From Gammaproteobacteria bacterium (GTDB lineage: Bacteria; Pseudomonadota; Gammaproteobacteria; Steroidobacterales; Rariloculaceae): a stretch of 64,000 nucleotides of DNA. The translations under genes were made by a program, and so were the position numbers. Positions 1-64,000 of the stretch are shown here, in pieces; position 1 is the stretch's first letter; the number at the start of each line of letters is the position of its first letter. The notes below the pieces were generated by a model, which saw only the letters and a list, made by a program, of their open reading frames with translations, was not told the DNA's origin and searched no databases. The DNA is taken from the NCBI GenBank assembly GCA_022819855.1, contig JAJEGN010000016.1, positions 1 through 64,000 on the forward strand. The letters run 5' to 3'.

Positions 1-8414: not shown

Positions 8415-10232
8415 ATGGATCCCACGAAAACTGACGGCACGGAGTATTTTCATCGGGTCGTCGATTGCCAATGGGCTTGCCCGGCGCATACCGACGTACC
8501 CGAATACATCCGGCTGATCGCGCAGGGCCGGTTCACCGACGCGTACCTGCTCAACCGGCAGTCGAACGTCTTTCCGGGCATTCTCGGGCGGGTCTGCGAC
8601 CGGCCCTGCGAGCCGGCGTGCCGCAGGACCCGCGTCGAGGACAAGCCCGTCGCGATCTGCCGCCTGAAGCGCGTGGCGTCGGATAACCGCGAAGAGATCG
8701 GCGACCGCCTGCCGCAGGCGCCGCGGCACAGGAACGGCAAGCGGATCGCCCTGGTCGGCGCCGGTTGCGCGTCGCTGGCCGTCGCCAACGATCTCATCCC
8801 GCTCGGCTACGAATGCGTGATCTTCGAGGCGCTCGACAAGCCGGGCGGTCTGATGCGCACCAACATCCCGGCATTTCGCCTGCCGGCGTCGGTGCTCGAC
8901 GAGGAAATCGACTACATCGTCGACATGGGCGTCGATCTCAGGCTTTCGCATCCCGTCCAGAGCATGAGCGCGCTGCTCGAGGAGGGGTTCGATGCCGTCT
9001 TCGTCGGCACCGGCGCGCCGAAGGGCAAAGAACTGAAGCTTCCCGGCCGCTATGACACCGACCGGATCCACATCGGTATCCAGTGGCTCGAATCGATCGC
9101 TTTCGGTCACGTGACGAGCGTGGGCAGGCGGGTCCTGATCATCGGCGTCGGCAACACGGCGATGGATTGCTGCAGGAGTTCCCTCAGGCTCGGCGCGAAG
9201 AACGTCAAGGTCATGGCCCGCAAGCCGCGAGCCTTCTTCAAGGCATCCGACTGGGAACTCGAGGATGCCGAAGAGGAGCGCGTCAAGATCGTGGTCAATC
9301 ATTCGCCGAGGGAGTTTCTCGTCGAAGACGGCAAGCTCGTCGGCATGAAGTTCGACGTTCTCGAGTACGAGTTCGACGATCGCGGTCGGATCACGGACAG
9401 CCGGATCGTCGACGAGGCCACGCTGCCCTGCGACGATGTCGTGCTCGCGATCGGCCAGGAGAACGCCTTTCCCTGGGTCGAGCGCGACATCGGCATCGAG
9501 TTCGACAAGTGGGACGTTCCGGTCGTCGACCCGACAACGTTCGAGTCGACGCGCGAGGGCGTGTTCTTCGGCGGCGACGCCGCATTCGGGCCGAAGAACA
9601 TCATCTGGGCCGTGGAGCATGGACACCAGGCCGCGATATCGATCCACAAGTACTGTCAGGGCACGAGCCTGACCGATCGCCTGCCGCGGGGAGTCAACCT
9701 GACGACCGCGAAGATGGGTATCCACGAGTGGAGCTACAGCAACGACTACGATCCGGCGGGCCGGCGCATCATGCCGCACGTCGATCTCAAGAAGCGTTTC
9801 AGGAAACTGAACATCGAGGTCGAGCTCGGTTTCAGCGCCGAGGATGCCGCGGCGGAAGTCGAACGCTGCCTGAATTGCGATCTGCAAACGGTATTCACGG
9901 CGGGCCTTTGCATCGAATGCGATGCGTGCATCGACATCTGTCCCGTGGACTGCCTGACGATCACGCCCAACGGCGACCAGGAAACCATCGAAGCGAACCT
10001 CAAGACCGCGCGCCTGGAGGCCGAGCAGCCGCTGTACCTGTCCGGACCGCTGCCGCATACCAGCCGGGTCATGGTCAAGGACGAGAACCTCTGCGTGCAT
10101 TGCGGGCTCTGCGCGGAACGGTGCCCGACCGGCGCCTGGGACATGCAGAAATCGACGGTCGTCATTCCCTACGCCCTTGATGAAGCCGAACGGGACGAGC
10201 AACTGTGCCAAACAGCGCAAAAAGCCGGATAA
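8415..10232 (+). CDS. FAD/NAD(P)H and multi-[4Fe-4S] oxidoreductase subunit of a 2-oxoacid oxidoreductase (KorC / GltD-like)
   Basis: Electron-transfer subunit, 605 residues from ATG 8415; the ORF track start 66 nt upstream is less likely. The N-terminal GltD-type Fe-S helical domain carries CQWACPAHTDVPEYI and CDRPCEPAC. It is followed by an FAD-binding Rossmann fold (IALVGAGCASLAVA) and a NAD(P)H fold (VLIIGVGNTAMDCC). The C-terminus has two ferredoxin-type clusters (CIECDACIDICPVDC and CVHCGLCAERCPTGAW). The korA-like gene begins inside its last codons. Similar third subunits couple 2-oxoglutarate:ferredoxin oxidoreductase to NADP in Thauera-type systems (recalled from the literature). Direction and carrier are inferred. 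Confidence 0.85.
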   Translation: MDPTKTDGTEYFHRVVDCQWACPAHTDVPEYIRLIAQGRFTDAYLLNRQSNVFPGILGRVCDRPCEPACRRTRVEDKPVAICRLKRVASDNREEIGDRLPQAPRHRNGKRIALVGAGCASLAVANDLIPLGYECVIFEALDKPGGLMRTNIPAFRLPASVLDEEIDYIVDMGVDLRLSHPVQSMSALLEEGFDAVFVGTGAPKGKELKLPGRYDTDRIHIGIQWLESIAFGHVTSVGRRVLIIGVGNTAMDCCRSSLRLGAKNVKVMARKPRAFFKASDWELEDAEEERVKIVVNHSPREFLVEDGKLVGMKFDVLEYEFDDRGRITDSRIVDEATLPCDDVVLAIGQENAFPWVERDIGIEFDKWDVPVVDPTTFESTREGVFFGGDAAFGPKNIIWAVEHGHQAAISIHKYCQGTSLTDRLPRGVNLTTAKMGIHEWSYSNDYDPAGRRIMPHVDLKKRFRKLNIEVELGFSAEDAAAEVERCLNCDLQTVFTAGLCIECDACIDICPVDCLTITPNGDQETIEANLKTARLEAEQPLYLSGPLPHTSRVMVKDENLCVHCGLCAERCPTGAWDMQKSTVVIPYALDEAERDEQLCQTAQKAG

Positions 10233-12028
10233 ACGACTTCGTCATCAAGCTCGCGAACGTCAACGGCACGGGGTCGGCGAGCGCCAACACGCTCCTCATG
10301 AAGGCCATCTTCCGCATGGGGATTCCGGTCACCGGCAAGAATTTCTTTCCCTCGAACATTCAGGGCCTGCCGACCTGGTACGAGATCCGCGTCAGCAGGC
10401 AGGGCTATCTCGCGCGCTCGGGATCGGTGGACATCATGGTCGCCATGAACCAGGAAACCTACGCCCAGGATCTCGCCGAGGTCAGTCCCGGCGGCACCAT
10501 GATCTACGACTCGACCTGGCCCAGGGAGAGCGTGATCTCGAGGCCTGACATCGCGATCATCGGCATCCCCCTCGCGCGGATGTGCAACGAGCGCTTCTCC
10601 AGCGCGCGCGTGCGCATTCTCATGAAGAACATGGCCTACGTCGGGGCGCTCGCGGCACTGATCGATCTCGACCTCAAGGTCGTCGAGAAACTCGTCAGGG
10701 AAATGTTCGCGAGCAAGCAGGCGCTGATCGAGTCGAACATGGACGCGATCGCGCTCGGCTACGAATACGCAAGCAAGCACTTCCGCTGCCCGCTGCCGAC
10801 GCGCCTCAAGCGGCTGGACAAGACCGCCGGACACATCATGATCGACGGCAATACGGCGGCGGCGCTGGGCTGCGTCTACGCCGGCGCGACGGTGGGCGCC
10901 TGGTACCCGATTACGCCGTCCACATCGCTGATGGACGCGTTCCGGGCGTTTTGCGAGGAATACCGCAAGGACCCGAACACCGGGGAGCGAAACTTCTGCG
11001 TCGTGCAGGCCGAGGACGAGCTCGCCGCGATAGGCATCGTTCTCGGCGCAACCTGGAACGGCGCGAGGGCGTTCACCCCGACGAGCGGCCCCGGAATCTC
11101 GCTCATGAGCGAGTTTCTGGGCTTCGCGTACTTTGCGGAATTGCCGGCGGTCGTCTTCGATGTGCAGCGGGTCGGCCCGTCGACGGGCATGCCGACGCGC
11201 ACGCAGCAGGGGGACATTCTGGCTGCGGCGTATGCGTCGCATGGCGACACCCGGCATGTGGTTCTGTTCCCCGGCGACCCGCGCGAGTGTTTCGAGCTGT
11301 CGGTCAACGCGTTCGATCTCGCCGACCGGCTGCAGACGCCGGTGCTCGTGCTTTCGGATCTCGATATCGGCATGAACGACTGGATGTGCCCGGAACTCGA
11401 GTGGGACCCCGCTTACCGGCCGGACTGGGGCAAGGTCCTCAAGCCGAGGACCGTTGCACGCCTGCCCGGACGGTTCAATCGTTATGTGGACCCCGACGGC
11501 GACGGCATCGCCGCCCGTACGCTCCCGGGAGGCCACCCCAAGGGATCCTATTTCGTGCGCGGCTCCGGGCACAATCGCTTTGGTGAATACACCGAGGATT
11601 CGAACGAATACCTGGAGGTCGTCAACCGCTTGCGCAGAAAGTGGGCGACCGCCGCGAAGTTCGTACCGGAGCCTGTGATCCGGCGCAGTCGCAAGGCGGC
11701 GGGGTGGGGCATCGTGTCTATCGGCAGTTGCGATCCGGCGGTCAACGAAGCCATCGATCGACTTGCGGCGAAAGGGATCCACCTCAACTACTGCCGGGTC
11801 AGGGCCTTTCCTTTCACGCGGAAGGTCGAACGCTTTCTCGACCGGCACGATTACGTGTTCGTCGTGGAGCAGAACCGCGATGCCCAGCTCAAGAGCCTGC
11901 TGACGCTCGAGACGTCGTATCCGCCTGATCGCATGCACTCGATTCTCAGCTACGGAGGGTTGCCGATGGACTACCGCTGTATCGTCGAAGCGATCGAGGA
12001 AACGTACCAGGGGGTCGTTGCGGCATGA
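10205..12028 (+). CDS. korA: 2-oxoacid:acceptor oxidoreductase, fused gamma-alpha subunit (KorA-like)
   Basis: Catalytic subunit for CoA-dependent oxidative decarboxylation of a 2-oxoacid, 607 residues. The N-terminal gamma domain (about 5-190; NVNGTGSASANTLLMKAIFRMG) is fused to the alpha/pyrimidine domain (GNTAAALGCVYAGATVGAWYPITPS, then QAEDELAAIGIVLGA and FDVQRVGPSTGMPTR). The start is GTG 10205, overlapping the upstream gene by 28 nt, with a purine-rich GGGACGAG just before it. Its stop overlaps the next start by ATGA. Substrate is probably 2-oxoglutarate by family resemblance, but pyruvate or branched-chain 2-oxoacids cannot be excluded. Confidence 0.85.
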   Translation: MPNSAKSRINDFVIKLANVNGTGSASANTLLMKAIFRMGIPVTGKNFFPSNIQGLPTWYEIRVSRQGYLARSGSVDIMVAMNQETYAQDLAEVSPGGTMIYDSTWPRESVISRPDIAIIGIPLARMCNERFSSARVRILMKNMAYVGALAALIDLDLKVVEKLVREMFASKQALIESNMDAIALGYEYASKHFRCPLPTRLKRLDKTAGHIMIDGNTAAALGCVYAGATVGAWYPITPSTSLMDAFRAFCEEYRKDPNTGERNFCVVQAEDELAAIGIVLGATWNGARAFTPTSGPGISLMSEFLGFAYFAELPAVVFDVQRVGPSTGMPTRTQQGDILAAAYASHGDTRHVVLFPGDPRECFELSVNAFDLADRLQTPVLVLSDLDIGMNDWMCPELEWDPAYRPDWGKVLKPRTVARLPGRFNRYVDPDGDGIAARTLPGGHPKGSYFVRGSGHNRFGEYTEDSNEYLEVVNRLRRKWATAAKFVPEPVIRRSRKAAGWGIVSIGSCDPAVNEAIDRLAAKGIHLNYCRVRAFPFTRKVERFLDRHDYVFVVEQNRDAQLKSLLTLETSYPPDRMHSILSYGGLPMDYRCIVEAIEETYQGVVAA

Positions 12029-13080
12029 CTTCCATCGCCAAGCCCAGGATCGTCCATCGCGGGCTGAGCCGTAACCGGCTGGGTCTCACGGTCCGCGACT
12101 ACGAGGGCGGAATGTCGACGCTGTGTGCGGGCTGCGGCCACGATTCGGTGACGGCGGCGATCATCCAGGCGCTGTTCGAACTCGCGGTTCCGCCGCACCG
12201 CGTCGCGAAGATGAGCGGTATCGGCTGTTCCTCGAAGACGCCGGCGTATTTTCTTAACGCATCGCATAGCTTCAACGCCGTGCACGGGCGCATGCCCTGT
12301 ATCGCGACGGGCGCCGCCGCAGCCAACCGGGAGCTGTATCTGCTCGGCGTCTCCGGCGACGGCGACTCGCTGTCGATCGGACTCGGGCAGTTCGCGCACG
12401 CGGTCAGGCGCAACCTCGACATGCTCTACATCATCGAGAACAACGGCGTCTACGGGCTGACCAAGGGGCAGTTCTCGGCCTCCGCCGATATCGGCACGGC
12501 GGCCAAGCGCGGGGAGGTCAACGAGCAGCCGCCGATCGATCCGGTTCAGTTGACGATGGCGCTTGGCGGCACCTTCGTCGCGCGGAGCTTTTCCGGAGAC
12601 AAGGACCAGCTCGTGCCGCTCATCAAGGCCGGCATGCGTCACGAGGGTTTCGCGGTCATCGACGTGCTGTCGCCGTGCGTGACCTTCAACGATCACGAGG
12701 CGTCGACCAAGAGTTACGCGTACACGAGGGAGCATTCCCACGAAGTCATGCATACTGACTTCGTCCCGCCCATGCCGGGCATCACGGTGTCCTACGACAA
12801 GGGCGAGGTCGTTCCGATCACGATGCACGACGGCAGCCGGCTGCTCCTGCGCAAGGTCAGCGACGACTACGATCCGCACAGCCGCGGGGCGGCGATCGAG
12901 TACATCCGAACGCAGCAGCGCAAGGGCGAAATCGTCACCGGACTGCTTTTCGTCGACGAGAGCAGGCCCGACATGCACGGCATCAACAGCACCACCGGCA
13001 TGCCGCTCAACGAACTCCCGTTCCGCTCCCTTTGTCCCGGCAAGCGGCGTCTGGCGGCATTGCAGCGCCGCTATCGCTGA
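12025..13080 (+). CDS. korB: 2-oxoacid:acceptor oxidoreductase, TPP-binding beta subunit (KorB-like)
   Basis: Thiamine-diphosphate subunit, 351 residues. STLCAGCGHDSVTAAI and MSGIGCSSKTPAYF are the family's N-terminal motifs. GVSGDGDSLSIGLGQFAHAV through IIENNGVYGLTKGQFS is the GDG...N thiamine-diphosphate/Mg2+ motif. It overlaps korA by 4 nt (ATGA). The set of three tightly overlapping genes implies a single complex in the cytoplasm. I see no ferredoxin domain in alpha or beta, so the first gene of the operon must supply the Fe-S relay. Confidence 0.88.
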   Translation: MTSIAKPRIVHRGLSRNRLGLTVRDYEGGMSTLCAGCGHDSVTAAIIQALFELAVPPHRVAKMSGIGCSSKTPAYFLNASHSFNAVHGRMPCIATGAAAANRELYLLGVSGDGDSLSIGLGQFAHAVRRNLDMLYIIENNGVYGLTKGQFSASADIGTAAKRGEVNEQPPIDPVQLTMALGGTFVARSFSGDKDQLVPLIKAGMRHEGFAVIDVLSPCVTFNDHEASTKSYAYTREHSHEVMHTDFVPPMPGITVSYDKGEVVPITMHDGSRLLLRKVSDDYDPHSRGAAIEYIRTQQRKGEIVTGLLFVDESRPDMHGINSTTGMPLNELPFRSLCPGKRRLAALQRRYR

Positions 13081-13247
13081 TCGATGCCGCCGGCGCCCGG
13101 CTGGCCGCCCGCGGCGGAACCCGGCGCCGTGCCGTCGCCTTGCCCTGCCGCGGTCCATCGGGGAATGACCCGGAGGGCGGCGATATCGAGTTTTCACGGT
13201 CGCGTATTCCCGCGCCCTGACGCCGGACTGAAGTGACGCCGGCGACC

Positions 13248-14138
13248 ATGTACGACGACCCGGAAGTCTGGATTGAGATCGTTACCGGGGCGAGCGGACG
13301 CGCCTGTGCGGAGCTATCGCTCGTGCTCGAGACGCAGGGCGTGGAGCATCAGCGGATACGCACGCCGACGGGCTGGTCGATCAGCGTGCGCGCACACGAT
13401 GCCGCCCGTGCGTCGGAGGAACTTGCCGAGTACCGGGACGAAAACGTGCGGCCGCACGGCGCCAGACCGCCACCGGAGACCGTCGGCAACGGCTGGAGCG
13501 CAGTCGCCGTCTACCTGGTCGTACTGCTCGCAGTGGCGGTCTTCGTGAGACAGTTCACGTTCGGCATCGACTGGCTTGCCGCCGGCCGCGTCGAAGCCGG
13601 CAGCATGGTCGGCGGCGAGTGGTGGCGCGCTGTCACGGCGCTGACGATCCACCGCGACGCGGACCACCTGCTCGGCAACCTCGCGTTCGGCAGCTTCTTT
13701 GCCTATTGGGTGTGCCGTTACCTCGGTGACGGGCTCGGTGGACTTGCGATTCTGGTCTCCGGTGCGCTCGGCAACATCCTGAACGCCCTCATCCAGTCCG
13801 CCGACCACCGTTCGATCGGCGCGTCGACCGCGGTATTTGCGGCACTTGCACTGCTGACGGCCAATACCTGGAAGCGTGGGTTCTGGAAGCACACGCCGCT
13901 CAAGACGCGCATCGCGCCGCTCGTCGCCGGGCTCGCCCTGCTCGCCTACACGGGCGCGGGCGGCGAGAACACCGATATCGGCGCGCATCTTTTCGGGTTC
14001 GTGGCCGGTTTCTGCGTCGGCGTCGTGCTTGCGCGCTATCCCGTGCCGCACAGCCGTTCGACGCAACGCAACGCGGGCCTCGCCGCCTGCGCCTTGCTGG
14101 TCCTGGCCTGGGCCTGGGGGATCGCGGCCTGGTATTGA
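13248..14138 (+). CDS. Rhomboid-family intramembrane serine protease
   Basis: Six-helix membrane protease of about 296 residues. The cytoplasmic N-terminal domain (about 1-85) is followed by transmembrane helices. The rhomboid signature is complete: HRDADHLLGNLAFGSFFAYW (H-x3-H-x3-N in loop 1/helix 2), the nucleophile in SIGASTAVFAAL (GxSx) and the catalytic His in DIGAHLFGFVAGF. The start could be GTG 13233 or ATG 13248; neither has a strong ribosome-binding site. The gene is 167 nt after korB, so it may have its own promoter. It is convergent with the ATPase gene, and a palindromic element separates them. Confidence 0.88.
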   Translation: MYDDPEVWIEIVTGASGRACAELSLVLETQGVEHQRIRTPTGWSISVRAHDAARASEELAEYRDENVRPHGARPPPETVGNGWSAVAVYLVVLLAVAVFVRQFTFGIDWLAAGRVEAGSMVGGEWWRAVTALTIHRDADHLLGNLAFGSFFAYWVCRYLGDGLGGLAILVSGALGNILNALIQSADHRSIGASTAVFAALALLTANTWKRGFWKHTPLKTRIAPLVAGLALLAYTGAGGENTDIGAHLFGFVAGFCVGVVLARYPVPHSRSTQRNAGLAACALLVLAWAWGIAAWY

Positions 14139-14185
14139 GCAACTGCGGAAAGCGCCTTGACCCGCCATTCTCGCCGCAGGCATGC

Positions 14186-14295
14186 GGGGAGTCGCACCAC
14201 CGGTCGCTTGAGACACGCGGCGAATACATCCCTGTACGCTCCGCGCGCGCGTCCCTGCGCGCGAGAGTCTCAAGCGACCGGTGGTGCAACTCCCC
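14186..14295 (-). repeat. 110-bp dispersed palindromic element, copy B (inverted orientation)
   Basis: Complete copy: 29-nt arms (14186-14214 and 14267-14295) with one wobble-type mismatch around a 52-nt core. Read on the minus strand, the core matches copy A closely and contains GCGTACAGGGATGTATT. The arm sequence differs from copies A and C (CACCACCGGTCGC here, against TACTGCCGCTCGC in C), yet the two arms of each copy remain complementary. It lies between the convergent ends of the rhomboid and ATPase genes. On the minus strand it would be in the 3' UTR of the ATPase mRNA in the orientation that shows the AGGGA loops. Confidence 0.88.
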
Positions 14296-14313
14296 TTGGC
14301 GTTGGCAAGGGCC

Positions 14314-15162
14314 CTAATCGAGAACGCCCGCGATCAGTTCCAGGAAGTCGTCCTCGCCGGTCACGCTCTCGGCGCGCCTTGCATCGACCGTGTAGCCGTA
14401 GTCGGCCGCGAACGCTTCGTAACGCGGTCGGCGGTGGGCGATCAGCGCAGGCAATACCCAGCGTACGAAGTCGTCGGGGACGATATCGTCGGTCGAGGCG
14501 AGGCGGTTCTGGTGGAGGAACTGCCGGAGCTTCTCGTCGATGAACTCTTCCTGGTAGTACATCGGTTTCGGCGCGTCGATGCCGCGCTGAACGAGAGTCT
14601 GCACGAGGCGCTCGTCGGGTTTGAGGTAGACGATCAACGTGTGTTCCGAGAGCAGTTCGTAGGTTCGGTCGTCTTCGAGTTCGACGACGCTGCCTCCGGC
14701 ATCGTTGATGAAGTGATCGTAACCGTAGATCGTGTGGGCCTTCTCGATGAACTCGACGACGTCCCGCATCGCGCCGATTTCCGCCTCGCGGTGCAGGCGC
14801 TGCCGCTTCTTGAACTCATCGACGGGCAGCCCGCCGAGGTCGGGACGACCGATCTTGCCCAGAAACGTCGCGATGGGCTCGAGGTTATGAAACGTGATGT
14901 TGCTTGCGATGTAGATCGAGTCGCTTCTGAGCAGATCGCGGAGAAAGTCGACCTGCATCGCCTGCCGCTTGATGTTGTCGAGGATCGGTTCACCGAGGTA
15001 CTTGGTGCCGATGCGATAGTCGCCGGAGTAGTGGAACCACTTCGACTGGGGCAGCTTGTAGGCCAGCGTGGTCTTGCCGACGCCCGACATCCCCAATAGC
15101 GTAATGGCCTTGTTCGGCCATCGCAGGAACTCGTTTCGCGTCATTCGCACGGCATCGACCAT
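14314..15162 (-). CDS. P-loop ATPase/kinase-like protein of unknown role
   Basis: 282 residues with a clear Walker A near the N-terminus (LLGMSGVGKTTLA). A conserved-looking block (WFHYSGDYRIGTKYLGEPILD) and further lid-like helices follow. The size and single nucleotide-binding domain recall shikimate/adenylate-type small-molecule kinases or regulatory ATPases. I do not recognise a named function. The start is ATG 15162, or ATG 15144 (MTRNEFLRW) six codons later. It stands alone between the rhomboid and toxin-antitoxin genes, with no operon partner. Confidence 0.6.
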   Translation of the reverse strand: MVDAVRMTRNEFLRWPNKAITLLGMSGVGKTTLAYKLPQSKWFHYSGDYRIGTKYLGEPILDNIKRQAMQVDFLRDLLRSDSIYIASNITFHNLEPIATFLGKIGRPDLGGLPVDEFKKRQRLHREAEIGAMRDVVEFIEKAHTIYGYDHFINDAGGSVVELEDDRTYELLSEHTLIVYLKPDERLVQTLVQRGIDAPKPMYYQEEFIDEKLRQFLHQNRLASTDDIVPDDFVRWVLPALIAHRRPRYEAFAADYGYTVDARRAESVTGEDDFLELIAGVLD

Positions 15163-15535
15163 GGACTGCGGACGCGGCGATTATAAGGCGGTTTCGGCCG
15201 GCGCTCGGTTGCTGTGGCCGGCGAGGCGGAAGGAACGGCAGTGGTGGACCCGGTCGCGCAGGGCCAAAGTCCGGCGCAGAGACGGTTCTTTCCCCGTCGG
15301 GAGAGAATTCGGGGCAACAAAAGATTGTCTACCTGATGGGTAGCGAATTGTGCAAGAGCAGAAAGCTCCATCCACGGGACCGAGGAAATGACATCGAAAC
15401 AGTAACCAACCGTCCTGAATTCGTAGATGGATGAAAGCAGTGCTGGCAACCTTTCGCCGGTTGACCCACTGTAGTTCCTGCGTTACGTTCTTCTGCTTAT
15501 TCCTACAGTATGTTCCCGCAACAGGTATATGCGTC
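15163..15535. other. Gap before the toxin-antitoxin pair with a weak candidate promoter
   Basis: This is 373 nt without a credible gene. TTGACC (15461-15466) followed at 17 bp by TACGTT (15484-15489) is a weak candidate promoter for the antitoxin. The stretch 15330-15535 is visibly lower in GC than its surroundings (for example GGTAGCGAATTGTGCAAGAG), as is common upstream of acquired toxin-antitoxin modules. The 35 N-terminal codons given to the antitoxin by the ORF track fall here and are probably not translated. Confidence 0.4.
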
Positions 15536-15883
15536 ATGAAAGCCGTAAGCGTTCGTGAACTGAAGAATAATCCCTCGGCAGCGTTACGCGCGGCGCGCGA
15601 GCAACCCGTCATGGTGCTCAATCGGCACGAGCCGGAAGCAGTGCTGATCCACCTTAGCGACGACTCGCTGCTTGGCGAGCCCGGCGTCCGCCAAGCCATC
15701 GCCACGGGCCTGTTTCGGGAGCGCAGCCTTTCCCTGGGTCTCGCGGCGAAGTACGCCGGACTTGAGATAGCCGAGTTCATCGAGCATGTGTCGAGGCTCG
15801 GGATTCCGGTGGTTGCAGGAACGGCTGAAGCCGTACGCGACGACGCCGAGTCCGTGGAAGCATGGCGGCGCGGCTCGTCATAG
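15536..15883 (+). CDS. Type II antitoxin: Phd/YefM-like domain plus UPF0175-like domain
   Basis: 115 residues from ATG 15536. Residues 1-40 (MKAVSVRELKNNPSAALRAA... VMVLNRHEPEAVLIHL) are a Phd/YefM-type DNA-binding fold. Residues about 47-95 (RQAIATGLFRERSLSLGLAAKYAGLEIAEFIEHVSRLGIPV) match the helix-turn-helix pattern of UPF0175. The toxin gene begins 22 nt before its stop, so the two are translationally coupled. It should bind and neutralise the PIN toxin and autorepress the promoter (inference from families). Having both antitoxin-type domains in one short protein is less common. Confidence 0.75.
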   Translation: MKAVSVRELKNNPSAALRAAREQPVMVLNRHEPEAVLIHLSDDSLLGEPGVRQAIATGLFRERSLSLGLAAKYAGLEIAEFIEHVSRLGIPVVAGTAEAVRDDAESVEAWRRGSS

Positions 15884-16356
15884 CCGATGCCAGCCCGTTG
15901 ATCGGTCTCGCCGCGGCAGGTGCTTTCGATCTGTTGCGGCGGCTGTTCGGTCAAGTCACGATCACCGGCAGCGTGCGCGATGAAGTGTTGTCGGGCGGCG
16001 GGCGGCCGGGCGCACGCGAGTTGGCCGAAGCGATTCGGACGGGATGGATCGTTGTCGTGAACGTCCCTCGCGATGCAAGCGCTTTTCCTGTCCTGGGCGC
16101 CGGGGAAGCCAGCACGATCCTGTACGCGACGGAGCAACCCGGTCCTTGCCTCGTGCTCATGGATGACCTGTCCGGCCGTGCTCACGCACACGCGAACGGG
16201 CTTGTACTGACCGGCCTGGCCGGCGTTTTGATCGCGGCCAGGAAGCAGGGATACGTAGACAGCGTTCGTGCTTTGCTGGAAAAGCTCGAGGCGTCGGATT
16301 TTCGACTGTCCCGTGAAGTCGTTGACACCGTGCTCGAACTGGCGGGCGAGGCCTGA
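15862..16356 (+). CDS. PIN-domain toxin, DUF3368-like
   Basis: 164 residues, a predicted Mg2+-dependent ribonuclease. The acidic residues expected of a PIN active site are visible: Asp in VIADASPLIGLA, Glu in SVRDEVLSGG, Glu in GAGEASTILYA and Asp in CLVLMDDLSGRAHA. GLVLTGLAGVLIAARKQGYV is typical of DUF3368. DUF3368 proteins are usually paired with UPF0175 antitoxins, which fits the overlapping upstream gene. The RNA target is unknown. Confidence 0.8.
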   Translation: MAARLVIADASPLIGLAAAGAFDLLRRLFGQVTITGSVRDEVLSGGGRPGARELAEAIRTGWIVVVNVPRDASAFPVLGAGEASTILYATEQPGPCLVLMDDLSGRAHAHANGLVLTGLAGVLIAARKQGYVDSVRALLEKLEASDFRLSREVVDTVLELAGEA

Positions 16357-16559
16357 GCCGGTTTGTCGCATTTCAACGCCTGCTCGAGAGCCGAGACAGG
16401 GGGTGGTGTGCCGCAGCTCGCCAATACAGGACAAGCGACCGAACATCCCATCGACATCATTCCGGCGTTCGGTCCGCTTGCCATTCACCGCGTAGTGCAA
16501 ATGGCGGCATACTGTCAATCGGGCATGCGACCTTGGGCAGATAACGGCACAAGCGATCA

Positions 16560-19500
16560 ATGAACGGCACGAGCTTTCACCCCGCGGTCGAGCGCTGGTT
16601 CGACTCCGCGTTCGACGCGCCCACAACCGTGCAGCTCGAGGCCTGGCGCGCGATCGCATCCGGGGCGCACACGGTGATCAGCGCGCCGACGGGTTCGGGC
16701 AAGACGCTCGCCGGGTTTCTCGCCGTCATCGACGGGCTCGTCAGGGATGCGCTCGAGGGCCGCCTGGCGGACGAGACGCGCATCGTCTACGTATCGCCGC
16801 TCAAGGCGCTGTCGAACGACGTCCAGAAAAACCTCCAGCAACCGCTCGAGGGCATCCGGCGCGAGCTCATCGAGCAGGCGCTGCCGGACGCGCCGATCCG
16901 CGCCTGGGTACGCACGGGCGACACTCCGCAGAGCGAGCGCGCGAAGATGCGCCGCCTGCCGCCGCACATCCTCGTCACGACGCCGGAATCGCTTTACATA
17001 TTGCTGACGTCCGAATCCGGGCGGCGCATGCTTTCGACGGTCGAAACCGTCATCGTCGACGAGATACATGCTGTTGCAGGCAACAAGCGTGGTGCGCATC
17101 TCGCCCTTTCGCTGGAACGCCTCGCGGCGCTCTGTGCAAAGCCGCCGACGCGGGTCGGCATCTCGGCGACGACCAAGCCGATCGCGAGGATTGCCGAATA
17201 CCTGACCGGCAGCCCGGACATACCGTGCACGATCATCGACGCCGGCCATGTGCGCGACCGGGACCTCGCGCTCGAACTGCCTCAGTCGCCGCTCGAGGCG
17301 ATCATGTCCAACGAGGTCTGGACCGAGGTGTACGACCGGCTCGCCGAGTTGATCGGCGGGCACCGCACGACGCTCGTGTTCGTCAATACGCGCAGGCTCG
17401 CCGAGCGGGCGGCGCGCCACCTTGCGGAGCGGCTCGGCGAGGATGCCGTCACGTCGCACCACGGCAGTCTCGCGAAGGAACACCGCCTGCGGGCGGAGCA
17501 GCGGCTCAAGCAGGGCACGATCAAGGCGATCGTTGCCACTTCGTCGCTCGAACTCGGTATCGACATCGGCGACGTCGATCTGGTCTGCCAGCTCGGTTCG
17601 CCGCGTTCCATCGCGGCCCTGCTGCAGCGGGTCGGCCGTTCCGGTCACGGGCCGCGGGCCTTGCCGAAGGGTCGCCTGTTTCCGCTGTCCAGGGACGAAC
17701 TCGTCGAGTGCGCGGCGCTGCTTGCGAGCGTCGAGCGCGGAGAACTCGACGCGATCCGGCTATGCGACGGAGCGCTCGACGTGCTCGCGCAGCAGATCGC
17801 CGCCGAAGTCGGCATGCAGGAGTGGCGGGTCGAGGAGCTTCTCGCGCTTGTTCGCAGGACAACGGCCTATCGTGACATCGACCCGGAATCGTTCACCGCC
17901 GTGGTGAGGATGCTCGCCGACGGGTTCAGCACGCAACGCGGCCGGCGCAGCGCGCACCTGTTCTTCGACCGCGTGAACGGCACGCTTCGGGGGCGTCGCG
18001 GGGCGAGGCTGACCGCTATCACGAACGGCGGCACGATACCGGATCAGTTCGACTACGACGTCGTGCTGTTGCCGAACGAGGTTCCCGTCGGGACGCTCAA
18101 CGAGGACTTTGCCTTCGAGAGCCTGCCCGGCGACATATTCCAGCTCGGCAGCACCTCGTACCGGATCGTCCGGATCAAGACGGGCAAGGTCTACGTCGAG
18201 GATGCCAGGGGTCAGCCGCCCAACATCCCGTTCTGGTTCGGCGAAGCGCCCGGCCGCAGCGACGAGCTCTCGCAGGCCGTGTCGGCGCTGCGCGAGCGCG
18301 TGGACCGCGAGCTTGCCGGGCGCAGCGGCGCCGAGGTCGCGTCGCTGCTTGCAGCGGAGTGCGGATTGAGCGCATCAGCCGCCGAGCAGCTCGTCGACTA
18401 CCTCGCGGCCGCCCGAGCGGCGCTCGGCCTCCTGCCGACCACGAACAGAATCGTTTTCGAGCGATTCTTCGACGAAGCCGGCGACACGCATCTCGTCATT
18501 CATTCGCCGCTCGGCTCGCGGCTCAATCGCGCCTGGGGCCTCGCCCTGCGCAAGCGGTTCTGCCGCAGGTTCAACTTCGAGCTGCAGGCCGCGGCGCTCG
18601 ACGATTCGATCGTCCTCTCGCTCGGCGCCGTACACAGCTTCGCGCTCGCCGAGGTGGCGAGCTACCTGAGCAGCCGCTCGGTGCGTGAGGTGTTGACCCA
18701 GGCCGTCATCGGCGCGCCGCTCTTTCCGGCCCGGTGGCGCTGGAACGCGACGACCGCGCTCGCCGTGCGGCGGTTCCGCAACGGCAAGCGGGCGCCGCCC
18801 CAGTTCCAGCGCATCGATTCGGAGGATCTGCTCGCGACGGTGTTTCCCGAGCAGCTCGCCTGCGCCGAAAACCTGCCGGGCGGGGACATTGCCATTCCGG
18901 ACCACCCGCTCGTTACGCAGACGCTAGCGGACTGCCTGACGGCGGCAATGGACATCGACGGACTGGAGCGCCTGCTTGCGGGGCTCGAGGCGGGCGGTGT
19001 CGAGATCGAGTGCCGGGATCTGGCGGCCCCTTCGCCGCTTGCGCAGGAAATTCTCGGCGCGAAGCGCTACGCGTTCCTCGATGACGCGCCGGCCGAAGAG
19101 CGCCGGACGCTGGCCGTCCAGTCCAGGCGCTACATGACGGTCGACGAGGCGTCCGAACTCGGCCGGCTCGACCCCGCGGCGATCGCGCGCGTTCGCACTG
19201 AAGCCTGGCCCGAGGTCCGCGACGTCGACGAGCTCGACGACGCGCTGGCCGTGCTCGGCTTCGCGACGGAGGAGGAAGGCGCGGACGCCGCCGGCTGGCA
19301 GGCCTGGTTCGAAATCCTCAAGCACGACGGCCGGGCGACGGAGTTCACGACACCGGCAGGGCTGAAACTCCGGGTCGGCGCGGAAAGGCTCGCTGAACTC
19401 GCTCTTGTATTCCCGTCGGGCCGCGCGGACCCCGATGCGCGCGCGCTGCCGAGCGACATCGGCGATCGGGACACGGCGCTGCGCGAACTCGTGCGCAGCC

Positions 19501-20885
19501 GCCTCGAAGGGCTCGGCCCCGTCACGGCGGAACGCCTCGCGGCCCCGTTCGGCTTGACGGCGGACGAGATCGCCGTGCCGCTCGCCGCGCTCGAGCAGCA
19601 GGGCGCCATCATGCGCGGGGCGTTCAGCGCGCCCGATGCCGAGGAGTGGTGCGAACGGCGGCTGCTCGCGCGGATTCACCGCTACACGCTCAAGCGCCTG
19701 CGCAGCGAGATCGAGCCGGTTTCGCTCGCCGATTATCAGCGATTCCTGTTTCACTGGCAGGGGCTCGCTGACGAGCGCCGCGAAGGCCCGGAAGCCTTGC
19801 GCGCCGTGCTCGGCGAGCTGCAGGGGCTGGCATTGCCGGCTTCCGTTTGGGAACGCGAAGTGTTGCCCGCCCGCGTGGAGGCCTACGGGACCGATCTGAT
19901 CGATTCGCTCTCGGCTTCGGGCGAGATCGTCTGGTGGCGTCCGCGGACGGGTACGGCCGCCGCGGCCGGGCGCTCGGGCACCGTGGCCGCGTCACCGATC
20001 GCCATCGTGCCGCGCGAGGCACTGCCTCACTGGCGCCTGCTTGCGCAGGCGCGCGGTTCCGCCCACGATCCGCCGGCAGTCTCGTCACGGGCCGAGCGCG
20101 TGTTGCAGGCGCTGCGCGAGCGGGGTGCGTTGTTCTTCGTCGAACTCGTGCAGCAGACGGGCCTGTTGCGTGTCGAAGTCGAGAACGCGCTCGGCGAGCT
20201 CGTCGCCAACGGTCTCGTCACGGCCGACGCATTCAACGGGCTCAGAGCGCTCATCACGCCGCAACGCCGGCGGCAGGGTTTCCGCGGCCGTTCGCGGGCG
20301 CGTGGCCGCTCGGTCAGTTTCGATGCCGCGGGTCGCTGGGCCGCAATCGAAACGGACGTCGGCGAAGCCGCGGCGCCGTTCGCCGCGGCCGAGGCCGTCG
20401 AGGCGGCGGCGCGGGCGCTGCTGCGCCGTTACGGCGTTGTCGCACGAGCCGTACTCACGCGCGAAGCTCTGGCGCCGAGTTGGCGGGAACTCGTGACGGT
20501 CTACCGGCGCTGGGAAGCCCGCGGCGAGCTGCGCGGCGGCAGGTTCGTCGACGTGCTCGGCGGCGAGCAGTACGCGCTCAGCGAAGCCATCGAAACGCTG
20601 CGGCGCATCCGCCGTACCGAACAGGGCGATGAGTGGGTCGTGATCTCGGCCGCCGATCCGCTCAACCTGGCTGGAGTCATCGGCGGCGACAAGCGCGTTC
20701 CGGCCGTCGCCGCGCACCGTGTGGCCTATCGGCGCGGCGTTCCCGTCGCCGCACGCCAGGCCGCCGGCATCGACTGGCTGACTTCGCTCGACTCCGGCGA
20801 AAAACAGCAGGCGCGCAATCTGCTCGAGCGGTTCGGGAGGGGCGACGGCGCCAGGCTGCCGTTTCGCGCGCGGCGCAGGCGCTGA
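16560..20885 (+). CDS. lhr: Large Lhr-type ATP-dependent helicase
   Basis: 1441-residue superfamily 2 DNA helicase. The N-terminal RecA-like motor has Walker A SAPTGSGKTLAGF, motif Ia VYVSPLKALSNDV, motif II VDEIHAVAGNKRGAHLALSLERL and motif III GISATTK. The second motor domain has TLVFVNTRRLAERAA, ATSSLELGIDIGDVDLV and RVGRSGH. A winged helix and the Lhr beta-barrel region follow (DVVLLPNEVPVGTLNEDFAFES). The long C-terminal half is the Lhr-CTD typical of gammaproteobacterial long Lhr. It ends 11 nt from the convergent receptor gene. It is not in an obvious operon. Confidence 0.93.
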   Translation: MNGTSFHPAVERWFDSAFDAPTTVQLEAWRAIASGAHTVISAPTGSGKTLAGFLAVIDGLVRDALEGRLADETRIVYVSPLKALSNDVQKNLQQPLEGIRRELIEQALPDAPIRAWVRTGDTPQSERAKMRRLPPHILVTTPESLYILLTSESGRRMLSTVETVIVDEIHAVAGNKRGAHLALSLERLAALCAKPPTRVGISATTKPIARIAEYLTGSPDIPCTIIDAGHVRDRDLALELPQSPLEAIMSNEVWTEVYDRLAELIGGHRTTLVFVNTRRLAERAARHLAERLGEDAVTSHHGSLAKEHRLRAEQRLKQGTIKAIVATSSLELGIDIGDVDLVCQLGSPRSIAALLQRVGRSGHGPRALPKGRLFPLSRDELVECAALLASVERGELDAIRLCDGALDVLAQQIAAEVGMQEWRVEELLALVRRTTAYRDIDPESFTAVVRMLADGFSTQRGRRSAHLFFDRVNGTLRGRRGARLTAITNGGTIPDQFDYDVVLLPNEVPVGTLNEDFAFESLPGDIFQLGSTSYRIVRIKTGKVYVEDARGQPPNIPFWFGEAPGRSDELSQAVSALRERVDRELAGRSGAEVASLLAAECGLSASAAEQLVDYLAAARAALGLLPTTNRIVFERFFDEAGDTHLVIHSPLGSRLNRAWGLALRKRFCRRFNFELQAAALDDSIVLSLGAVHSFALAEVASYLSSRSVREVLTQAVIGAPLFPARWRWNATTALAVRRFRNGKRAPPQFQRIDSEDLLATVFPEQLACAENLPGGDIAIPDHPLVTQTLADCLTAAMDIDGLERLLAGLEAGGVEIECRDLAAPSPLAQEILGAKRYAFLDDAPAEERRTLAVQSRRYMTVDEASELGRLDPAAIARVRTEAWPEVRDVDELDDALAVLGFATEEEGADAAGWQAWFEILKHDGRATEFTTPAGLKLRVGAERLAELALVFPSGRADPDARALPSDIGDRDTALRELVRSRLEGLGPVTAERLAAPFGLTADEIAVPLAALEQQGAIMRGAFSAPDAEEWCERRLLARIHRYTLKRLRSEIEPVSLADYQRFLFHWQGLADERREGPEALRAVLGELQGLALPASVWEREVLPARVEAYGTDLIDSLSASGEIVWWRPRTGTAAAAGRSGTVAASPIAIVPREALPHWRLLAQARGSAHDPPAVSSRAERVLQALRERGALFFVELVQQTGLLRVEVENALGELVANGLVTADAFNGLRALITPQRRRQGFRGRSRARGRSVSFDAAGRWAAIETDVGEAAAPFAAAEAVEAAARALLRRYGVVARAVLTREALAPSWRELVTVYRRWEARGELRGGRFVDVLGGEQYALSEAIETLRRIRRTEQGDEWVVISAADPLNLAGVIGGDKRVPAVAAHRVAYRRGVPVAARQAAGIDWLTSLDSGEKQQARNLLERFGRGDGARLPFRARRRR

Positions 20886-20896
20886 GGGCCGGGGTC

Positions 20897-23842
20897 CTAA
20901 AACCCGAAGCTCGCCTTCGCGTACAGCAGGCGGCCGCGCGGGTCGTGAACCTTCGAATCGTAGCCGCCGTTCGTGGCGACGTGCGGCGGGTCCTCCGCGA
21001 ACAGGTTGATCGCGCCGACCGAGATCGTCGGCCCCGATTCCCGGTCGAAGCGGAAACTGTACTGGGCGTCGACCGTGACGAAGCTGTCGATCGGGCGGAA
21101 CGACTCCGGCCCCTGGCCGGCGCCGACCTGGTCGTCCTCGTAGGCGTCCACGTAGCGCAGGAACACATCGATGCCGTGATTGTCGCGCCGCCAGTTGACG
21201 AAGGCGTTCGCGCGCAATTCGGGCGTCGAGGTCGCGAAGTTGGCGAAATTGCGGCGGCCGAGGCCGTCGACCCGCCCGGCCTGGGGATCGATGAGGTCGT
21301 AAGTCGACATCAGCGTCGCGTCGGCGCCGACGGCGAAGGTGCTGCCGTTGGCCGTCTCCGTCTCGTAGACGATCGACAGGTCGAAACCGTCGGTTTCGAG
21401 CGACGATGCGTTCGCGTAGTGTGATTTCACCCGCAGCAGCAGACCGGTCGCCGGATCGCGCAGCACCTGGGCCTGCGCCTGCGGATCTCCCCCGGCCGCC
21501 GCGTTCAGTATGACCTGGGCGTTCTCCTGGACGATGACCTGGCTGTAATCGAACAACCAGTAGTCGATGCCGAGTTCGACCCGGTCGCCGATCGACCAGC
21601 TCAGGCCGACGTTGGCGACGTCGGCTTCGGCGGGCTTGAGCGCCTGGCCGCTCGGGTCGGGTTGCGTGCGGACGGGGAAGAACTGCGGCGCGCCGACGGT
21701 CGGGTCGATGAGTTCCTGGAGCGTCGTCTGCACGCCGAATGCCTGATAGACGGACGGCGCCCTGAAAGACGTGCCCAGGGAGCCGCGCAAGGAGAACGCG
21801 GCATTGGGCTGCCAGAGGAAACTGAGCTTCGGATCGGTCGAGTCGACGCCGCCGCCGTAGTCCTCGTACCGTCCGGCCAACTGCAGCTCGACGGTCTCGC
21901 CGACGGGCAGCGAGAGTTCGACGAAGACGGCGGCGATGTCCCGGCTGCCGGAGAAATCGGGATTGCCGGCGAGGAACAGGTAGTTATTCCTGTTGGCATG
22001 CCCGTCGTAGTCGTAGGTGAGTTCCTCGTCACGCAGTTGCGCGCCCAACGCGATACCGATCGGCCCGCCGGCAAGCTCGCCGAGCTGGCCGGTCACGAAG
22101 CCGTCGAGCGTGGCCAGTTCGTTCGCGGCATCGAAGCTGTAATCGCCGAGCAGGTAGTCGAACATCGCGGCGGAATTCCGCGTGCCGGCGCCCGTGAGCG
22201 AGCTGCCGAACGGATTGAAGTATTCGCAATCGCCGACGCCGGCGGCCCCCGTTCGCGGGTCGCAGGAGAACCCGCCGAAGCCGCGTATCGCGAGGTCGAA
22301 GCGGTCGATGAGCGTGTCCTTCGCGGTGACGAAGAAGTCGTTCTCGCTGATCGTGAAACCAAGCTCGAAGTCCCAGCGTGCGTTGATCTCGTTCGTGAGC
22401 GCCGCGGCCAGACGCCAGGTATCGGACTGGTGGATGCTCGATACGGCGGTACCGCCCGCGCCGACGATCCGGCCGATGAAGTTGACGTCCGTGCCGTACG
22501 GGTTGTCCGGATGTACCGCTGCAACGGTCGGAAACGCGGCGAAGGGGAACGATGGCGAATTGCTGCGCTCGGCCTCGTTGCTCGCGAAATGCAGTTCCGC
22601 GCGCGCGGTCGTACGGTCGCTGAAGTCGTGGACGAGTTCCGCGTAGGCTGACGCGCGCCGCTCCTCGGGCACGAGCATGAAGTAGTCGCCGAAGTCGAAC
22701 TGGCACAGGCCGATCGGAATGTCGCCGGCCGGGCTCGGTATCGAACTCGCGATGCCGGGGATCACCTTCGGATCCTGCGTCGCGATCGTCGTGCAGTCGG
22801 GATCGGCGAAGACGGGCAGCGCGGCGCCCGCGACCGGCGGCAGACCGAGCTGCGGCTCGAGTGCGTCGGCAACGCCGTTGCGGTTGGTATCGAACGCGGC
22901 CGTCCAGACGAGCGCGTAAGCCGGGTTGGCGGGCAGCGAGGGCACCAGGAAAGAGCCCGGGTTGCCGGCCTGGCTCAGGTCATCGGCCCTTGTGGACAGC
23001 CTGCGGTCGGCCGTGCTGAGCGGTTTGCGATCCAGCGCGCTGAAGGCGAGCAGAAAGCGCGTGTCGTCGAGGTCGATGCCGTACAGGCCGCTGAGCTGCA
23101 TGTCCTCCTGGGGATGATCGTCGACCGTCTGCAGTTCCACGCTGAACTCGAAACCCTCGAATCCGCTCCGGGTGATGAAGTTGACGACCCCCGCAACGGC
23201 TTCTGAGCCGTATAACGCCGCGGCGCCGTCCTTGAGCAGCTCGATCCGGTCGAAGGCGATCATCGGCGGGAGCGAGGAGGTGTCGACGAAGTTCTCGCCC
23301 CGATCCGTCGGAACGGCGCTCTGGGTCTGGCGGCGGCCGTTGACGAGCACGAGCGTCGAGTCGACGCCGAGACCGCGCAGATTGATGTTGCTCGTGCCCG
23401 TGCTTACGTTCTGCGTGAACGCGTCCGGATTGTTCTGGGACCCGGTGTTGATCGTGAGATCCTCGATCACGTCGCTGATCTCGTTGACGCCGAGTGCGGC
23501 CAGGTCGTCGCGCCCGATCGTGACCAGCGGCGATGGCGTATCGAACTGCGACTGGCGGCGGATGTACGTGCCGGTAACGACGACTTCCTCGAGCGTCGCC
23601 GCGCCGCTCTGCTGGCCGAATGCCGGACCCGCCGCCGGGGCGAGAGCGACGGCCAGTGCCGTGAGGAGCGGCGGGCGAGCGGCGTACGCCTGCCTCGCCC
23701 TTGACAGCCCGTGGCAAAAGACCCGCCGCATGGCGCGGAAGGCCGCTTCGCCGGTTCCGGTGCGACCCCGGTTCGCGCCGCGGGCTGTCGGGCCCGGCGC
23801 CGTGCGGATCCGTCCGGGAGCGATCGCGGCCCGCCTGCTCAT
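20897..23842 (-). CDS. TonB-dependent outer-membrane receptor (paired with a surface lipase)
   Basis: About 981 residues. The mature N-terminus follows PAAGPAFGQQ. The plug begins LEEVVVTGTYIRRQSQFDTPSPLVTI and includes LRGLGVDSTLVLVNGRR and FIDRIELLKDGAAALYGSEAVAG-like segments. The barrel ends YAKASFGF. The ATG at 23842 overlaps the lipase stop (ATGA), so I take it as the start even though it puts about 65 residues before the hydrophobic signal segment. A start at 23731 (MRRVFCHGL) would give a normal signal peptide. Substrate unknown; coupling to a lipase suggests a lipid-derived or hydrophobic ligand (inference). Confidence 0.88.
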   Translation of the reverse strand: MSRRAAIAPGRIRTAPGPTARGANRGRTGTGEAAFRAMRRVFCHGLSRARQAYAARPPLLTALAVALAPAAGPAFGQQSGAATLEEVVVTGTYIRRQSQFDTPSPLVTIGRDDLAALGVNEISDVIEDLTINTGSQNNPDAFTQNVSTGTSNINLRGLGVDSTLVLVNGRRQTQSAVPTDRGENFVDTSSLPPMIAFDRIELLKDGAAALYGSEAVAGVVNFITRSGFEGFEFSVELQTVDDHPQEDMQLSGLYGIDLDDTRFLLAFSALDRKPLSTADRRLSTRADDLSQAGNPGSFLVPSLPANPAYALVWTAAFDTNRNGVADALEPQLGLPPVAGAALPVFADPDCTTIATQDPKVIPGIASSIPSPAGDIPIGLCQFDFGDYFMLVPEERRASAYAELVHDFSDRTTARAELHFASNEAERSNSPSFPFAAFPTVAAVHPDNPYGTDVNFIGRIVGAGGTAVSSIHQSDTWRLAAALTNEINARWDFELGFTISENDFFVTAKDTLIDRFDLAIRGFGGFSCDPRTGAAGVGDCEYFNPFGSSLTGAGTRNSAAMFDYLLGDYSFDAANELATLDGFVTGQLGELAGGPIGIALGAQLRDEELTYDYDGHANRNNYLFLAGNPDFSGSRDIAAVFVELSLPVGETVELQLAGRYEDYGGGVDSTDPKLSFLWQPNAAFSLRGSLGTSFRAPSVYQAFGVQTTLQELIDPTVGAPQFFPVRTQPDPSGQALKPAEADVANVGLSWSIGDRVELGIDYWLFDYSQVIVQENAQVILNAAAGGDPQAQAQVLRDPATGLLLRVKSHYANASSLETDGFDLSIVYETETANGSTFAVGADATLMSTYDLIDPQAGRVDGLGRRNFANFATSTPELRANAFVNWRRDNHGIDVFLRYVDAYEDDQVGAGQGPESFRPIDSFVTVDAQYSFRFDRESGPTISVGAINLFAEDPPHVATNGGYDSKVHDPRGRLLYAKASFGF

Positions 23843-25818
23843 TGCACGATCTCCGGGATGCCGATCGAGATCCACGTACCGTTGCTCGCTGCGAAAATCA
23901 CCGTCTGTACCTGCATCTCCTCGGTCACGGCGCGGTCGATGAACGGATTGAAGATCGACGAGTGGCCGCCGGCCGTGTATCTCACGATTCCGCGCACGCC
24001 CGCCGCGTCGACCGCCGTCTCGCTGATGTCGCGCAGGCCCATGACCCGCGCGAGATTGTCGGTCAACCTGGCGGGCACCGCCATGTCCGAAAGTACCCCG
24101 ATCACATGGATCGGATGGTTGACCGCCGCCGCGGCGCCGTAATTCATCGGGTCGATGGGATCGAGAATGGTCTGCAGGTCGCGCGCGAAGTTGTCGAAAC
24201 CGAGCGTGCCGAAGGCGAGCCCCTGCGCTTCGATCGCGCGGCGGATCGGCAGGCCGAAATCGACGGCGGCCGGATCGTACAGGAATTGCGTATACGGTCC
24301 GCCCGGGCTGACCAGGGTTGCCGTGCGAATGTCGTCGTTCACGGCCACGAAGGCCGTGGCGAAGATGCTGCCGAGCGAGACGGCGACGAAGTGGATGCGG
24401 TTGCCGTCGATGTCGCCTGCGCCGTCCGCGTCGAGGTCGAGGTTGGGCAGCGAGCGCACGAGCTGGATCAGGTCGGCAACCGCCTGCCGGCCGTTGTCCC
24501 TGGCGTTCAACGGGTTGTTGAGGTTCAGGATCTGCCAGCCGTCGTCGATCGCGCCGTCCGGCCTGTAGTCGCCGAGCTGGCCGACGTTGTCGAGGCCGAA
24601 GTGCCGCTCCGTCGTCCCGAACGGGTTGCCCGGCGCGTTGTAAAACGGGTTGTTGCTGTCGGTGACGCCGTGCAGCGGCAGGTCGATCGCCACGACGGCG
24701 AATCCGTCCTCGGCGAACACGTCGGCCATCGCGAGCATGACGGTCCTGTCGCGCGTGATGCCATGCTGGATCACGGCAACGGGCCAGCCGCCGTCCGGTT
24801 TCGTCTTTTGGCTTCGTGCATTCGGAACCGTCGCGAGCAGCGGGATTCTCAACGGCTCTCCGAGGGGCAGGGGAGCAGGCTCGTCCGCGCTTGGCGGCGG
24901 GACGATCCAGACGCCGTCGAGCGGGGCTGACCGGCTGCCGAAATAGGGAATTTCGAGGAAGCCGGCATGGATGTCCGCGAGTCCGGGCAAGCCCAGGCCG
25001 AGCTTGCCCGTGTCGGTACGGGTCGTTACGGCGCCTATGGCTCGCGGGACCGTCGCCGCGTCGAGACGCTCGAAGAGCTCCGTCGTTGTCTGCGTGGACA
25101 CGCTCCAGGCACTGACGATGGCGCTGCCGGGCAAGCCCAGCAGGCCGACGGCCGCGTCGATCAACGGTCCGACCGCCGGCAGCAGGGCGTCGAGCCCGGG
25201 GTTGCCGGTCATGACGCCGGCAAGATGTGCGTCGCGGACCAACCCGAACACGGTATCGGCGGACGCCGCAACGCCGGCCGCACTCCTGATGCCGCTCGTG
25301 AGAATGAATGCGTAGGTGGTCGCCGGCTGCAGCGGCCGCAATGGCGTGAATTCGAGGATGGCCCCGGCCGTTCCGGCGGCGGCGGATATCCCGAGGTCGT
25401 AGTGAACGCCCGGAACCAGCGGCACGCCGTTGGTCGCATCCAGAACGAAGACGGACTCCCTGCCGCCCGGTGTTGCAAGCGGATTGAACGGCACGAGCGT
25501 CGCCGGATCGATTGCCGCGTTGAACGGCGCGGAGATCGTCGCCGTCGTCGAGAACCCGTCGAGCGTATTCAGGGCCCGGGCGAGCGGGCTCGTGAACTTG
25601 ACCGGCACGCTCAGTGTCTGGCCGGGCAGGTTGTAGATGTCGTTTGGATACGGGCCGATATCAAGCGGCGGAGCGTATTGGGCAACGAATCCCTCGCCGA
25701 TGGGCGCTGGCGCCGGCTGAAAATCGATCGGTTCGGGACCCGTCGACGTGCCGCTCTCGCAACCGGCAACGAACGCCAACGAGGCCAGCGCGAAAGCGGC
25801 GAGTAAGCTTCTGCTCAT
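23839..25818 (-). CDS. Surface lipoprotein lipase, Pla-1/cef (VolA-like) family
   Basis: 659 residues. A lipoprotein signal ends LAFVAGC, with the acylated cysteine at about residue 20. The N-terminal domain (FNPLATPGGRESVFVLDATNG, LRPLQPATTYAFILTSGI) is the 'virulence factor lipase' N-domain. The C-terminal alpha/beta hydrolase has WPVAVIQHGITRDRT (oxyanion HG) and the nucleophile elbow FVAVSLGSIFA. Here the usual G-x-S-x-G first glycine is alanine (AVSLG). GGHSSIFNP near the C-terminus may hold the catalytic His. The stop overlaps the receptor start, so the two work together, probably releasing and importing a lipid product. Confidence 0.8.
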   Translation of the reverse strand: MSRSLLAAFALASLAFVAGCESGTSTGPEPIDFQPAPAPIGEGFVAQYAPPLDIGPYPNDIYNLPGQTLSVPVKFTSPLARALNTLDGFSTTATISAPFNAAIDPATLVPFNPLATPGGRESVFVLDATNGVPLVPGVHYDLGISAAAGTAGAILEFTPLRPLQPATTYAFILTSGIRSAAGVAASADTVFGLVRDAHLAGVMTGNPGLDALLPAVGPLIDAAVGLLGLPGSAIVSAWSVSTQTTTELFERLDAATVPRAIGAVTTRTDTGKLGLGLPGLADIHAGFLEIPYFGSRSAPLDGVWIVPPPSADEPAPLPLGEPLRIPLLATVPNARSQKTKPDGGWPVAVIQHGITRDRTVMLAMADVFAEDGFAVVAIDLPLHGVTDSNNPFYNAPGNPFGTTERHFGLDNVGQLGDYRPDGAIDDGWQILNLNNPLNARDNGRQAVADLIQLVRSLPNLDLDADGAGDIDGNRIHFVAVSLGSIFATAFVAVNDDIRTATLVSPGGPYTQFLYDPAAVDFGLPIRRAIEAQGLAFGTLGFDNFARDLQTILDPIDPMNYGAAAAVNHPIHVIGVLSDMAVPARLTDNLARVMGLRDISETAVDAAGVRGIVRYTAGGHSSIFNPFIDRAVTEEMQVQTVIFAASNGTWISIGIPEIVQ

Positions 25819-26122
25819 AACTTGCTTGCGCGGTACTGTTTTCGGCGCGGCATCGTGTTGTGGCGGTCGCCGGCGGCTGCGGTCCGAACCGCGATTATAG
25901 CCGGGCCCCGCGTGCCGGCAGCGGGTCCGCGGCCGGTCAGTTATGATTGCGCGGTCGATGCCTGACGGACTAGCCTGACCGCTTCAATTTTCAATTCGCG
26001 AGCAATGATTATCCGTTCATTTGTGGAACTGCCGGGCTCGCGAGTCTGGCGGCCATGCGCCAACTGTCGCCGCGCTCGCGCTGGCTGACTGCCTCACGCC
26101 GCTGTCTTTCAAGGACATTCCA
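25819..26122. promoter_or_regulatory. Divergent upstream region of the lipase operon and the CPBP gene
   Basis: 304 nt. On the minus strand a perfect TATAAT lies at 25899-25894, about 75 nt before the lipase ATG, but no good -35 hexamer lies 16-18 bp further up. On the plus side, AAGGAC a few bases before GTG 26123 is a plausible ribosome-binding site for the CPBP gene. I see nothing else here. Confidence 0.35.
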
Positions 26123-29100
26123 GTGCCGGAACACCACAGCAACTCACGCTTCACAAGTCCCGTCTTCTGGGCCGCGTTGAGCGCCGTCTCCGTCGGATGC
26201 GCAATATTCGCCTTCGCCAACTTCGATCGGGCGTTCTCGCTCGTCGATCTCGAGCTTCGCATGGATCGCGTCACCGCGCTGAGCGAGGCTCGGCGGCTTG
26301 CGGAAAGCTCCGATTGGGGACCGGAAGGGTATCGACAGGCGGCGAGTTTCCGTGTCGACGATCGTTCGCGCAGCTTCGTCGAACTGGAGGGCGGGGGTCG
26401 GGAGGCTTTCGCCGCGCTCATAAGCGAAGGTCCGTATTTCCCGTATCTCTGGATCGTGCGCCATTTCCGCGAAAACGACGCACGCGAACTCGAGGTCCGG
26501 TTCCTTCCGGACGGGACGCCCTACGGCTATCGCGAGCAACTTCCGGAAGACGCGCCGGGCGCCGCGCTTGACGCCGATGCGGCGCGGGCGATCGCCGAGG
26601 GTGGCGCAGGGGCGCCCTGGAACGTGGACCTTTCGCAGTACGAACTGGTCGAGTCGTCGCGCGAGGAACAGCCGAGCGGCCGCGTCGATCACACATTCGT
26701 CTATGAGCACGGCGACCGCCAGGCCGGCGAGGGTCGCTTCCGCCTGAGTCTCGTGGTCAGCGGGGACCGCGCGACCGCGCTCACGCATTACCTGCAGATA
26801 CCGGAGGGATTCGACCGCCGCTATGAGGAAATGCGCTCGGCCAACAACGGTATCGCGAGCGGGGCCACGCTTGGCATGGCGCTGCTCTATGGCGGCGGTG
26901 CGGTCGTGGGCCTGTTCGTGCTGCTCAGGCAACGCCGTGTGCTGTGGCGCATGGCGCTCGTCTTCGGGGTGGGCATCGCCGTGCTTCAGGCACTGGCCGG
27001 GTTCAACAGTTGGCCGCTGATCTGGATGAGCTACGACACTTCCGTATCGGAATCGAGCTTCGCGATTCAGCAGATCGTGGCGCTCATCGGTTCCACGGCG
27101 TTGCTGGCAGTCCTTTTCACACTGTCGTTCATGGCCGCCGAGAGCCTGTCCCGGCGGGCTTTTCCGCAGCACGTCCAGTTGTGGCAATGCTGGTCGCGCG
27201 ACGGTGCCCGCTCATGGCCGATCGTCGGCCAGACCGCGGCAGGTTACCTTGCCGTGGGCGCGATGCTTGCGTTTGTCGTGGCGTTCTACTGGTTCAGCAG
27301 TTCCGTGCTCGGCTGGTGGTCGCCGTCGGATACGCTCTACCAGCCGGATTCCGTGGCGACGGTGCTGCCTTGGTTCAACCCGCTCGCGATCTCGCTGCAG
27401 GCCGGGTTCTGGGAGGAGTGCCTTTTCCGGGCAGTTCCGCTGGCGGGCGCTGCGCTCATCGGCGAGCGTTACGGGCATCGCCGCGCGTGGATCGTTGCGG
27501 CCTTCGTCGTGCAGATACTCATCTTCGGCGCGGGGCACGCGAATTACCCGGCCCAGCCTGCCTATGCGCGGGTCGTCGAACTCATCCTGCCCTCGATCGT
27601 CTTCGGTCTGCTGTACCTGGTGTTCGGCCTGCTCCCGGCCATCGTCATGCACTTCGCCTTCGATGCGGTGCTGTTCTCGATGCCGCTGTTCCTCTCGACC
27701 GCGGCGGGGGCGTGGATCGATCAGGGCATCTTCGTGCTGCTGTTCCTCGTGCCCGTCTGGGCGGTGCTCGCGGCGCGCGTTCGCGGCGGCGCATGGATCG
27801 AGGCGCCGGCGCGCCTGTTCAACGCCGCATGGCAACCCGCGGAGCGCGCAGCGGCAACGGCGCCGTCACAAGGCGCACCCGTGACAGGGGTCGTATTGCC
27901 GGCGGTTCCGGTTTCGGCAGCCGTCGCGCTGGCGGGTCTCGCGCTGTGGGCGTTTGTGAGCGTGAAGCCCGTCGAGTCGCCGCCGCTTGGCATCGGCCGC
28001 GATCAGGCCTACGAAGTCGCCCGCGAAGCCCTGGCCGCCAGCGGCGCGAACGCGGCCGACTGGGAGGAATCGGCCATCTTTGCGGGCGGTATCGGGCCGC
28101 AACATCGTTTCGTGTGGAACGAAGCGGGACCGGAGGCGTTCCGCGCGGTACTGCGCCCGTATCTGTCGACCCTCTCCTGGCGCGTGCGCTACGCACGTTT
28201 TGAAGGCGACGTGGCGGCGCGCGCGGAAGAGTACGTCGTTTGGGTCAACGGCGACGCAGGCGTCGAGCGGTTCGAGCATCGCCTCGCCGAGAGCACGGCG
28301 GGCGCATCGCTCGAAGAGGCGGCCGCGCGCGAGTTGGCGCGGGAGGCGCTGGCGAGGCTGGATCCGATGCCCGAGCTGACGGAGGTCTCGGCGCGGTCGG
28401 AGCGCCTGCCCGCCCGCACCGACTGGAATTTCACTTTCCGCGACGAGGCGTTCGACGATCTTGCGGGCGGCGAGGCCCGCGTGGAGGTTCAGATCGCCGG
28501 AGACGAGGTTGTCGACACGCGCCGATTCCTCTTCATCCCCGAACAGTGGCAGCGCGACGATAATCAGCGGCGCAACTCCGTCGCCATCGCCGCCACGGCA
28601 TCGAACATCGTGCTCCTGGCCCTGCTGTTCGCAGGTGCGGTGGCGGGGGTGGTCGGTTTCGCTCGCGGACGCGCCAACCTGCGCGCGGCACTCGCGGTCG
28701 GCGGGCTGGTGCTCGCGTTGCAGGCGATCGGCGTGGCAAACAACCTGCCGGTGATATTGGGCAATCTGTCGACGGCCCAGCCGCTGTCGCTGCAACTGGG
28801 CGTGCTGCTCGCGTCCAGCGTCGTTGGCGCGGTCATATCCGCGAGCGTGCTGGGGCTGGTCGCGGGACATGTGCAGGGCCCGGTGGCGGGACCGCCGCCG
28901 CAGGACAGAACGGCTTCAATATCCGGCGGTCTGGCGCTTGGCTGCGGATTGCTCGGCGCGCTAGCCCTTGCGGGCTCGTTCCCGGCGACAACCCTGCCCG
29001 CGTGGCCGAACTTCACGGTCGCTTCGACTTTCCTTCCCTGGCTTGCGACGGCGCTCGCGCCAATTCAGCGCTTCATCGTGCTCACGCTCGCGGCCTTGCT

Positions 29101-29458
29101 GATCGTCAGGTCCGCCAACGCATTCACGGCGCACGGGGCGCGCCGCCGAATTCCGGCAGCGGCAGGCCTCTTCCTCGTTGGCCTGCTCCTGGCTCCCGGT
29201 CCCGTGCCGGTCGATGTCATGTCCTGGTGGCTCGTGGGAGCCGTCGCCGGAATCGTCCTGCTGGCAAGCTACTTCAGATTCCTGCGCGCGTATCCCTTGC
29301 TCGTGGTGCCGGCCGCCGCCGCGCTGTCGGCGCCGCCCGTTGTCGCGAGCGGGCTGCAGGGAGCGTACGACGGCGCGCTCGTAGGAGCGCTGCTTGCAAC
29401 TGCCGGCATCCTCGCGATTGCCTGGCGGTGGTTTGACGTTCGTCGCAATGTGGATTAG
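26123..29458 (+). CDS. Giant internally duplicated CPBP-family (Abi/Rce1-like) membrane protease
   Basis: 1111 residues from GTG 26123, which has AAGGAC upstream; the ORF track begins at TTG 26021. Normal CPBP proteases have about 200-300 residues. Here a membrane anchor and a soluble domain (about 30-225) precede membrane helices and the catalytic unit: WEECLFRA (Glu431, Glu432, Arg436), FGAGH (His472) and HFAFD (His510). From about residue 610 the layout repeats: a second soluble domain (610-805), IPEQWQRDDNQRRNSVAIA matching IPEGFDRRYEEMRSANNGIA, then similar helices. In the second half, the place of the EExxxR motif reads LAPIQRFIVLTL, so it has lost catalysis. Substrate unknown. Confidence 0.8.
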   Translation: MPEHHSNSRFTSPVFWAALSAVSVGCAIFAFANFDRAFSLVDLELRMDRVTALSEARRLAESSDWGPEGYRQAASFRVDDRSRSFVELEGGGREAFAALISEGPYFPYLWIVRHFRENDARELEVRFLPDGTPYGYREQLPEDAPGAALDADAARAIAEGGAGAPWNVDLSQYELVESSREEQPSGRVDHTFVYEHGDRQAGEGRFRLSLVVSGDRATALTHYLQIPEGFDRRYEEMRSANNGIASGATLGMALLYGGGAVVGLFVLLRQRRVLWRMALVFGVGIAVLQALAGFNSWPLIWMSYDTSVSESSFAIQQIVALIGSTALLAVLFTLSFMAAESLSRRAFPQHVQLWQCWSRDGARSWPIVGQTAAGYLAVGAMLAFVVAFYWFSSSVLGWWSPSDTLYQPDSVATVLPWFNPLAISLQAGFWEECLFRAVPLAGAALIGERYGHRRAWIVAAFVVQILIFGAGHANYPAQPAYARVVELILPSIVFGLLYLVFGLLPAIVMHFAFDAVLFSMPLFLSTAAGAWIDQGIFVLLFLVPVWAVLAARVRGGAWIEAPARLFNAAWQPAERAAATAPSQGAPVTGVVLPAVPVSAAVALAGLALWAFVSVKPVESPPLGIGRDQAYEVAREALAASGANAADWEESAIFAGGIGPQHRFVWNEAGPEAFRAVLRPYLSTLSWRVRYARFEGDVAARAEEYVVWVNGDAGVERFEHRLAESTAGASLEEAAARELAREALARLDPMPELTEVSARSERLPARTDWNFTFRDEAFDDLAGGEARVEVQIAGDEVVDTRRFLFIPEQWQRDDNQRRNSVAIAATASNIVLLALLFAGAVAGVVGFARGRANLRAALAVGGLVLALQAIGVANNLPVILGNLSTAQPLSLQLGVLLASSVVGAVISASVLGLVAGHVQGPVAGPPPQDRTASISGGLALGCGLLGALALAGSFPATTLPAWPNFTVASTFLPWLATALAPIQRFIVLTLAALLIVRSANAFTAHGARRRIPAAAGLFLVGLLLAPGPVPVDVMSWWLVGAVAGIVLLASYFRFLRAYPLLVVPAAAALSAPPVVASGLQGAYDGALVGALLATAGILAIAWRWFDVRRNVD

Positions 29459-29653
29459 CCGCGTACCGAGCTGCGGCGGATTCCTCCGCGGATCCGCAGA
29501 CGCGAGTCCGTCCGTCCTCCTCTGCCGCTTCCGATGGCGCCGCCCAACGCCCGATATTCCCGGTATTCTCCCTCCTCGCGCCTTGCCGGGGAGGCGCCTC
29601 GCCGGTCTCGGCGCAACGCGGGACTTTCGCCAGGGACTGCCGGGAGTATCGCC

Positions 29654-30670
29654 TTGAGAATCGCCGTATTGTTCGGGGGCGCCAGCGACGAACGCGACGT
29701 ATCCGCCGCGAGCGCGGCGCAGGTCATCGAAGCGTTGCGCGAGCGCGGCCACGACGTGGTCGCCGTCGATGCCGGCCGCGGCCGGCTGAGCGCGTCCGAC
29801 GAGCGCAAGTTGTTCGCCCGGCGCATTGACCGCCTGCCGCCCGGGCGCGACGCCGCAAGGGATCTGCCGGACGTCGTGGGGAACTCCGGGCTCAGCGTCA
29901 AGGAGATGGACCTCGTCTTCCTCGCGCTGCATGGGGGCAGCGGCGAAAACGGCACGGTCCAGTCGCTGCTCGACCTCGCCGGTATCGCCTATACGGGCTC
30001 GGGCCGCCTCGGCAGCGCGCTGGCCTGGGACAAGGATGTCGCCAAACGGCTCTTCCGGAGCGCCGGCGTCCCGACGCCGGACTGGCTCATGGCTCCGGTC
30101 GAAGCGGACGTCGTCGAGGCCGCCATCGGCTTTCCGGTCATCGTGAAGCCGAACGGTCAGGGCTCGACGGTCGGCCTCACGCTCGTCGAGTCCGTGGATG
30201 AGCTTCAGCCGGCTATCGAACACGCCGCCCGCTTCGATTCGGAGGTCATGATCGAACGCTTTGTCGATGGCCGCGAACTCACGGTCGGCATTCTTGAAGG
30301 GCAGGCGCTCGCCGTCGGCGAAATTCGGTCGGCCACGGGGCCGGTGTTCGACTATACGGCGAAGTACACCGCAGGCGAGGCCGAGGAGATCTTCCCTGCC
30401 GATATCACGGCGGCACAGGCAAGCCGCATCCAGGCGCTCGCGCTCGACGTCCACGAGGCGCTCAAGCTCGACGACTACAGCCGGGTGGATTTCCGCATGG
30501 ATGCGGCCGGCGACTTCTGGTGCCTGGAAGTGAACACGCTGCCGGGCCTGAGCTCGGGCAGCCTGTTGCCGCAGGCGGCCGCGGCTTCGGGCATCGCCTT
30601 CCCGGAACTCTGCGAACGCCTTTGTGCGGCCGCGCTCAGGCGTCGCAGCGCGTCGCCTTCGTCCGCGTAG
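29654..30670 (+). CDS. ddl: D-alanine--D-alanine ligase (ATP-grasp)
   Basis: Cytosolic ligase that makes D-Ala-D-Ala for peptidoglycan, 338 residues from TTG 29654. The TTG has GGGAG upstream and gives the canonical N-terminus MRIAVLFGGASDERDVSAAS; the ORF track's 40 extra codons are arginine-rich noise. ATP-grasp features include FLALHGGSGENGTVQSLLDL, GFPVIVKPNGQGSTVGLTLV, MIERFVDGRELTVGIL and the metal-binding EVNTLPGLSSGSLLP. It is not in a mur/fts cluster. No partner gene follows, as the next gene is convergent. Confidence 0.88.
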   Translation: MRIAVLFGGASDERDVSAASAAQVIEALRERGHDVVAVDAGRGRLSASDERKLFARRIDRLPPGRDAARDLPDVVGNSGLSVKEMDLVFLALHGGSGENGTVQSLLDLAGIAYTGSGRLGSALAWDKDVAKRLFRSAGVPTPDWLMAPVEADVVEAAIGFPVIVKPNGQGSTVGLTLVESVDELQPAIEHAARFDSEVMIERFVDGRELTVGILEGQALAVGEIRSATGPVFDYTAKYTAGEAEEIFPADITAAQASRIQALALDVHEALKLDDYSRVDFRMDAAGDFWCLEVNTLPGLSSGSLLPQAAAASGIAFPELCERLCAAALRRRSASPSSA

Positions 30671-30754
30671 CCCGGTCGCGCGGCAGGTCAGGCCTGCGCC
30701 CGGCGATGCCGCTCGAAGGGCTGTCGCTGTCCTGCGGTGAGCTGCGCCAGGCGC

Positions 30755-31414
30755 TCAGTCGGGCTGCGGCACGATCCTGAGATAGGGCTTGGGCGCGACC
30801 CAGCCTTCCGGGAACTTCTCCTTCGCGGCCTCGTCGGAAACGGCCGGTACGATGATGACGTCTTCGCCCTGGTTCCAGTTGACCGGTGTGGCGACCTGGT
30901 GCTTTGCCGTGAGCTGGATCGAGTCGAGCAGCCTGAGCACCTCGTTGAAGTTGCGGCCCGTGCTCATCGGGTAGGTCAGCGTCGCCTTGATCTTCTTGTC
31001 GGGACCGATGACGAAGACCGAGCGCACCGTGGCGTTGTCGGCGGCGGTTCTCTCCTTCGCCGGGCCGCTCGCATTCGGATGCAGCATGTCATAGAGCTTC
31101 GCAACGGTGAGGTCGCTGCCGTCGATGATCGGGTAGTTGACGGCGTGGCCCTGCGTTTCCTCGATGTCCTTCGACCACGCGACGTGGTCGTCGGCCGAGT
31201 CGTTGCTAAGCCCGATGATCTTGCAGTTGCGCTTTTCGAATTCGGGTTTGAGCCCGGCCATGTAGCCGAGTTCCGTCGTGCAGACGGGGGTGAAATCCTT
31301 CGGGTGCGAGAACAGGATCGCCCAGCCGTCGCCGATCCACTCGTGGAAGTCGATGCTTCCCTCGGTCGTGTTTGCCGAGAAATTGGGTGCTTCGTCGCCA
31401 ATGTGTAATGACAT
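30755..31414 (-). CDS. 1-Cys peroxiredoxin (Prx6 family)
   Basis: Thiol peroxidase for hydrogen peroxide and organic peroxides, 219 residues from ATG 31414. The 37 upstream ORF codons fall inside the DUF423 gene's 3' end and are discarded. The peroxidatic cysteine is in SHPKDFTPVCTTELGYM. No resolving-Cys motif of 2-Cys enzymes is evident, and the long C-terminal Prx6 domain is present (VATPVNWNQGEDVIIVPAVSDE, GWVAPKPYLRIV). It lies 41 nt downstream of the DUF423 gene on the same strand and may be co-transcribed. Confidence 0.93.
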   Translation of the reverse strand: MSLHIGDEAPNFSANTTEGSIDFHEWIGDGWAILFSHPKDFTPVCTTELGYMAGLKPEFEKRNCKIIGLSNDSADDHVAWSKDIEETQGHAVNYPIIDGSDLTVAKLYDMLHPNASGPAKERTAADNATVRSVFVIGPDKKIKATLTYPMSTGRNFNEVLRLLDSIQLTAKHQVATPVNWNQGEDVIIVPAVSDEAAKEKFPEGWVAPKPYLRIVPQPD

Positions 31415-31455
31415 CGTTGCTCCAGAACCTGTTGTACGGTGTGGGGAAAAGTGCG

Positions 31456-31854
31456 TTAGCGTAGCACGATTGGCGCCGCGCGCCAGACGCCGAGGGCGCA
31501 CACGAGCCAGCCCGCCATGAAGCACAGCCCGCCCACCGGCGCCGCGCTGCCGAGCCAGCCAGGCGCGCCGAGTGCCGTCAGGTAAATCGACCCGGAGAAC
31601 AGCACCGTGCCGGCCGCGAAAAGCCAGCCCGCAAGCCGCAGTTGCCGGACCGGTTCGTAGCGTTCGGCAAGCGCCGCGACCGCGAGGATGCCGAGCCCGT
31701 GAAAGAACTGGTAGTCGACGCCCGTGCGAAACGATTCGAGCGCCTGCGGTTCGAGCACCGCGTCAAGGCCATGGGCCGCCCAGGCGCCCAGTGCCGTCGC
31801 TATGAAGAGCGACAGTGCAGCCAGGATCAGGAGCGTCTTGCCGGCCAATGACAT
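31456..31854 (-). CDS. DUF423 family small membrane protein (YgdD-like)
   Basis: 132 residues with four predicted membrane segments. The N-terminus LSLFIATALGAWAAHGLDAVL and the central FRTGVDYQFFHGLGILAVA are the conserved DUF423 pattern. The C-terminal half has GTVLFSGSIYLTAL and APVGGLCFMAGWL. No biochemical function is established for the family. It is followed by the peroxiredoxin gene on the same strand. Confidence 0.9.
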   Translation of the reverse strand: MSLAGKTLLILAALSLFIATALGAWAAHGLDAVLEPQALESFRTGVDYQFFHGLGILAVAALAERYEPVRQLRLAGWLFAAGTVLFSGSIYLTALGAPGWLGSAAPVGGLCFMAGWLVCALGVWRAAPIVLR

Positions 31855-31939
31855 GTCGGTTCCCTTCGCACCGAGAGTGTTTACCCCTGTCCCCGGAATG
31901 AACCGTTACGCATGTTTCCGGAAAGCACCCGCAGCGGAC

Positions 31940-32250
31940 TGGTGGGCCCGGTAGGACTCGAACCTACGACCAAGGGATTCACTGTAACCCGCCGTTTCCG
32001 GCGGCAGCGGACTATCTCTTCACCCGCAAGTCGCCTTGCTGGGGTGCGGGACGCTCTCGCCTGTCATCAAGAGCACTGAAGCTCTCAGGTAGTCTCTGCA
32101 CCTTCCGCCGGTGTACCGGCGGCTTGGCTCAGGATTGCCGGCACAAGGTGCTGCGGTTCCCCTGAATTCATCCCGTCCACTCCACGGCTTTCACCGCGAA
32201 GGCACCGTTTTCGATGAGTCCCCTGCTCTAACCAACTGAGCTACAGGCCC
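31940..32250 (-). tRNA. ileX: tRNA-Ile(CAU) interrupted by a group I intron
   Basis: Exon 1 is 32250-32214 (GGGCCTGTAGCTCAGTTGGT... ends GGGGACTCAT) and exon 2 is 31979-31940 (starts AATCCCTTGG, ends with encoded CCA). Joined, they give a 77-nt cloverleaf: acceptor GGGCCTG/CGGGCCC, anticodon stem GGGGA/TCCCT and loop CTCATAA with anticodon CAT. The T-arm is GTAGG-TTCGAGT-CCTAC. The sequence resembles E. coli ileX, the minor isoleucine tRNA whose C34 is changed to lysidine to read AUA, rather than a methionine tRNA. E. coli ileX is also near rpoD. The intron enters after the third anticodon base. Confidence 0.93.
31980..32213 (-). ncRNA. 234-nt group I intron (IC3-like) in tRNA-Ile(CAU)
   Basis: On the minus strand the intron starts CGAAAACGGTGCC and ends ACAGTG (omega G at 31980). 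P1 forms between exon CAT plus CG and CG plus GTG around an AAAA loop, giving the U.G pair at the 5' splice site. P2 is CTTCGCGG/CCGTGGAG with a GAAA loop. Core strands are recognisable: AATTCAGGGGAACC (P), AATCCTGAGCCAAGCC (Q), GCAGAGACTA (R, 32099-32090) and AAGAGATAGTCC (S, 32020-32009). P6 is CCGCCGG/CCGGCGG, P8 is CCCGCA/TGCGGG, and P9 is CCGCCG-GAAA-CGGCGG. An extra hairpin (GAGAGC/GCTCTT) sits between P7 and P3. It has no ORF. Confidence 0.92.
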
Positions 32251-32398
32251 ACGCCCGCAATGGTACCACCGGCGCGCCCCGCGAATGCCTGGCCCGCAAA
32301 TCTCATCAAGCCGCGCCTTACATGGAGCATCGCGGATGAATTTCAGGAGCTTGCGAGACAATCGGGGGCATCGCACCTTCAGCCGGCCGCGACCGCAA

Positions 32399-32508
32399 GG
32401 GGAGGCGTACTGCCGCTCGCTTGAAACCCTCGCGCGCAGGGATGCGCGCGTGGAGCTTACAGGGATGTATTTACAGCGTGTTTCAAGCGAGCGGCAGTGC
32501 GCCTCCCC
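32399..32508 (+). repeat. 110-bp dispersed palindromic element, copy C
   Basis: Complete copy: 29-nt arms (32399-32427 and 32480-32508) with one G.U-type mismatch, and a 52-nt core (32428-32479) nearly identical to copy A. The arms carry GAAAC/GTTTC where A and B have GAGAC/GTCTC, and GCTCGC/GCGAGC where A has GTTCGC/GCGAAC. It lies in the 283-nt space between the rpoD stop codon and the tRNA gene. It is antisense to the rpoD transcript, so the rpoD 3' UTR would carry the complement of the AGGGA loops. Confidence 0.88.
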
Positions 32509-32533
32509 GCATCCCTGCGACAAGACGACCGGC

Positions 32534-34348
32534 TTAGTCCTGCAGGAAACTGCGCAGTTGGTCCGAGCGGGACGGATGGCGCAGCTTGCGCAGCGCCTTG
32601 GCTTCGATCTGCCGGATGCGTTCGCGCGTGACGTCGAACTGCTTGCCGACTTCCTCGAGCGTGTGGTCGGTGTTCATGTCGATGCCGAAGCGCATGCGCA
32701 GGACCTTCGCTTCGCGCGGCGTGAGGCCGGCGAGCACCGCATGAGTGGTTTCCTTGAGGCCGGAGTCCGTCGCCGAATCGATCGGCGAGGCGGCGCCTGC
32801 GTCCTCGAGGAAGTCGCCGAGATGCGAATCGTCGTCGTCGCCGACCGGCGTCTCCATCGAAATGGGCTCCTTCGCGATCTTCAGGACCTTGCGGACCTTG
32901 TCCTCGGGCATTTCCATGCGCCGCGCCAGCTCGTCGGGCGTCGGCTCGCGGCCCATCTCCTGGAGCATCTGCCTGGAGATTCGGTTGAGCTTGTTGATCG
33001 TCTCGATCATGTGGACCGGGATCCTGATCGTGCGCGCCTGGTCGGCGATCGAGCGGGTGATGGCCTGGCGGATCCACCAGGTCGCATAGGTCGAGAACTT
33101 GTAGCCGCGACGGTATTCGAATTTGTCGACGGCCTTCATCAGGCCGATGTTGCCTTCCTGGATCAGGTCGAGGAACTGCAGGCCGCGGTTGGTGTATTTC
33201 TTGGCGATCGAGATCACGAGCCGGAGGTTGGCCTCGACCATCTCCTTCTTGGCGCGGCGTGCCTGCGCCTCGCCGAGCGAGACTTCGCGGTTGATGTCCT
33301 TGATTTCCTGGATCGTCAGCGCAGTCAGGGACTCCAGTTTCTGCAGGCGCCTCTGCGCCCGCAGGACTTCGTCCCTGCGCTTGTTGAGCCGGGACGAGTG
33401 CTTGCGCTTGGCGCGGATGTGCTTTTCGATCCAGTGCAGATTCGTTTCGTTGCCCTGAAAGCTCGAGATGAAGTCCATGCGCGGCATGAAGCATTGCCGG
33501 ACGCAGAGATCGAGGGTCTGGCGTTCCTGGTTGCGGATGTCGTTGACCACATCGCGCAGCAGCTCGACCATTCGGTCGAACAGCTTCGGTGCGAGCTTCA
33601 GTTCCATGAAGTCCGTCGTCATCGCCACGAGCACCTTCTCGGTGCGCGCGTGCTTGACACCGTACCTGGCCAGCGCGTCGATGTACCGCTTGTGAAACCG
33701 CCTGAGCTTCTTCAGGCGCTTCGCCACGTCCGCCGGATCGGGGTCCTTGTTGGGATTGGAGTCGTCGCTGTCGTCCTTGCGCGCCGACGGGTCGGCGATC
33801 TGATCGTTCGGGTCGATGAAGCCGACGATGAGGTCCTGAAGCCTGGCGTTGCCCTGCACGACGTTGTCGTGCGTGGTGAACACCAGATCGAGCGTCGGCG
33901 GAAACTGCACGAGTGCCGCGCGAACCTGGTCGAGGCCTTCCTCGATGCGCTTGGCGATCCGGATTTCGCCCTCCCGGGTCAGCAGCTCCACCGTGCCCAT
34001 CTCGCGCATGTACATTCGCACGGGATCGGTCGTTCGGCCGAACTCGCTGTCGACGGTCTCGAGCGCCGCGGCCGCCTCGTCCGCAGCGTCGTCATCGCTC
34101 GATACGGCGTTGTCGGACAACAGCAGCGACTCGGCATCCGGCGCCTTCTCGTGCACCGTGATGCCCATGTCGTTGATCATGTTGACGATATCCTCGATCT
34201 GCTCGGGATCGACGATGTCGCTCGGCAGGTGGTCGTTGACCTCGCCGTAGGTCAGGTAGCCCTGCTCCTTGCCCTTGGAGATCAGGAGCTTGAGCTGGGA
34301 TTGTCGTTCGTCTTCGTGGTGCGGAGCAGTAGAAGCCATGGATGCCAT
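32534..34348 (-). CDS. rpoD: RNA polymerase primary sigma factor RpoD (sigma-70)
   Basis: 604 residues from ATG 34348, which has GAGGGAC upstream; the ORF track starts nine codons earlier at a TTG. Region 1.1 is [26 protein letters not shown]. The non-conserved region before 2.1 is the large gammaproteobacterial form. Region 2 includes [57 protein letters not shown]-type sequence. Region 4.2 is [24 protein letters not shown], ending LRSFLQD. In most gammaproteobacteria rpoD directly follows dnaG. Here 9.9 kb and six unrelated genes intervene, and rpoD has its own promoter. Confidence 0.97.
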
Positions 34349-34378
34349 GTCCCTCGGAGTCGCCGAACCAAACAAGCA

Positions 34379-34407
34379 ATTATACAGTGACTGAACTTGC
34401 CGGATAA
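34379..34407 (-). promoter_or_regulatory. Candidate sigma-70 promoter of rpoD
   Basis: On the minus strand TTATCC (34407-34402) is followed at 17 bp by a perfect TATAAT (34384-34379). The predicted transcript would begin about 25 nt before the ATG at 34348. This fits rpoD being transcribed independently of the genes inserted between it and dnaG. Confidence 0.5.
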
Positions 34408-34472
34408 GGCACGAAAATCAGGTGCAGGCTACGCACGCGTGCCGGTCGGACCACGCGCGTTCGGTGCGGGGT

Positions 34473-36032
34473 TCACGCCGAGTCGCCCTGCTCGGGTTCG
34501 AGCAGCCGGGTCAGCTCTGAGACCGCTTGAAGCTCCTGAAGTTCATGTATCGCGTCGAGAATCTCTTCGCTGCGGCGCGATGACAGGCCCGAGTCCGGCA
34601 TCAGTGCGCGGTACTTCGCGTCGACATCCCGCCACTGGATACCGCGCGGTCCGGACCCGCGCGGCGCGTCAACGGTACTCGTGTAACGATTTCCGGCTGT
34701 CGAGACGATCGTGACGGTCGCGCCCCAGCCCCACTCGTAATCGACAGGCGGGGGCATCGGGTCGGACTCGACCAGGCCGATGAGCTGCGCCATCACGGGG
34801 TCTGCGATCTTCGCGGGCGTTGCGTGGATCCAGGAAAACTCCCTGTCGGCGACGGCGGAGGCGAGAAAGTAGGGCAGGCTGTGTATGGCTTCGATGAGGT
34901 CGCGCGGCGGAGTCCCGGCGCTGACCGATCCGTGCCGCGGACCCGATACGAGGACTTTCGCGACCTGATGGGGTTCGAGCGCGGCATCGCGGCTCGCGTT
35001 CACGGCTGCCTCGACGGCCGGGTGAAACATGTGCGCGCCGGGCACGAGCTTGATCGCCATGTGCGTGACGATGTCCCATTCCCGGCCCAGGTCGCGCACC
35101 AGCGTGGAGGGATCGGCGTCGCTGCCGCCGAACGTGGCGAAGAAGCCGCGCCGCGCTTCGAGCAGGTCTTCGTTGGCCGTGTAGCCGCGTCCTGCCGCGA
35201 GCGCCGTGTTCACCGCGGTCAACGCCGCGTTGCCGGCGTGGTATTCGCGAGCCCAACTGTTCGTCCCGATGCCTATGCCGCCCATGGTCGTCGCCGTCAG
35301 CGAGATCGCGTGAGCCGTTTCGATGTCGCTCAGGCCAAGCAGCCGCGCCGCCGTGACCGTCCCGCCGAATGCGACGATGAGCGAGGCGTGCATGCCGGGC
35401 TGACTGACGAGAGCTTCGCCGACGCGCCCGGCGGCCTCGTATCCAGTAACGATCGCTTCGAGCAACTCGATGCCGGTCGCGCCCGTCCGTTCGCCGACGG
35501 CAAGCCCCGTGGCGACGACCGTGGTGCCCGTATGCGCGACGTTGCGCAGGTCGCTGTCGTCGGAAGCCGCGGCATCGCTCTGCACGGCGTTGACTCGCGC
35601 CGCCTGCGTCAGCGGCAGTCTGGCTCCGTCGTACCAGACCGTCGCGTCGGGCCGCCCGCCCTGTTCCTTCGCGAGCGTGCGCAGTATTTCCGCCGAGCCG
35701 ATGCGCGAACCCGGCGCGGCGCTTGCGAGCGTGCTTGCAACGAGCATTTTCGCGTGCTCGAGCGCGACGGCCGGCAGGTCGCCCGATCGGGTCGCGTTGA
35801 GGAATCGTGCGAGCTGGAGTGCGAGCGGGGCGACCGGCGAAACGTCCGGCGCCTGACCAATAGCGCGGCCGAGCGGAACACCGAGCCCGACCGAGGCGGC
35901 CAGCACGGTTCCGGCGAACTGGCGGCGGCTCATGCGGGGCCAATCAGACCGGTCGTTCTCGTCCGCACGGGTTGGAACCCCGTCTCGCTGCATGGCGAGC
36001 CTCATTGGAGCGGAGCGCGAGGATTTCGACAT
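34473..36032 (-). CDS. Tat-exported MmgE/PrpD-family protein
   Basis: About 519 residues from ATG 36032, chosen for the strong GGGAGG upstream. The MmgE/PrpD family includes 2-methylcitrate dehydratase and cis-aconitate decarboxylase, usually cytoplasmic. This one has a twin-arginine signal (MSRRQFAGTVLAASVGLGVP), implying a periplasmic enzyme. Family traits: the DLRNVAHTGTTVVATGLAVGE and ELLEAIVTGYEAAGRVGEAL region, and GMHASLIVAFGGTVTAARLLGLS. It is the last gene of the island, 91 nt after the DUF6152 gene. The substrate is unknown; hydration or dehydration of an organic acid is likely by family. Confidence 0.8.
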   Translation of the reverse strand: MSKSSRSAPMRLAMQRDGVPTRADENDRSDWPRMSRRQFAGTVLAASVGLGVPLGRAIGQAPDVSPVAPLALQLARFLNATRSGDLPAVALEHAKMLVASTLASAAPGSRIGSAEILRTLAKEQGGRPDATVWYDGARLPLTQAARVNAVQSDAAASDDSDLRNVAHTGTTVVATGLAVGERTGATGIELLEAIVTGYEAAGRVGEALVSQPGMHASLIVAFGGTVTAARLLGLSDIETAHAISLTATTMGGIGIGTNSWAREYHAGNAALTAVNTALAAGRGYTANEDLLEARRGFFATFGGSDADPSTLVRDLGREWDIVTHMAIKLVPGAHMFHPAVEAAVNASRDAALEPHQVAKVLVSGPRHGSVSAGTPPRDLIEAIHSLPYFLASAVADREFSWIHATPAKIADPVMAQLIGLVESDPMPPPVDYEWGWGATVTIVSTAGNRYTSTVDAPRGSGPRGIQWRDVDAKYRALMPDSGLSSRRSEEILDAIHELQELQAVSELTRLLEPEQGDSA

Positions 36033-36123
36033 GATGGATCGACCTCCCTTCGTTGACGCTCGGGACGTTGCCACCCGCGGTCGCCGTCCGGTTCGTTTCG
36101 CCACCGGGCCACCGGTGCCGCGT

Positions 36124-36549
36124 CTAGTCAGCGCGGTCGCGGTCCTCCGGCGCCGCGCCGCGTCCCGGGGACCCGGCGAACAGGCGGCTGCCGTCCGGAA
36201 GCGTGACGTCGCGGCCGTTTGCGCGGTTGGAGCCGTCGCGCGCCTGATAGCCCTGGACGAGCACTTCGGTGCCCGGTGCGACCGAATCCTTGGTCCAGCC
36301 GCGCCGCACGAGCACGCCGGCGGGACCCGCCTCGATCATCCAGCTCTCGACGGAGCCGTCCTCCTGCGGCACCTCGAGATGAATCCATGAGTGCGGGTTG
36401 ATCCACTCCATGCGCGTGATGGTCCCGCGCAGTTGCACGGGTTTCGTTGCGTCGAATTCCGCGGAGAAAGCGTGATGTGCAGCGGCAGGCGCCGCGGCCA
36501 GCAGCAGACCGAGTCCGAGTCCGAAGCCCGTCGACAGAACAGCTTGCAT
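36124..36549 (-). CDS. DUF6152-like periplasmic protein
   Basis: 141 residues from ATG 36549, preceded by GAGGTGA; a GTG at 36558 is the alternative. A signal peptide (GLGLGLLLAAAPAAAHH) precedes a compact beta domain with AFDATKPVQLRGTITRMEWINPHSWIHLEV. The HHAFSAEFD start and the INPHSW box are the family's usual signature. Function unknown. Such proteins often sit next to the 'PDLxGIW' secreted proteins, as here, and the gene starts only 10 nt after the stop of the VOC fusion gene, so the two are co-translated. Confidence 0.75.
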   Translation of the reverse strand: MQAVLSTGFGLGLGLLLAAAPAAAHHAFSAEFDATKPVQLRGTITRMEWINPHSWIHLEVPQEDGSVESWMIEAGPAGVLVRRGWTKDSVAPGTEVLVQGYQARDGSNRANGRDVTLPDGSRLFAGSPGRGAAPEDRDRAD

Positions 36550-36559
36550 CGCGCTCACC

Positions 36560-38305
36560 TCACTGTTGCGCGGCTTCTGCGCGTTCTTCGGCGCGCGCGC
36601 CGCTCAGGATATTCGTCATGCCGTAGTTGCCTTCATGACATGCGTATTCGACGAGTTCGTACTGCTCGTCGTCCCTGACGAAAGTGAACATGCCCGTCCA
36701 GGGCGCCGTCCAGATCGTCGGGTCATCCACCGTGAACCGGTACTCGAGCGTGTCCGGGCCGGTCCGCGTGTAACGTTCGACGAGCGTCAGGTTCGCGCCC
36801 GAGCCTCGGTAGGCGGACCTGCCGTTGAAGTTCCTGACTTCGACCACGAGCGTGTCGCCGTCCCAGTGGCCGCGCGAATCGCCGAGCCATTGGGTGAGGT
36901 CCGGACCGAGGTGCGGCCGGCCGTCGGTCGGTATCACCCGCGTCTCGTGGATCATCTCCTTCTGGACCGCAACGAAGCCGGGGCTCTGCACGATCTGCAG
37001 ACCGTTGTTGTAGACGCCCGGCATCATCATGCCGGGTAGCCCCCGCGTAATGCAGCGTACCCAGGAACTCAGGTCTTCGGGCCCCGCCGGAAGACCGCTT
37101 TCGGCGCTCGCCGCGGCCGCGACCAGCGCCTCGCCCTCGGGCGTCAGCGGCGGCAGCCGCCCGTCGGGCGGATCGACGATCATCGCGACCTGCGTGGACG
37201 GCGCGTCCCTCGCGAAGCCGAGCGTCGTGTCGCGCCACTCGCGTTCGTAGCCCCAGATGCTCTGCAGCGTGCCGCGCTCGCGCCGCGCCGCGGCCTCCTC
37301 GGGGGTCAATGCCGCGATCTCGGCCGCGTCGAGCGGGCGTTCGAGCGGAATGCCGTGCGCCGCGTCGCCGGTCCAGATCCCCTGCAGATCCGGGACCCCC
37401 CAGGGCGTTCGCGGCACCGTGTAGGGCTCGGCAGGTTCCGCCGCGGCGGCCGCGACAACGCGCGCCGGCTCGACCCCCGCCCAGCCGGTCTCGACCACGG
37501 CGAGGCGGACGTTGTCGGGGCCGGCGAGGAACGCTCGCGCGGCGCTGCTGCGGCCGTTCTCCGGTACGGCCGGCGGCGCCTCGAACGCGACGCGCTGCTC
37601 GCGCATGGCGCCCGCGGCCTCCTCGAGGTCTGCGACCACGAAGCCCAGGTGATCGAGCGTGCGGCCGTCGGTCGGTGCGGGCGCGCCCTCGTCGTGCCCG
37701 GAGACGAGCAACCAGATGTCGTCGAAGCGCAGGCCGGACACGCTGCCGAACTGTCCTTCGAAGCGCGCGGGCTCGCCGCCGAGTACTTCCCGATACCATT
37801 CGAGCGCCGCCGCGGGGTCGGCCGAGCTCAATTGCAGGTGGTGAAAGCCGAGGCGGTCGGAATCCTCCATGAGCGCGATTCGCGTGGCCCACGGATCGAA
37901 GATGAAACCGATCCGGAACGGGCCCGCGGCGTCGCTGAAGGTCGAGCCGTCCGGGAATCGCTGCAGTCGAACGCCCGCGCCGCGCACGCCGACCGCTTCC
38001 AGTTCGCCCATCGTGGCCGCGAGATCGGCCACCGAGAAGGCGATGTGGTTCACGGCCGTGCCCTGGGTTCCGCCCACGGTCGGTGCGACGGCAAACACGA
38101 TCTCGATGCCATGACAGTTGACCGCGTCCGGCTGGCGCTCGCTCGGCGCGCAGTCAAGGTACTCCGTGTACCAGTTCACCGCCTCGATCGGGCTCGGCAC
38201 GGCGAGATGAATGTGGTCAAGAGTAGCTGCCGCGGCGGGACCGGAGGCCACCGCAAGGAGCCCCGCGGCGCCCGGCAGGACGAGACTGAAGATTCTGGCT
38301 TTCAT
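36560..38305 (-). CDS. Secreted fusion: two VOC/glyoxalase modules plus a PDLxGIW-type domain
   Basis: 581 residues from ATG 38305 (GGGAGG upstream). After a signal peptide (LPGAAGLLAVASGPAAAA) come VOC-fold modules: TLDHIHLAVPSPIEAVNWYTEYL, NHIAFSVADLAATMGELEAVG, then GFHHLQLSSADPAAALEWYREVLGG and TLDHLGFVVADLEEA. The C-terminal half (from PWGVPDLQGIWTGDAAHGIP to the end) is homologous to the next upstream gene, with PGMMMPGVYNNGLQIVQSPG, GHWDGDTLVVEVRNFNG and LEYRFTVDDPTIWTAPWTG. VOC proteins are often metal-dependent dioxygenases or isomerases of small ring compounds. The fusion suggests a periplasmic enzyme acting on the imported substrate (inference). Confidence 0.75.
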   Translation of the reverse strand: MKARIFSLVLPGAAGLLAVASGPAAAATLDHIHLAVPSPIEAVNWYTEYLDCAPSERQPDAVNCHGIEIVFAVAPTVGGTQGTAVNHIAFSVADLAATMGELEAVGVRGAGVRLQRFPDGSTFSDAAGPFRIGFIFDPWATRIALMEDSDRLGFHHLQLSSADPAAALEWYREVLGGEPARFEGQFGSVSGLRFDDIWLLVSGHDEGAPAPTDGRTLDHLGFVVADLEEAAGAMREQRVAFEAPPAVPENGRSSAARAFLAGPDNVRLAVVETGWAGVEPARVVAAAAAEPAEPYTVPRTPWGVPDLQGIWTGDAAHGIPLERPLDAAEIAALTPEEAAARRERGTLQSIWGYEREWRDTTLGFARDAPSTQVAMIVDPPDGRLPPLTPEGEALVAAAASAESGLPAGPEDLSSWVRCITRGLPGMMMPGVYNNGLQIVQSPGFVAVQKEMIHETRVIPTDGRPHLGPDLTQWLGDSRGHWDGDTLVVEVRNFNGRSAYRGSGANLTLVERYTRTGPDTLEYRFTVDDPTIWTAPWTGMFTFVRDDEQYELVEYACHEGNYGMTNILSGARAEERAEAAQQ

Positions 38306-38333
38306 GCCGGCAAACCTCCCTGTGGTGTCCGGA

Positions 38334-39155
38334 TCACTCTGTCGCCCCCCTTCGCAGGTGGTCGTACAGGAGCGCTTCGGAGAACTCCACGCACTTGAAC
38401 TCGAGCACCTGCGCGCGTTCGTCAAGGCGACGGTAAAGCGGCATGCGCATCGTCCAGGCGCGGGTGAAGACGTTGGGATCCTCGATGGTCGCTTCGTACA
38501 CGAGTGCGTCAGGCGTGATCGGCGTGTAGCGCTCGGTCACGCGCAAAGTGTCGCTCGCGAAGTTGCCGGCCCGGTCGAACCAGGCCAGCCCGTTGAACCC
38601 CGCCGCTTCCACAACGAGCGTGTCGCCCTCCCAGCGGCCGTGCGACCGGCCCATCCAGCTATCGATGGGGGCGGGTTCGGGGTCGTCCTTGTCCATGTGG
38701 ATCGTGCGGTTCGCCTCGGCGAACCCGTAGACGATCATGATCTGGTCGGTGCCCTGGAGGATCTGGAACGGGTAGGGCAGGTAGGTGGCCCGCGGCACGC
38801 CCGGCAGGTAGCACCTGGTTTCGGGATCCTCCGTGTAGCGGTTCTCGAAGTTGCGCGCCTTCTGCGCGAGCGCCCAGGGCTGGTACGGAATCTCATTGCC
38901 GACCACGACGCCCTGGCCGGGCGGCACGGCGCCGATCGCGCCGAACGCGGGCGGACCGGCACTGGCAGGATGGTCCTGGATATCCCAGTGCGCCGTGCCG
39001 ATCGCCTGCCATATGCCGTTGAGGTCGGGACGGCCGTCCCAGGCGCGTGGGAAGTCGCGGTCGCCCGTTTGCGCCGCCGCTGGTCCGCCCGCGAGCGCAA
39101 CGAGTGCGGCCAGGGCCGCCAAAGCCCGCAAAGCGCCAGGAAGCACGGTGTTCAT
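38334..39155 (-). CDS. Secreted PDLxGIW-family protein of unknown function
   Basis: 273 residues from ATG 39155 (GGGGGA upstream); the ORF track adds 49 spurious codons. A signal peptide (LAALAALVALAGGPAAAQ) precedes GRPDLNGIWQAIGTAHWD, RCYLPGVPRATYLPYPFQILQG, GRWEGDTLVVEAAGFNGLAWFDRAGN and DALVYEATIEDPNVFTRAWTMRMPLYR. The family is common in bacteria degrading complex organic compounds but has no established reaction. The C-terminal half of the following gene product is a paralog. The two genes are 28 nt apart and clearly co-transcribed. Confidence 0.75.
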   Translation of the reverse strand: MNTVLPGALRALAALAALVALAGGPAAAQTGDRDFPRAWDGRPDLNGIWQAIGTAHWDIQDHPASAGPPAFGAIGAVPPGQGVVVGNEIPYQPWALAQKARNFENRYTEDPETRCYLPGVPRATYLPYPFQILQGTDQIMIVYGFAEANRTIHMDKDDPEPAPIDSWMGRSHGRWEGDTLVVEAAGFNGLAWFDRAGNFASDTLRVTERYTPITPDALVYEATIEDPNVFTRAWTMRMPLYRRLDERAQVLEFKCVEFSEALLYDHLRRGATE

Positions 39156-39403
39156 CGGCGTCCCCCGTTGGCCGGCCGGCGGCTCGAGCAGTGCGCACGG
39201 GGCGTTCTGCGCGCCCTTGGCAGGCCGTTTTCCGACCGTCGCATGATGGCATGCCGTCCGGGAGCGGTAAAGAACATCGGGATCGCGCCTGGCCGCCGGC
39301 ACGGCCGAAGCTCGACGGAGTTCGTATGCCTGTCCGACGCTCTGTACGGTGAGGCCGCACGCGCGTTCGGCGCGGCAGCGCGAGGCGACACCCTGGCCCG
39401 CCG

Positions 39404-41143
39404 TTACTCGGGCAGCGCGAACACGTAGAGCCTGTTGCCCGCGCCCGGGCGAAGTTCGGGCGTAAGGCGCGCGAGCCCGAAAACCAGGCCCGAACCGCCG
39501 GTGCTGACCGCGACGTACTGGTGGCCATCGACCGCGTAGGTCACGGGGTAGCCGTTCACGGACGCACCGAGACTGACCTCCCAGAGCATCGCGCCTGTCT
39601 CGTCATCGTAAGCACGAAAGCGGCCATTGACGTCGCCGCCGAAGACCAGGCCTCCACCCGTCGACAACAGAGACAACATTCCGGCGCGCTGCTCGAGCTT
39701 CCACTCGGTCTGGCCAGTCGCGGCCAAGATCGCTTCGATGGTCCCCACGTTGTCGGTTCCCGGCGCGATCTGTCCACGTGTGCGGATCGCATAGAGGTCA
39801 TCGAGACTCGGCTCTTCCGCCGCTGAGGTCGACAACATGCAGGTGTTCTGGAGAGGGAAATACATGAGCCCCGTAAGCGGGCTGTACGTGGCGGACGGGT
39901 AATTCTTGCCCCCAAGCGCGCCGGGGCAGATCAATCGCTCCTGGCCGGCTGCCGTGTAGACTTTTTCGCCGTTGACGGTCGCCGCGCCGGACTCCGTGTT
40001 GATATCGGCAACGACATTCTGTTCGACTGTCTCTCTGGCCCAGAGAAATTCGCCGTGCTCGCGGTCGAGCGTATAGACGAGCCCGGTCTTGCCGGGAATG
40101 CCGGTAATGACCTTGCGCGCCTCGGGGACTCGCGAGCCCGGGCTCATCCAGCGCACGGCGTCCGGGTCCGGCTCGACGACCGTATCGATGAGCATCCGTT
40201 CGTATGGATGGTCCAGGTCCCAGTGATCGACCAGGTGCTGGAAGTACCAGACGATCTCACCGCTCGCGCCGTCGAGCGCGAGCGTCGAATTGTGGTAGAG
40301 GTACTGCTCGCTGTTGCCGGCCAGCATGAACTTCGGTGCCGGCGACGTGACCGACGTGCCGACGTATATCTGATTGAGTTCGGCATCGAAGCTCGGCACC
40401 ATCCATGTGCCGACGTGCCAGCGCTGTTCGTAGGGCACGCCGCCCCAGGTCTCGTCGCCGGGCTCGCCGGGACGCGGTATCGTTCGGGTCCGCCAGATTT
40501 CCCTGCCCGTCACGGCGTCGAACGCGGTAACGACGCAGGCTTCCGGTCCGCCCGCCGGCCGGCAGCTTCGTCCCGACACCACGTTGCCATTGACGACGAT
40601 GGGGCCCGAGCTGTGCCGCGCGCCGCGCCGGTAGTCGAGAATCAGCGATTCCCACGCGAGTTCGCCGCTCAGTGCGTCGATCGCGTAGGCGTAGCCGTCG
40701 ACGCCGTTGTCGAGAATCAGATTGCCGTAGATCGCGAGGTTGCGGTTGCGCGCGGACGATGTGATGTAGTCGTCTATGTCATCGGGGACACTGCGCCGGT
40801 ACTCCCAGATCAGGTCGCCGCTCGCAGCGTCAAGCGCCTGAGTCACGTCGCTCGGGTTCGGGAAGTACATGACGCCGCCGTAGACGAGCGGCGTGCCTTC
40901 CTGATCGCCGGGCTCGAGCGCGCGCGTCCAGACCAACTGCAGGCGCCCGACGCTGCTCCGGTCGATCTGGGTCAGAGGGCTGTGGCCCCAGTGGTCGAAC
41001 GTGCGCCGCCACATGAGCCAGTCGGCCGGATCGGGGTTGCGCAGCATCCGGTCAGTCACGGGCTCGAACCCGTCGCCGGGGTCCTGGGCGAGCGCGGCGG
41101 CGCCGGTCAGCAGAACCGCGCAGACCACCATCGACCGGTACAT
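39404..41143 (-). CDS. Periplasmic PQQ-dependent dehydrogenase-like protein
   Basis: 579 residues with a signal peptide (MYRSMVVCAVLLTGAAALAQ) and a PQQ-type eight-bladed propeller. Visible blades include TPLVYGGVMYFPNPSDVTQALDAASGDLIWEYRR, DAVTGREIWRTRTIPRPGEPGDETWG, LALDGASGEIVWYFQHLVDHWDLD and GGLVFGGDVNGRFRAYDDETGAMLWE. It should oxidise an alcohol or aldehyde on the periplasmic side. At the place where methanol-dehydrogenase-type enzymes have a vicinal Cys pair before the N-R motif, this protein reads YITSSARNRNLAIYGN. A strong GGAGG precedes ATG 41143. The gene lies just downstream of the TonB receptor, pointing to processing of the imported substrate. Confidence 0.85.
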   Translation of the reverse strand: MYRSMVVCAVLLTGAAALAQDPGDGFEPVTDRMLRNPDPADWLMWRRTFDHWGHSPLTQIDRSSVGRLQLVWTRALEPGDQEGTPLVYGGVMYFPNPSDVTQALDAASGDLIWEYRRSVPDDIDDYITSSARNRNLAIYGNLILDNGVDGYAYAIDALSGELAWESLILDYRRGARHSSGPIVVNGNVVSGRSCRPAGGPEACVVTAFDAVTGREIWRTRTIPRPGEPGDETWGGVPYEQRWHVGTWMVPSFDAELNQIYVGTSVTSPAPKFMLAGNSEQYLYHNSTLALDGASGEIVWYFQHLVDHWDLDHPYERMLIDTVVEPDPDAVRWMSPGSRVPEARKVITGIPGKTGLVYTLDREHGEFLWARETVEQNVVADINTESGAATVNGEKVYTAAGQERLICPGALGGKNYPSATYSPLTGLMYFPLQNTCMLSTSAAEEPSLDDLYAIRTRGQIAPGTDNVGTIEAILAATGQTEWKLEQRAGMLSLLSTGGGLVFGGDVNGRFRAYDDETGAMLWEVSLGASVNGYPVTYAVDGHQYVAVSTGGSGLVFGLARLTPELRPGAGNRLYVFALPE

Positions 41144-41259
41144 ATCGGGTCCTCCGGGCAGCGCCGGGCGAACCGATGCTGCCAGCAGACTGGACCGGCG
41201 GAGTCTGCGGCAAGGCGGCGCCGCATCGGGCGGCGGCGCGAAGCTTCTGCCGCCGGCCG

Positions 41260-44097
41260 TCAGAAGTCGTAGCGCACGCTCAGGCCGGAAACGCGCGGAG
41301 CCCCGAGGAAAGCGTTATACGCATCCGCCTGCAGGGGCGCGTCGAAAATGGTCACGGCGTATTCCTCGTCGGTGAGGTTCTGTACCCACAGGTCCACGGT
41401 CCACGGACTCATGCCGTCGCGCGACGTGAGGATCAGCCGGGCGTTTACCACCGTGAATGCATCCTGCATCTTCTCCGGGTCGAGGTCCGCACCGGTGTTG
41501 TGGTCTCCCGTGTAGCGCGCATCGATATGGAAGGTGCCGGCCAGACCGCCCAGCGGGAAGCCGACAGTCACGCCCGCCACGCCCGTGACCTTCGGCGCGT
41601 GCGTCAACTGGCGCCCGGTGCGGAAATCGTATTCTGGACCGGACCCGAAGCGCACGTCCGCGTAGGTGATGCCGCCGAAGAGGTCGACGTTGTCGGTGAC
41701 GCCGCCGCGAGCCTCGATTTCGACGCCTTTCGAGGTCACCTCGGGGATATTGAGCGCCTCGAACGAGAATCCCCGGAAAGCCGTGAGCTGGTAGTCCTGG
41801 AATTCCGACTGGAACAGGCTGACGTCGAGGAGTCCAAGCCCGTTGTCGAGACTGAACTTGCCGCCGAGTTCGAAGGAATCGACCGTCTCGGGGCGGAATA
41901 TCCACTGGTCGATGCTGGGCAGCACCGGTACGCCCGTTGCCACCGTCGACAGGATCGGGCTCTGCAGGCCGCTGCGGTCCATGTTGAAGCCGCCGGCCTT
42001 GTAGCCGCGCGAATAGCCGACGTACAACAGGTGGCCGCCGCCGACCGGGCGCGACAGGCGGAGCGTGCCGGACACTTCGTTTTCGTCGAGCGTGCCGTAG
42101 TACGTGCCGTCCCTGCTCGGGTCGGAGAACGGATTGCAGCCGAGCGCGGCCATGGTGCCGATGCCCAGTTGAACATCCGGGTTGCCGAGTATCGCCTGGC
42201 CGCCCTCCAGGACTGCCGGAAGCGACGGCAGCAACTGGCCGGCGCCCGCCTCGATCCCTGCTGCGGCCTGGGAAAGCTGCTGCACCGCAGGCAACAGATG
42301 CGGCGGGATTTGACCCACGAACTGAGGGAGCGCCGCGCGCAACGCGCCGAGTTCCGCAACGTAGGCCTGAAGTCCCTGAGCGTAGGCGCCGACGCCCTGC
42401 AAGTACGCTTGCGTACCTTGCAGGTAACCGAGTAGCTGTTGTGAAAACGGCAGGCAGACCTGGTCCGAGGAATTCAGGTTTGCCGTCATGGACTTGTCTT
42501 CCGACGTGTAGCGAAGTCCAAGCGTCAGCTCGAAGTCGTTGTCGAACTCGAGCGTGTTGTGCGTGAAAAGCGCCCATGACTGCGAATCCTGGTCATAGCG
42601 GTCGATCGCCCCGTGACCGAAAAGCTGAGCGCCGCCAGCCAACGCTTCATAGCCCGGCCAGGGGTCGAACGGAAAGTCGCGATATGTGGGCAATTGCGCC
42701 GAGAGCGTCGGGATGGTGAAACCCGGCGGGAGCAGGGGTTGGAACTGCATGAGTCCGGCGGTCAGGCCCGCTGCGCCCTGGGCGATTCCGGCAGCGCCGG
42801 CCTCGAGCAGCGGAATACCGCCAGCCAACTGGGCGAAGGCCCCGCCGATCCCGGCCGCGGCCTGCTGGGCGATGCCGTTGGAGTAAAAGGCGTAACCGGA
42901 GCCGAAATCGAGCGCGTCCTGGTACGGCAACTGCTCGTCGGAATAGTAGGCGCCCACGAGCCAGTCCAGGCGTCCCGCCTGTCCGTTGAGACGGAACTCC
43001 TGGGTCAGCGTTTCGAATCCGAGCCGGTAGTCGTCGATCCGTCCGCGCGCGCCGAGGTCCACGGCGGTGAAGTCGACGTCCATGTGGCGAAACGTTTCCC
43101 AATCACGCATCGCCGTAACGCTGACAAGCCTCGCGAACGGCAACTCCGCGTCGATCTCGAGCGAAATACCGCTCTCTTCGACGGTCTGGGCATAGCCGGT
43201 GTTTTCCGTTACGGCTGAGAGGCGCGCATACGGATCGTAGACCGCGCCCACCGTGGCCGGGTTCTGAGTCTGCAGTTTCGCGAGCTGCTCGAGCGCCGCC
43301 GCCGCGGGCCCTGCGATGAGGTTCGCGGCAGCGCAGCAGTTTTCGTTGCGGTCCGTATAGTCGCCGATTAGACGCAAACGGACGGTGTCGGAGGGCTCGA
43401 AGACGATCTGGCCACGGACGAAGGTGCGGTCCCGGTTATTGTAGTCGCGGTCAAGGTTGACATCCTCGAGGAACCCGTCGCGCTCGAAGAACACCGCGTC
43501 GAGCCGCGCCGAGGTATCGCCGCCGACGCTGCCGCTGAGGCCCGCTTCGAGCCGGTTGTAGCCGTAGGAGCCGACGCTGAGGTCGGCATATCCAGCTCCA
43601 TCGGGATCCGGCAGCGCCGTGATGACGCTGACGACGCCGGCGGAACTGTTGCGGCCGAACAGCGTGCCCTGCGGCCCCCTGAGCACCTCGATGCGTTCGA
43701 TCGAGCCGAGTTCGGTGAGGCCCACCGTCGCGCGGTTGCGGTACACGCCGTCGACGTACATGCCTACGGACGACTCGAGCCCCGGATTGTCGCTGTTCGT
43801 GCCGACGCCGCGGATCCGCGCGGTGACGCCGACGGATTCGGCCTGGCCGGCGACGATGTGAAAGCTCGGCGAGATTCGCATCAGCTCCATGATGTCGGTG
43901 ACGCGGGAAAGTTCGATGCGCTCGGCATCGTAGGCCGACACCGCCAGCGGAACATCGACGACGGACTCCTCGCGGCGCGTTGCCGTGACGATGATCTGCT
44001 CGATGGTCGGATCGTCCGCCAGGGCGCCGGGGTCCTGAGATTGCTGCGCGGCAGCCGTGACGGCCACCAGGCCGCAAGCGATGATGAGTGTACGCAT
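41260..44097 (-). CDS. TonB-dependent outer-membrane receptor of the dehydrogenase island
   Basis: 945 residues from ATG 44097 with GGGGGAGG upstream; the ORF track adds 13 codons. The signal peptide is MRTLIIACGLVAVTAAAQQ. The plug starts EQIIVTATRREESVVDVPLAVSAYD and includes IRGVGTNSDNPGLESSVGMYVDGVYRNRA and IEVLRGPQGTLFGRNSSAGVVSVIT. The barrel ends LSVRYDF. Two unusual Ala/Gly/Gln-rich helical stretches interrupt the barrel (around GIAQQAAAGIGGAFAQLAGG and GYLQGTQAYLQGVGAYAQGL). It is the first gene of the island. The plug style resembles receptors used for plant- or terpene-derived and steroid-like compounds in environmental proteobacteria (inference). Confidence 0.9.
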   Translation of the reverse strand: MRTLIIACGLVAVTAAAQQSQDPGALADDPTIEQIIVTATRREESVVDVPLAVSAYDAERIELSRVTDIMELMRISPSFHIVAGQAESVGVTARIRGVGTNSDNPGLESSVGMYVDGVYRNRATVGLTELGSIERIEVLRGPQGTLFGRNSSAGVVSVITALPDPDGAGYADLSVGSYGYNRLEAGLSGSVGGDTSARLDAVFFERDGFLEDVNLDRDYNNRDRTFVRGQIVFEPSDTVRLRLIGDYTDRNENCCAAANLIAGPAAAALEQLAKLQTQNPATVGAVYDPYARLSAVTENTGYAQTVEESGISLEIDAELPFARLVSVTAMRDWETFRHMDVDFTAVDLGARGRIDDYRLGFETLTQEFRLNGQAGRLDWLVGAYYSDEQLPYQDALDFGSGYAFYSNGIAQQAAAGIGGAFAQLAGGIPLLEAGAAGIAQGAAGLTAGLMQFQPLLPPGFTIPTLSAQLPTYRDFPFDPWPGYEALAGGAQLFGHGAIDRYDQDSQSWALFTHNTLEFDNDFELTLGLRYTSEDKSMTANLNSSDQVCLPFSQQLLGYLQGTQAYLQGVGAYAQGLQAYVAELGALRAALPQFVGQIPPHLLPAVQQLSQAAAGIEAGAGQLLPSLPAVLEGGQAILGNPDVQLGIGTMAALGCNPFSDPSRDGTYYGTLDENEVSGTLRLSRPVGGGHLLYVGYSRGYKAGGFNMDRSGLQSPILSTVATGVPVLPSIDQWIFRPETVDSFELGGKFSLDNGLGLLDVSLFQSEFQDYQLTAFRGFSFEALNIPEVTSKGVEIEARGGVTDNVDLFGGITYADVRFGSGPEYDFRTGRQLTHAPKVTGVAGVTVGFPLGGLAGTFHIDARYTGDHNTGADLDPEKMQDAFTVVNARLILTSRDGMSPWTVDLWVQNLTDEEYAVTIFDAPLQADAYNAFLGAPRVSGLSVRYDF

Positions 44098-44206
44098 GGC
44101 CAAGCCTCCCCCGCGTTTGAAATTCTTTTTTACCATAGTTCGGGACCGCGCGTGCGAAGCTCCCGTTCGCGTATCGCGCTGCGCTCCGGGGCCGAGTCAT
44201 GCAGGT

Positions 44207-44238
44207 GATCGCGCCCGCACGCGGGACCCGGCGCGATC
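44207..44238. repeat. 9-bp perfect inverted repeat between dnaG and the island receptor gene
   Basis: GATCGCGCC (44207-44215) and GGCGCGATC (44230-44238) flank a 14-nt loop. There is no U-tract, so it is not a classical terminator. It could be a terminator-like hairpin after dnaG or an operator for the island, whose first gene starts about 110 nt further on. Confidence 0.4.
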
Positions 44239-44265
44239 ATCGTGGTCCCTGATGCGACATTCACG

Positions 44266-45936
44266 CTAGTTGCCCGGCGCTGACAGGGCGCGCTCCTTCA
44301 ACTCCATTACGGCTTTCTTGTGCCGCTGGTCGCGCACGAGCCGCTTGAGGCTGTCCCGCAGGACCTCGGGCGCCGCTTCTTCGTCGTCGAGCGGGACCTC
44401 CGCAGCCAGGCGCTGCAGGTGACGGCCTTCCTCGTCGCTCCGGAAGCGTTCGATGAGCTGGGCCGGTTTGATCTTCGGGTTCTCCCGGGAGACTTCGAGG
44501 ATGCTCCTCAGCAGGTCCGCCCCCGGCTGGTCGACGTCATCGAGGCCGTCGATATCGCCGATGCAGCTTGCAGCCGAAGGGAAGTGCAGGGCGAGCGTGA
44601 TGGTCTTGCGAACGAGCGTCGATTTGCGATGCAGTGGCGTTCGCGGCCGCGTTGTTGTCTTCGGTGGGCTTTCGAGAAGCGTGCCGAGGCGCTCCGCGGT
44701 GAGTCCGACAACGCCGGCGAGGTCGGCCGTAAGCAGGTCCCGGTACACGCCCGCCGGCAAGCGCTCGAGCAGCGGCCGGGCGAGCGCGACGATCTTCGAG
44801 CGACCGTCGGCGCTGCCGAGGTCGACCTGCTCGCGGAGTTCGTCGATGAAGAAGTTCGACAGCGTCGTGGCGCGGCTCAGCAGATCGCGGAACGTGTCGG
44901 CGCCCTGGCTGCGCACGAGCGAGTCCGGGTCCTCGCCGTCCGGCAGCAGCAGAAAGCCGAGTTCGACCTCGCCGCCGGCATAGGGCAGCGCCGTCTCGAG
45001 TGCGCGCCAGGCGGCCGTTCGGCCGGCGCGGTCGCCGTCGAAGCAGAAGACGACTCGCTTGTAGCGCCGTGTGAGCTGGCGCACGTGTTCGGCGCTCGTT
45101 GCCGTGCCGAGCGTCGCGACCACCGGTTCTATGCCGTGCTGGGCAAGCGATACGACATCGAGGTAACCCTCGACGACGATGATCTCGTCGTGCCGGCCGG
45201 GTGTCCGGTGAGCTTCGTACACCCCGTAGAGCGCTCGGCCCTTGTGGAACACGTTCGTTTCAGGCGAATTCATGTATTTGGGCTCGCCGTCGGCGATCAC
45301 GCGGCCGCCAAAGCCGATGACCTTTCCCCGCCGGTCCCTGATCGGAAACATGACGCGGCCCCGGAAGCGGTCATAGTGCCTGCCGGTTTCGTTGGCCATG
45401 ACGAGACCCGCCTGCACGAGGCGCCGGGTCTGAGCCTCGCCGCCGCCAAGCCGGCGCAGCACCGTGTCCCAGGCATCGGGCGCGTAGCCGATCGCGAATC
45501 GCTTCGCGACCGCGCCATCGATGCCACGGCGCTTGAGGTAGTCGATCGCCTCCTGGCTTTCCCTGAGTGCCTGCCGGTAGATGCGGTCGGCTTCGCCGAG
45601 TGCGTCGAGCAAGCCCTGGTTCTCGCTGCGGTCGGCGACGTTCCGCTGTGCGGGAATCTCGAGCCCGAGCATGCCCGCCAGAGTCTCTATGGCTTCGGGA
45701 AACGACATGTTGTCGTGCTCCATGAGGAAGCTGATCGCATTTCCGCCCGCATGGCAGCCGAAGCAGTGATAGAAGCCCTTGTCCGGGCTTACGGTGAACG
45801 ACGGGGTCTTTTCGTCGTGGAAGGGACAAAGTCCCTTGTAGCGGGCACCGGCCTTCTTTAGCGCGACGCGCGCACCGACGACTTCGACGATGTCGGTTCG
45901 ATCGATCAGCTCGTCGATGAACGGTTGCGGGATCAT
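44266..45936 (-). CDS. dnaG: DNA primase DnaG
   Basis: 556 residues from ATG 45936 (MIPQPFIDELIDRTDIVEVV). The zinc-binding domain is complete: CPFHDEKTPSFTVSPDKGFY then HCFGCHAGGN (C-x2-H ... C-x2-C). The RNA polymerase core has the TOPRIM elements IIVVEGYLDVVSLAQHGI and CFDGDRAGRTAAWRALE. The C-terminal helicase-binding domain is recognisable but diverged. dnaG normally lies between rpsU and rpoD. Here rpsU is 3 kb upstream and rpoD 10 kb downstream, all three still on the minus strand. Confidence 0.95.
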   Translation of the reverse strand: MIPQPFIDELIDRTDIVEVVGARVALKKAGARYKGLCPFHDEKTPSFTVSPDKGFYHCFGCHAGGNAISFLMEHDNMSFPEAIETLAGMLGLEIPAQRNVADRSENQGLLDALGEADRIYRQALRESQEAIDYLKRRGIDGAVAKRFAIGYAPDAWDTVLRRLGGGEAQTRRLVQAGLVMANETGRHYDRFRGRVMFPIRDRRGKVIGFGGRVIADGEPKYMNSPETNVFHKGRALYGVYEAHRTPGRHDEIIVVEGYLDVVSLAQHGIEPVVATLGTATSAEHVRQLTRRYKRVVFCFDGDRAGRTAAWRALETALPYAGGEVELGFLLLPDGEDPDSLVRSQGADTFRDLLSRATTLSNFFIDELREQVDLGSADGRSKIVALARPLLERLPAGVYRDLLTADLAGVVGLTAERLGTLLESPPKTTTRPRTPLHRKSTLVRKTITLALHFPSAASCIGDIDGLDDVDQPGADLLRSILEVSRENPKIKPAQLIERFRSDEEGRHLQRLAAEVPLDDEEAAPEVLRDSLKRLVRDQRHKKAVMELKERALSAPGN

Positions 45937-46240
45937 TCGGAAAGGACGATGCTCGGTGCTCAAGCATACCAACAAGGGGCCGTCCGGTGGCTGACGATGC
46001 CGGGTGAGTTACGCCTCAGGCGCAGCGCCTTCGCATCGCGGGCTTGATCCCACCTCACCGAAACAATCGTTCGAGAACAACAGCCAATCGCCGTTCCCGA
46101 CGGGCTCCGGCGTCAATTGGGCCTTCGTAGACTGCCGGGGTTTTGCCGGAATCGGTTTGGCTGAAAGTAGGACAATCTTGCTATCCTGTCCCGCTCAAAT
46201 ACGGGATTTCAAAATCGCGAGTACCGGGGAGTCTGGTTCC
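45937..46240. other. Divergent upstream region of dnaG and the G8-domain gene
   Basis: 304 nt without a gene. TTGGCT (46157-46162) and TATCCT (46182-46187) are separated by 19 bp and make only a weak plus-strand promoter candidate. GGGGAG about 9 nt before ATG 46241 is a plausible ribosome-binding site. The ORF track extends the G8 gene back to 46004, but those 79 residues precede the signal peptide and look non-coding. No dnaG promoter is recognisable to me. Confidence 0.35.
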
Positions 46241-48763
46241 ATGCGAACGATCAATCGCCTGTTCCTTCTTTCATTGCTTCTTCCAGCCTGTTTCACCGGC
46301 AAGGCCTTCGCACAGGAGGCGGTCGCAAGCGGGATGTGGTCGGATTCATCCACCTGGTCCGGCGGCGCGATTCCTGCCGCAGGCGACATCGTCACGATCG
46401 GCGAAGGTATCGATGTCGTGCTCGACGTCAGCCCGCCGGGACTGAACGGTATCACTCTCGACGGAAGACTCGGCTTTTCCGACGAAGCCAATCTCGAGCT
46501 CACCACCGAGTGGATTCTGCTGCGCGGCGAGTTGTTCGCTGGCAGTGAGCGCGATCCCCACACGAGCAACGCGACGATTACGCTGACCGACAATGTGCCT
46601 GGTGAGGAGATCAGCGGCATGGGCGACCGCGGCATCCTGATCGTCGGCGGGACCTTGAGCCTGCACGGCGATCGGGAAAACGCGTGGACCAGGCTCGCTG
46701 AAACTGCCGAGGCCGGCAGCACCCGGATTGAAGTTCTCGACGCGAGCGAGTGGCGGGTCGGTGACGAGATTGTTCTGGCGTCGACGGACTTCAATCCGAG
46801 GCAGGCAGAGACGCGGCGCATTTCCCGTATCCGGGGCAATACGATCACATTGGATCAGCCGCTCAAATACATGCATTTCGGCGAGATCACCTTCGGCGTC
46901 GACCAACGCGGCGAAGTCGGCTTGCTGACGCGCAATATCAAGGTCCAGGCATCCGCCGATGCCGATGACTCCTGGCTCGGCGGGCACATCATGGCGATGG
47001 CAGGGAGCACGATGCACGTTGCCGGCATCGAGCTGACTCGCATGGGTCAGCATCTGACGCTGGCCCGGTATCCGATCCACTGGCATCTGAACGGCGACGT
47101 GACGGGGCAGTACATCAGGAACTCCGCAATTCACGATACCTACAGCCGCTGCGTGACGGTGCACGGCACGGACAATCTGCTGGTCGAAAACAATGTCACG
47201 TACAACACCGTGGGACACTGCTTCTTCATGGAAGACGGCATCGAGACCGGCAACCGGTTTGTCCGCAACCTCGGCATCCAGACCAAGTGTCATCCGACCA
47301 TGGAATGCGTGCCGACAAACCTTTTTCTGCCTCATCAGTCCACTGAGGGCCAGGATTCCCCGCATGTCCTGATCCCTTCGGACAATACGGCCTCCACTTT
47401 CTGGATCACGAACCCCGACAACGTCTACCGCGACAATGTGGCCGCGGGTTCCGACCAGGTCGGGTACTGGATGGCCTTTCCCACGCATCCGACAGGGGCG
47501 TTCGAAGGCACGGAGATCAGCGCCAGTACCTGGCCCGGACGCATGAGGCTCAGGGAGTTCAGCGGCAACGTCGCGCACTCCAATTTCGATGGCCTGATGC
47601 TCGACCGCGGCCCCCGGCCCGATGGCAGATTCGGTATCGCCGGCCCCAATCTTGTCAGCCGCGCCGATCCGGCCGATGCGGACAGCGAGATCATCGTGGC
47701 TCACTTCGACGATTTCACCGGCTACAAGAACCGCAACGGCGCCGTATGGGGACGCGGTGAGATGCACCTGTACACCAATCTGAAACTGGCCGACAACGCG
47801 GTCGGCTTCACTCATGCGGCGGGTATTGTGGGCGCCGCGCCCTACACCTCACGGGTCGTCGACTCGCTGTTCGTCGGGGAGAGCGACAATATCGGCAACC
47901 CCACAACGCCCGCGGAAATCGCTTACGGCCGCAGCCTGCCGTCGGCAGCGCCGGATTTCCCGATCCGCGGCTACGAGTTCTACGATTTCCACCACGAAGT
48001 GGAAAATGTCACGTTCGTCAACTACGAGCCCAACGAGCTTCGCGATGCGGGCGCACTCTCCTACCTGTTGTTCACGAGCTTCGGCATGAGCACGTCGAAC
48101 TGGGTCAAGGGCCTGACATTCGACAATGCCAAGCCCGTCAGCTTCCCGCCGCTGCAACGGCGCTGGGCGTCTGACTGGGGGCGCAGCGCCGCCTACAAGA
48201 GTGCGGCGTTCCATGACGTGGACGGCTCGGTCAGCGGCACTCCCGGCGCCTACGTCGTCATCGACAACGGCATCGCGTCCCACGAAGACGCCTGCGACAT
48301 CAGGCAATCCTGGAACGCTGCGATCTGCGAGGGGGACATGGGCCGCATGAGCATTGCCGGCAATTTCAGCGGCTTCCAGACCGGCCCGATCACCAATCCG
48401 ATCATCCTGCAACGCAATGGCAGGCGGTTCGAATACACCGGGGGCAACACGATCGGCAGTGGCGCCGAGCTCAGGGTCGAAACAGCCAGGGAGTCGCTGT
48501 CGATTTCCCTGCAGGAAATGGACCTGGGTTCGTTCGTGATTTTCGAACTTCCCGAATTCAACACCGCCGCCGAGGGCGTGGAACTGGGCAACCTGGATGC
48601 GCTGCGCGACGCCAGTGAGACCTCGTACTACAAGGATGGCGACACACTGTGGGTCAAGCTTGTGGTCGCGGATGCCGGCAGTGCATCTCTGACCACCGGC
48701 GGCCCCGGCGGTCCGGCCGGGGGCGGTCCGGCCAGTGGAACAAGGATCACCGTCAGCAGGTAA
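46241..48763 (+). CDS. Secreted G8-domain, beta-helix protein resembling animal CEMIP/TMEM2 (hyaluronan-depolymerising family)
   Basis: 840 residues with signal peptide MRTINRLFLLSLLLPACFTGKAFAQ. The G8 domain spans about residues 30-110 (SGMWSDSSTWSGGAIPAAGD, GITLDGRLGF). A right-handed beta-helix follows, with ARYPIHWHLNGDV, IHDTYSRCVTVHGTDNLLVE, YNTVGHCFFMEDGIE, STFWITNPDNVYRDNVAAGS and GYWMAF. These blocks closely resemble, from memory, the catalytic/Ca-binding part of human CEMIP and TMEM2. The C-terminus is Gly-rich (GGPGGPAGGGP). It is on the plus strand between rpsU and dnaG, which are both on the minus strand. Likely role: extracellular polysaccharide binding or cleavage (inference). 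Confidence 0.8.
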   Translation: MRTINRLFLLSLLLPACFTGKAFAQEAVASGMWSDSSTWSGGAIPAAGDIVTIGEGIDVVLDVSPPGLNGITLDGRLGFSDEANLELTTEWILLRGELFAGSERDPHTSNATITLTDNVPGEEISGMGDRGILIVGGTLSLHGDRENAWTRLAETAEAGSTRIEVLDASEWRVGDEIVLASTDFNPRQAETRRISRIRGNTITLDQPLKYMHFGEITFGVDQRGEVGLLTRNIKVQASADADDSWLGGHIMAMAGSTMHVAGIELTRMGQHLTLARYPIHWHLNGDVTGQYIRNSAIHDTYSRCVTVHGTDNLLVENNVTYNTVGHCFFMEDGIETGNRFVRNLGIQTKCHPTMECVPTNLFLPHQSTEGQDSPHVLIPSDNTASTFWITNPDNVYRDNVAAGSDQVGYWMAFPTHPTGAFEGTEISASTWPGRMRLREFSGNVAHSNFDGLMLDRGPRPDGRFGIAGPNLVSRADPADADSEIIVAHFDDFTGYKNRNGAVWGRGEMHLYTNLKLADNAVGFTHAAGIVGAAPYTSRVVDSLFVGESDNIGNPTTPAEIAYGRSLPSAAPDFPIRGYEFYDFHHEVENVTFVNYEPNELRDAGALSYLLFTSFGMSTSNWVKGLTFDNAKPVSFPPLQRRWASDWGRSAAYKSAAFHDVDGSVSGTPGAYVVIDNGIASHEDACDIRQSWNAAICEGDMGRMSIAGNFSGFQTGPITNPIILQRNGRRFEYTGGNTIGSGAELRVETARESLSISLQEMDLGSFVIFELPEFNTAAEGVELGNLDALRDASETSYYKDGDTLWVKLVVADAGSASLTTGGPGGPAGGGPASGTRITVSR

Positions 48764-48785
48764 GTTCGGCGCCGCTGAATGACAT

Positions 48786-48811
48786 GAAGCCCCGGCGCAA
48801 GCCGGGGCTTC
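48786..48811. terminator. Strong hairpin between the convergent G8 gene and rpsU
   Basis: GAAGCCCCGGC and GCCGGGGCTTC form an 11-bp perfect stem with a GCAA tetraloop, 22 nt after the G8 stop codon. It lies between two convergent genes and could terminate both. No run of T follows on either strand, so it may be factor-dependent. Confidence 0.6.
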
Positions 48812-48926
48812 GCAAAGCTGGTCGGTCCGGCCGGTACGGCGGCACTCTGCAGATCCGGCGGGCAGCCGTGCTGGTGTGGGACGTGGTCGTGGCGGGCCGG
48901 ACGGGACGAAGCCCCGAACACCCGGA

Positions 48927-49142
48927 TCAGTACAGCCGCCTTCGCCTCGCGAGGCTCCTGGCGTTGCGCTTCATATGCCGCTTGACGGCCGCCGCCTTCT
49001 TGCGCTTGCGTTCCTGGGTGGGCTTTTCGTAGTAGTCTCGCCGGCGCAACTCTGCGAGAATGCCGGCCTTCTCACAGGAACGCTTGAAGCGGCGCAGCGC
49101 CGCATCGAAATTCTCGCTTTCTCTTATTCGGACGCTCGGCAT
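48927..49142 (-). CDS. rpsU: Ribosomal protein bS21
   Basis: 71 residues from ATG 49142; the ORF track's 96 leading codons come from sequence antisense to tsa[61 protein letters not shown]-type sequence is diagnostic, ending in the basic LARRRRLY. It is divergent from tsaD, which is the standard gammaproteobacterial arrangement. dnaG does not follow directly: the next gene downstream is the opposite-strand G8 gene. Confidence 0.97.
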
Positions 49143-49167
49143 GGGTACTTCGAATCGGTCAAATCGC

Positions 49168-49191
49168 AAAAAACGCCGGCAAGGGCCGGCG
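49168..49191 (-). terminator. Terminator-like hairpin in the rpsU leader
   Basis: On the minus strand CGCCGGC-CCTT-GCCGGCG (49191-49174) is followed at once by TTTTTT (49173-49168), and the rpsU ATG is 25 nt further on. It looks like an intrinsic terminator inside the 5' leader of rpsU, suggesting attenuation. An rpsU promoter would then lie upstream, over the tsaD start region. Confidence 0.55.
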
Positions 49192-49248
49192 GGGAACCCA
49201 CGATGGTAGTCGCAAACCCGCGCGGCTGTAAAGCACGATGAAGTTGCG

Positions 49249-50277
49249 ATGAAAGTTCTCGGTATCGAGACGAGCTGCGACGAGACCGGCGTCGCGCTGT
49301 ACGAGCACGGCCGCGGCATCGTCGCCGAGGCGCTGGCGAGCCAGGCGGCCGTGCATGCGCAGTTCGGCGGCGTCGTTCCGGAACTCGCGTCGCGCGACCA
49401 CATCTCCAAGCTCGCACCCATGGTATGCACGGTGCTCGACGACGCGAACTCGAGCCTTGAGGAACTCGATGCGATCGCCTACACGGCCGGTCCCGGGCTC
49501 ATCGGCGCGCTCATGGTCGGTGGCGCGCTGGCGGAATCCCTCGCACTCGGTCTCGGCATTCCGGCGATCCCGGTGCATCACATGGAGGCGCATCTGCTCG
49601 CCTGCCTGCTGGAACGCGATCCGCCGGAGTTTCCGTTTCTCGCGCTGCTGGTCTCGGGCGGTCACACGCAACTCGTCGAAGTTCGCGAACTCGGCCGCTA
49701 CCGCATCGTCGGCGAGACGCTCGACGACGCCGCGGGCGAGGCTTTCGACAAGGTGGCGCGGCTGTTGTCGCTGCCGTATCCGGGCGGTCCCGCGCTCGCT
49801 GCTCTCGCCGAAGACGGCGATGCCGAGCGTTACGCGTTTCCCCGTCCGCTCAAGGGCCGGGGGCTCGATTTCAGTTTCAGCGGACTGAAAACGGCGGTGC
49901 GCCTGGCGGTGGAGGCCGAGAGCCGCGAGCATGGCGGCAGTCTTCCCGATGCGGTCCGCGCCGACCTCGCCGCATCGTTTCAGGCTGCGGTCGTCGATTC
50001 CCTCGTGTCGAAATGCGGCCGGGCGCTCGATGAAACCGGGCTCGGCCGGCTCGTGATCGCCGGCGGCGTGGGCGCGAACCGCAATCTGCGTGCGACGCTG
50101 GCCGAACTCGGCGAGCAGGGCGGCGCGCAGGTCCGCTATCCGCGCCCGGCGCTTTGCACGGACAACGGTGCGATGGTCGCGTACGCTGGTGCGTGCCGCT
50201 ACTCGGGCGGCACGGCTGCCGGACACCGTATAATTGCGCGCCCGCGCTGGCCGCTCGACGAACTGTCGCCGCCGTGA
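49249..50277 (+). CDS. tsaD: tRNA threonylcarbamoyladenosine synthase subunit TsaD
   Basis: 342 residues. Transfers the threonylcarbamoyl group to A37 of ANN-reading tRNAs, together with TsaB and TsaE. The N-terminus [19 protein letters not shown] is diagnostic. The Fe-binding histidines are His111 and His115 ([12 protein letters not shown]). The ATP-binding pieces [31 protein letters not shown] and [15 protein letters not shown] are intact. The downstream folB starts 5 nt after its stop, so the two form an operon. Confidence 0.97.
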
Positions 50278-50282
50278 GCGTG

Positions 50283-50672
50283 ATGCCGTTTTCGGGCCGG
50301 GACATCGACTTGGACAGAATCTTTTTCAGGGACATTCGGGTCGAGGCAGTCGTCGGCATCTGGGAGTGGGAGCGCCGAATCACGCAGACCGTGAGCATCG
50401 ACCTGGAGTTTTCCACCGACGTTCGCAAGGCGGCCGAAAACGACTCGATCGAGGACACGCTCGACTACAAGCGCGTGGCCAAACGGGTGATCGAGTACGT
50501 CGGCAACACCAGGTTTCGGCTCGTCGAATCGCTTGCCGACTCGCTCGCCGCGCTCGTCATCCGGGAATTCGGCGTCTCCCGGGTGCAGGTGTCGGTCGCG
50601 AAACCGGGAGCCGTTGAAGGCTCGCGCGAGGTCGGCGTCATCATCTCCCGGACTGCGGACGACTACGACTGA
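50283..50672 (+). CDS. folB: Dihydroneopterin aldolase FolB
   Basis: 129 residues from ATG 50283; in-frame GTG codons at 50274 and 50280 are alternatives. Folate-pathway enzyme converting dihydroneopterin to hydroxymethyl-dihydropterin and glycolaldehyde. Visible family motifs: DRIFFRDIRVEAVVGIWEWER, TLDYKRVAKRVIEYV, FRLVESLADSLAALVI and VQVSVAKPGAVEGSREVGVII. It follows tsaD by 5 nt. Beyond it, a convergent pteridine-reductase-like gene suggests a small folate cluster. Confidence 0.92.
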   Translation: MPFSGRDIDLDRIFFRDIRVEAVVGIWEWERRITQTVSIDLEFSTDVRKAAENDSIEDTLDYKRVAKRVIEYVGNTRFRLVESLADSLAALVIREFGVSRVQVSVAKPGAVEGSREVGVIISRTADDYD

Positions 50673-50752
50673 CGCCGTCCCGGCCGGCCGAGGCGGACCG
50701 ACGTGTCGCCGGCCGGCAGCAACAGGGCTCTTGCCGCGGCCTACGAGAGCCC

Positions 50753-51514
50753 TTACCAGCCGACGCTGCGGCCGCCGTCCACGGCGATGATCTGACCCGT
50801 AACGTAGGGCGCGTCGCGGACGAGAAAGAGCACCGCGGACGCGATATCTTCGGGTTCCCCCTGGCGGCGCATGGGGATCTGGCGAATGATGCTGTCGCGA
50901 ACGCGCTCTTCGAGGCCGCCTTCCGGCCACAGAATCGCTCCAGGCGACACGCCGTTGACGCGGATGTCGGGGCCGAGATCCTTGGCCAGCGACCGCGTCA
51001 GCATCGCGAGGCCCGCTTTCGCCGCGCCGTAGATCGGGTGGTCCCTGAGCGGCCGTTGCGCATGCACATCGACGATGTTCACCACGACGCCGTTTGCGGC
51101 CTTCAGGTGCGGCAGCGCCGCCTGGCAGAGGAACAGCGGCGCCTTGAGGTTGCAGCCGATCAGGTCGTCCCACTGTTGTTCGCTGATCGATTCGAGCGGC
51201 GTCGCGTAGAAGCTCGACGCGTTGTTGACGAGCACATCGAGCCGGCCGGCGTGGGTGGTCACGGTTTCCACGAGCGCATCGCGCGCACTCGGGTCCAGGA
51301 GATCGGCGCCGACGGCGATGGCGGATCTCGGGCGCTTGCCGTTCAGCGTTGCAGCGAGCGCTTCGGCGGGTTCAGAGGAGCTGAAGTAATGGATCGCGAC
51401 ATTGGCCCCGGCGTCGTGCAACTGCTCGGCGATCGACGCGCCGATGCGTTTACCCGCTCCGGTCACGAGCGCCCATCGTCCTGCCAGGGACTTCGCTGTG
51501 TCCGCATCTGCCAA
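50753..51514 (-). CDS. Short-chain dehydrogenase, pteridine reductase (FolM-like)
   Basis: 253 residues from TTG 51514, which is preceded by GGAG at good spacing. NADPH-dependent SDR: the cofactor motif is ALVTGAGKRIGASIAEQL, where GKRIG/GRRIG is typical of pteridine reductases. Then LVNNASSFYATPLE and the catalytic YGAAK (PIYGAAKAGLAML), with C-terminal GAILWPEG. Convergent with folB and divergent from the methyltransferase. It probably keeps dihydro- and tetrahydropterins reduced. Other SDR roles are possible. Confidence 0.8.
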   Translation of the reverse strand: MADADTAKSLAGRWALVTGAGKRIGASIAEQLHDAGANVAIHYFSSSEPAEALAATLNGKRPRSAIAVGADLLDPSARDALVETVTTHAGRLDVLVNNASSFYATPLESISEQQWDDLIGCNLKAPLFLCQAALPHLKAANGVVVNIVDVHAQRPLRDHPIYGAAKAGLAMLTRSLAKDLGPDIRVNGVSPGAILWPEGGLEERVRDSIIRQIPMRRQGEPEDIASAVLFLVRDAPYVTGQIIAVDGGRSVGW

Positions 51515-51576
51515 GGAACGCTCCAGCCTGCTCGAATCGGCGCCAAGGGTACACTATCCGTTCCTCATGGCCGCGC

Positions 51577-52839
51577 GTGCGCGCTACCTTGACTGTCCAA
51601 GCCCCCTCCGAGCCGAGTCGCGAAGCGCTGGCGCTGAGCCAGGCGCTGACGCAGCGGATCCGCAAGCGGATCGCGCGGGCGGGCGGCTGGATACGATTCG
51701 ACCGCTACATGCAGTACGTGCTCAACGAACCGGGACTCGGTTACTACAGCGCGGGCAGCGCCAAGTTCGGCGCCGCGGGCGACTTCGTTACGGCGCCGAC
51801 GCTCGGTCCGTTCCTGGCGCGCTCGATCGCAACGCAATTCCACGGCATGCTCGGGTCGATTGACGCCCCCGTGATCCTCGAGATCGGCGCCGGAGACGGT
51901 ACGCTCGCGGCGCAGTTGCTCGACGCGCTGGATGCGCTTGACGCCGTTGATGCGGGTAACGCGGCCGACAGGGATGCCGCGTTCGTCGGGAGTGCTGCGC
52001 TTGACGCAGGCGCCGCAGGCGCCATGGGTCACAGCGGCAAGGAACGCCGCGGCGCGCCCGTGCAATATCTGATCCTGGAGCCGAGCGCGGATCTGCGTTC
52101 CCGCCAGCGCGCCCGGCTTGCGCGCTTCGCTGACCGCGTCAGATGGTTGGAACGGCTTCCCGACCGTCCCGTCGAAGGGCTGATCCTTGCCAATGAGGTC
52201 GTCGACGCCTTGCCGGTCGTGCGCTTCGTCAAGCGCGCCGACAACGTTGCGCCGCTCGGCGTGCGCCACGGGGGCGAAGGCTTCGAATGGGCGGAGAGGG
52301 GCCCGGACGCGGAGCTGAGTGCGGCCGTCGCGGCGCTTGAAGCGGCTCTGGGCGAGCCCCTGCCCGAAGGCTATCGCTCGGAAATCTGCCTCCTGCTTGG
52401 CGGCTGGATCGAGAGCCTCGCCGCCACGCTCGCACGCGGGGCGGTGCTGCTCGTGGACTACGGCGGCGTACGGCGCGAGTACTACCACCCGGAGCGACGC
52501 GACGGAACGCTGATCTGTCATCACCGGCACCGGGCGCACGACGACCCCTTCCACCTTCCGGGTCTGCAGGATGTCAGCACCTGGGTCGACTTCAGCGCCT
52601 GTGCCGACGCGGCAGGCGACGCGGGCCTCGATGTCGCCGGCTTCACGACGCAGGGCCTGTTCCTCGCAGAGAGCGTCGCACGCTTTCCCGATGCAGCATC
52701 GCTCGACGCGCAAGCCGCGAGCGCCCTCAAGACGCTCGTCCTGCCCGGCGAAATGGGCGAGCGGTTCAGGCTGCTTCTCCTGACCCGGGGCATCCCGCGG
52801 CCCGGTCTGCCGGGCCGGGATTTGCGCAGCCGGCTTTGA
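51577..52839 (+). CDS. MidA/NDUFAF7-like SAM-dependent methyltransferase (DUF185)
   Basis: 420 residues from GTG 51577; the nearby ATG (51567) is out of frame. DUF185 class I methyltransferase: the N-terminal FDRYMQYVLNEPGLGYYSAGSAKFGAAGDFVTAP block is conserved in this family. The SAM site is PVILEIGAGDGTLAAQLL, then LEPSADLRSRQRARL and GLILANEVVDALPVVRF. In eukaryotes the homolog dimethylates an arginine of a complex I subunit. The bacterial substrate is not established. A low-complexity Ala/Asp-rich stretch (DALDALDAVDAGNAADRDAA) follows the SAM motif. Confidence 0.85.
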   Translation: MRATLTVQAPSEPSREALALSQALTQRIRKRIARAGGWIRFDRYMQYVLNEPGLGYYSAGSAKFGAAGDFVTAPTLGPFLARSIATQFHGMLGSIDAPVILEIGAGDGTLAAQLLDALDALDAVDAGNAADRDAAFVGSAALDAGAAGAMGHSGKERRGAPVQYLILEPSADLRSRQRARLARFADRVRWLERLPDRPVEGLILANEVVDALPVVRFVKRADNVAPLGVRHGGEGFEWAERGPDAELSAAVAALEAALGEPLPEGYRSEICLLLGGWIESLAATLARGAVLLVDYGGVRREYYHPERRDGTLICHHRHRAHDDPFHLPGLQDVSTWVDFSACADAAGDAGLDVAGFTTQGLFLAESVARFPDAASLDAQAASALKTLVLPGEMGERFRLLLLTRGIPRPGLPGRDLRSRL

Positions 52840-52871
52840 TGCGATACTCAGGCTAAATCCGGAGGGTTCGA

Positions 52872-53651
52872 GTGGATCTTGCGCAAGCCGTCGTCCTGGC
52901 CCTGATTCAGGGGATCACCGAGTTTCTGCCGATCTCGAGCTCCGGCCATCTGATCCTGGTACCGGAACTCGTCGGCTGGCCGGACCAGGGCCTCGGTTTC
53001 GACATCGCCGTGCATCTCGGCACGCTGGCGGCGGTCATCGTCTACTTCCGCCGCGACCTCCTGGCGATGGCGACGGCGCTGCTCGAGCCGCGGCGGCCGG
53101 AGTTCCGGCTCGCGGTCTGCATCGTCGTTGCATCGGTTCCGCTTGGCGTCGCGGGACTGTTGTTTTCCGATCAGGTCGAGGGCGCGCTGCGCTCGCCGGG
53201 CGTCATCGCCGCGAGCACCGCGGGATTCGGCGTCCTGCTCTGGCTTGGCGACCGGCTTGGCCGGGGCCGACGGTCGGAAACCGCGCTCGGCTGGCGCGAT
53301 GTCGCCGCGATCGGGTTCGGCCAGGCGCTGGCGCTGATTCCCGGCACGTCGCGTTCCGGCATCACGATGACCGTCGCGCTCGCGATGGGATTGAGTCGGC
53401 AGGCCGCGGGGCGGTTTTCCTTCCTGCTCGCCATCCCGGCGATCGCGATGGCGGCGCTCTGGCAATTCATGCAGTTCATGTCGAGCCCCGAACCCGTCGC
53501 GTGGTCTGCGCTGGCGCTCGCGGCCGCGGTCGCCGCGGCAGTGGCCTTCGCCACGATCGCGGTGTTCCTGAGCCTGATCGAGCGGATCGGCATGGCGCCG
53601 TTCGCGATCTACCGGGTGCTGCTTGGCGGCGCGCTCGTCTACCTATTGTAG
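52872..53651 (+). CDS. uppP: Undecaprenyl-diphosphatase UppP
   Basis: 259 residues from GTG 52872 with GGAGGG upstream. Polytopic membrane phosphatase that recycles undecaprenyl diphosphate for peptidoglycan and other cell-wall polymers, and gives bacitracin resistance. The two signature motifs are intact: GITEFLPISSSGHLIL (residues 14-29) and LIPGTSRSGITMTVALAMGLSR. It follows the methyltransferase gene by 32 nt on the same strand and is convergent with cca, 6 nt apart. Confidence 0.95.
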   Translation: MDLAQAVVLALIQGITEFLPISSSGHLILVPELVGWPDQGLGFDIAVHLGTLAAVIVYFRRDLLAMATALLEPRRPEFRLAVCIVVASVPLGVAGLLFSDQVEGALRSPGVIAASTAGFGVLLWLGDRLGRGRRSETALGWRDVAAIGFGQALALIPGTSRSGITMTVALAMGLSRQAAGRFSFLLAIPAIAMAALWQFMQFMSSPEPVAWSALALAAAVAAAVAFATIAVFLSLIERIGMAPFAIYRVLLGGALVYLL

Positions 53652-53657
53652 CGAACG

Positions 53658-54902
53658 CTATACCGTCCGCATTTCGCCCCGCTCCCCTCGCAACGCCTCC
53701 CGCACGGCATGTATGCGCCGGACGCGGATCGCCTCGCCCAGTTCTTCTCCGTCCAGGCCGTTGTCACGCAGCCCGTCCGCGCTGACCTCGCGGGCAGCGT
53801 CCAGTGCGCGCCGCAGCAGGTCGGCCTGAGGGTAGGGGCGCTCCTCCAGGCCGGCCCGGCCGCGCGCGTCGGCTTCGCAGGCGAGCAGGAACTTCTCGAA
53901 GCGGTCCGGACGGCGAAACGCGTCCACGTCGGTCAGGAGCCCGACGATCGTCCGGGGCCTGAGTTCGGCTGCCCTGTGGACGACGCCGTGGTGACGCGCC
54001 ACGAGTTCGGCGAGCGCCTGGTAGCTGCGCGGGACGCGCAGGCGTGCGGCGAGGTCGCGGATGAGGCCGACCGAGCGTTCGCCATGGCCGCGATGCCCCG
54101 GCAGCATCCACTTCGGCGTCGTGGCCTTGCCGAGGTCGTGCGTGAGCACGGCGAAGCGGACCTCGCTGCTGTCGCTGAGCGATGCGCTGAGCGCCAGCGC
54201 CATCATGGTGTGAACGCCGGAATCGATCTCTGGGTGCCAGCGTTTCGGTTGCGGCACGCCGTACAGGTTCTCGATTTCCGGGAACACGCGTGCCAGCGCG
54301 CCGCACTCGCGCAGCACCTCGAAATAGACTTCCGGACGCCGTGTCTTGAGCGCCTTGAGCGTTTCCTGCCAGAGCCGTTCGGCCGGCAGCGTTTCGAGCT
54401 CGTCGGCCGCGACGATCTCGGTCATCGTCTGCATCGTTTCGGCAGCCACTTCGAACCCGAGGTCGTGAAAGCGCGCGGCGAAGCGCGCGGTGCGCAGCAC
54501 CCGCAGCGGGTCTTCGCGAAAGGCGTCGGAGACGTGACGCAGTTGCCGGTCGGCGATGTCCTTGCGGCCGCCCCAGGGGTCGATGATGCGGCCGTCCGCA
54601 TCCTTCGCCATCGCGTTGATGGTCAGGTCGCGCCGGGCGAGGTCCTGTTCGAGAGTCACGTCGGGCGACGCGTCGACCGCAAAGCCCGTATGCCCCGGCG
54701 CCACCTTGCGTTCGGTCCGGGCGAGCGCGTGCTCCTCGTTCGAGTCGGGATGCAGAAACACCGGAAAGTCGCGGCCAACCTGCCGAAAGCCCTGCTTGAG
54801 CAAGGCTTCGGCCGTGGCGCCGACGACGACCCAGTCGCACTCGCCGGGCTCGATGTCGAGCAGTTCGTCGCGGACCGCGCCGCCGACCAGATAAACGTCC
54901 AT
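53658..54902 (-). CDS. cca: Multifunctional CCA-adding tRNA nucleotidyltransferase with HD domain
   Basis: 414 residues. Adds and repairs the tRNA 3' CCA. N-terminal nucleotidyltransferase: MDVYLVGGAVRDELL, then CDWVVVGATAEALLKQGFRQVGRDFPVFLHP and LARRDLTINAMAKD. The flexible loop and the EDPLRVLRTARFAARF region are present, and the C-terminal HD domain has FAVLTHDLGKA. In E. coli the metal-binding pair reads D-R-D (recalled). Here the same place reads E-C-D, so the first Asp is Glu. The adjacent regions are otherwise well conserved. It stands alone, convergent with uppP. Confidence 0.94.
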   Translation of the reverse strand: MDVYLVGGAVRDELLDIEPGECDWVVVGATAEALLKQGFRQVGRDFPVFLHPDSNEEHALARTERKVAPGHTGFAVDASPDVTLEQDLARRDLTINAMAKDADGRIIDPWGGRKDIADRQLRHVSDAFREDPLRVLRTARFAARFHDLGFEVAAETMQTMTEIVAADELETLPAERLWQETLKALKTRRPEVYFEVLRECGALARVFPEIENLYGVPQPKRWHPEIDSGVHTMMALALSASLSDSSEVRFAVLTHDLGKATTPKWMLPGHRGHGERSVGLIRDLAARLRVPRSYQALAELVARHHGVVHRAAELRPRTIVGLLTDVDAFRRPDRFEKFLLACEADARGRAGLEERPYPQADLLRRALDAAREVSADGLRDNGLDGEELGEAIRVRRIHAVREALRGERGEMRTV

Positions 54903-55052
54903 ATCGTTACCTATACTAGGGCATCCCCGTAGCGCACAAGTCGCGTAGTCGGCCGCTCCGCACCAGCGCTGCTCTTCGACCTTGCGGAGTTCGCAAGAAC
55001 ACCGTCCCGGCCCGCAGGAAGGCCAGGCCTTCCACCGTGATAAGGTTCGACG

Positions 55053-56120
55053 ATGTCATCCGCATTCCGTTCACTGGCGGTCGTCGCCTGCAGCGGCGCA
55101 TTGACGGGGTGCGGTCTGCCGTACTACCTGCAGGCCATCGGCGGCCAGCTCGAACTGCTGCGCAAGCGCGAACCGATCGAAGCGGTCATCGCGGATCCGA
55201 ATCGCGATGCCGCCGTCCGGGCGACGCTGAGCAGCATCGCCGGGATGCGCGAGTTCGCCGTCAACACGCTGGGGCTGCCCGACAACGACAGCTACACGAC
55301 TTACGTCGATCTGGATCGGAGCTACGTCGTATGGAACGTCGTCGCCGCCCGCGAGTTCTCCGTCGAGCCCGAGCAGTGGTGTTTCCCGGTCGCGGGCTGC
55401 GTGACGTACCGTGGTTTCTTCGAGCGCGAAGCCGCCGATCGCTATCGGCAAGGTCTTGAAGCGGAGGGATTCGATACCTGGACCGGAGGGGTTCGCGCCT
55501 ACTCGACGCTTGGCTGGTTCGAGGACCCCGTGCTCAACACGATGCTCGATCGGGACGAGGAGTACATCGCGAGCATGCTGTTCCACGAGCTTGCGCATCA
55601 GAAGCTCTACGTCGCGGACGACAGCGAGCTCAGCGAGGCCTTCGCGACGGCCGTGGAGGAGTACGGTGTGGCGCTGTGGCTCGGCGAGCGCGGCGCTGCT
55701 GACGTGCTTGAGCGCTACCGGCAGCGCGCCGAGCGGCAGGACGCGTTCGGTCAGCTCGTCGGCGCCCAGCGGGCGCGCCTCAGGGAAATCTACTCAAGCC
55801 CGCTCCCGGCTGACGCAAAGCGTGCGGCCAAGGCCGAATCGTTCGAAGTCATGCAGAACGAGTATCAATCGCTCAGGGCGCGCTGGGATGGCGCGGACGA
55901 CTACGATGCCTGGTTCGCACAGCCGTTGAACAACGCCGCTCTGGCCTCAGTGACGACCTATCGGCGCTGGTTGCCGGCGCTGCGATCGCAACTGCAGCGT
56001 GTCGGGCTCGAGGCGTTTTACCGGGAAATGGAAGCGGTCGCCGAACTGCCGGCGGACGAGCGGGAGCCGCTGCTCGAGAGTTGGCTCGAGTCAGTCTCGG
56101 CGGCGGTTCGTTCGCCTTAG
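55053..56120 (+). CDS. Zinc aminopeptidase-like lipoprotein
   Basis: 355 residues. A lipoprotein signal ends in the lipobox LTGC (acylated Cys about 20). The metallopeptidase motif is HELAHQKLYVADDSELSEAFATAVEEYG, with HExxH and a downstream Glu as third zinc ligand (gluzincin-like). This matches the 'predicted aminopeptidase' family found in gammaproteobacteria. AAGG lies just upstream of ATG 55053. The last 30 nt overlap the convergent NDUFA9-like gene. Confidence 0.82.
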   Translation: MSSAFRSLAVVACSGALTGCGLPYYLQAIGGQLELLRKREPIEAVIADPNRDAAVRATLSSIAGMREFAVNTLGLPDNDSYTTYVDLDRSYVVWNVVAAREFSVEPEQWCFPVAGCVTYRGFFEREAADRYRQGLEAEGFDTWTGGVRAYSTLGWFEDPVLNTMLDRDEEYIASMLFHELAHQKLYVADDSELSEAFATAVEEYGVALWLGERGAADVLERYRQRAERQDAFGQLVGAQRARLREIYSSPLPADAKRAAKAESFEVMQNEYQSLRARWDGADDYDAWFAQPLNNAALASVTTYRRWLPALRSQLQRVGLEAFYREMEAVAELPADEREPLLESWLESVSAAVRSP

Positions 56121-57065
56121 CAGCGACAGCCGGACGGGCTCCGGCTTGAGATAGTCGCGCACGATCTGCTGCATCGGTTGCGGAGTGATCCCGAGCTGCT
56201 TGAGCCCGTCGGTCGAGCACACATTCGCGACTGACATCGAGCGCAGGTTGTCCAGGGAAAACGGCTTGCCGGGAATGAGATAGTCGGCAACCGCGGCCTG
56301 CAGGCGGCCGAGTACGCCCGGCAGCGGCACGATCAGGCGCCTGATGCCCAGTTCCCTGCGCACGAAGTCGATGATCTCGCGCAGGGAGTAGATGTCCGGA
56401 CCGCAAAGCTCGTAGGTCTTGCCGCAGGTATCGCTGTCGGCGAGCGCGGTTGCGAAGGCGAGCGCCACGTCGTCCACGTAGACCGGCGCAAACCGTGCTT
56501 CGAGCCGCGCGAGCGGCAGGACGGGCGTCAGGCGGAGGAGCCCGGCGAAACGGTTGATGAAGCTGTCCTCGCTGCCGAAGATCACGGAGGGCTGGAAGAT
56601 CGTGTAGCGGATGTCGTCGCCGCAGAGCGTCTCGATGAGCTGTTCGGCCTGTCCCTTGGTTCTCAGGTAGTGGCTCGGCCCACGGTTGTGGTTCGCCTTG
56701 AGCGCGCTCATGTGGATCAGCCGGGTCACGCCGTTCTCCTGGCAGGCCCTGATGAGCTTCTCGACCAGGTCGACGTGCGCGGTCCTGAAGCCGCTGCCGT
56801 CGTGGCCGCGCTCGTTCAGTATGCCGACGAGGTTGATGGCGGCGTCACAGCCGTGCAGGAGCTCGTCGAGCGCCGACGGGTCGTGGATGTCGGCCTGGCG
56901 CAGATCGACGCCGGGCAGCACGAGCAGGCGGCGGCTGCGCGGCCGGTTCCGGGTGGGGATACGAACGGAATAGCCGCGCCGGACCAGAAGGCTGCTGAGC
57001 GACCGGCCGACGAAGCCGGTGCCGCCGAGGATGCAGACCACAGGCGCTGTTCGCTTTGCTGCCAT
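56091..57065 (-). CDS. NDUFA9-like NAD(P)-binding atypical SDR
   Basis: 324 residues. Extended/atypical short-chain dehydrogenase with the dinucleotide motif CILGGTGFVGRSLSSLL, then DIHDPSALDELLHGCDAAINLVGIL, VTRLIHMSALKAN and YTIFQPSVIFG. The catalytic Tyr-x3-Lys region reads HYLRTKGQAE. The family includes the NDUFA9 complex I accessory subunit and bacterial homologs with no firm function. The 3' end overlaps the aminopeptidase gene by 30 nt on the opposite strand. It is followed upstream by the serine protease gene on the same strand, 54 nt away. Confidence 0.82.
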   Translation of the reverse strand: MAAKRTAPVVCILGGTGFVGRSLSSLLVRRGYSVRIPTRNRPRSRRLLVLPGVDLRQADIHDPSALDELLHGCDAAINLVGILNERGHDGSGFRTAHVDLVEKLIRACQENGVTRLIHMSALKANHNRGPSHYLRTKGQAEQLIETLCGDDIRYTIFQPSVIFGSEDSFINRFAGLLRLTPVLPLARLEARFAPVYVDDVALAFATALADSDTCGKTYELCGPDIYSLREIIDFVRRELGIRRLIVPLPGVLGRLQAAVADYLIPGKPFSLDNLRSMSVANVCSTDGLKQLGITPQPMQQIVRDYLKPEPVRLSLLRRTNRRRD

Positions 57066-57119
57066 CGAATCGTCGTTGCCGCGCCGCGCGGGCGCGCGGA
57101 TTATACCGTCGCGATACCG

Positions 57120-58505
57120 TCAGCGGACCGGGATCAGCATGTCGCGATCGTCACGCTCGATTTCCAGAACGAGCGATCGCGCATCGCCCGTGAGCTGCAG
57201 TGCCTCGTCGATGTCGCGCACGCGTTCACGGTTGATGTGCGTGATCACGTCACCGACTCTGAGGCCCGCCGCGAAAGCCGGCGAGCGGGGGTCGACCCCC
57301 GTCAGCAACAGGCCGTCCCCGCCGTCGGCCGCCTCTTCCAAAACCAGTTCGATGCCGTCGAGGACGGGCTCGCGTTCGAGCGGTGCGGGCGGCGAGCGCG
57401 TGAAGGCCGGCTCGACCGGCGTCAGTACCGCCGTGATCGTTTCCTCTCGTCCGTCGCGGACGAAGCCGACGCGGACCGTTTCGCCCGGCAGGACCAGGCC
57501 GATCATGTTGCGCAACGCGCGCGAGTCGCGGACGGACTCTCCGTTCACGCTGACGATGACATCGTGGATCTCGATGCCCGCTTCCTCCGCAGCGTAGCCC
57601 GGCGAGACGCCCGTGACGAGCGCGCCGGAGGTGTCCGGCAGTCCGTAGAATTCGGCAAGTTCGGCGGAGAGCGATGAGATGTTGACGCCGAGCAGGCCGC
57701 GGTTCACCTGCCCGTACGCGATGAGTTGCTCCATGACGCCGCGCGCCATGTTGGCCGGTATCGCGAAACCGATGCCGATGTTGCCTCCGGTGCGCGACAC
57801 GATTGCGGAGTTGACGCCGACGAGTTCGCCGTTGAGGTTCACGAGCGCGCCGCCGGAGTTGCCGGGGTTGATCGAGGCATCCGTCTGGATGAAGTCCTCA
57901 TAGGAGTTGATGTCGGGGTTGACGCCGGAGCGGCCGAGGCCGCTGACGATCCCGGACGTCACGGTATGAGAGAAGCCGAACGGGTTGCCGATCGCGACGA
58001 CGAAATCGCCGACGCTCAGATCGCTCGAGTCGGCGAACGGCATTTCAGCGAGCGAATCGGCTTCGACCTGGAGCACGGCGAGGTCCGAGAGGGCATCGGA
58101 GCCGATCACCAGCGCCTGCATGCCACGGCTGTCCAGGAGCGTGACCGTGATCTCCGCGGCATTCTCGATGACGTGGTGGTTCGTGAGGATATAGCCGCGC
58201 CCGGCGTCGACGATCACGCCTGAACCGGCGCTGCGGAAGTCTCGGCGGTTTTCGCGCGGGCCGCCGAAAAACCGCCTGAAGAGCGGATCGTCGGAGAGCG
58301 GGTTGTCGATCTCGACTCGTCCGCGAACGGAAATGTTGACGACCGCAGGCGACGTGCGCTCGATCATCGGCGCGAGGCTGGGCAACGGCGTCGGTGCCGG
58401 CTGCTGGGCGAGAGAGGCCGGGATGGCCGTCAGGAGGACCAGTATCAGCGCCGGCCGTAGTGCGGCGACGGGTATCGCCCGGGCTTTTCCTGCCTGATCG
58501 ATCAT
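57120..58505 (-). CDS. DegQ/MucD-type periplasmic serine endoprotease
   Basis: About 461 residues from ATG 58505, preceded by CAGGG; ATG 58520 is the alternative, and the longer ORF has an implausible leader. Signal peptide ends AIPASLAQQ. Protease domain: His in ILTNHHVIENA, Asp in DALSDLAVLQV and Ser in INPGNSGGALVN, with the LA-loop region short (DPLFRRFFGGPRENRR). PDZ1 is ALVTGVSPGYAAEEAGIEIHDVIVSVNGE and PDZ2 is GLLLTGVDPRSPAFAAGLRVGDVITHINRE. Role: degradation and chaperoning of misfolded envelope proteins. Confidence 0.92.
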   Translation of the reverse strand: MIDQAGKARAIPVAALRPALILVLLTAIPASLAQQPAPTPLPSLAPMIERTSPAVVNISVRGRVEIDNPLSDDPLFRRFFGGPRENRRDFRSAGSGVIVDAGRGYILTNHHVIENAAEITVTLLDSRGMQALVIGSDALSDLAVLQVEADSLAEMPFADSSDLSVGDFVVAIGNPFGFSHTVTSGIVSGLGRSGVNPDINSYEDFIQTDASINPGNSGGALVNLNGELVGVNSAIVSRTGGNIGIGFAIPANMARGVMEQLIAYGQVNRGLLGVNISSLSAELAEFYGLPDTSGALVTGVSPGYAAEEAGIEIHDVIVSVNGESVRDSRALRNMIGLVLPGETVRVGFVRDGREETITAVLTPVEPAFTRSPPAPLEREPVLDGIELVLEEAADGGDGLLLTGVDPRSPAFAAGLRVGDVITHINRERVRDIDEALQLTGDARSLVLEIERDDRDMLIPVR

Positions 58506-58525
58506 CTTCGTACCCTGCATGGTGC

Positions 58526-58561
58526 GCCCACGAGTCCGTGGGCGTAGAGGCTTATTGTAGA
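58526..58561 (-). promoter_or_regulatory. Candidate -10 and leader hairpin of the DegQ-like gene
   Basis: On the minus strand TACAAT (58561-58556) could be a -10 element. It is followed by a perfect 7-bp hairpin, GCCCACG-GACT-CGTGGGC (58543-58526). The hairpin ends 5 nt before ATG 58520 and would hinder initiation there, leaving ATG 58505 as the usable start. Confidence 0.4.
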
Positions 58562-58743
58562 CGGTATGCGGCATTGCAAGGCGGCCGGGCAGCTCGCGCG
58601 CGGCGGAAACCGCCGGAGGGGCCGCAGGAATGCTCGGCGCCCAACCGTTTTCGGATCCCGCGAGCGCCTCGCGCAATGGGCAAAAAGCGCACGGGTCAGA
58701 GAACTTCCTGTGCGTTTCCTCGGGATAGTCTGGGGAAAACGCG

Positions 58744-58759
58744 ATACTACATGTTGTGT
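58744..58759 (+). promoter_or_regulatory. NrdR-box-like site 1
   Basis: ATACTACATGTTGTGT matches about 13 of 16 positions of the NrdR consensus ACACWATATATWGTGT as I remember it. It lies about 105 nt upstream of the putative -35 element. Confidence 0.45.
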
Positions 58760-58863
58760 TTCCGCCGACACCTCAAGATATTCGCTACGCTCCGGAAATT
58801 TTTTCGAGACGCTTGGAGGAAAGCATTATAAACATCTGATAAATATACAAATATGAATATCGT

Positions 58864-58892
58864 TTGACAGGATGCTCCGGGCGTCCTAACCT
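58864..58892 (+). promoter_or_regulatory. Candidate nrdJ promoter with UP-like AT tract
   Basis: A perfect TTGACA (58864-58869) is followed at 17 bp by TAACCT (58887-58892), a poor -10. Immediately upstream lies a strongly AT-rich stretch (ATAAATATACAAATATGAAT), the typical place for an UP element. Predicted transcription would begin near 58899, with NrdR site 2 directly on it. Confidence 0.5.
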
Positions 58893-58903
58893 ACAGTGCC
58901 AGG

Positions 58904-58919
58904 GCACAAGATGTTGTGT
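58904..58919 (+). promoter_or_regulatory. NrdR-box-like site 2, over the predicted start of transcription
   Basis: GCACAAGATGTTGTGT is a near-palindrome (CACAA/TTGTG) matching about 13 of 16 NrdR consensus positions. It shares ATGTTGTGT with site 1. Its position just downstream of the -10 would allow repression of nrdJ when deoxynucleotides are plentiful. Confidence 0.5.
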
Positions 58920-59087
58920 CGGCAGCGTGTCGGCCCTGGATGCAGATCGTGTGCCCGTGTCGCCAGTCCGACAGGGGGATTCTCACAAATACAGGCAGCC
59001 GCGCCGTTCGGAACCGTTGGTCAATCCGGAGTGGAAACACATCGCATCGTCAGCGTTTCGATTCGGCATTGAGGTTCGATTGAGGCC

Positions 59088-61235
59088 ATGAGCATAGCTT
59101 TGGAACTCGACGGCGCCAGGCTAGCGGACATACCGCTGCAGGCCGCGTCGCTCGACATCTGGGATACCAAATACCGACTCAAGACACGGAGCGGCGAGCC
59201 GGTGGACCAGTCGATGGATTCGACCTGGGAGCGCGTGGCGACGGCGCTCGCCGAGGTCGAGGACGAGGACAGGAAAGCGCACTGGTACGAGCGTTTCCTA
59301 TGGGCGTTGCGGCAGGGCGCGATCCCGGCCGGCCGGATCATGTCGAACGCGGGCGCGGGCCTCCACAAACCCGCGACGTCGACGATCAACTGCACGGTCT
59401 CCGGCACCATCAACGACTCGATGCACGACATTCTCGACAAGGTCCACGAAGCCGGGCTCACGCTCAAGGCCGGCTGCGGCATCGGTTACGAATTCTCGAC
59501 GCTGCGCCCGCGCGGGGCGTACGTCTCCGGCGCCGGGGCGCACACCTCAGGTCCCCTGTCGTTCATGGACATCTACGACAAGATGTGTTTCACCGTGTCG
59601 TCGGCCGGCGGGCGCCGGGGCGCGCAGATGGGAACGTTCGATGTCGGCCATCCCGATGCCATGGACTTCATTCGCGCCAAGCGCGAGAACGGCCGCCTGA
59701 GGCAGTTCAACCTGTCATTGCTCATTACCGATGAGTTCATGCAGGCCGTCAGGGAAGATCGACCCTGGCAACTCGCATTTCCCGTGACGCGCCGCGAAGT
59801 CGAGGAAGACGAGCTCGATCTCGACGATTCGGAGCAGATCGTCTGGCGCGAATGGCCGATCGATGCCGACTACGTCACGAACGGCCGCGGTCTCGTCGCC
59901 GCCAGGGTGTATCGCACGGTGCCGGCGCGGCGGATGTGGGACGTCATCATGTCGTCGACCTACGATTTCGCCGAACCCGGCTTCGTGCTCATCGATCGCG
60001 TCAACGAGATGAACAACAACTGGTGGTGCGAGAACATTCGCGCGACCAATCCCTGCGGCGAACAGCCGCTGCCGGCTTACGGGGCCTGCCTGCTCGGTTC
60101 GATCAATCTCACCAAGTTCGTGCACGAGCCGTTTACGGACCGGGCGCGTTTCGACTGGGATCTGTACCGCGAGGTCGTGAAGATCTTCACGCGGATGCTC
60201 GACAACGTCGTTGAGGTCAACGGCCTGCCCCTGGAAACGCAGCGCGAGGAGATTCTGCGCAAGCGGCGCCACGGCATGGGCTTCCTCGGCCTCGGTTCGA
60301 CCGTGACGCTGCTCGGCATGCGTTACGGCTCCGCGGATTCGGTGGCGTTCACGGAGAAGGTGGCGCGCGAGCTGGCGCTGGCCGGCTGGGAGACGGGCCT
60401 CGAGCTTGCGAAAGAAAAGGGCGCCGCGCCGATTCTGCTCGAAGACTTCGAGGTCACCGAGGACATGTTGCGGCGCAGGCCGGAAATGGCCGCCGACGGC
60501 TGGAATGTCGGCGACCGCATACCGGGACGCGTCCTGCACGCGCGCTACAGCCGCTACATGCAGCGCGTGGCAGAGAGTGCTCCGGAACTCGTGGCGCAGC
60601 TCGAGAAGACGGGCGCGCGGTTCACGCATCACAGCTCGATCGCCCCGACCGGCACGATATCCCTGTCGCTCGGCAACAATGCGAGCAACGGCATCGAGCC
60701 TTCGTTCGCGCACCACTATTTTCGCAACGTGATTCGCGAGGGCAGGAAGACCAAGGAGAAGATCGACGTCTTCTCGTTCGAGCTGCTTGCGTACCGGGAT
60801 CTGGTCAATCCGAAGGCACTGCCGGGGTCGAGCGAGGCGGGCGAACGCCTGCCCGACTATTTCGTGAGTTCCGAGGATGTCCTGCCGAAGGAGCACGTGG
60901 ACATCCAGGCGGCGGCCCAGAAGTGGATCGATTCGTCGATATCCAAGACCGCCAATGTGCCGACCGACTACGCCTACGACGAGTTCAAGGATATCTACCT
61001 GTACGCCCATGAACAGGGGCTCAAGGGTTGCACGACCTTCCGGTTCAACCCCGAAGCGTTCCAGGGCGTGCTGGTCAAGGAGAAGGATCTGAAGGCCACG
61101 ACCTACCGGTTCACGCTGGAGGACGGTTCGGTCGTCGAGGCGAAAGGCGACGAGGAAGTCGAATACGACGGCGAGATCCACACGGCCGCGAATCTCTTCG
61201 ATGCACTCAAGGAAGGCTACTACGGCAAGTTTTGA
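59088..61235 (+). CDS. nrdJ: Class II (adenosylcobalamin) ribonucleotide reductase, catalytic part NrdJa
   Basis: 715 residues. B12-dependent, oxygen-independent reduction of ribonucleotides. The N-terminal substrate-site Cys lies in STINCTVSGTINDSM. The active-site finger is NPCGEQPLPAYGACLLGSINL (about residue 320), the form typical of NrdJ. SSIAPTGTISLSLGNNASNGIEPSF and NVPTDYAYDEFKDIYLYA follow, with a second reactive Cys in GLKGCTTFRFN. The protein ends without the C-terminal redox Cys pair, which is carried by the next gene, as in Pseudomonas NrdJa/NrdJb. GAGG precedes the ATG. Confidence 0.93.
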   Translation: MSIALELDGARLADIPLQAASLDIWDTKYRLKTRSGEPVDQSMDSTWERVATALAEVEDEDRKAHWYERFLWALRQGAIPAGRIMSNAGAGLHKPATSTINCTVSGTINDSMHDILDKVHEAGLTLKAGCGIGYEFSTLRPRGAYVSGAGAHTSGPLSFMDIYDKMCFTVSSAGGRRGAQMGTFDVGHPDAMDFIRAKRENGRLRQFNLSLLITDEFMQAVREDRPWQLAFPVTRREVEEDELDLDDSEQIVWREWPIDADYVTNGRGLVAARVYRTVPARRMWDVIMSSTYDFAEPGFVLIDRVNEMNNNWWCENIRATNPCGEQPLPAYGACLLGSINLTKFVHEPFTDRARFDWDLYREVVKIFTRMLDNVVEVNGLPLETQREEILRKRRHGMGFLGLGSTVTLLGMRYGSADSVAFTEKVARELALAGWETGLELAKEKGAAPILLEDFEVTEDMLRRRPEMAADGWNVGDRIPGRVLHARYSRYMQRVAESAPELVAQLEKTGARFTHHSSIAPTGTISLSLGNNASNGIEPSFAHHYFRNVIREGRKTKEKIDVFSFELLAYRDLVNPKALPGSSEAGERLPDYFVSSEDVLPKEHVDIQAAAQKWIDSSISKTANVPTDYAYDEFKDIYLYAHEQGLKGCTTFRFNPEAFQGVLVKEKDLKATTYRFTLEDGSVVEAKGDEEVEYDGEIHTAANLFDALKEGYYGKF

Positions 61236-61274
61236 GCAGGCAGCCGGGGTGGGCTGCCGATACGGGTACGGCAA

Positions 61275-61997
61275 ATGGGGAACATCAGGATAGACGGCAG
61301 GATCGTTGAGTACGCGGTCGCGCAGGACGACGCGGAGGCGAGCGCCGCCGCCGAGCCGCCGCCGAAGGAGGAGTCGAAAGCCGACTCGAAAGACAAGCCC
61401 AAGGTCATCCGGATGCACGAGAAGCTCGAGCGTCCGGAGATGCTCATCGGGTCCACGTACAAGGTCAAGACACCGGTGTCCGATCACGCCATGTACGTCA
61501 CGATCAACGACATCGTCCTGAACGAGGGGACCGAACACGAGAAACGCCGCCCGTTCGAGATCTTCATCAACTCGAAGAACCTCGATCATTACCAGTGGAT
61601 CGTGGCGCTCACCCGCATCATGTCGGCCGTCTTCCGCAAGGGCGGTGACGTGGCCTTTCTCGTGGACGAGCTCAAGGCCGTGTTCGACCCGCGCGGCGGC
61701 TACTTCCAGCCGGGCGGCATGTACATGCCGTCGATCATCGCCGAGCTCGGCCACATCGTCGAGAGGCACCTGAGGAGCATCGGGCTGCTCAACCCGGTCG
61801 GGCCGAGCGAGGAACAGCAGAAGTTCATCGACGAAAAGCGTGCGGAGTTCGAGGCGCGCAACAGTCAGCGCGACGCTTTCGCGGAGAGCAGCTATCCCAA
61901 TGGCGCGCAGTTGTGCGGAAAGTGCAGCGTCGTTGCCGCCGTCATGCTGGACGGCTGTCTGACTTGTCTGAATTGCGGTTATTCGAAGTGCGGTTGA
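61275..61997 (+). CDS. Class II ribonucleotide reductase accessory part NrdJb
   Basis: 240 residues, 39 nt after NrdJa. An acidic/Lys-rich linker (EESKADSKDKPK) is followed by a conserved TSCPD-like domain (VNDIVLNEGTEHEKRRPFEIFINSKNLDHYQWIVALTRI-type sequence, FVDELKAVFDPRGGYFQPGGMY). The C-terminus is Cys-rich: CGKCSVVAAVMLDGCLTCLNCGYSKCG, supplying the thiols that re-reduce the active site and probably a zinc site. In many bacteria this is fused to NrdJ; here it is a separate protein. An intrinsic terminator follows. Confidence 0.88.
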   Translation: MGNIRIDGRIVEYAVAQDDAEASAAAEPPPKEESKADSKDKPKVIRMHEKLERPEMLIGSTYKVKTPVSDHAMYVTINDIVLNEGTEHEKRRPFEIFINSKNLDHYQWIVALTRIMSAVFRKGGDVAFLVDELKAVFDPRGGYFQPGGMYMPSIIAELGHIVERHLRSIGLLNPVGPSEEQQKFIDEKRAEFEARNSQRDAFAESSYPNGAQLCGKCSVVAAVMLDGCLTCLNCGYSKCG

Positions 61998-62051
61998 CTG
62001 CCCGCGGTGGGCGGGCAGCGCAGCGGAGCCTGATATCGATCCGCAATTGGT

Positions 62052-62088
62052 CCGCTTCCCGTGCAGGCTCGGGAGGCGGGCCTTTTTT
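62052..62088 (+). terminator. Intrinsic terminator after nrdJa-nrdJb
   Basis: CCGCTTCCCG (62052-62061) pairs with CGGGAGGCGG (62070-62079) as a 10-bp stem with one G.U, around an 8-nt loop, followed by GCC and TTTTTT (62083-62088). It lies 55 nt after the nrdJb stop and before hldE, separating the two transcription units. Confidence 0.88.
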
Positions 62089-62165
62089 CGTAGCCTGAGT
62101 CCTCCGCCGCACCAAGCGGTAAACTGCGCAGCAATGTGCAGGTCGACCGCCGAACCGAGCGTTTC

Positions 62166-63608
62166 GTGACACTGGCCATCCCCAATTTCAACGGTTTGCG
62201 CGTCCTGGTCGCGGGCGATGCGATGCTCGACGAGTACTGGTTCGGCGAAGCGAGCCGGATATCGCCCGAGGCTCCGGTGCCGGTCGTGCGGACGGGTTCG
62301 TCCGAGCACAGGCCGGGCGGCGCCGCGAACGTCGCGCTCAACGCCGCGGCGCTCGGCGCTTCGGTCCGGCTCGTCGCGGCCGTCGGCCGTGACGAGCGCG
62401 GCGACGCCCTTGAGCGCGCACTCGAAACTGCCGGGGTCCTGTGCGACTTCGTGCATTCCCCGGGGCTGCCGACGATACACAAGCTGCGCGTGCTGGCGCG
62501 CAATCAGCAGCTCATGCGGCTCGATGCCGAGCAGCCGCTCGACGCCTGCGGCGACGAGATCGTCAAACGCGTCGCGGCCGCGCTCCCGACCACCGACATC
62601 GTGCTGCTGTCGGACTACGGCAAGGGCAGCCTGAGCCGTGTCGAAGCGCTGATCGAGGCCTGTCGAGCCGCGAACGTCCGTGTCCTCGTCGACCCGAAGG
62701 GCCGCGATTTCAGCCGCTACAGCCGCGCCAATGTGTTGACGCCGAACGAGGCGGAGTTCGCGGCCGTCGCCGGCGCGTGGCAGCGGGAAGACGAGTTTCC
62801 GGGCAAGGCCGAACGCCTGCGCGCCGAACTTGGGCTCGACCTGCTGCTCGTGACCCGCGGGCCGGCCGGCATGGCGCTGGTTTCAGGCGGTGCGCCGCCC
62901 GTCACGCTTGCTGCGCAAGCCCGCGAAGTGTTCGATGTCACCGGCGCCGGCGACACCGTGCTCGCCCTGCTCGGCGCTTCGCTCGCTTCGGGCGTATCGC
63001 CGGCCGATGCGGCCGCGCTCGCCAATCTCGGCGCCGGGATCGTGGTCGGCAAGATCGGCGTCGCGACGGTCAGCCGGGCCGAGCTCAGCCTCGCCCTGCA
63101 CCGCCGCGGCAGCGGCGGGCGCGGGCTCGTCGAGCTCGACGAACTCGCGGCGATCGTGGCTGACGCCAGGGCGCGCGGCGAGCGCATCGTAATGACCAAC
63201 GGCTGTTTCGACATCCTCCATGCGGGCCATGTGAGTTACCTGGAGGAAGCGAAAACGCTCGGCGATCGGCTGATCGTCGCGGTCAATGACGATGAGTCGG
63301 TCACACGCCTCAAGGGCGCGCCCAGGCCCATCACGCCGCTTGCCGATCGCATGGCGGTCCTGGCCGGGCTTGCCGCCGTCGACTGGGTCGTGCCGTTCGC
63401 CGAAGACACGCCCGCCGGCGTCGTCGAGCGGCTCCTGCCGGACGTCCTCGTCAAGGGCGGCGACTGGCGGCCGGAGGACATCGTCGGCAGCGAGACCGTT
63501 CTCGCTCACGGCGGCGAAGTGCGTTCGCTCGGCTTCAGGCCGGGCCGCTCGACGAGCGAGTTGATCCGCGCGATACGCGAACTGCCGGATCGGGAGCCGG
63601 CGCCGTAG
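62166..63608 (+). CDS. hldE: Bifunctional heptose-7-phosphate kinase / heptose-1-phosphate adenylyltransferase HldE
   Basis: About 480 residues from GTG 62166, aligned to the usual family N-terminus; the ORF track starts ten codons earlier at GTG 62136. Makes ADP-heptose for the lipopolysaccharide inner core. The N-terminal ribokinase-like domain has VLVAGDAMLDEYWFGEASRISPEAPVPVV, PGGAANVALNAAALGA and the catalytic DVTGAGDTVLALLG. The C-terminal nucleotidyltransferase domain has MTNGCFDILHAGHVSYLEEAK (HxGH motif), LKGAPRPITPLADRM and VLVKGGDW. Both halves are full length. Confidence 0.95.
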   Translation: MTLAIPNFNGLRVLVAGDAMLDEYWFGEASRISPEAPVPVVRTGSSEHRPGGAANVALNAAALGASVRLVAAVGRDERGDALERALETAGVLCDFVHSPGLPTIHKLRVLARNQQLMRLDAEQPLDACGDEIVKRVAAALPTTDIVLLSDYGKGSLSRVEALIEACRAANVRVLVDPKGRDFSRYSRANVLTPNEAEFAAVAGAWQREDEFPGKAERLRAELGLDLLLVTRGPAGMALVSGGAPPVTLAAQAREVFDVTGAGDTVLALLGASLASGVSPADAAALANLGAGIVVGKIGVATVSRAELSLALHRRGSGGRGLVELDELAAIVADARARGERIVMTNGCFDILHAGHVSYLEEAKTLGDRLIVAVNDDESVTRLKGAPRPITPLADRMAVLAGLAAVDWVVPFAEDTPAGVVERLLPDVLVKGGDWRPEDIVGSETVLAHGGEVRSLGFRPGRSTSELIRAIRELPDREPAP

Positions 63609-63674
63609 AGTTTCAAGGCTGCAGGCGTGCTCCCATGTACTCCACGCCGTTCTGTCGGGCTTCCGGGCGCCCGC

Positions 63675-64000
63675 CTACTCGAGCCAGCCGTCGATCTGTT
63701 CGATGTCCCTGATGCTAAGCGAGCCCGCGGCTTCCTTGAGCCGCAAGCCGTTGATCAGGTAGTTGTAGCGGCTCAGCGCATAGTTTGTCTGCGCCCGGCG
63801 CAGCACCTCCTGCTGCACGAGCACGTCGACGGTCGTTTGCGTGCCGACTTCGAATCCCGCCTCGGTCGCCTCAAGCGCCGTTCGCGACGATTCGACCGCC
63901 TGGCGCAGCGCCTGGACTCGCGCGATCTCGGACTCCACGCCCAGGTAGGCGTCGCGCGTCTGCCGCTCGGTCTGCCTCGCCGTCAGCTCGACGACTTCGA
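63675..64000 (-). CDS. TolC-family outer-membrane channel, C-terminal part (runs off the window)
   Basis: Only the 3' end is inside the window; the frame stays open to base 64000, reading EVVELTARQTERQTRDAYLGVE before the ORF-track start. The remaining part (ARVQALRQAVESSRTALEATEAGFEVGTQTTVDVLVQQEVLRRAQTNYALSRYNYLINGLRLKEAAG-type sequence) is the long periplasmic helix and the second beta-strand pair of TolC. GFEVGTQTTVDVL is the family hallmark. It would act as the outer-membrane exit duct of an efflux pump or type I secretion system. Confidence 0.88.
   Translation of the reverse strand, partial: EVVELTARQTERQTRDAYLGVESEIARVQALRQAVESSRTALEATEAGFEVGTQTTVDVLVQQEVLRRAQTNYALSRYNYLINGLRLKEAAGSLSIRDIEQIDGWLE

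Follow-up and report, generated by a model that had tools for sequence, protein, structure and literature searches.

Tandem arrangement of a predicted CPBP-type protease and a catalytically dead copy in a bacterial membrane protein

The gene and the layout of its product

The window, i.e. the whole 64,000-nucleotide stretch of DNA that was analysed, harbors on its forward strand a gene for a membrane protein of 1111 residues which consists of two homologous modules. The neighboring genes encode a TonB receptor, a lipase-like lipoprotein with Big_5, a D-Ala-D-Ala ligase and a peroxiredoxin; comparison of gene neighborhoods across phyla revealed no conserved partner, and these neighbors are not kept beyond the genus. 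GTG 26123 is a plausible but not certain start codon, since the frame stays open upstream as far as TTG 26021 and an ATG lies four codons further upstream in a congener; one congener has the same GTG with an ATG before it, and another starts at an upstream ATG. The features of the gene are as follows.

26123..29458, + strand: whole gene, tandem CPBP putative protease/pseudoprotease, 1111 aa, GTG start (open reading frame; homologues of equal length)
26159..26233, + strand: half 1, membrane helix 1, aa 13-37 (AlphaFold/DSSP; positive-inside loops)
26243..26803, + strand: half 1, predicted periplasmic domain of two PepSY/DUF4901-like repeats, aa 41-227, with RxDH at aa 187-190 (DSSP order; DUF4901/PepSY matches in relatives; Foldseek match to 5boi, 0.99)
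26804..27160, + strand: half 1, helices 2-4, aa 228-346 (DSSP)
27200..27787, + strand: half 1, putative CPBP catalytic core, aa 360-555 (PF02517 match at 27365-27670, 46 bits, above cut-off)
27413..27430, + strand: motif 1, EECLFR (EExxxR), aa 431-436 (40/40 first halves of clade 1)
27524..27538, + strand: motif 2, FGAGH (FxxxH), aa 468-472 (40/40 first halves of clade 1)
27650..27664, + strand: motif 3, HFAFD (HxxxD/N), aa 510-514 (H in 40/40; D in 38/40, N in 2/40)
27788..27904, + strand: predicted cytoplasmic linker joining the halves, aa 556-594, with invariant Asn567 (invariant columns; topology)
27905..27961, + strand: half 2, membrane helix 1, aa 595-613 (DSSP)
27971..28537, + strand: half 2, predicted periplasmic PepSY/DUF4901-like domain, aa 617-805, with RxDW at aa 765-768 (hhalign against half 1, E 8.3e-44; DUF4901 in relative L018)
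28541..28873, + strand: half 2, helices 2-4, aa 807-917 (hhalign against half 1, 98.8%, E 1.2e-16)
28907..29446, + strand: half 2, CPBP-like core, apparently catalytically dead, aa 929-1108 (catalytic residues in 0/40; same helix order; weak colinear profile match)

Each module is predicted to begin with a membrane anchor, followed by a PepSY/DUF4901-like domain in the periplasm and by about nine further CPBP (Rce1-like) membrane helices. The membrane helix is followed by two helix-plus-strand repeats, by a long helix starting at IPExxxR and by a matching series of helices. In the AlphaFold model of the whole protein (pLDDT 89.8, pTM 0.88) the order of helices and strands is identical in the two halves, and half 2 modeled alone (pLDDT 91.4, pTM 0.89) likewise displays the element order of half 1. 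In each half, charge counts over 43 homologues assign the short basic loops to the inner side and the acidic loops, like the soluble domains, to the outer side; both modules are thus predicted to be oriented alike, with periplasmic soluble domains, a cytoplasmic linker and the termini inside, in agreement with the two extracytoplasmic domains proposed in the preliminary description.

The soluble parts appear to share their repeats of a helix plus strands with DUF4901 (PF16244), PepSY and the YpeB C-terminal domain. PF16244 matches 11 of 43 relatives, at best with 29.3 bits (L018) against a cut-off of 27, and gives no hmmscan match for the window protein itself. The sole credible Foldseek match of the full model is the C-terminal domain of YpeB (5boi, probability 0.99). 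While PepSY/YpeB is a secreted or spore protein, the corresponding domains here are built into a putative membrane protease.

Homology of the two halves and loss of the catalytic site in the second

By BLASTP the two halves of the window protein align with 65.9 bits (E 1e-15) at 28% identity over 333 columns. Comparison by hhalign of half profiles built from 43 homologues yields E 1.3e-36 across 428 columns, and with broader profiles, extended by two subfamilies and the stand-alone modules described below, E 7.6e-58 across 508 of about 530-580 columns, thus almost end to end. The preliminary description had proposed two homologous halves with a common IPExxxR...N...A anchor, to be checked by self-comparison and by models: the self-alignment is significant, the anchor is found in both halves (IPEGFDRRYEEMRSANNGIA and IPEQWQRDDNQRRNSVAIA), and the models agree as described above.

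The degree of similarity varies along the chain. The soluble domains of the two halves align with E 8.3e-44 and helices 2-4 with a probability of 98.8% (E 1.2e-16), while the catalytic cores alone give a weak but colinear match (probability 74%, score 37; controls with shuffled columns scored 16 at most, the reversed profile 23). Judged from these profiles, the catalytic core of half 2 is far more diverged than the remainder of that half. Common descent with the CPBP core is indicated by the whole-half profile (E 7.6e-58) together with the same element order in the models, the match of the core alone being weak.

A direct search with PF02517 (Rce1-like) matches half 1 at 27365-27670 with 46.0 bits against a cut-off of 22.4 and does not match half 2. 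This is the only PF02517 match in the genome; other hosts of the family carry several. The residues Glu431, Glu432, Arg436, Phe468, His472, His510 and Asp514 are kept in all 40 first halves of the window's subfamily (Asp514 being replaced by Asn in two), and the equivalent positions in all 18 first halves of a second subfamily (with Phe replaced by Trp), whereas the catalytic site is absent from every second half (0 in 40 and 18). The confinement of EExxxR, FxxxH and HxxxD to the first half, noted beforehand in the single protein, thus extends to its relatives. By the features tested, half 1 is a member of the CPBP/type II CAAX protease family, in which EExxxR, FxxxH and HxxxD/N likewise lie in membrane helices (MmRce1, 4cad), and its protease activity is predicted; half 2 is, judged by its residues, catalytically dead.

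Other searches contributed little. Default hmmscan against Pfam leaves the CPBP domain of the window protein undetected, and annotation pipelines may therefore miss it as well. An NCBIfam scan (E up to 10, default filters), which included the myxosortase family, returned no family for the protein, and a search of PDB sequences with the family profile gave chance matches only. Foldseek returned no informative matches for the membrane parts of either model; Rce1 (4cad) was missing for the half 2 model and equally for the full model containing the live half, i.e. the positive control failed.

Related architectures, distribution and history

Modules of the same kind occur in two further contexts. 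Seven stand-alone modules of about 550-650 aa (L118, L119, L120, L121, L122, L128 and L182) all have intact catalytic residues and are likely descendants of an ancestral single form. In 23 proteins of about 780-960 aa (L124-L127, L164-L181 and L183) the module is followed by a C-terminal SpoIIE/RsbU-type phosphatase; examples are L126:2236-4692, L166:895-3384 and L183:470-2860, the other 20 being acidobacterial as well. PF07228 was found in all 14 fusions scanned (51-171 bits against a cut-off of 25) and is absent from the window protein; the remaining nine fusions carry the same GGD(Y/F)(Y/F)D-type sequence. The N-terminal module of these fusions is homologous to each tandem half, in L126 over nearly the whole length of its first ~560 residues (E 5.7e-60). 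In contrast to the tandem with its live half, the fusions always carry a dead module and have a cytoplasmic PP2C phosphatase as output: both the Glu-Glu pair and the motif 2 histidine are lost in 23/23, with one glutamate left in two and the histidine at position 510 in one. No input part other than this module is visible in any of the 23. At G698:C134 (L169) and G471:C77 (L176) two module-bearing genes or pieces adjoin, perhaps as local duplications of the phosphatase fusion.

In a tree from all columns, a branch separates the second halves and the phosphatase modules, all of them dead, from the live modules. A single loss of catalysis is possible; the three groups meet at one node, and in a tree from the soluble domain, with the core columns left out, their order is undecided (p-AU 0.78). 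In the two subfamilies, first halves and second halves group in clades that mirror each other, which argues that one tandem arrangement predates the split of the subfamilies; with the soluble-domain columns alone, support for these clades falls to 64-66%.

A scan of species genomes yielded 51 loci, distributed over Acidobacteriota, Gemmatimonadota, KSB1, Poribacteria, Marinimicrobia, Zixibacteria, Latescibacterota and, in a few cases, Proteobacteria. Of 297 genomes of Acidobacteriota sampled, 41 have a match. The tandem is retained, complete homologues being nearly all 1095-1139 aa long. The distribution, which the preliminary description had wanted compared, is that of a tandem fixed across many phyla at about 1100 aa. 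The earlier remark that the protein is far from the usual small enzyme holds for its size, CPBP proteins in the same genomes usually having 210-410 aa and neither two periplasmic domains nor a second, dead copy; the architecture, however, is that of an ancient conserved family and no speciality of this one genome.

When 58 relatives of the window genome were compared, the gene turned up in congeners alone and was missing from the other sampled members of the family and order; the nearest genes outside the genus are acidobacterial (58-61% identity) and cluster with the window gene at full support. The gene has thus probably entered this gammaproteobacterial genus horizontally from Acidobacteriota. 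Weak matches in two other Proteobacteria (17 and 14 bits) were attributed to chance, and a further candidate fusion, L123:3299-9367 (2023 aa), was set aside, its first ~900 residues resembling a chance frame in GC-rich DNA. Several tandem loci are irregular: L031:3389-6695 is shorter, its frame being broken near aa 155, which probably reflects a sequencing error or a pseudogene, while at G619:C1 (4214360 and 3564007) the gene lies in separate pieces 650 kb apart and at G527:C155 (L129) a stop between the halves splits it, each by assembly error or as a real split.

A candidate role for the dead half

Pseudoenzyme regulators are well known among kinases and rhomboids. The role of most prokaryotic CPBP proteases is not known (PMC11980579). 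For the present protein we favor, at slightly better than even confidence, a regulated intramembrane glutamic protease of the CPBP/Rce1 type with its receptor fused in cis. Half 2, the pseudoprotease, would bind or sense something in the envelope via its periplasmic domain and would pack against half 1 to form a pseudo-dimer, and its conformational state would open or close the active-site cavity of half 1, predicted from topology to face the periplasmic half of the membrane. A substrate anchored in the membrane or linked to a lipid could then be cut by the live half. Where a dead module of this kind is fused to a SpoIIE/RsbU-type phosphatase, as in the sister architecture, its signal would go to that cytoplasmic enzyme. 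As these fusions have the dead module as their only visible input part, the second half of the tandem is most likely a receptor or allosteric module that gates the live half. The predicted layout of the fusions, with a periplasmic domain on one side of the membrane and the phosphatase on the cytoplasmic side, is the usual one of a transmembrane receptor. An inhibitory or gating role would also fit a PepSY-type domain, SleB being regulated by the PepSY-containing YpeB (PMC6660665). Of the two roles considered at the outset for the dead half, sensor or substrate clamp, the fusions thus lean towards the sensor, short of proof.

The main rival to the receiver reading is that the dead half serves as a structural partner, either as the second member of an obligate pseudo-dimer or by presenting the substrate to its live counterpart. 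We consider this a serious but clearly less probable explanation. It has precedents in APH-1 of gamma-secretase and LnsB, dead CPBP relatives that act as partner or helper (PMC7387801, PMC6588880), and it agrees with the strict conservation of the tandem and with the multimerisation of YpeB PepSY domains (PMC6660665); yet live stand-alone modules occur without a dead partner, and dead modules on phosphatases without a live one. Like half 2, APH-1, LnsB and SpdC/LyrA have the CPBP fold minus the catalytic residues, but they are separate polypeptides without a PepSY-like domain, whereas the dead copy in the window is covalently joined to a live one. LnsB and SpdC/LyrA act without proteolysis (PMC7387801) and might suggest a non-protease enzyme or helper here too, for instance in lipoprotein or lipid tailoring; this seems improbable to us, because these proteins lost the catalytic residues that are kept in the first halves and stand-alone modules across phyla.

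Fainter still is the prospect of a sorting enzyme akin to myxosortase, which would trim envelope proteins at their C-terminal anchors and use the extra half for docking. Myxosortase is indeed a bacterial CPBP protease working on exported proteins (PMC11980579), and the active site of the window protein is likewise predicted to open outward. However, MrtX has 239 aa and lacks both the soluble domain and the tandem, and the NCBIfam scan matched no family, myxosortase included. A decaying, functionless second half is strongly disfavored and hardly credible: half 2 does evolve faster, at 1.5-1.65 times the rate of half 1, but all complete tandem homologues, which come from many phyla, retain the whole of it, with Phe693, Arg700, Glu702, Arg765, Asp767, Trp768 and Pro887 invariant. 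Such a modest excess in rate and the kept RxD[W/H] motif argue that half 2 is under selection.

Returning to the receptor in cis, we suggest more tentatively, at somewhat less than even confidence, that the PepSY-plus-CPBP pseudoprotease may constitute an undescribed class of bacterial membrane receptors, derived from a stand-alone intramembrane protease, which relays an envelope signal either through a live version of the module, with proteolysis as output, or through a PP2C phosphatase, with dephosphorylation as output. A search of open-licence papers found no published description of either the tandem or the phosphatase fusion; the architecture thus appears to be new, while the protease half belongs, by its sequence, to the known CPBP family. 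It is unusual for one chain to combine a live with a dead intramembrane protease and for this to be fixed across many phyla, and one CPBP subgroup thereby gains a specific functional hypothesis. With three architectures at hand (live alone, live plus dead, and dead plus phosphatase), the role of the dead protease is directly testable by module swaps.
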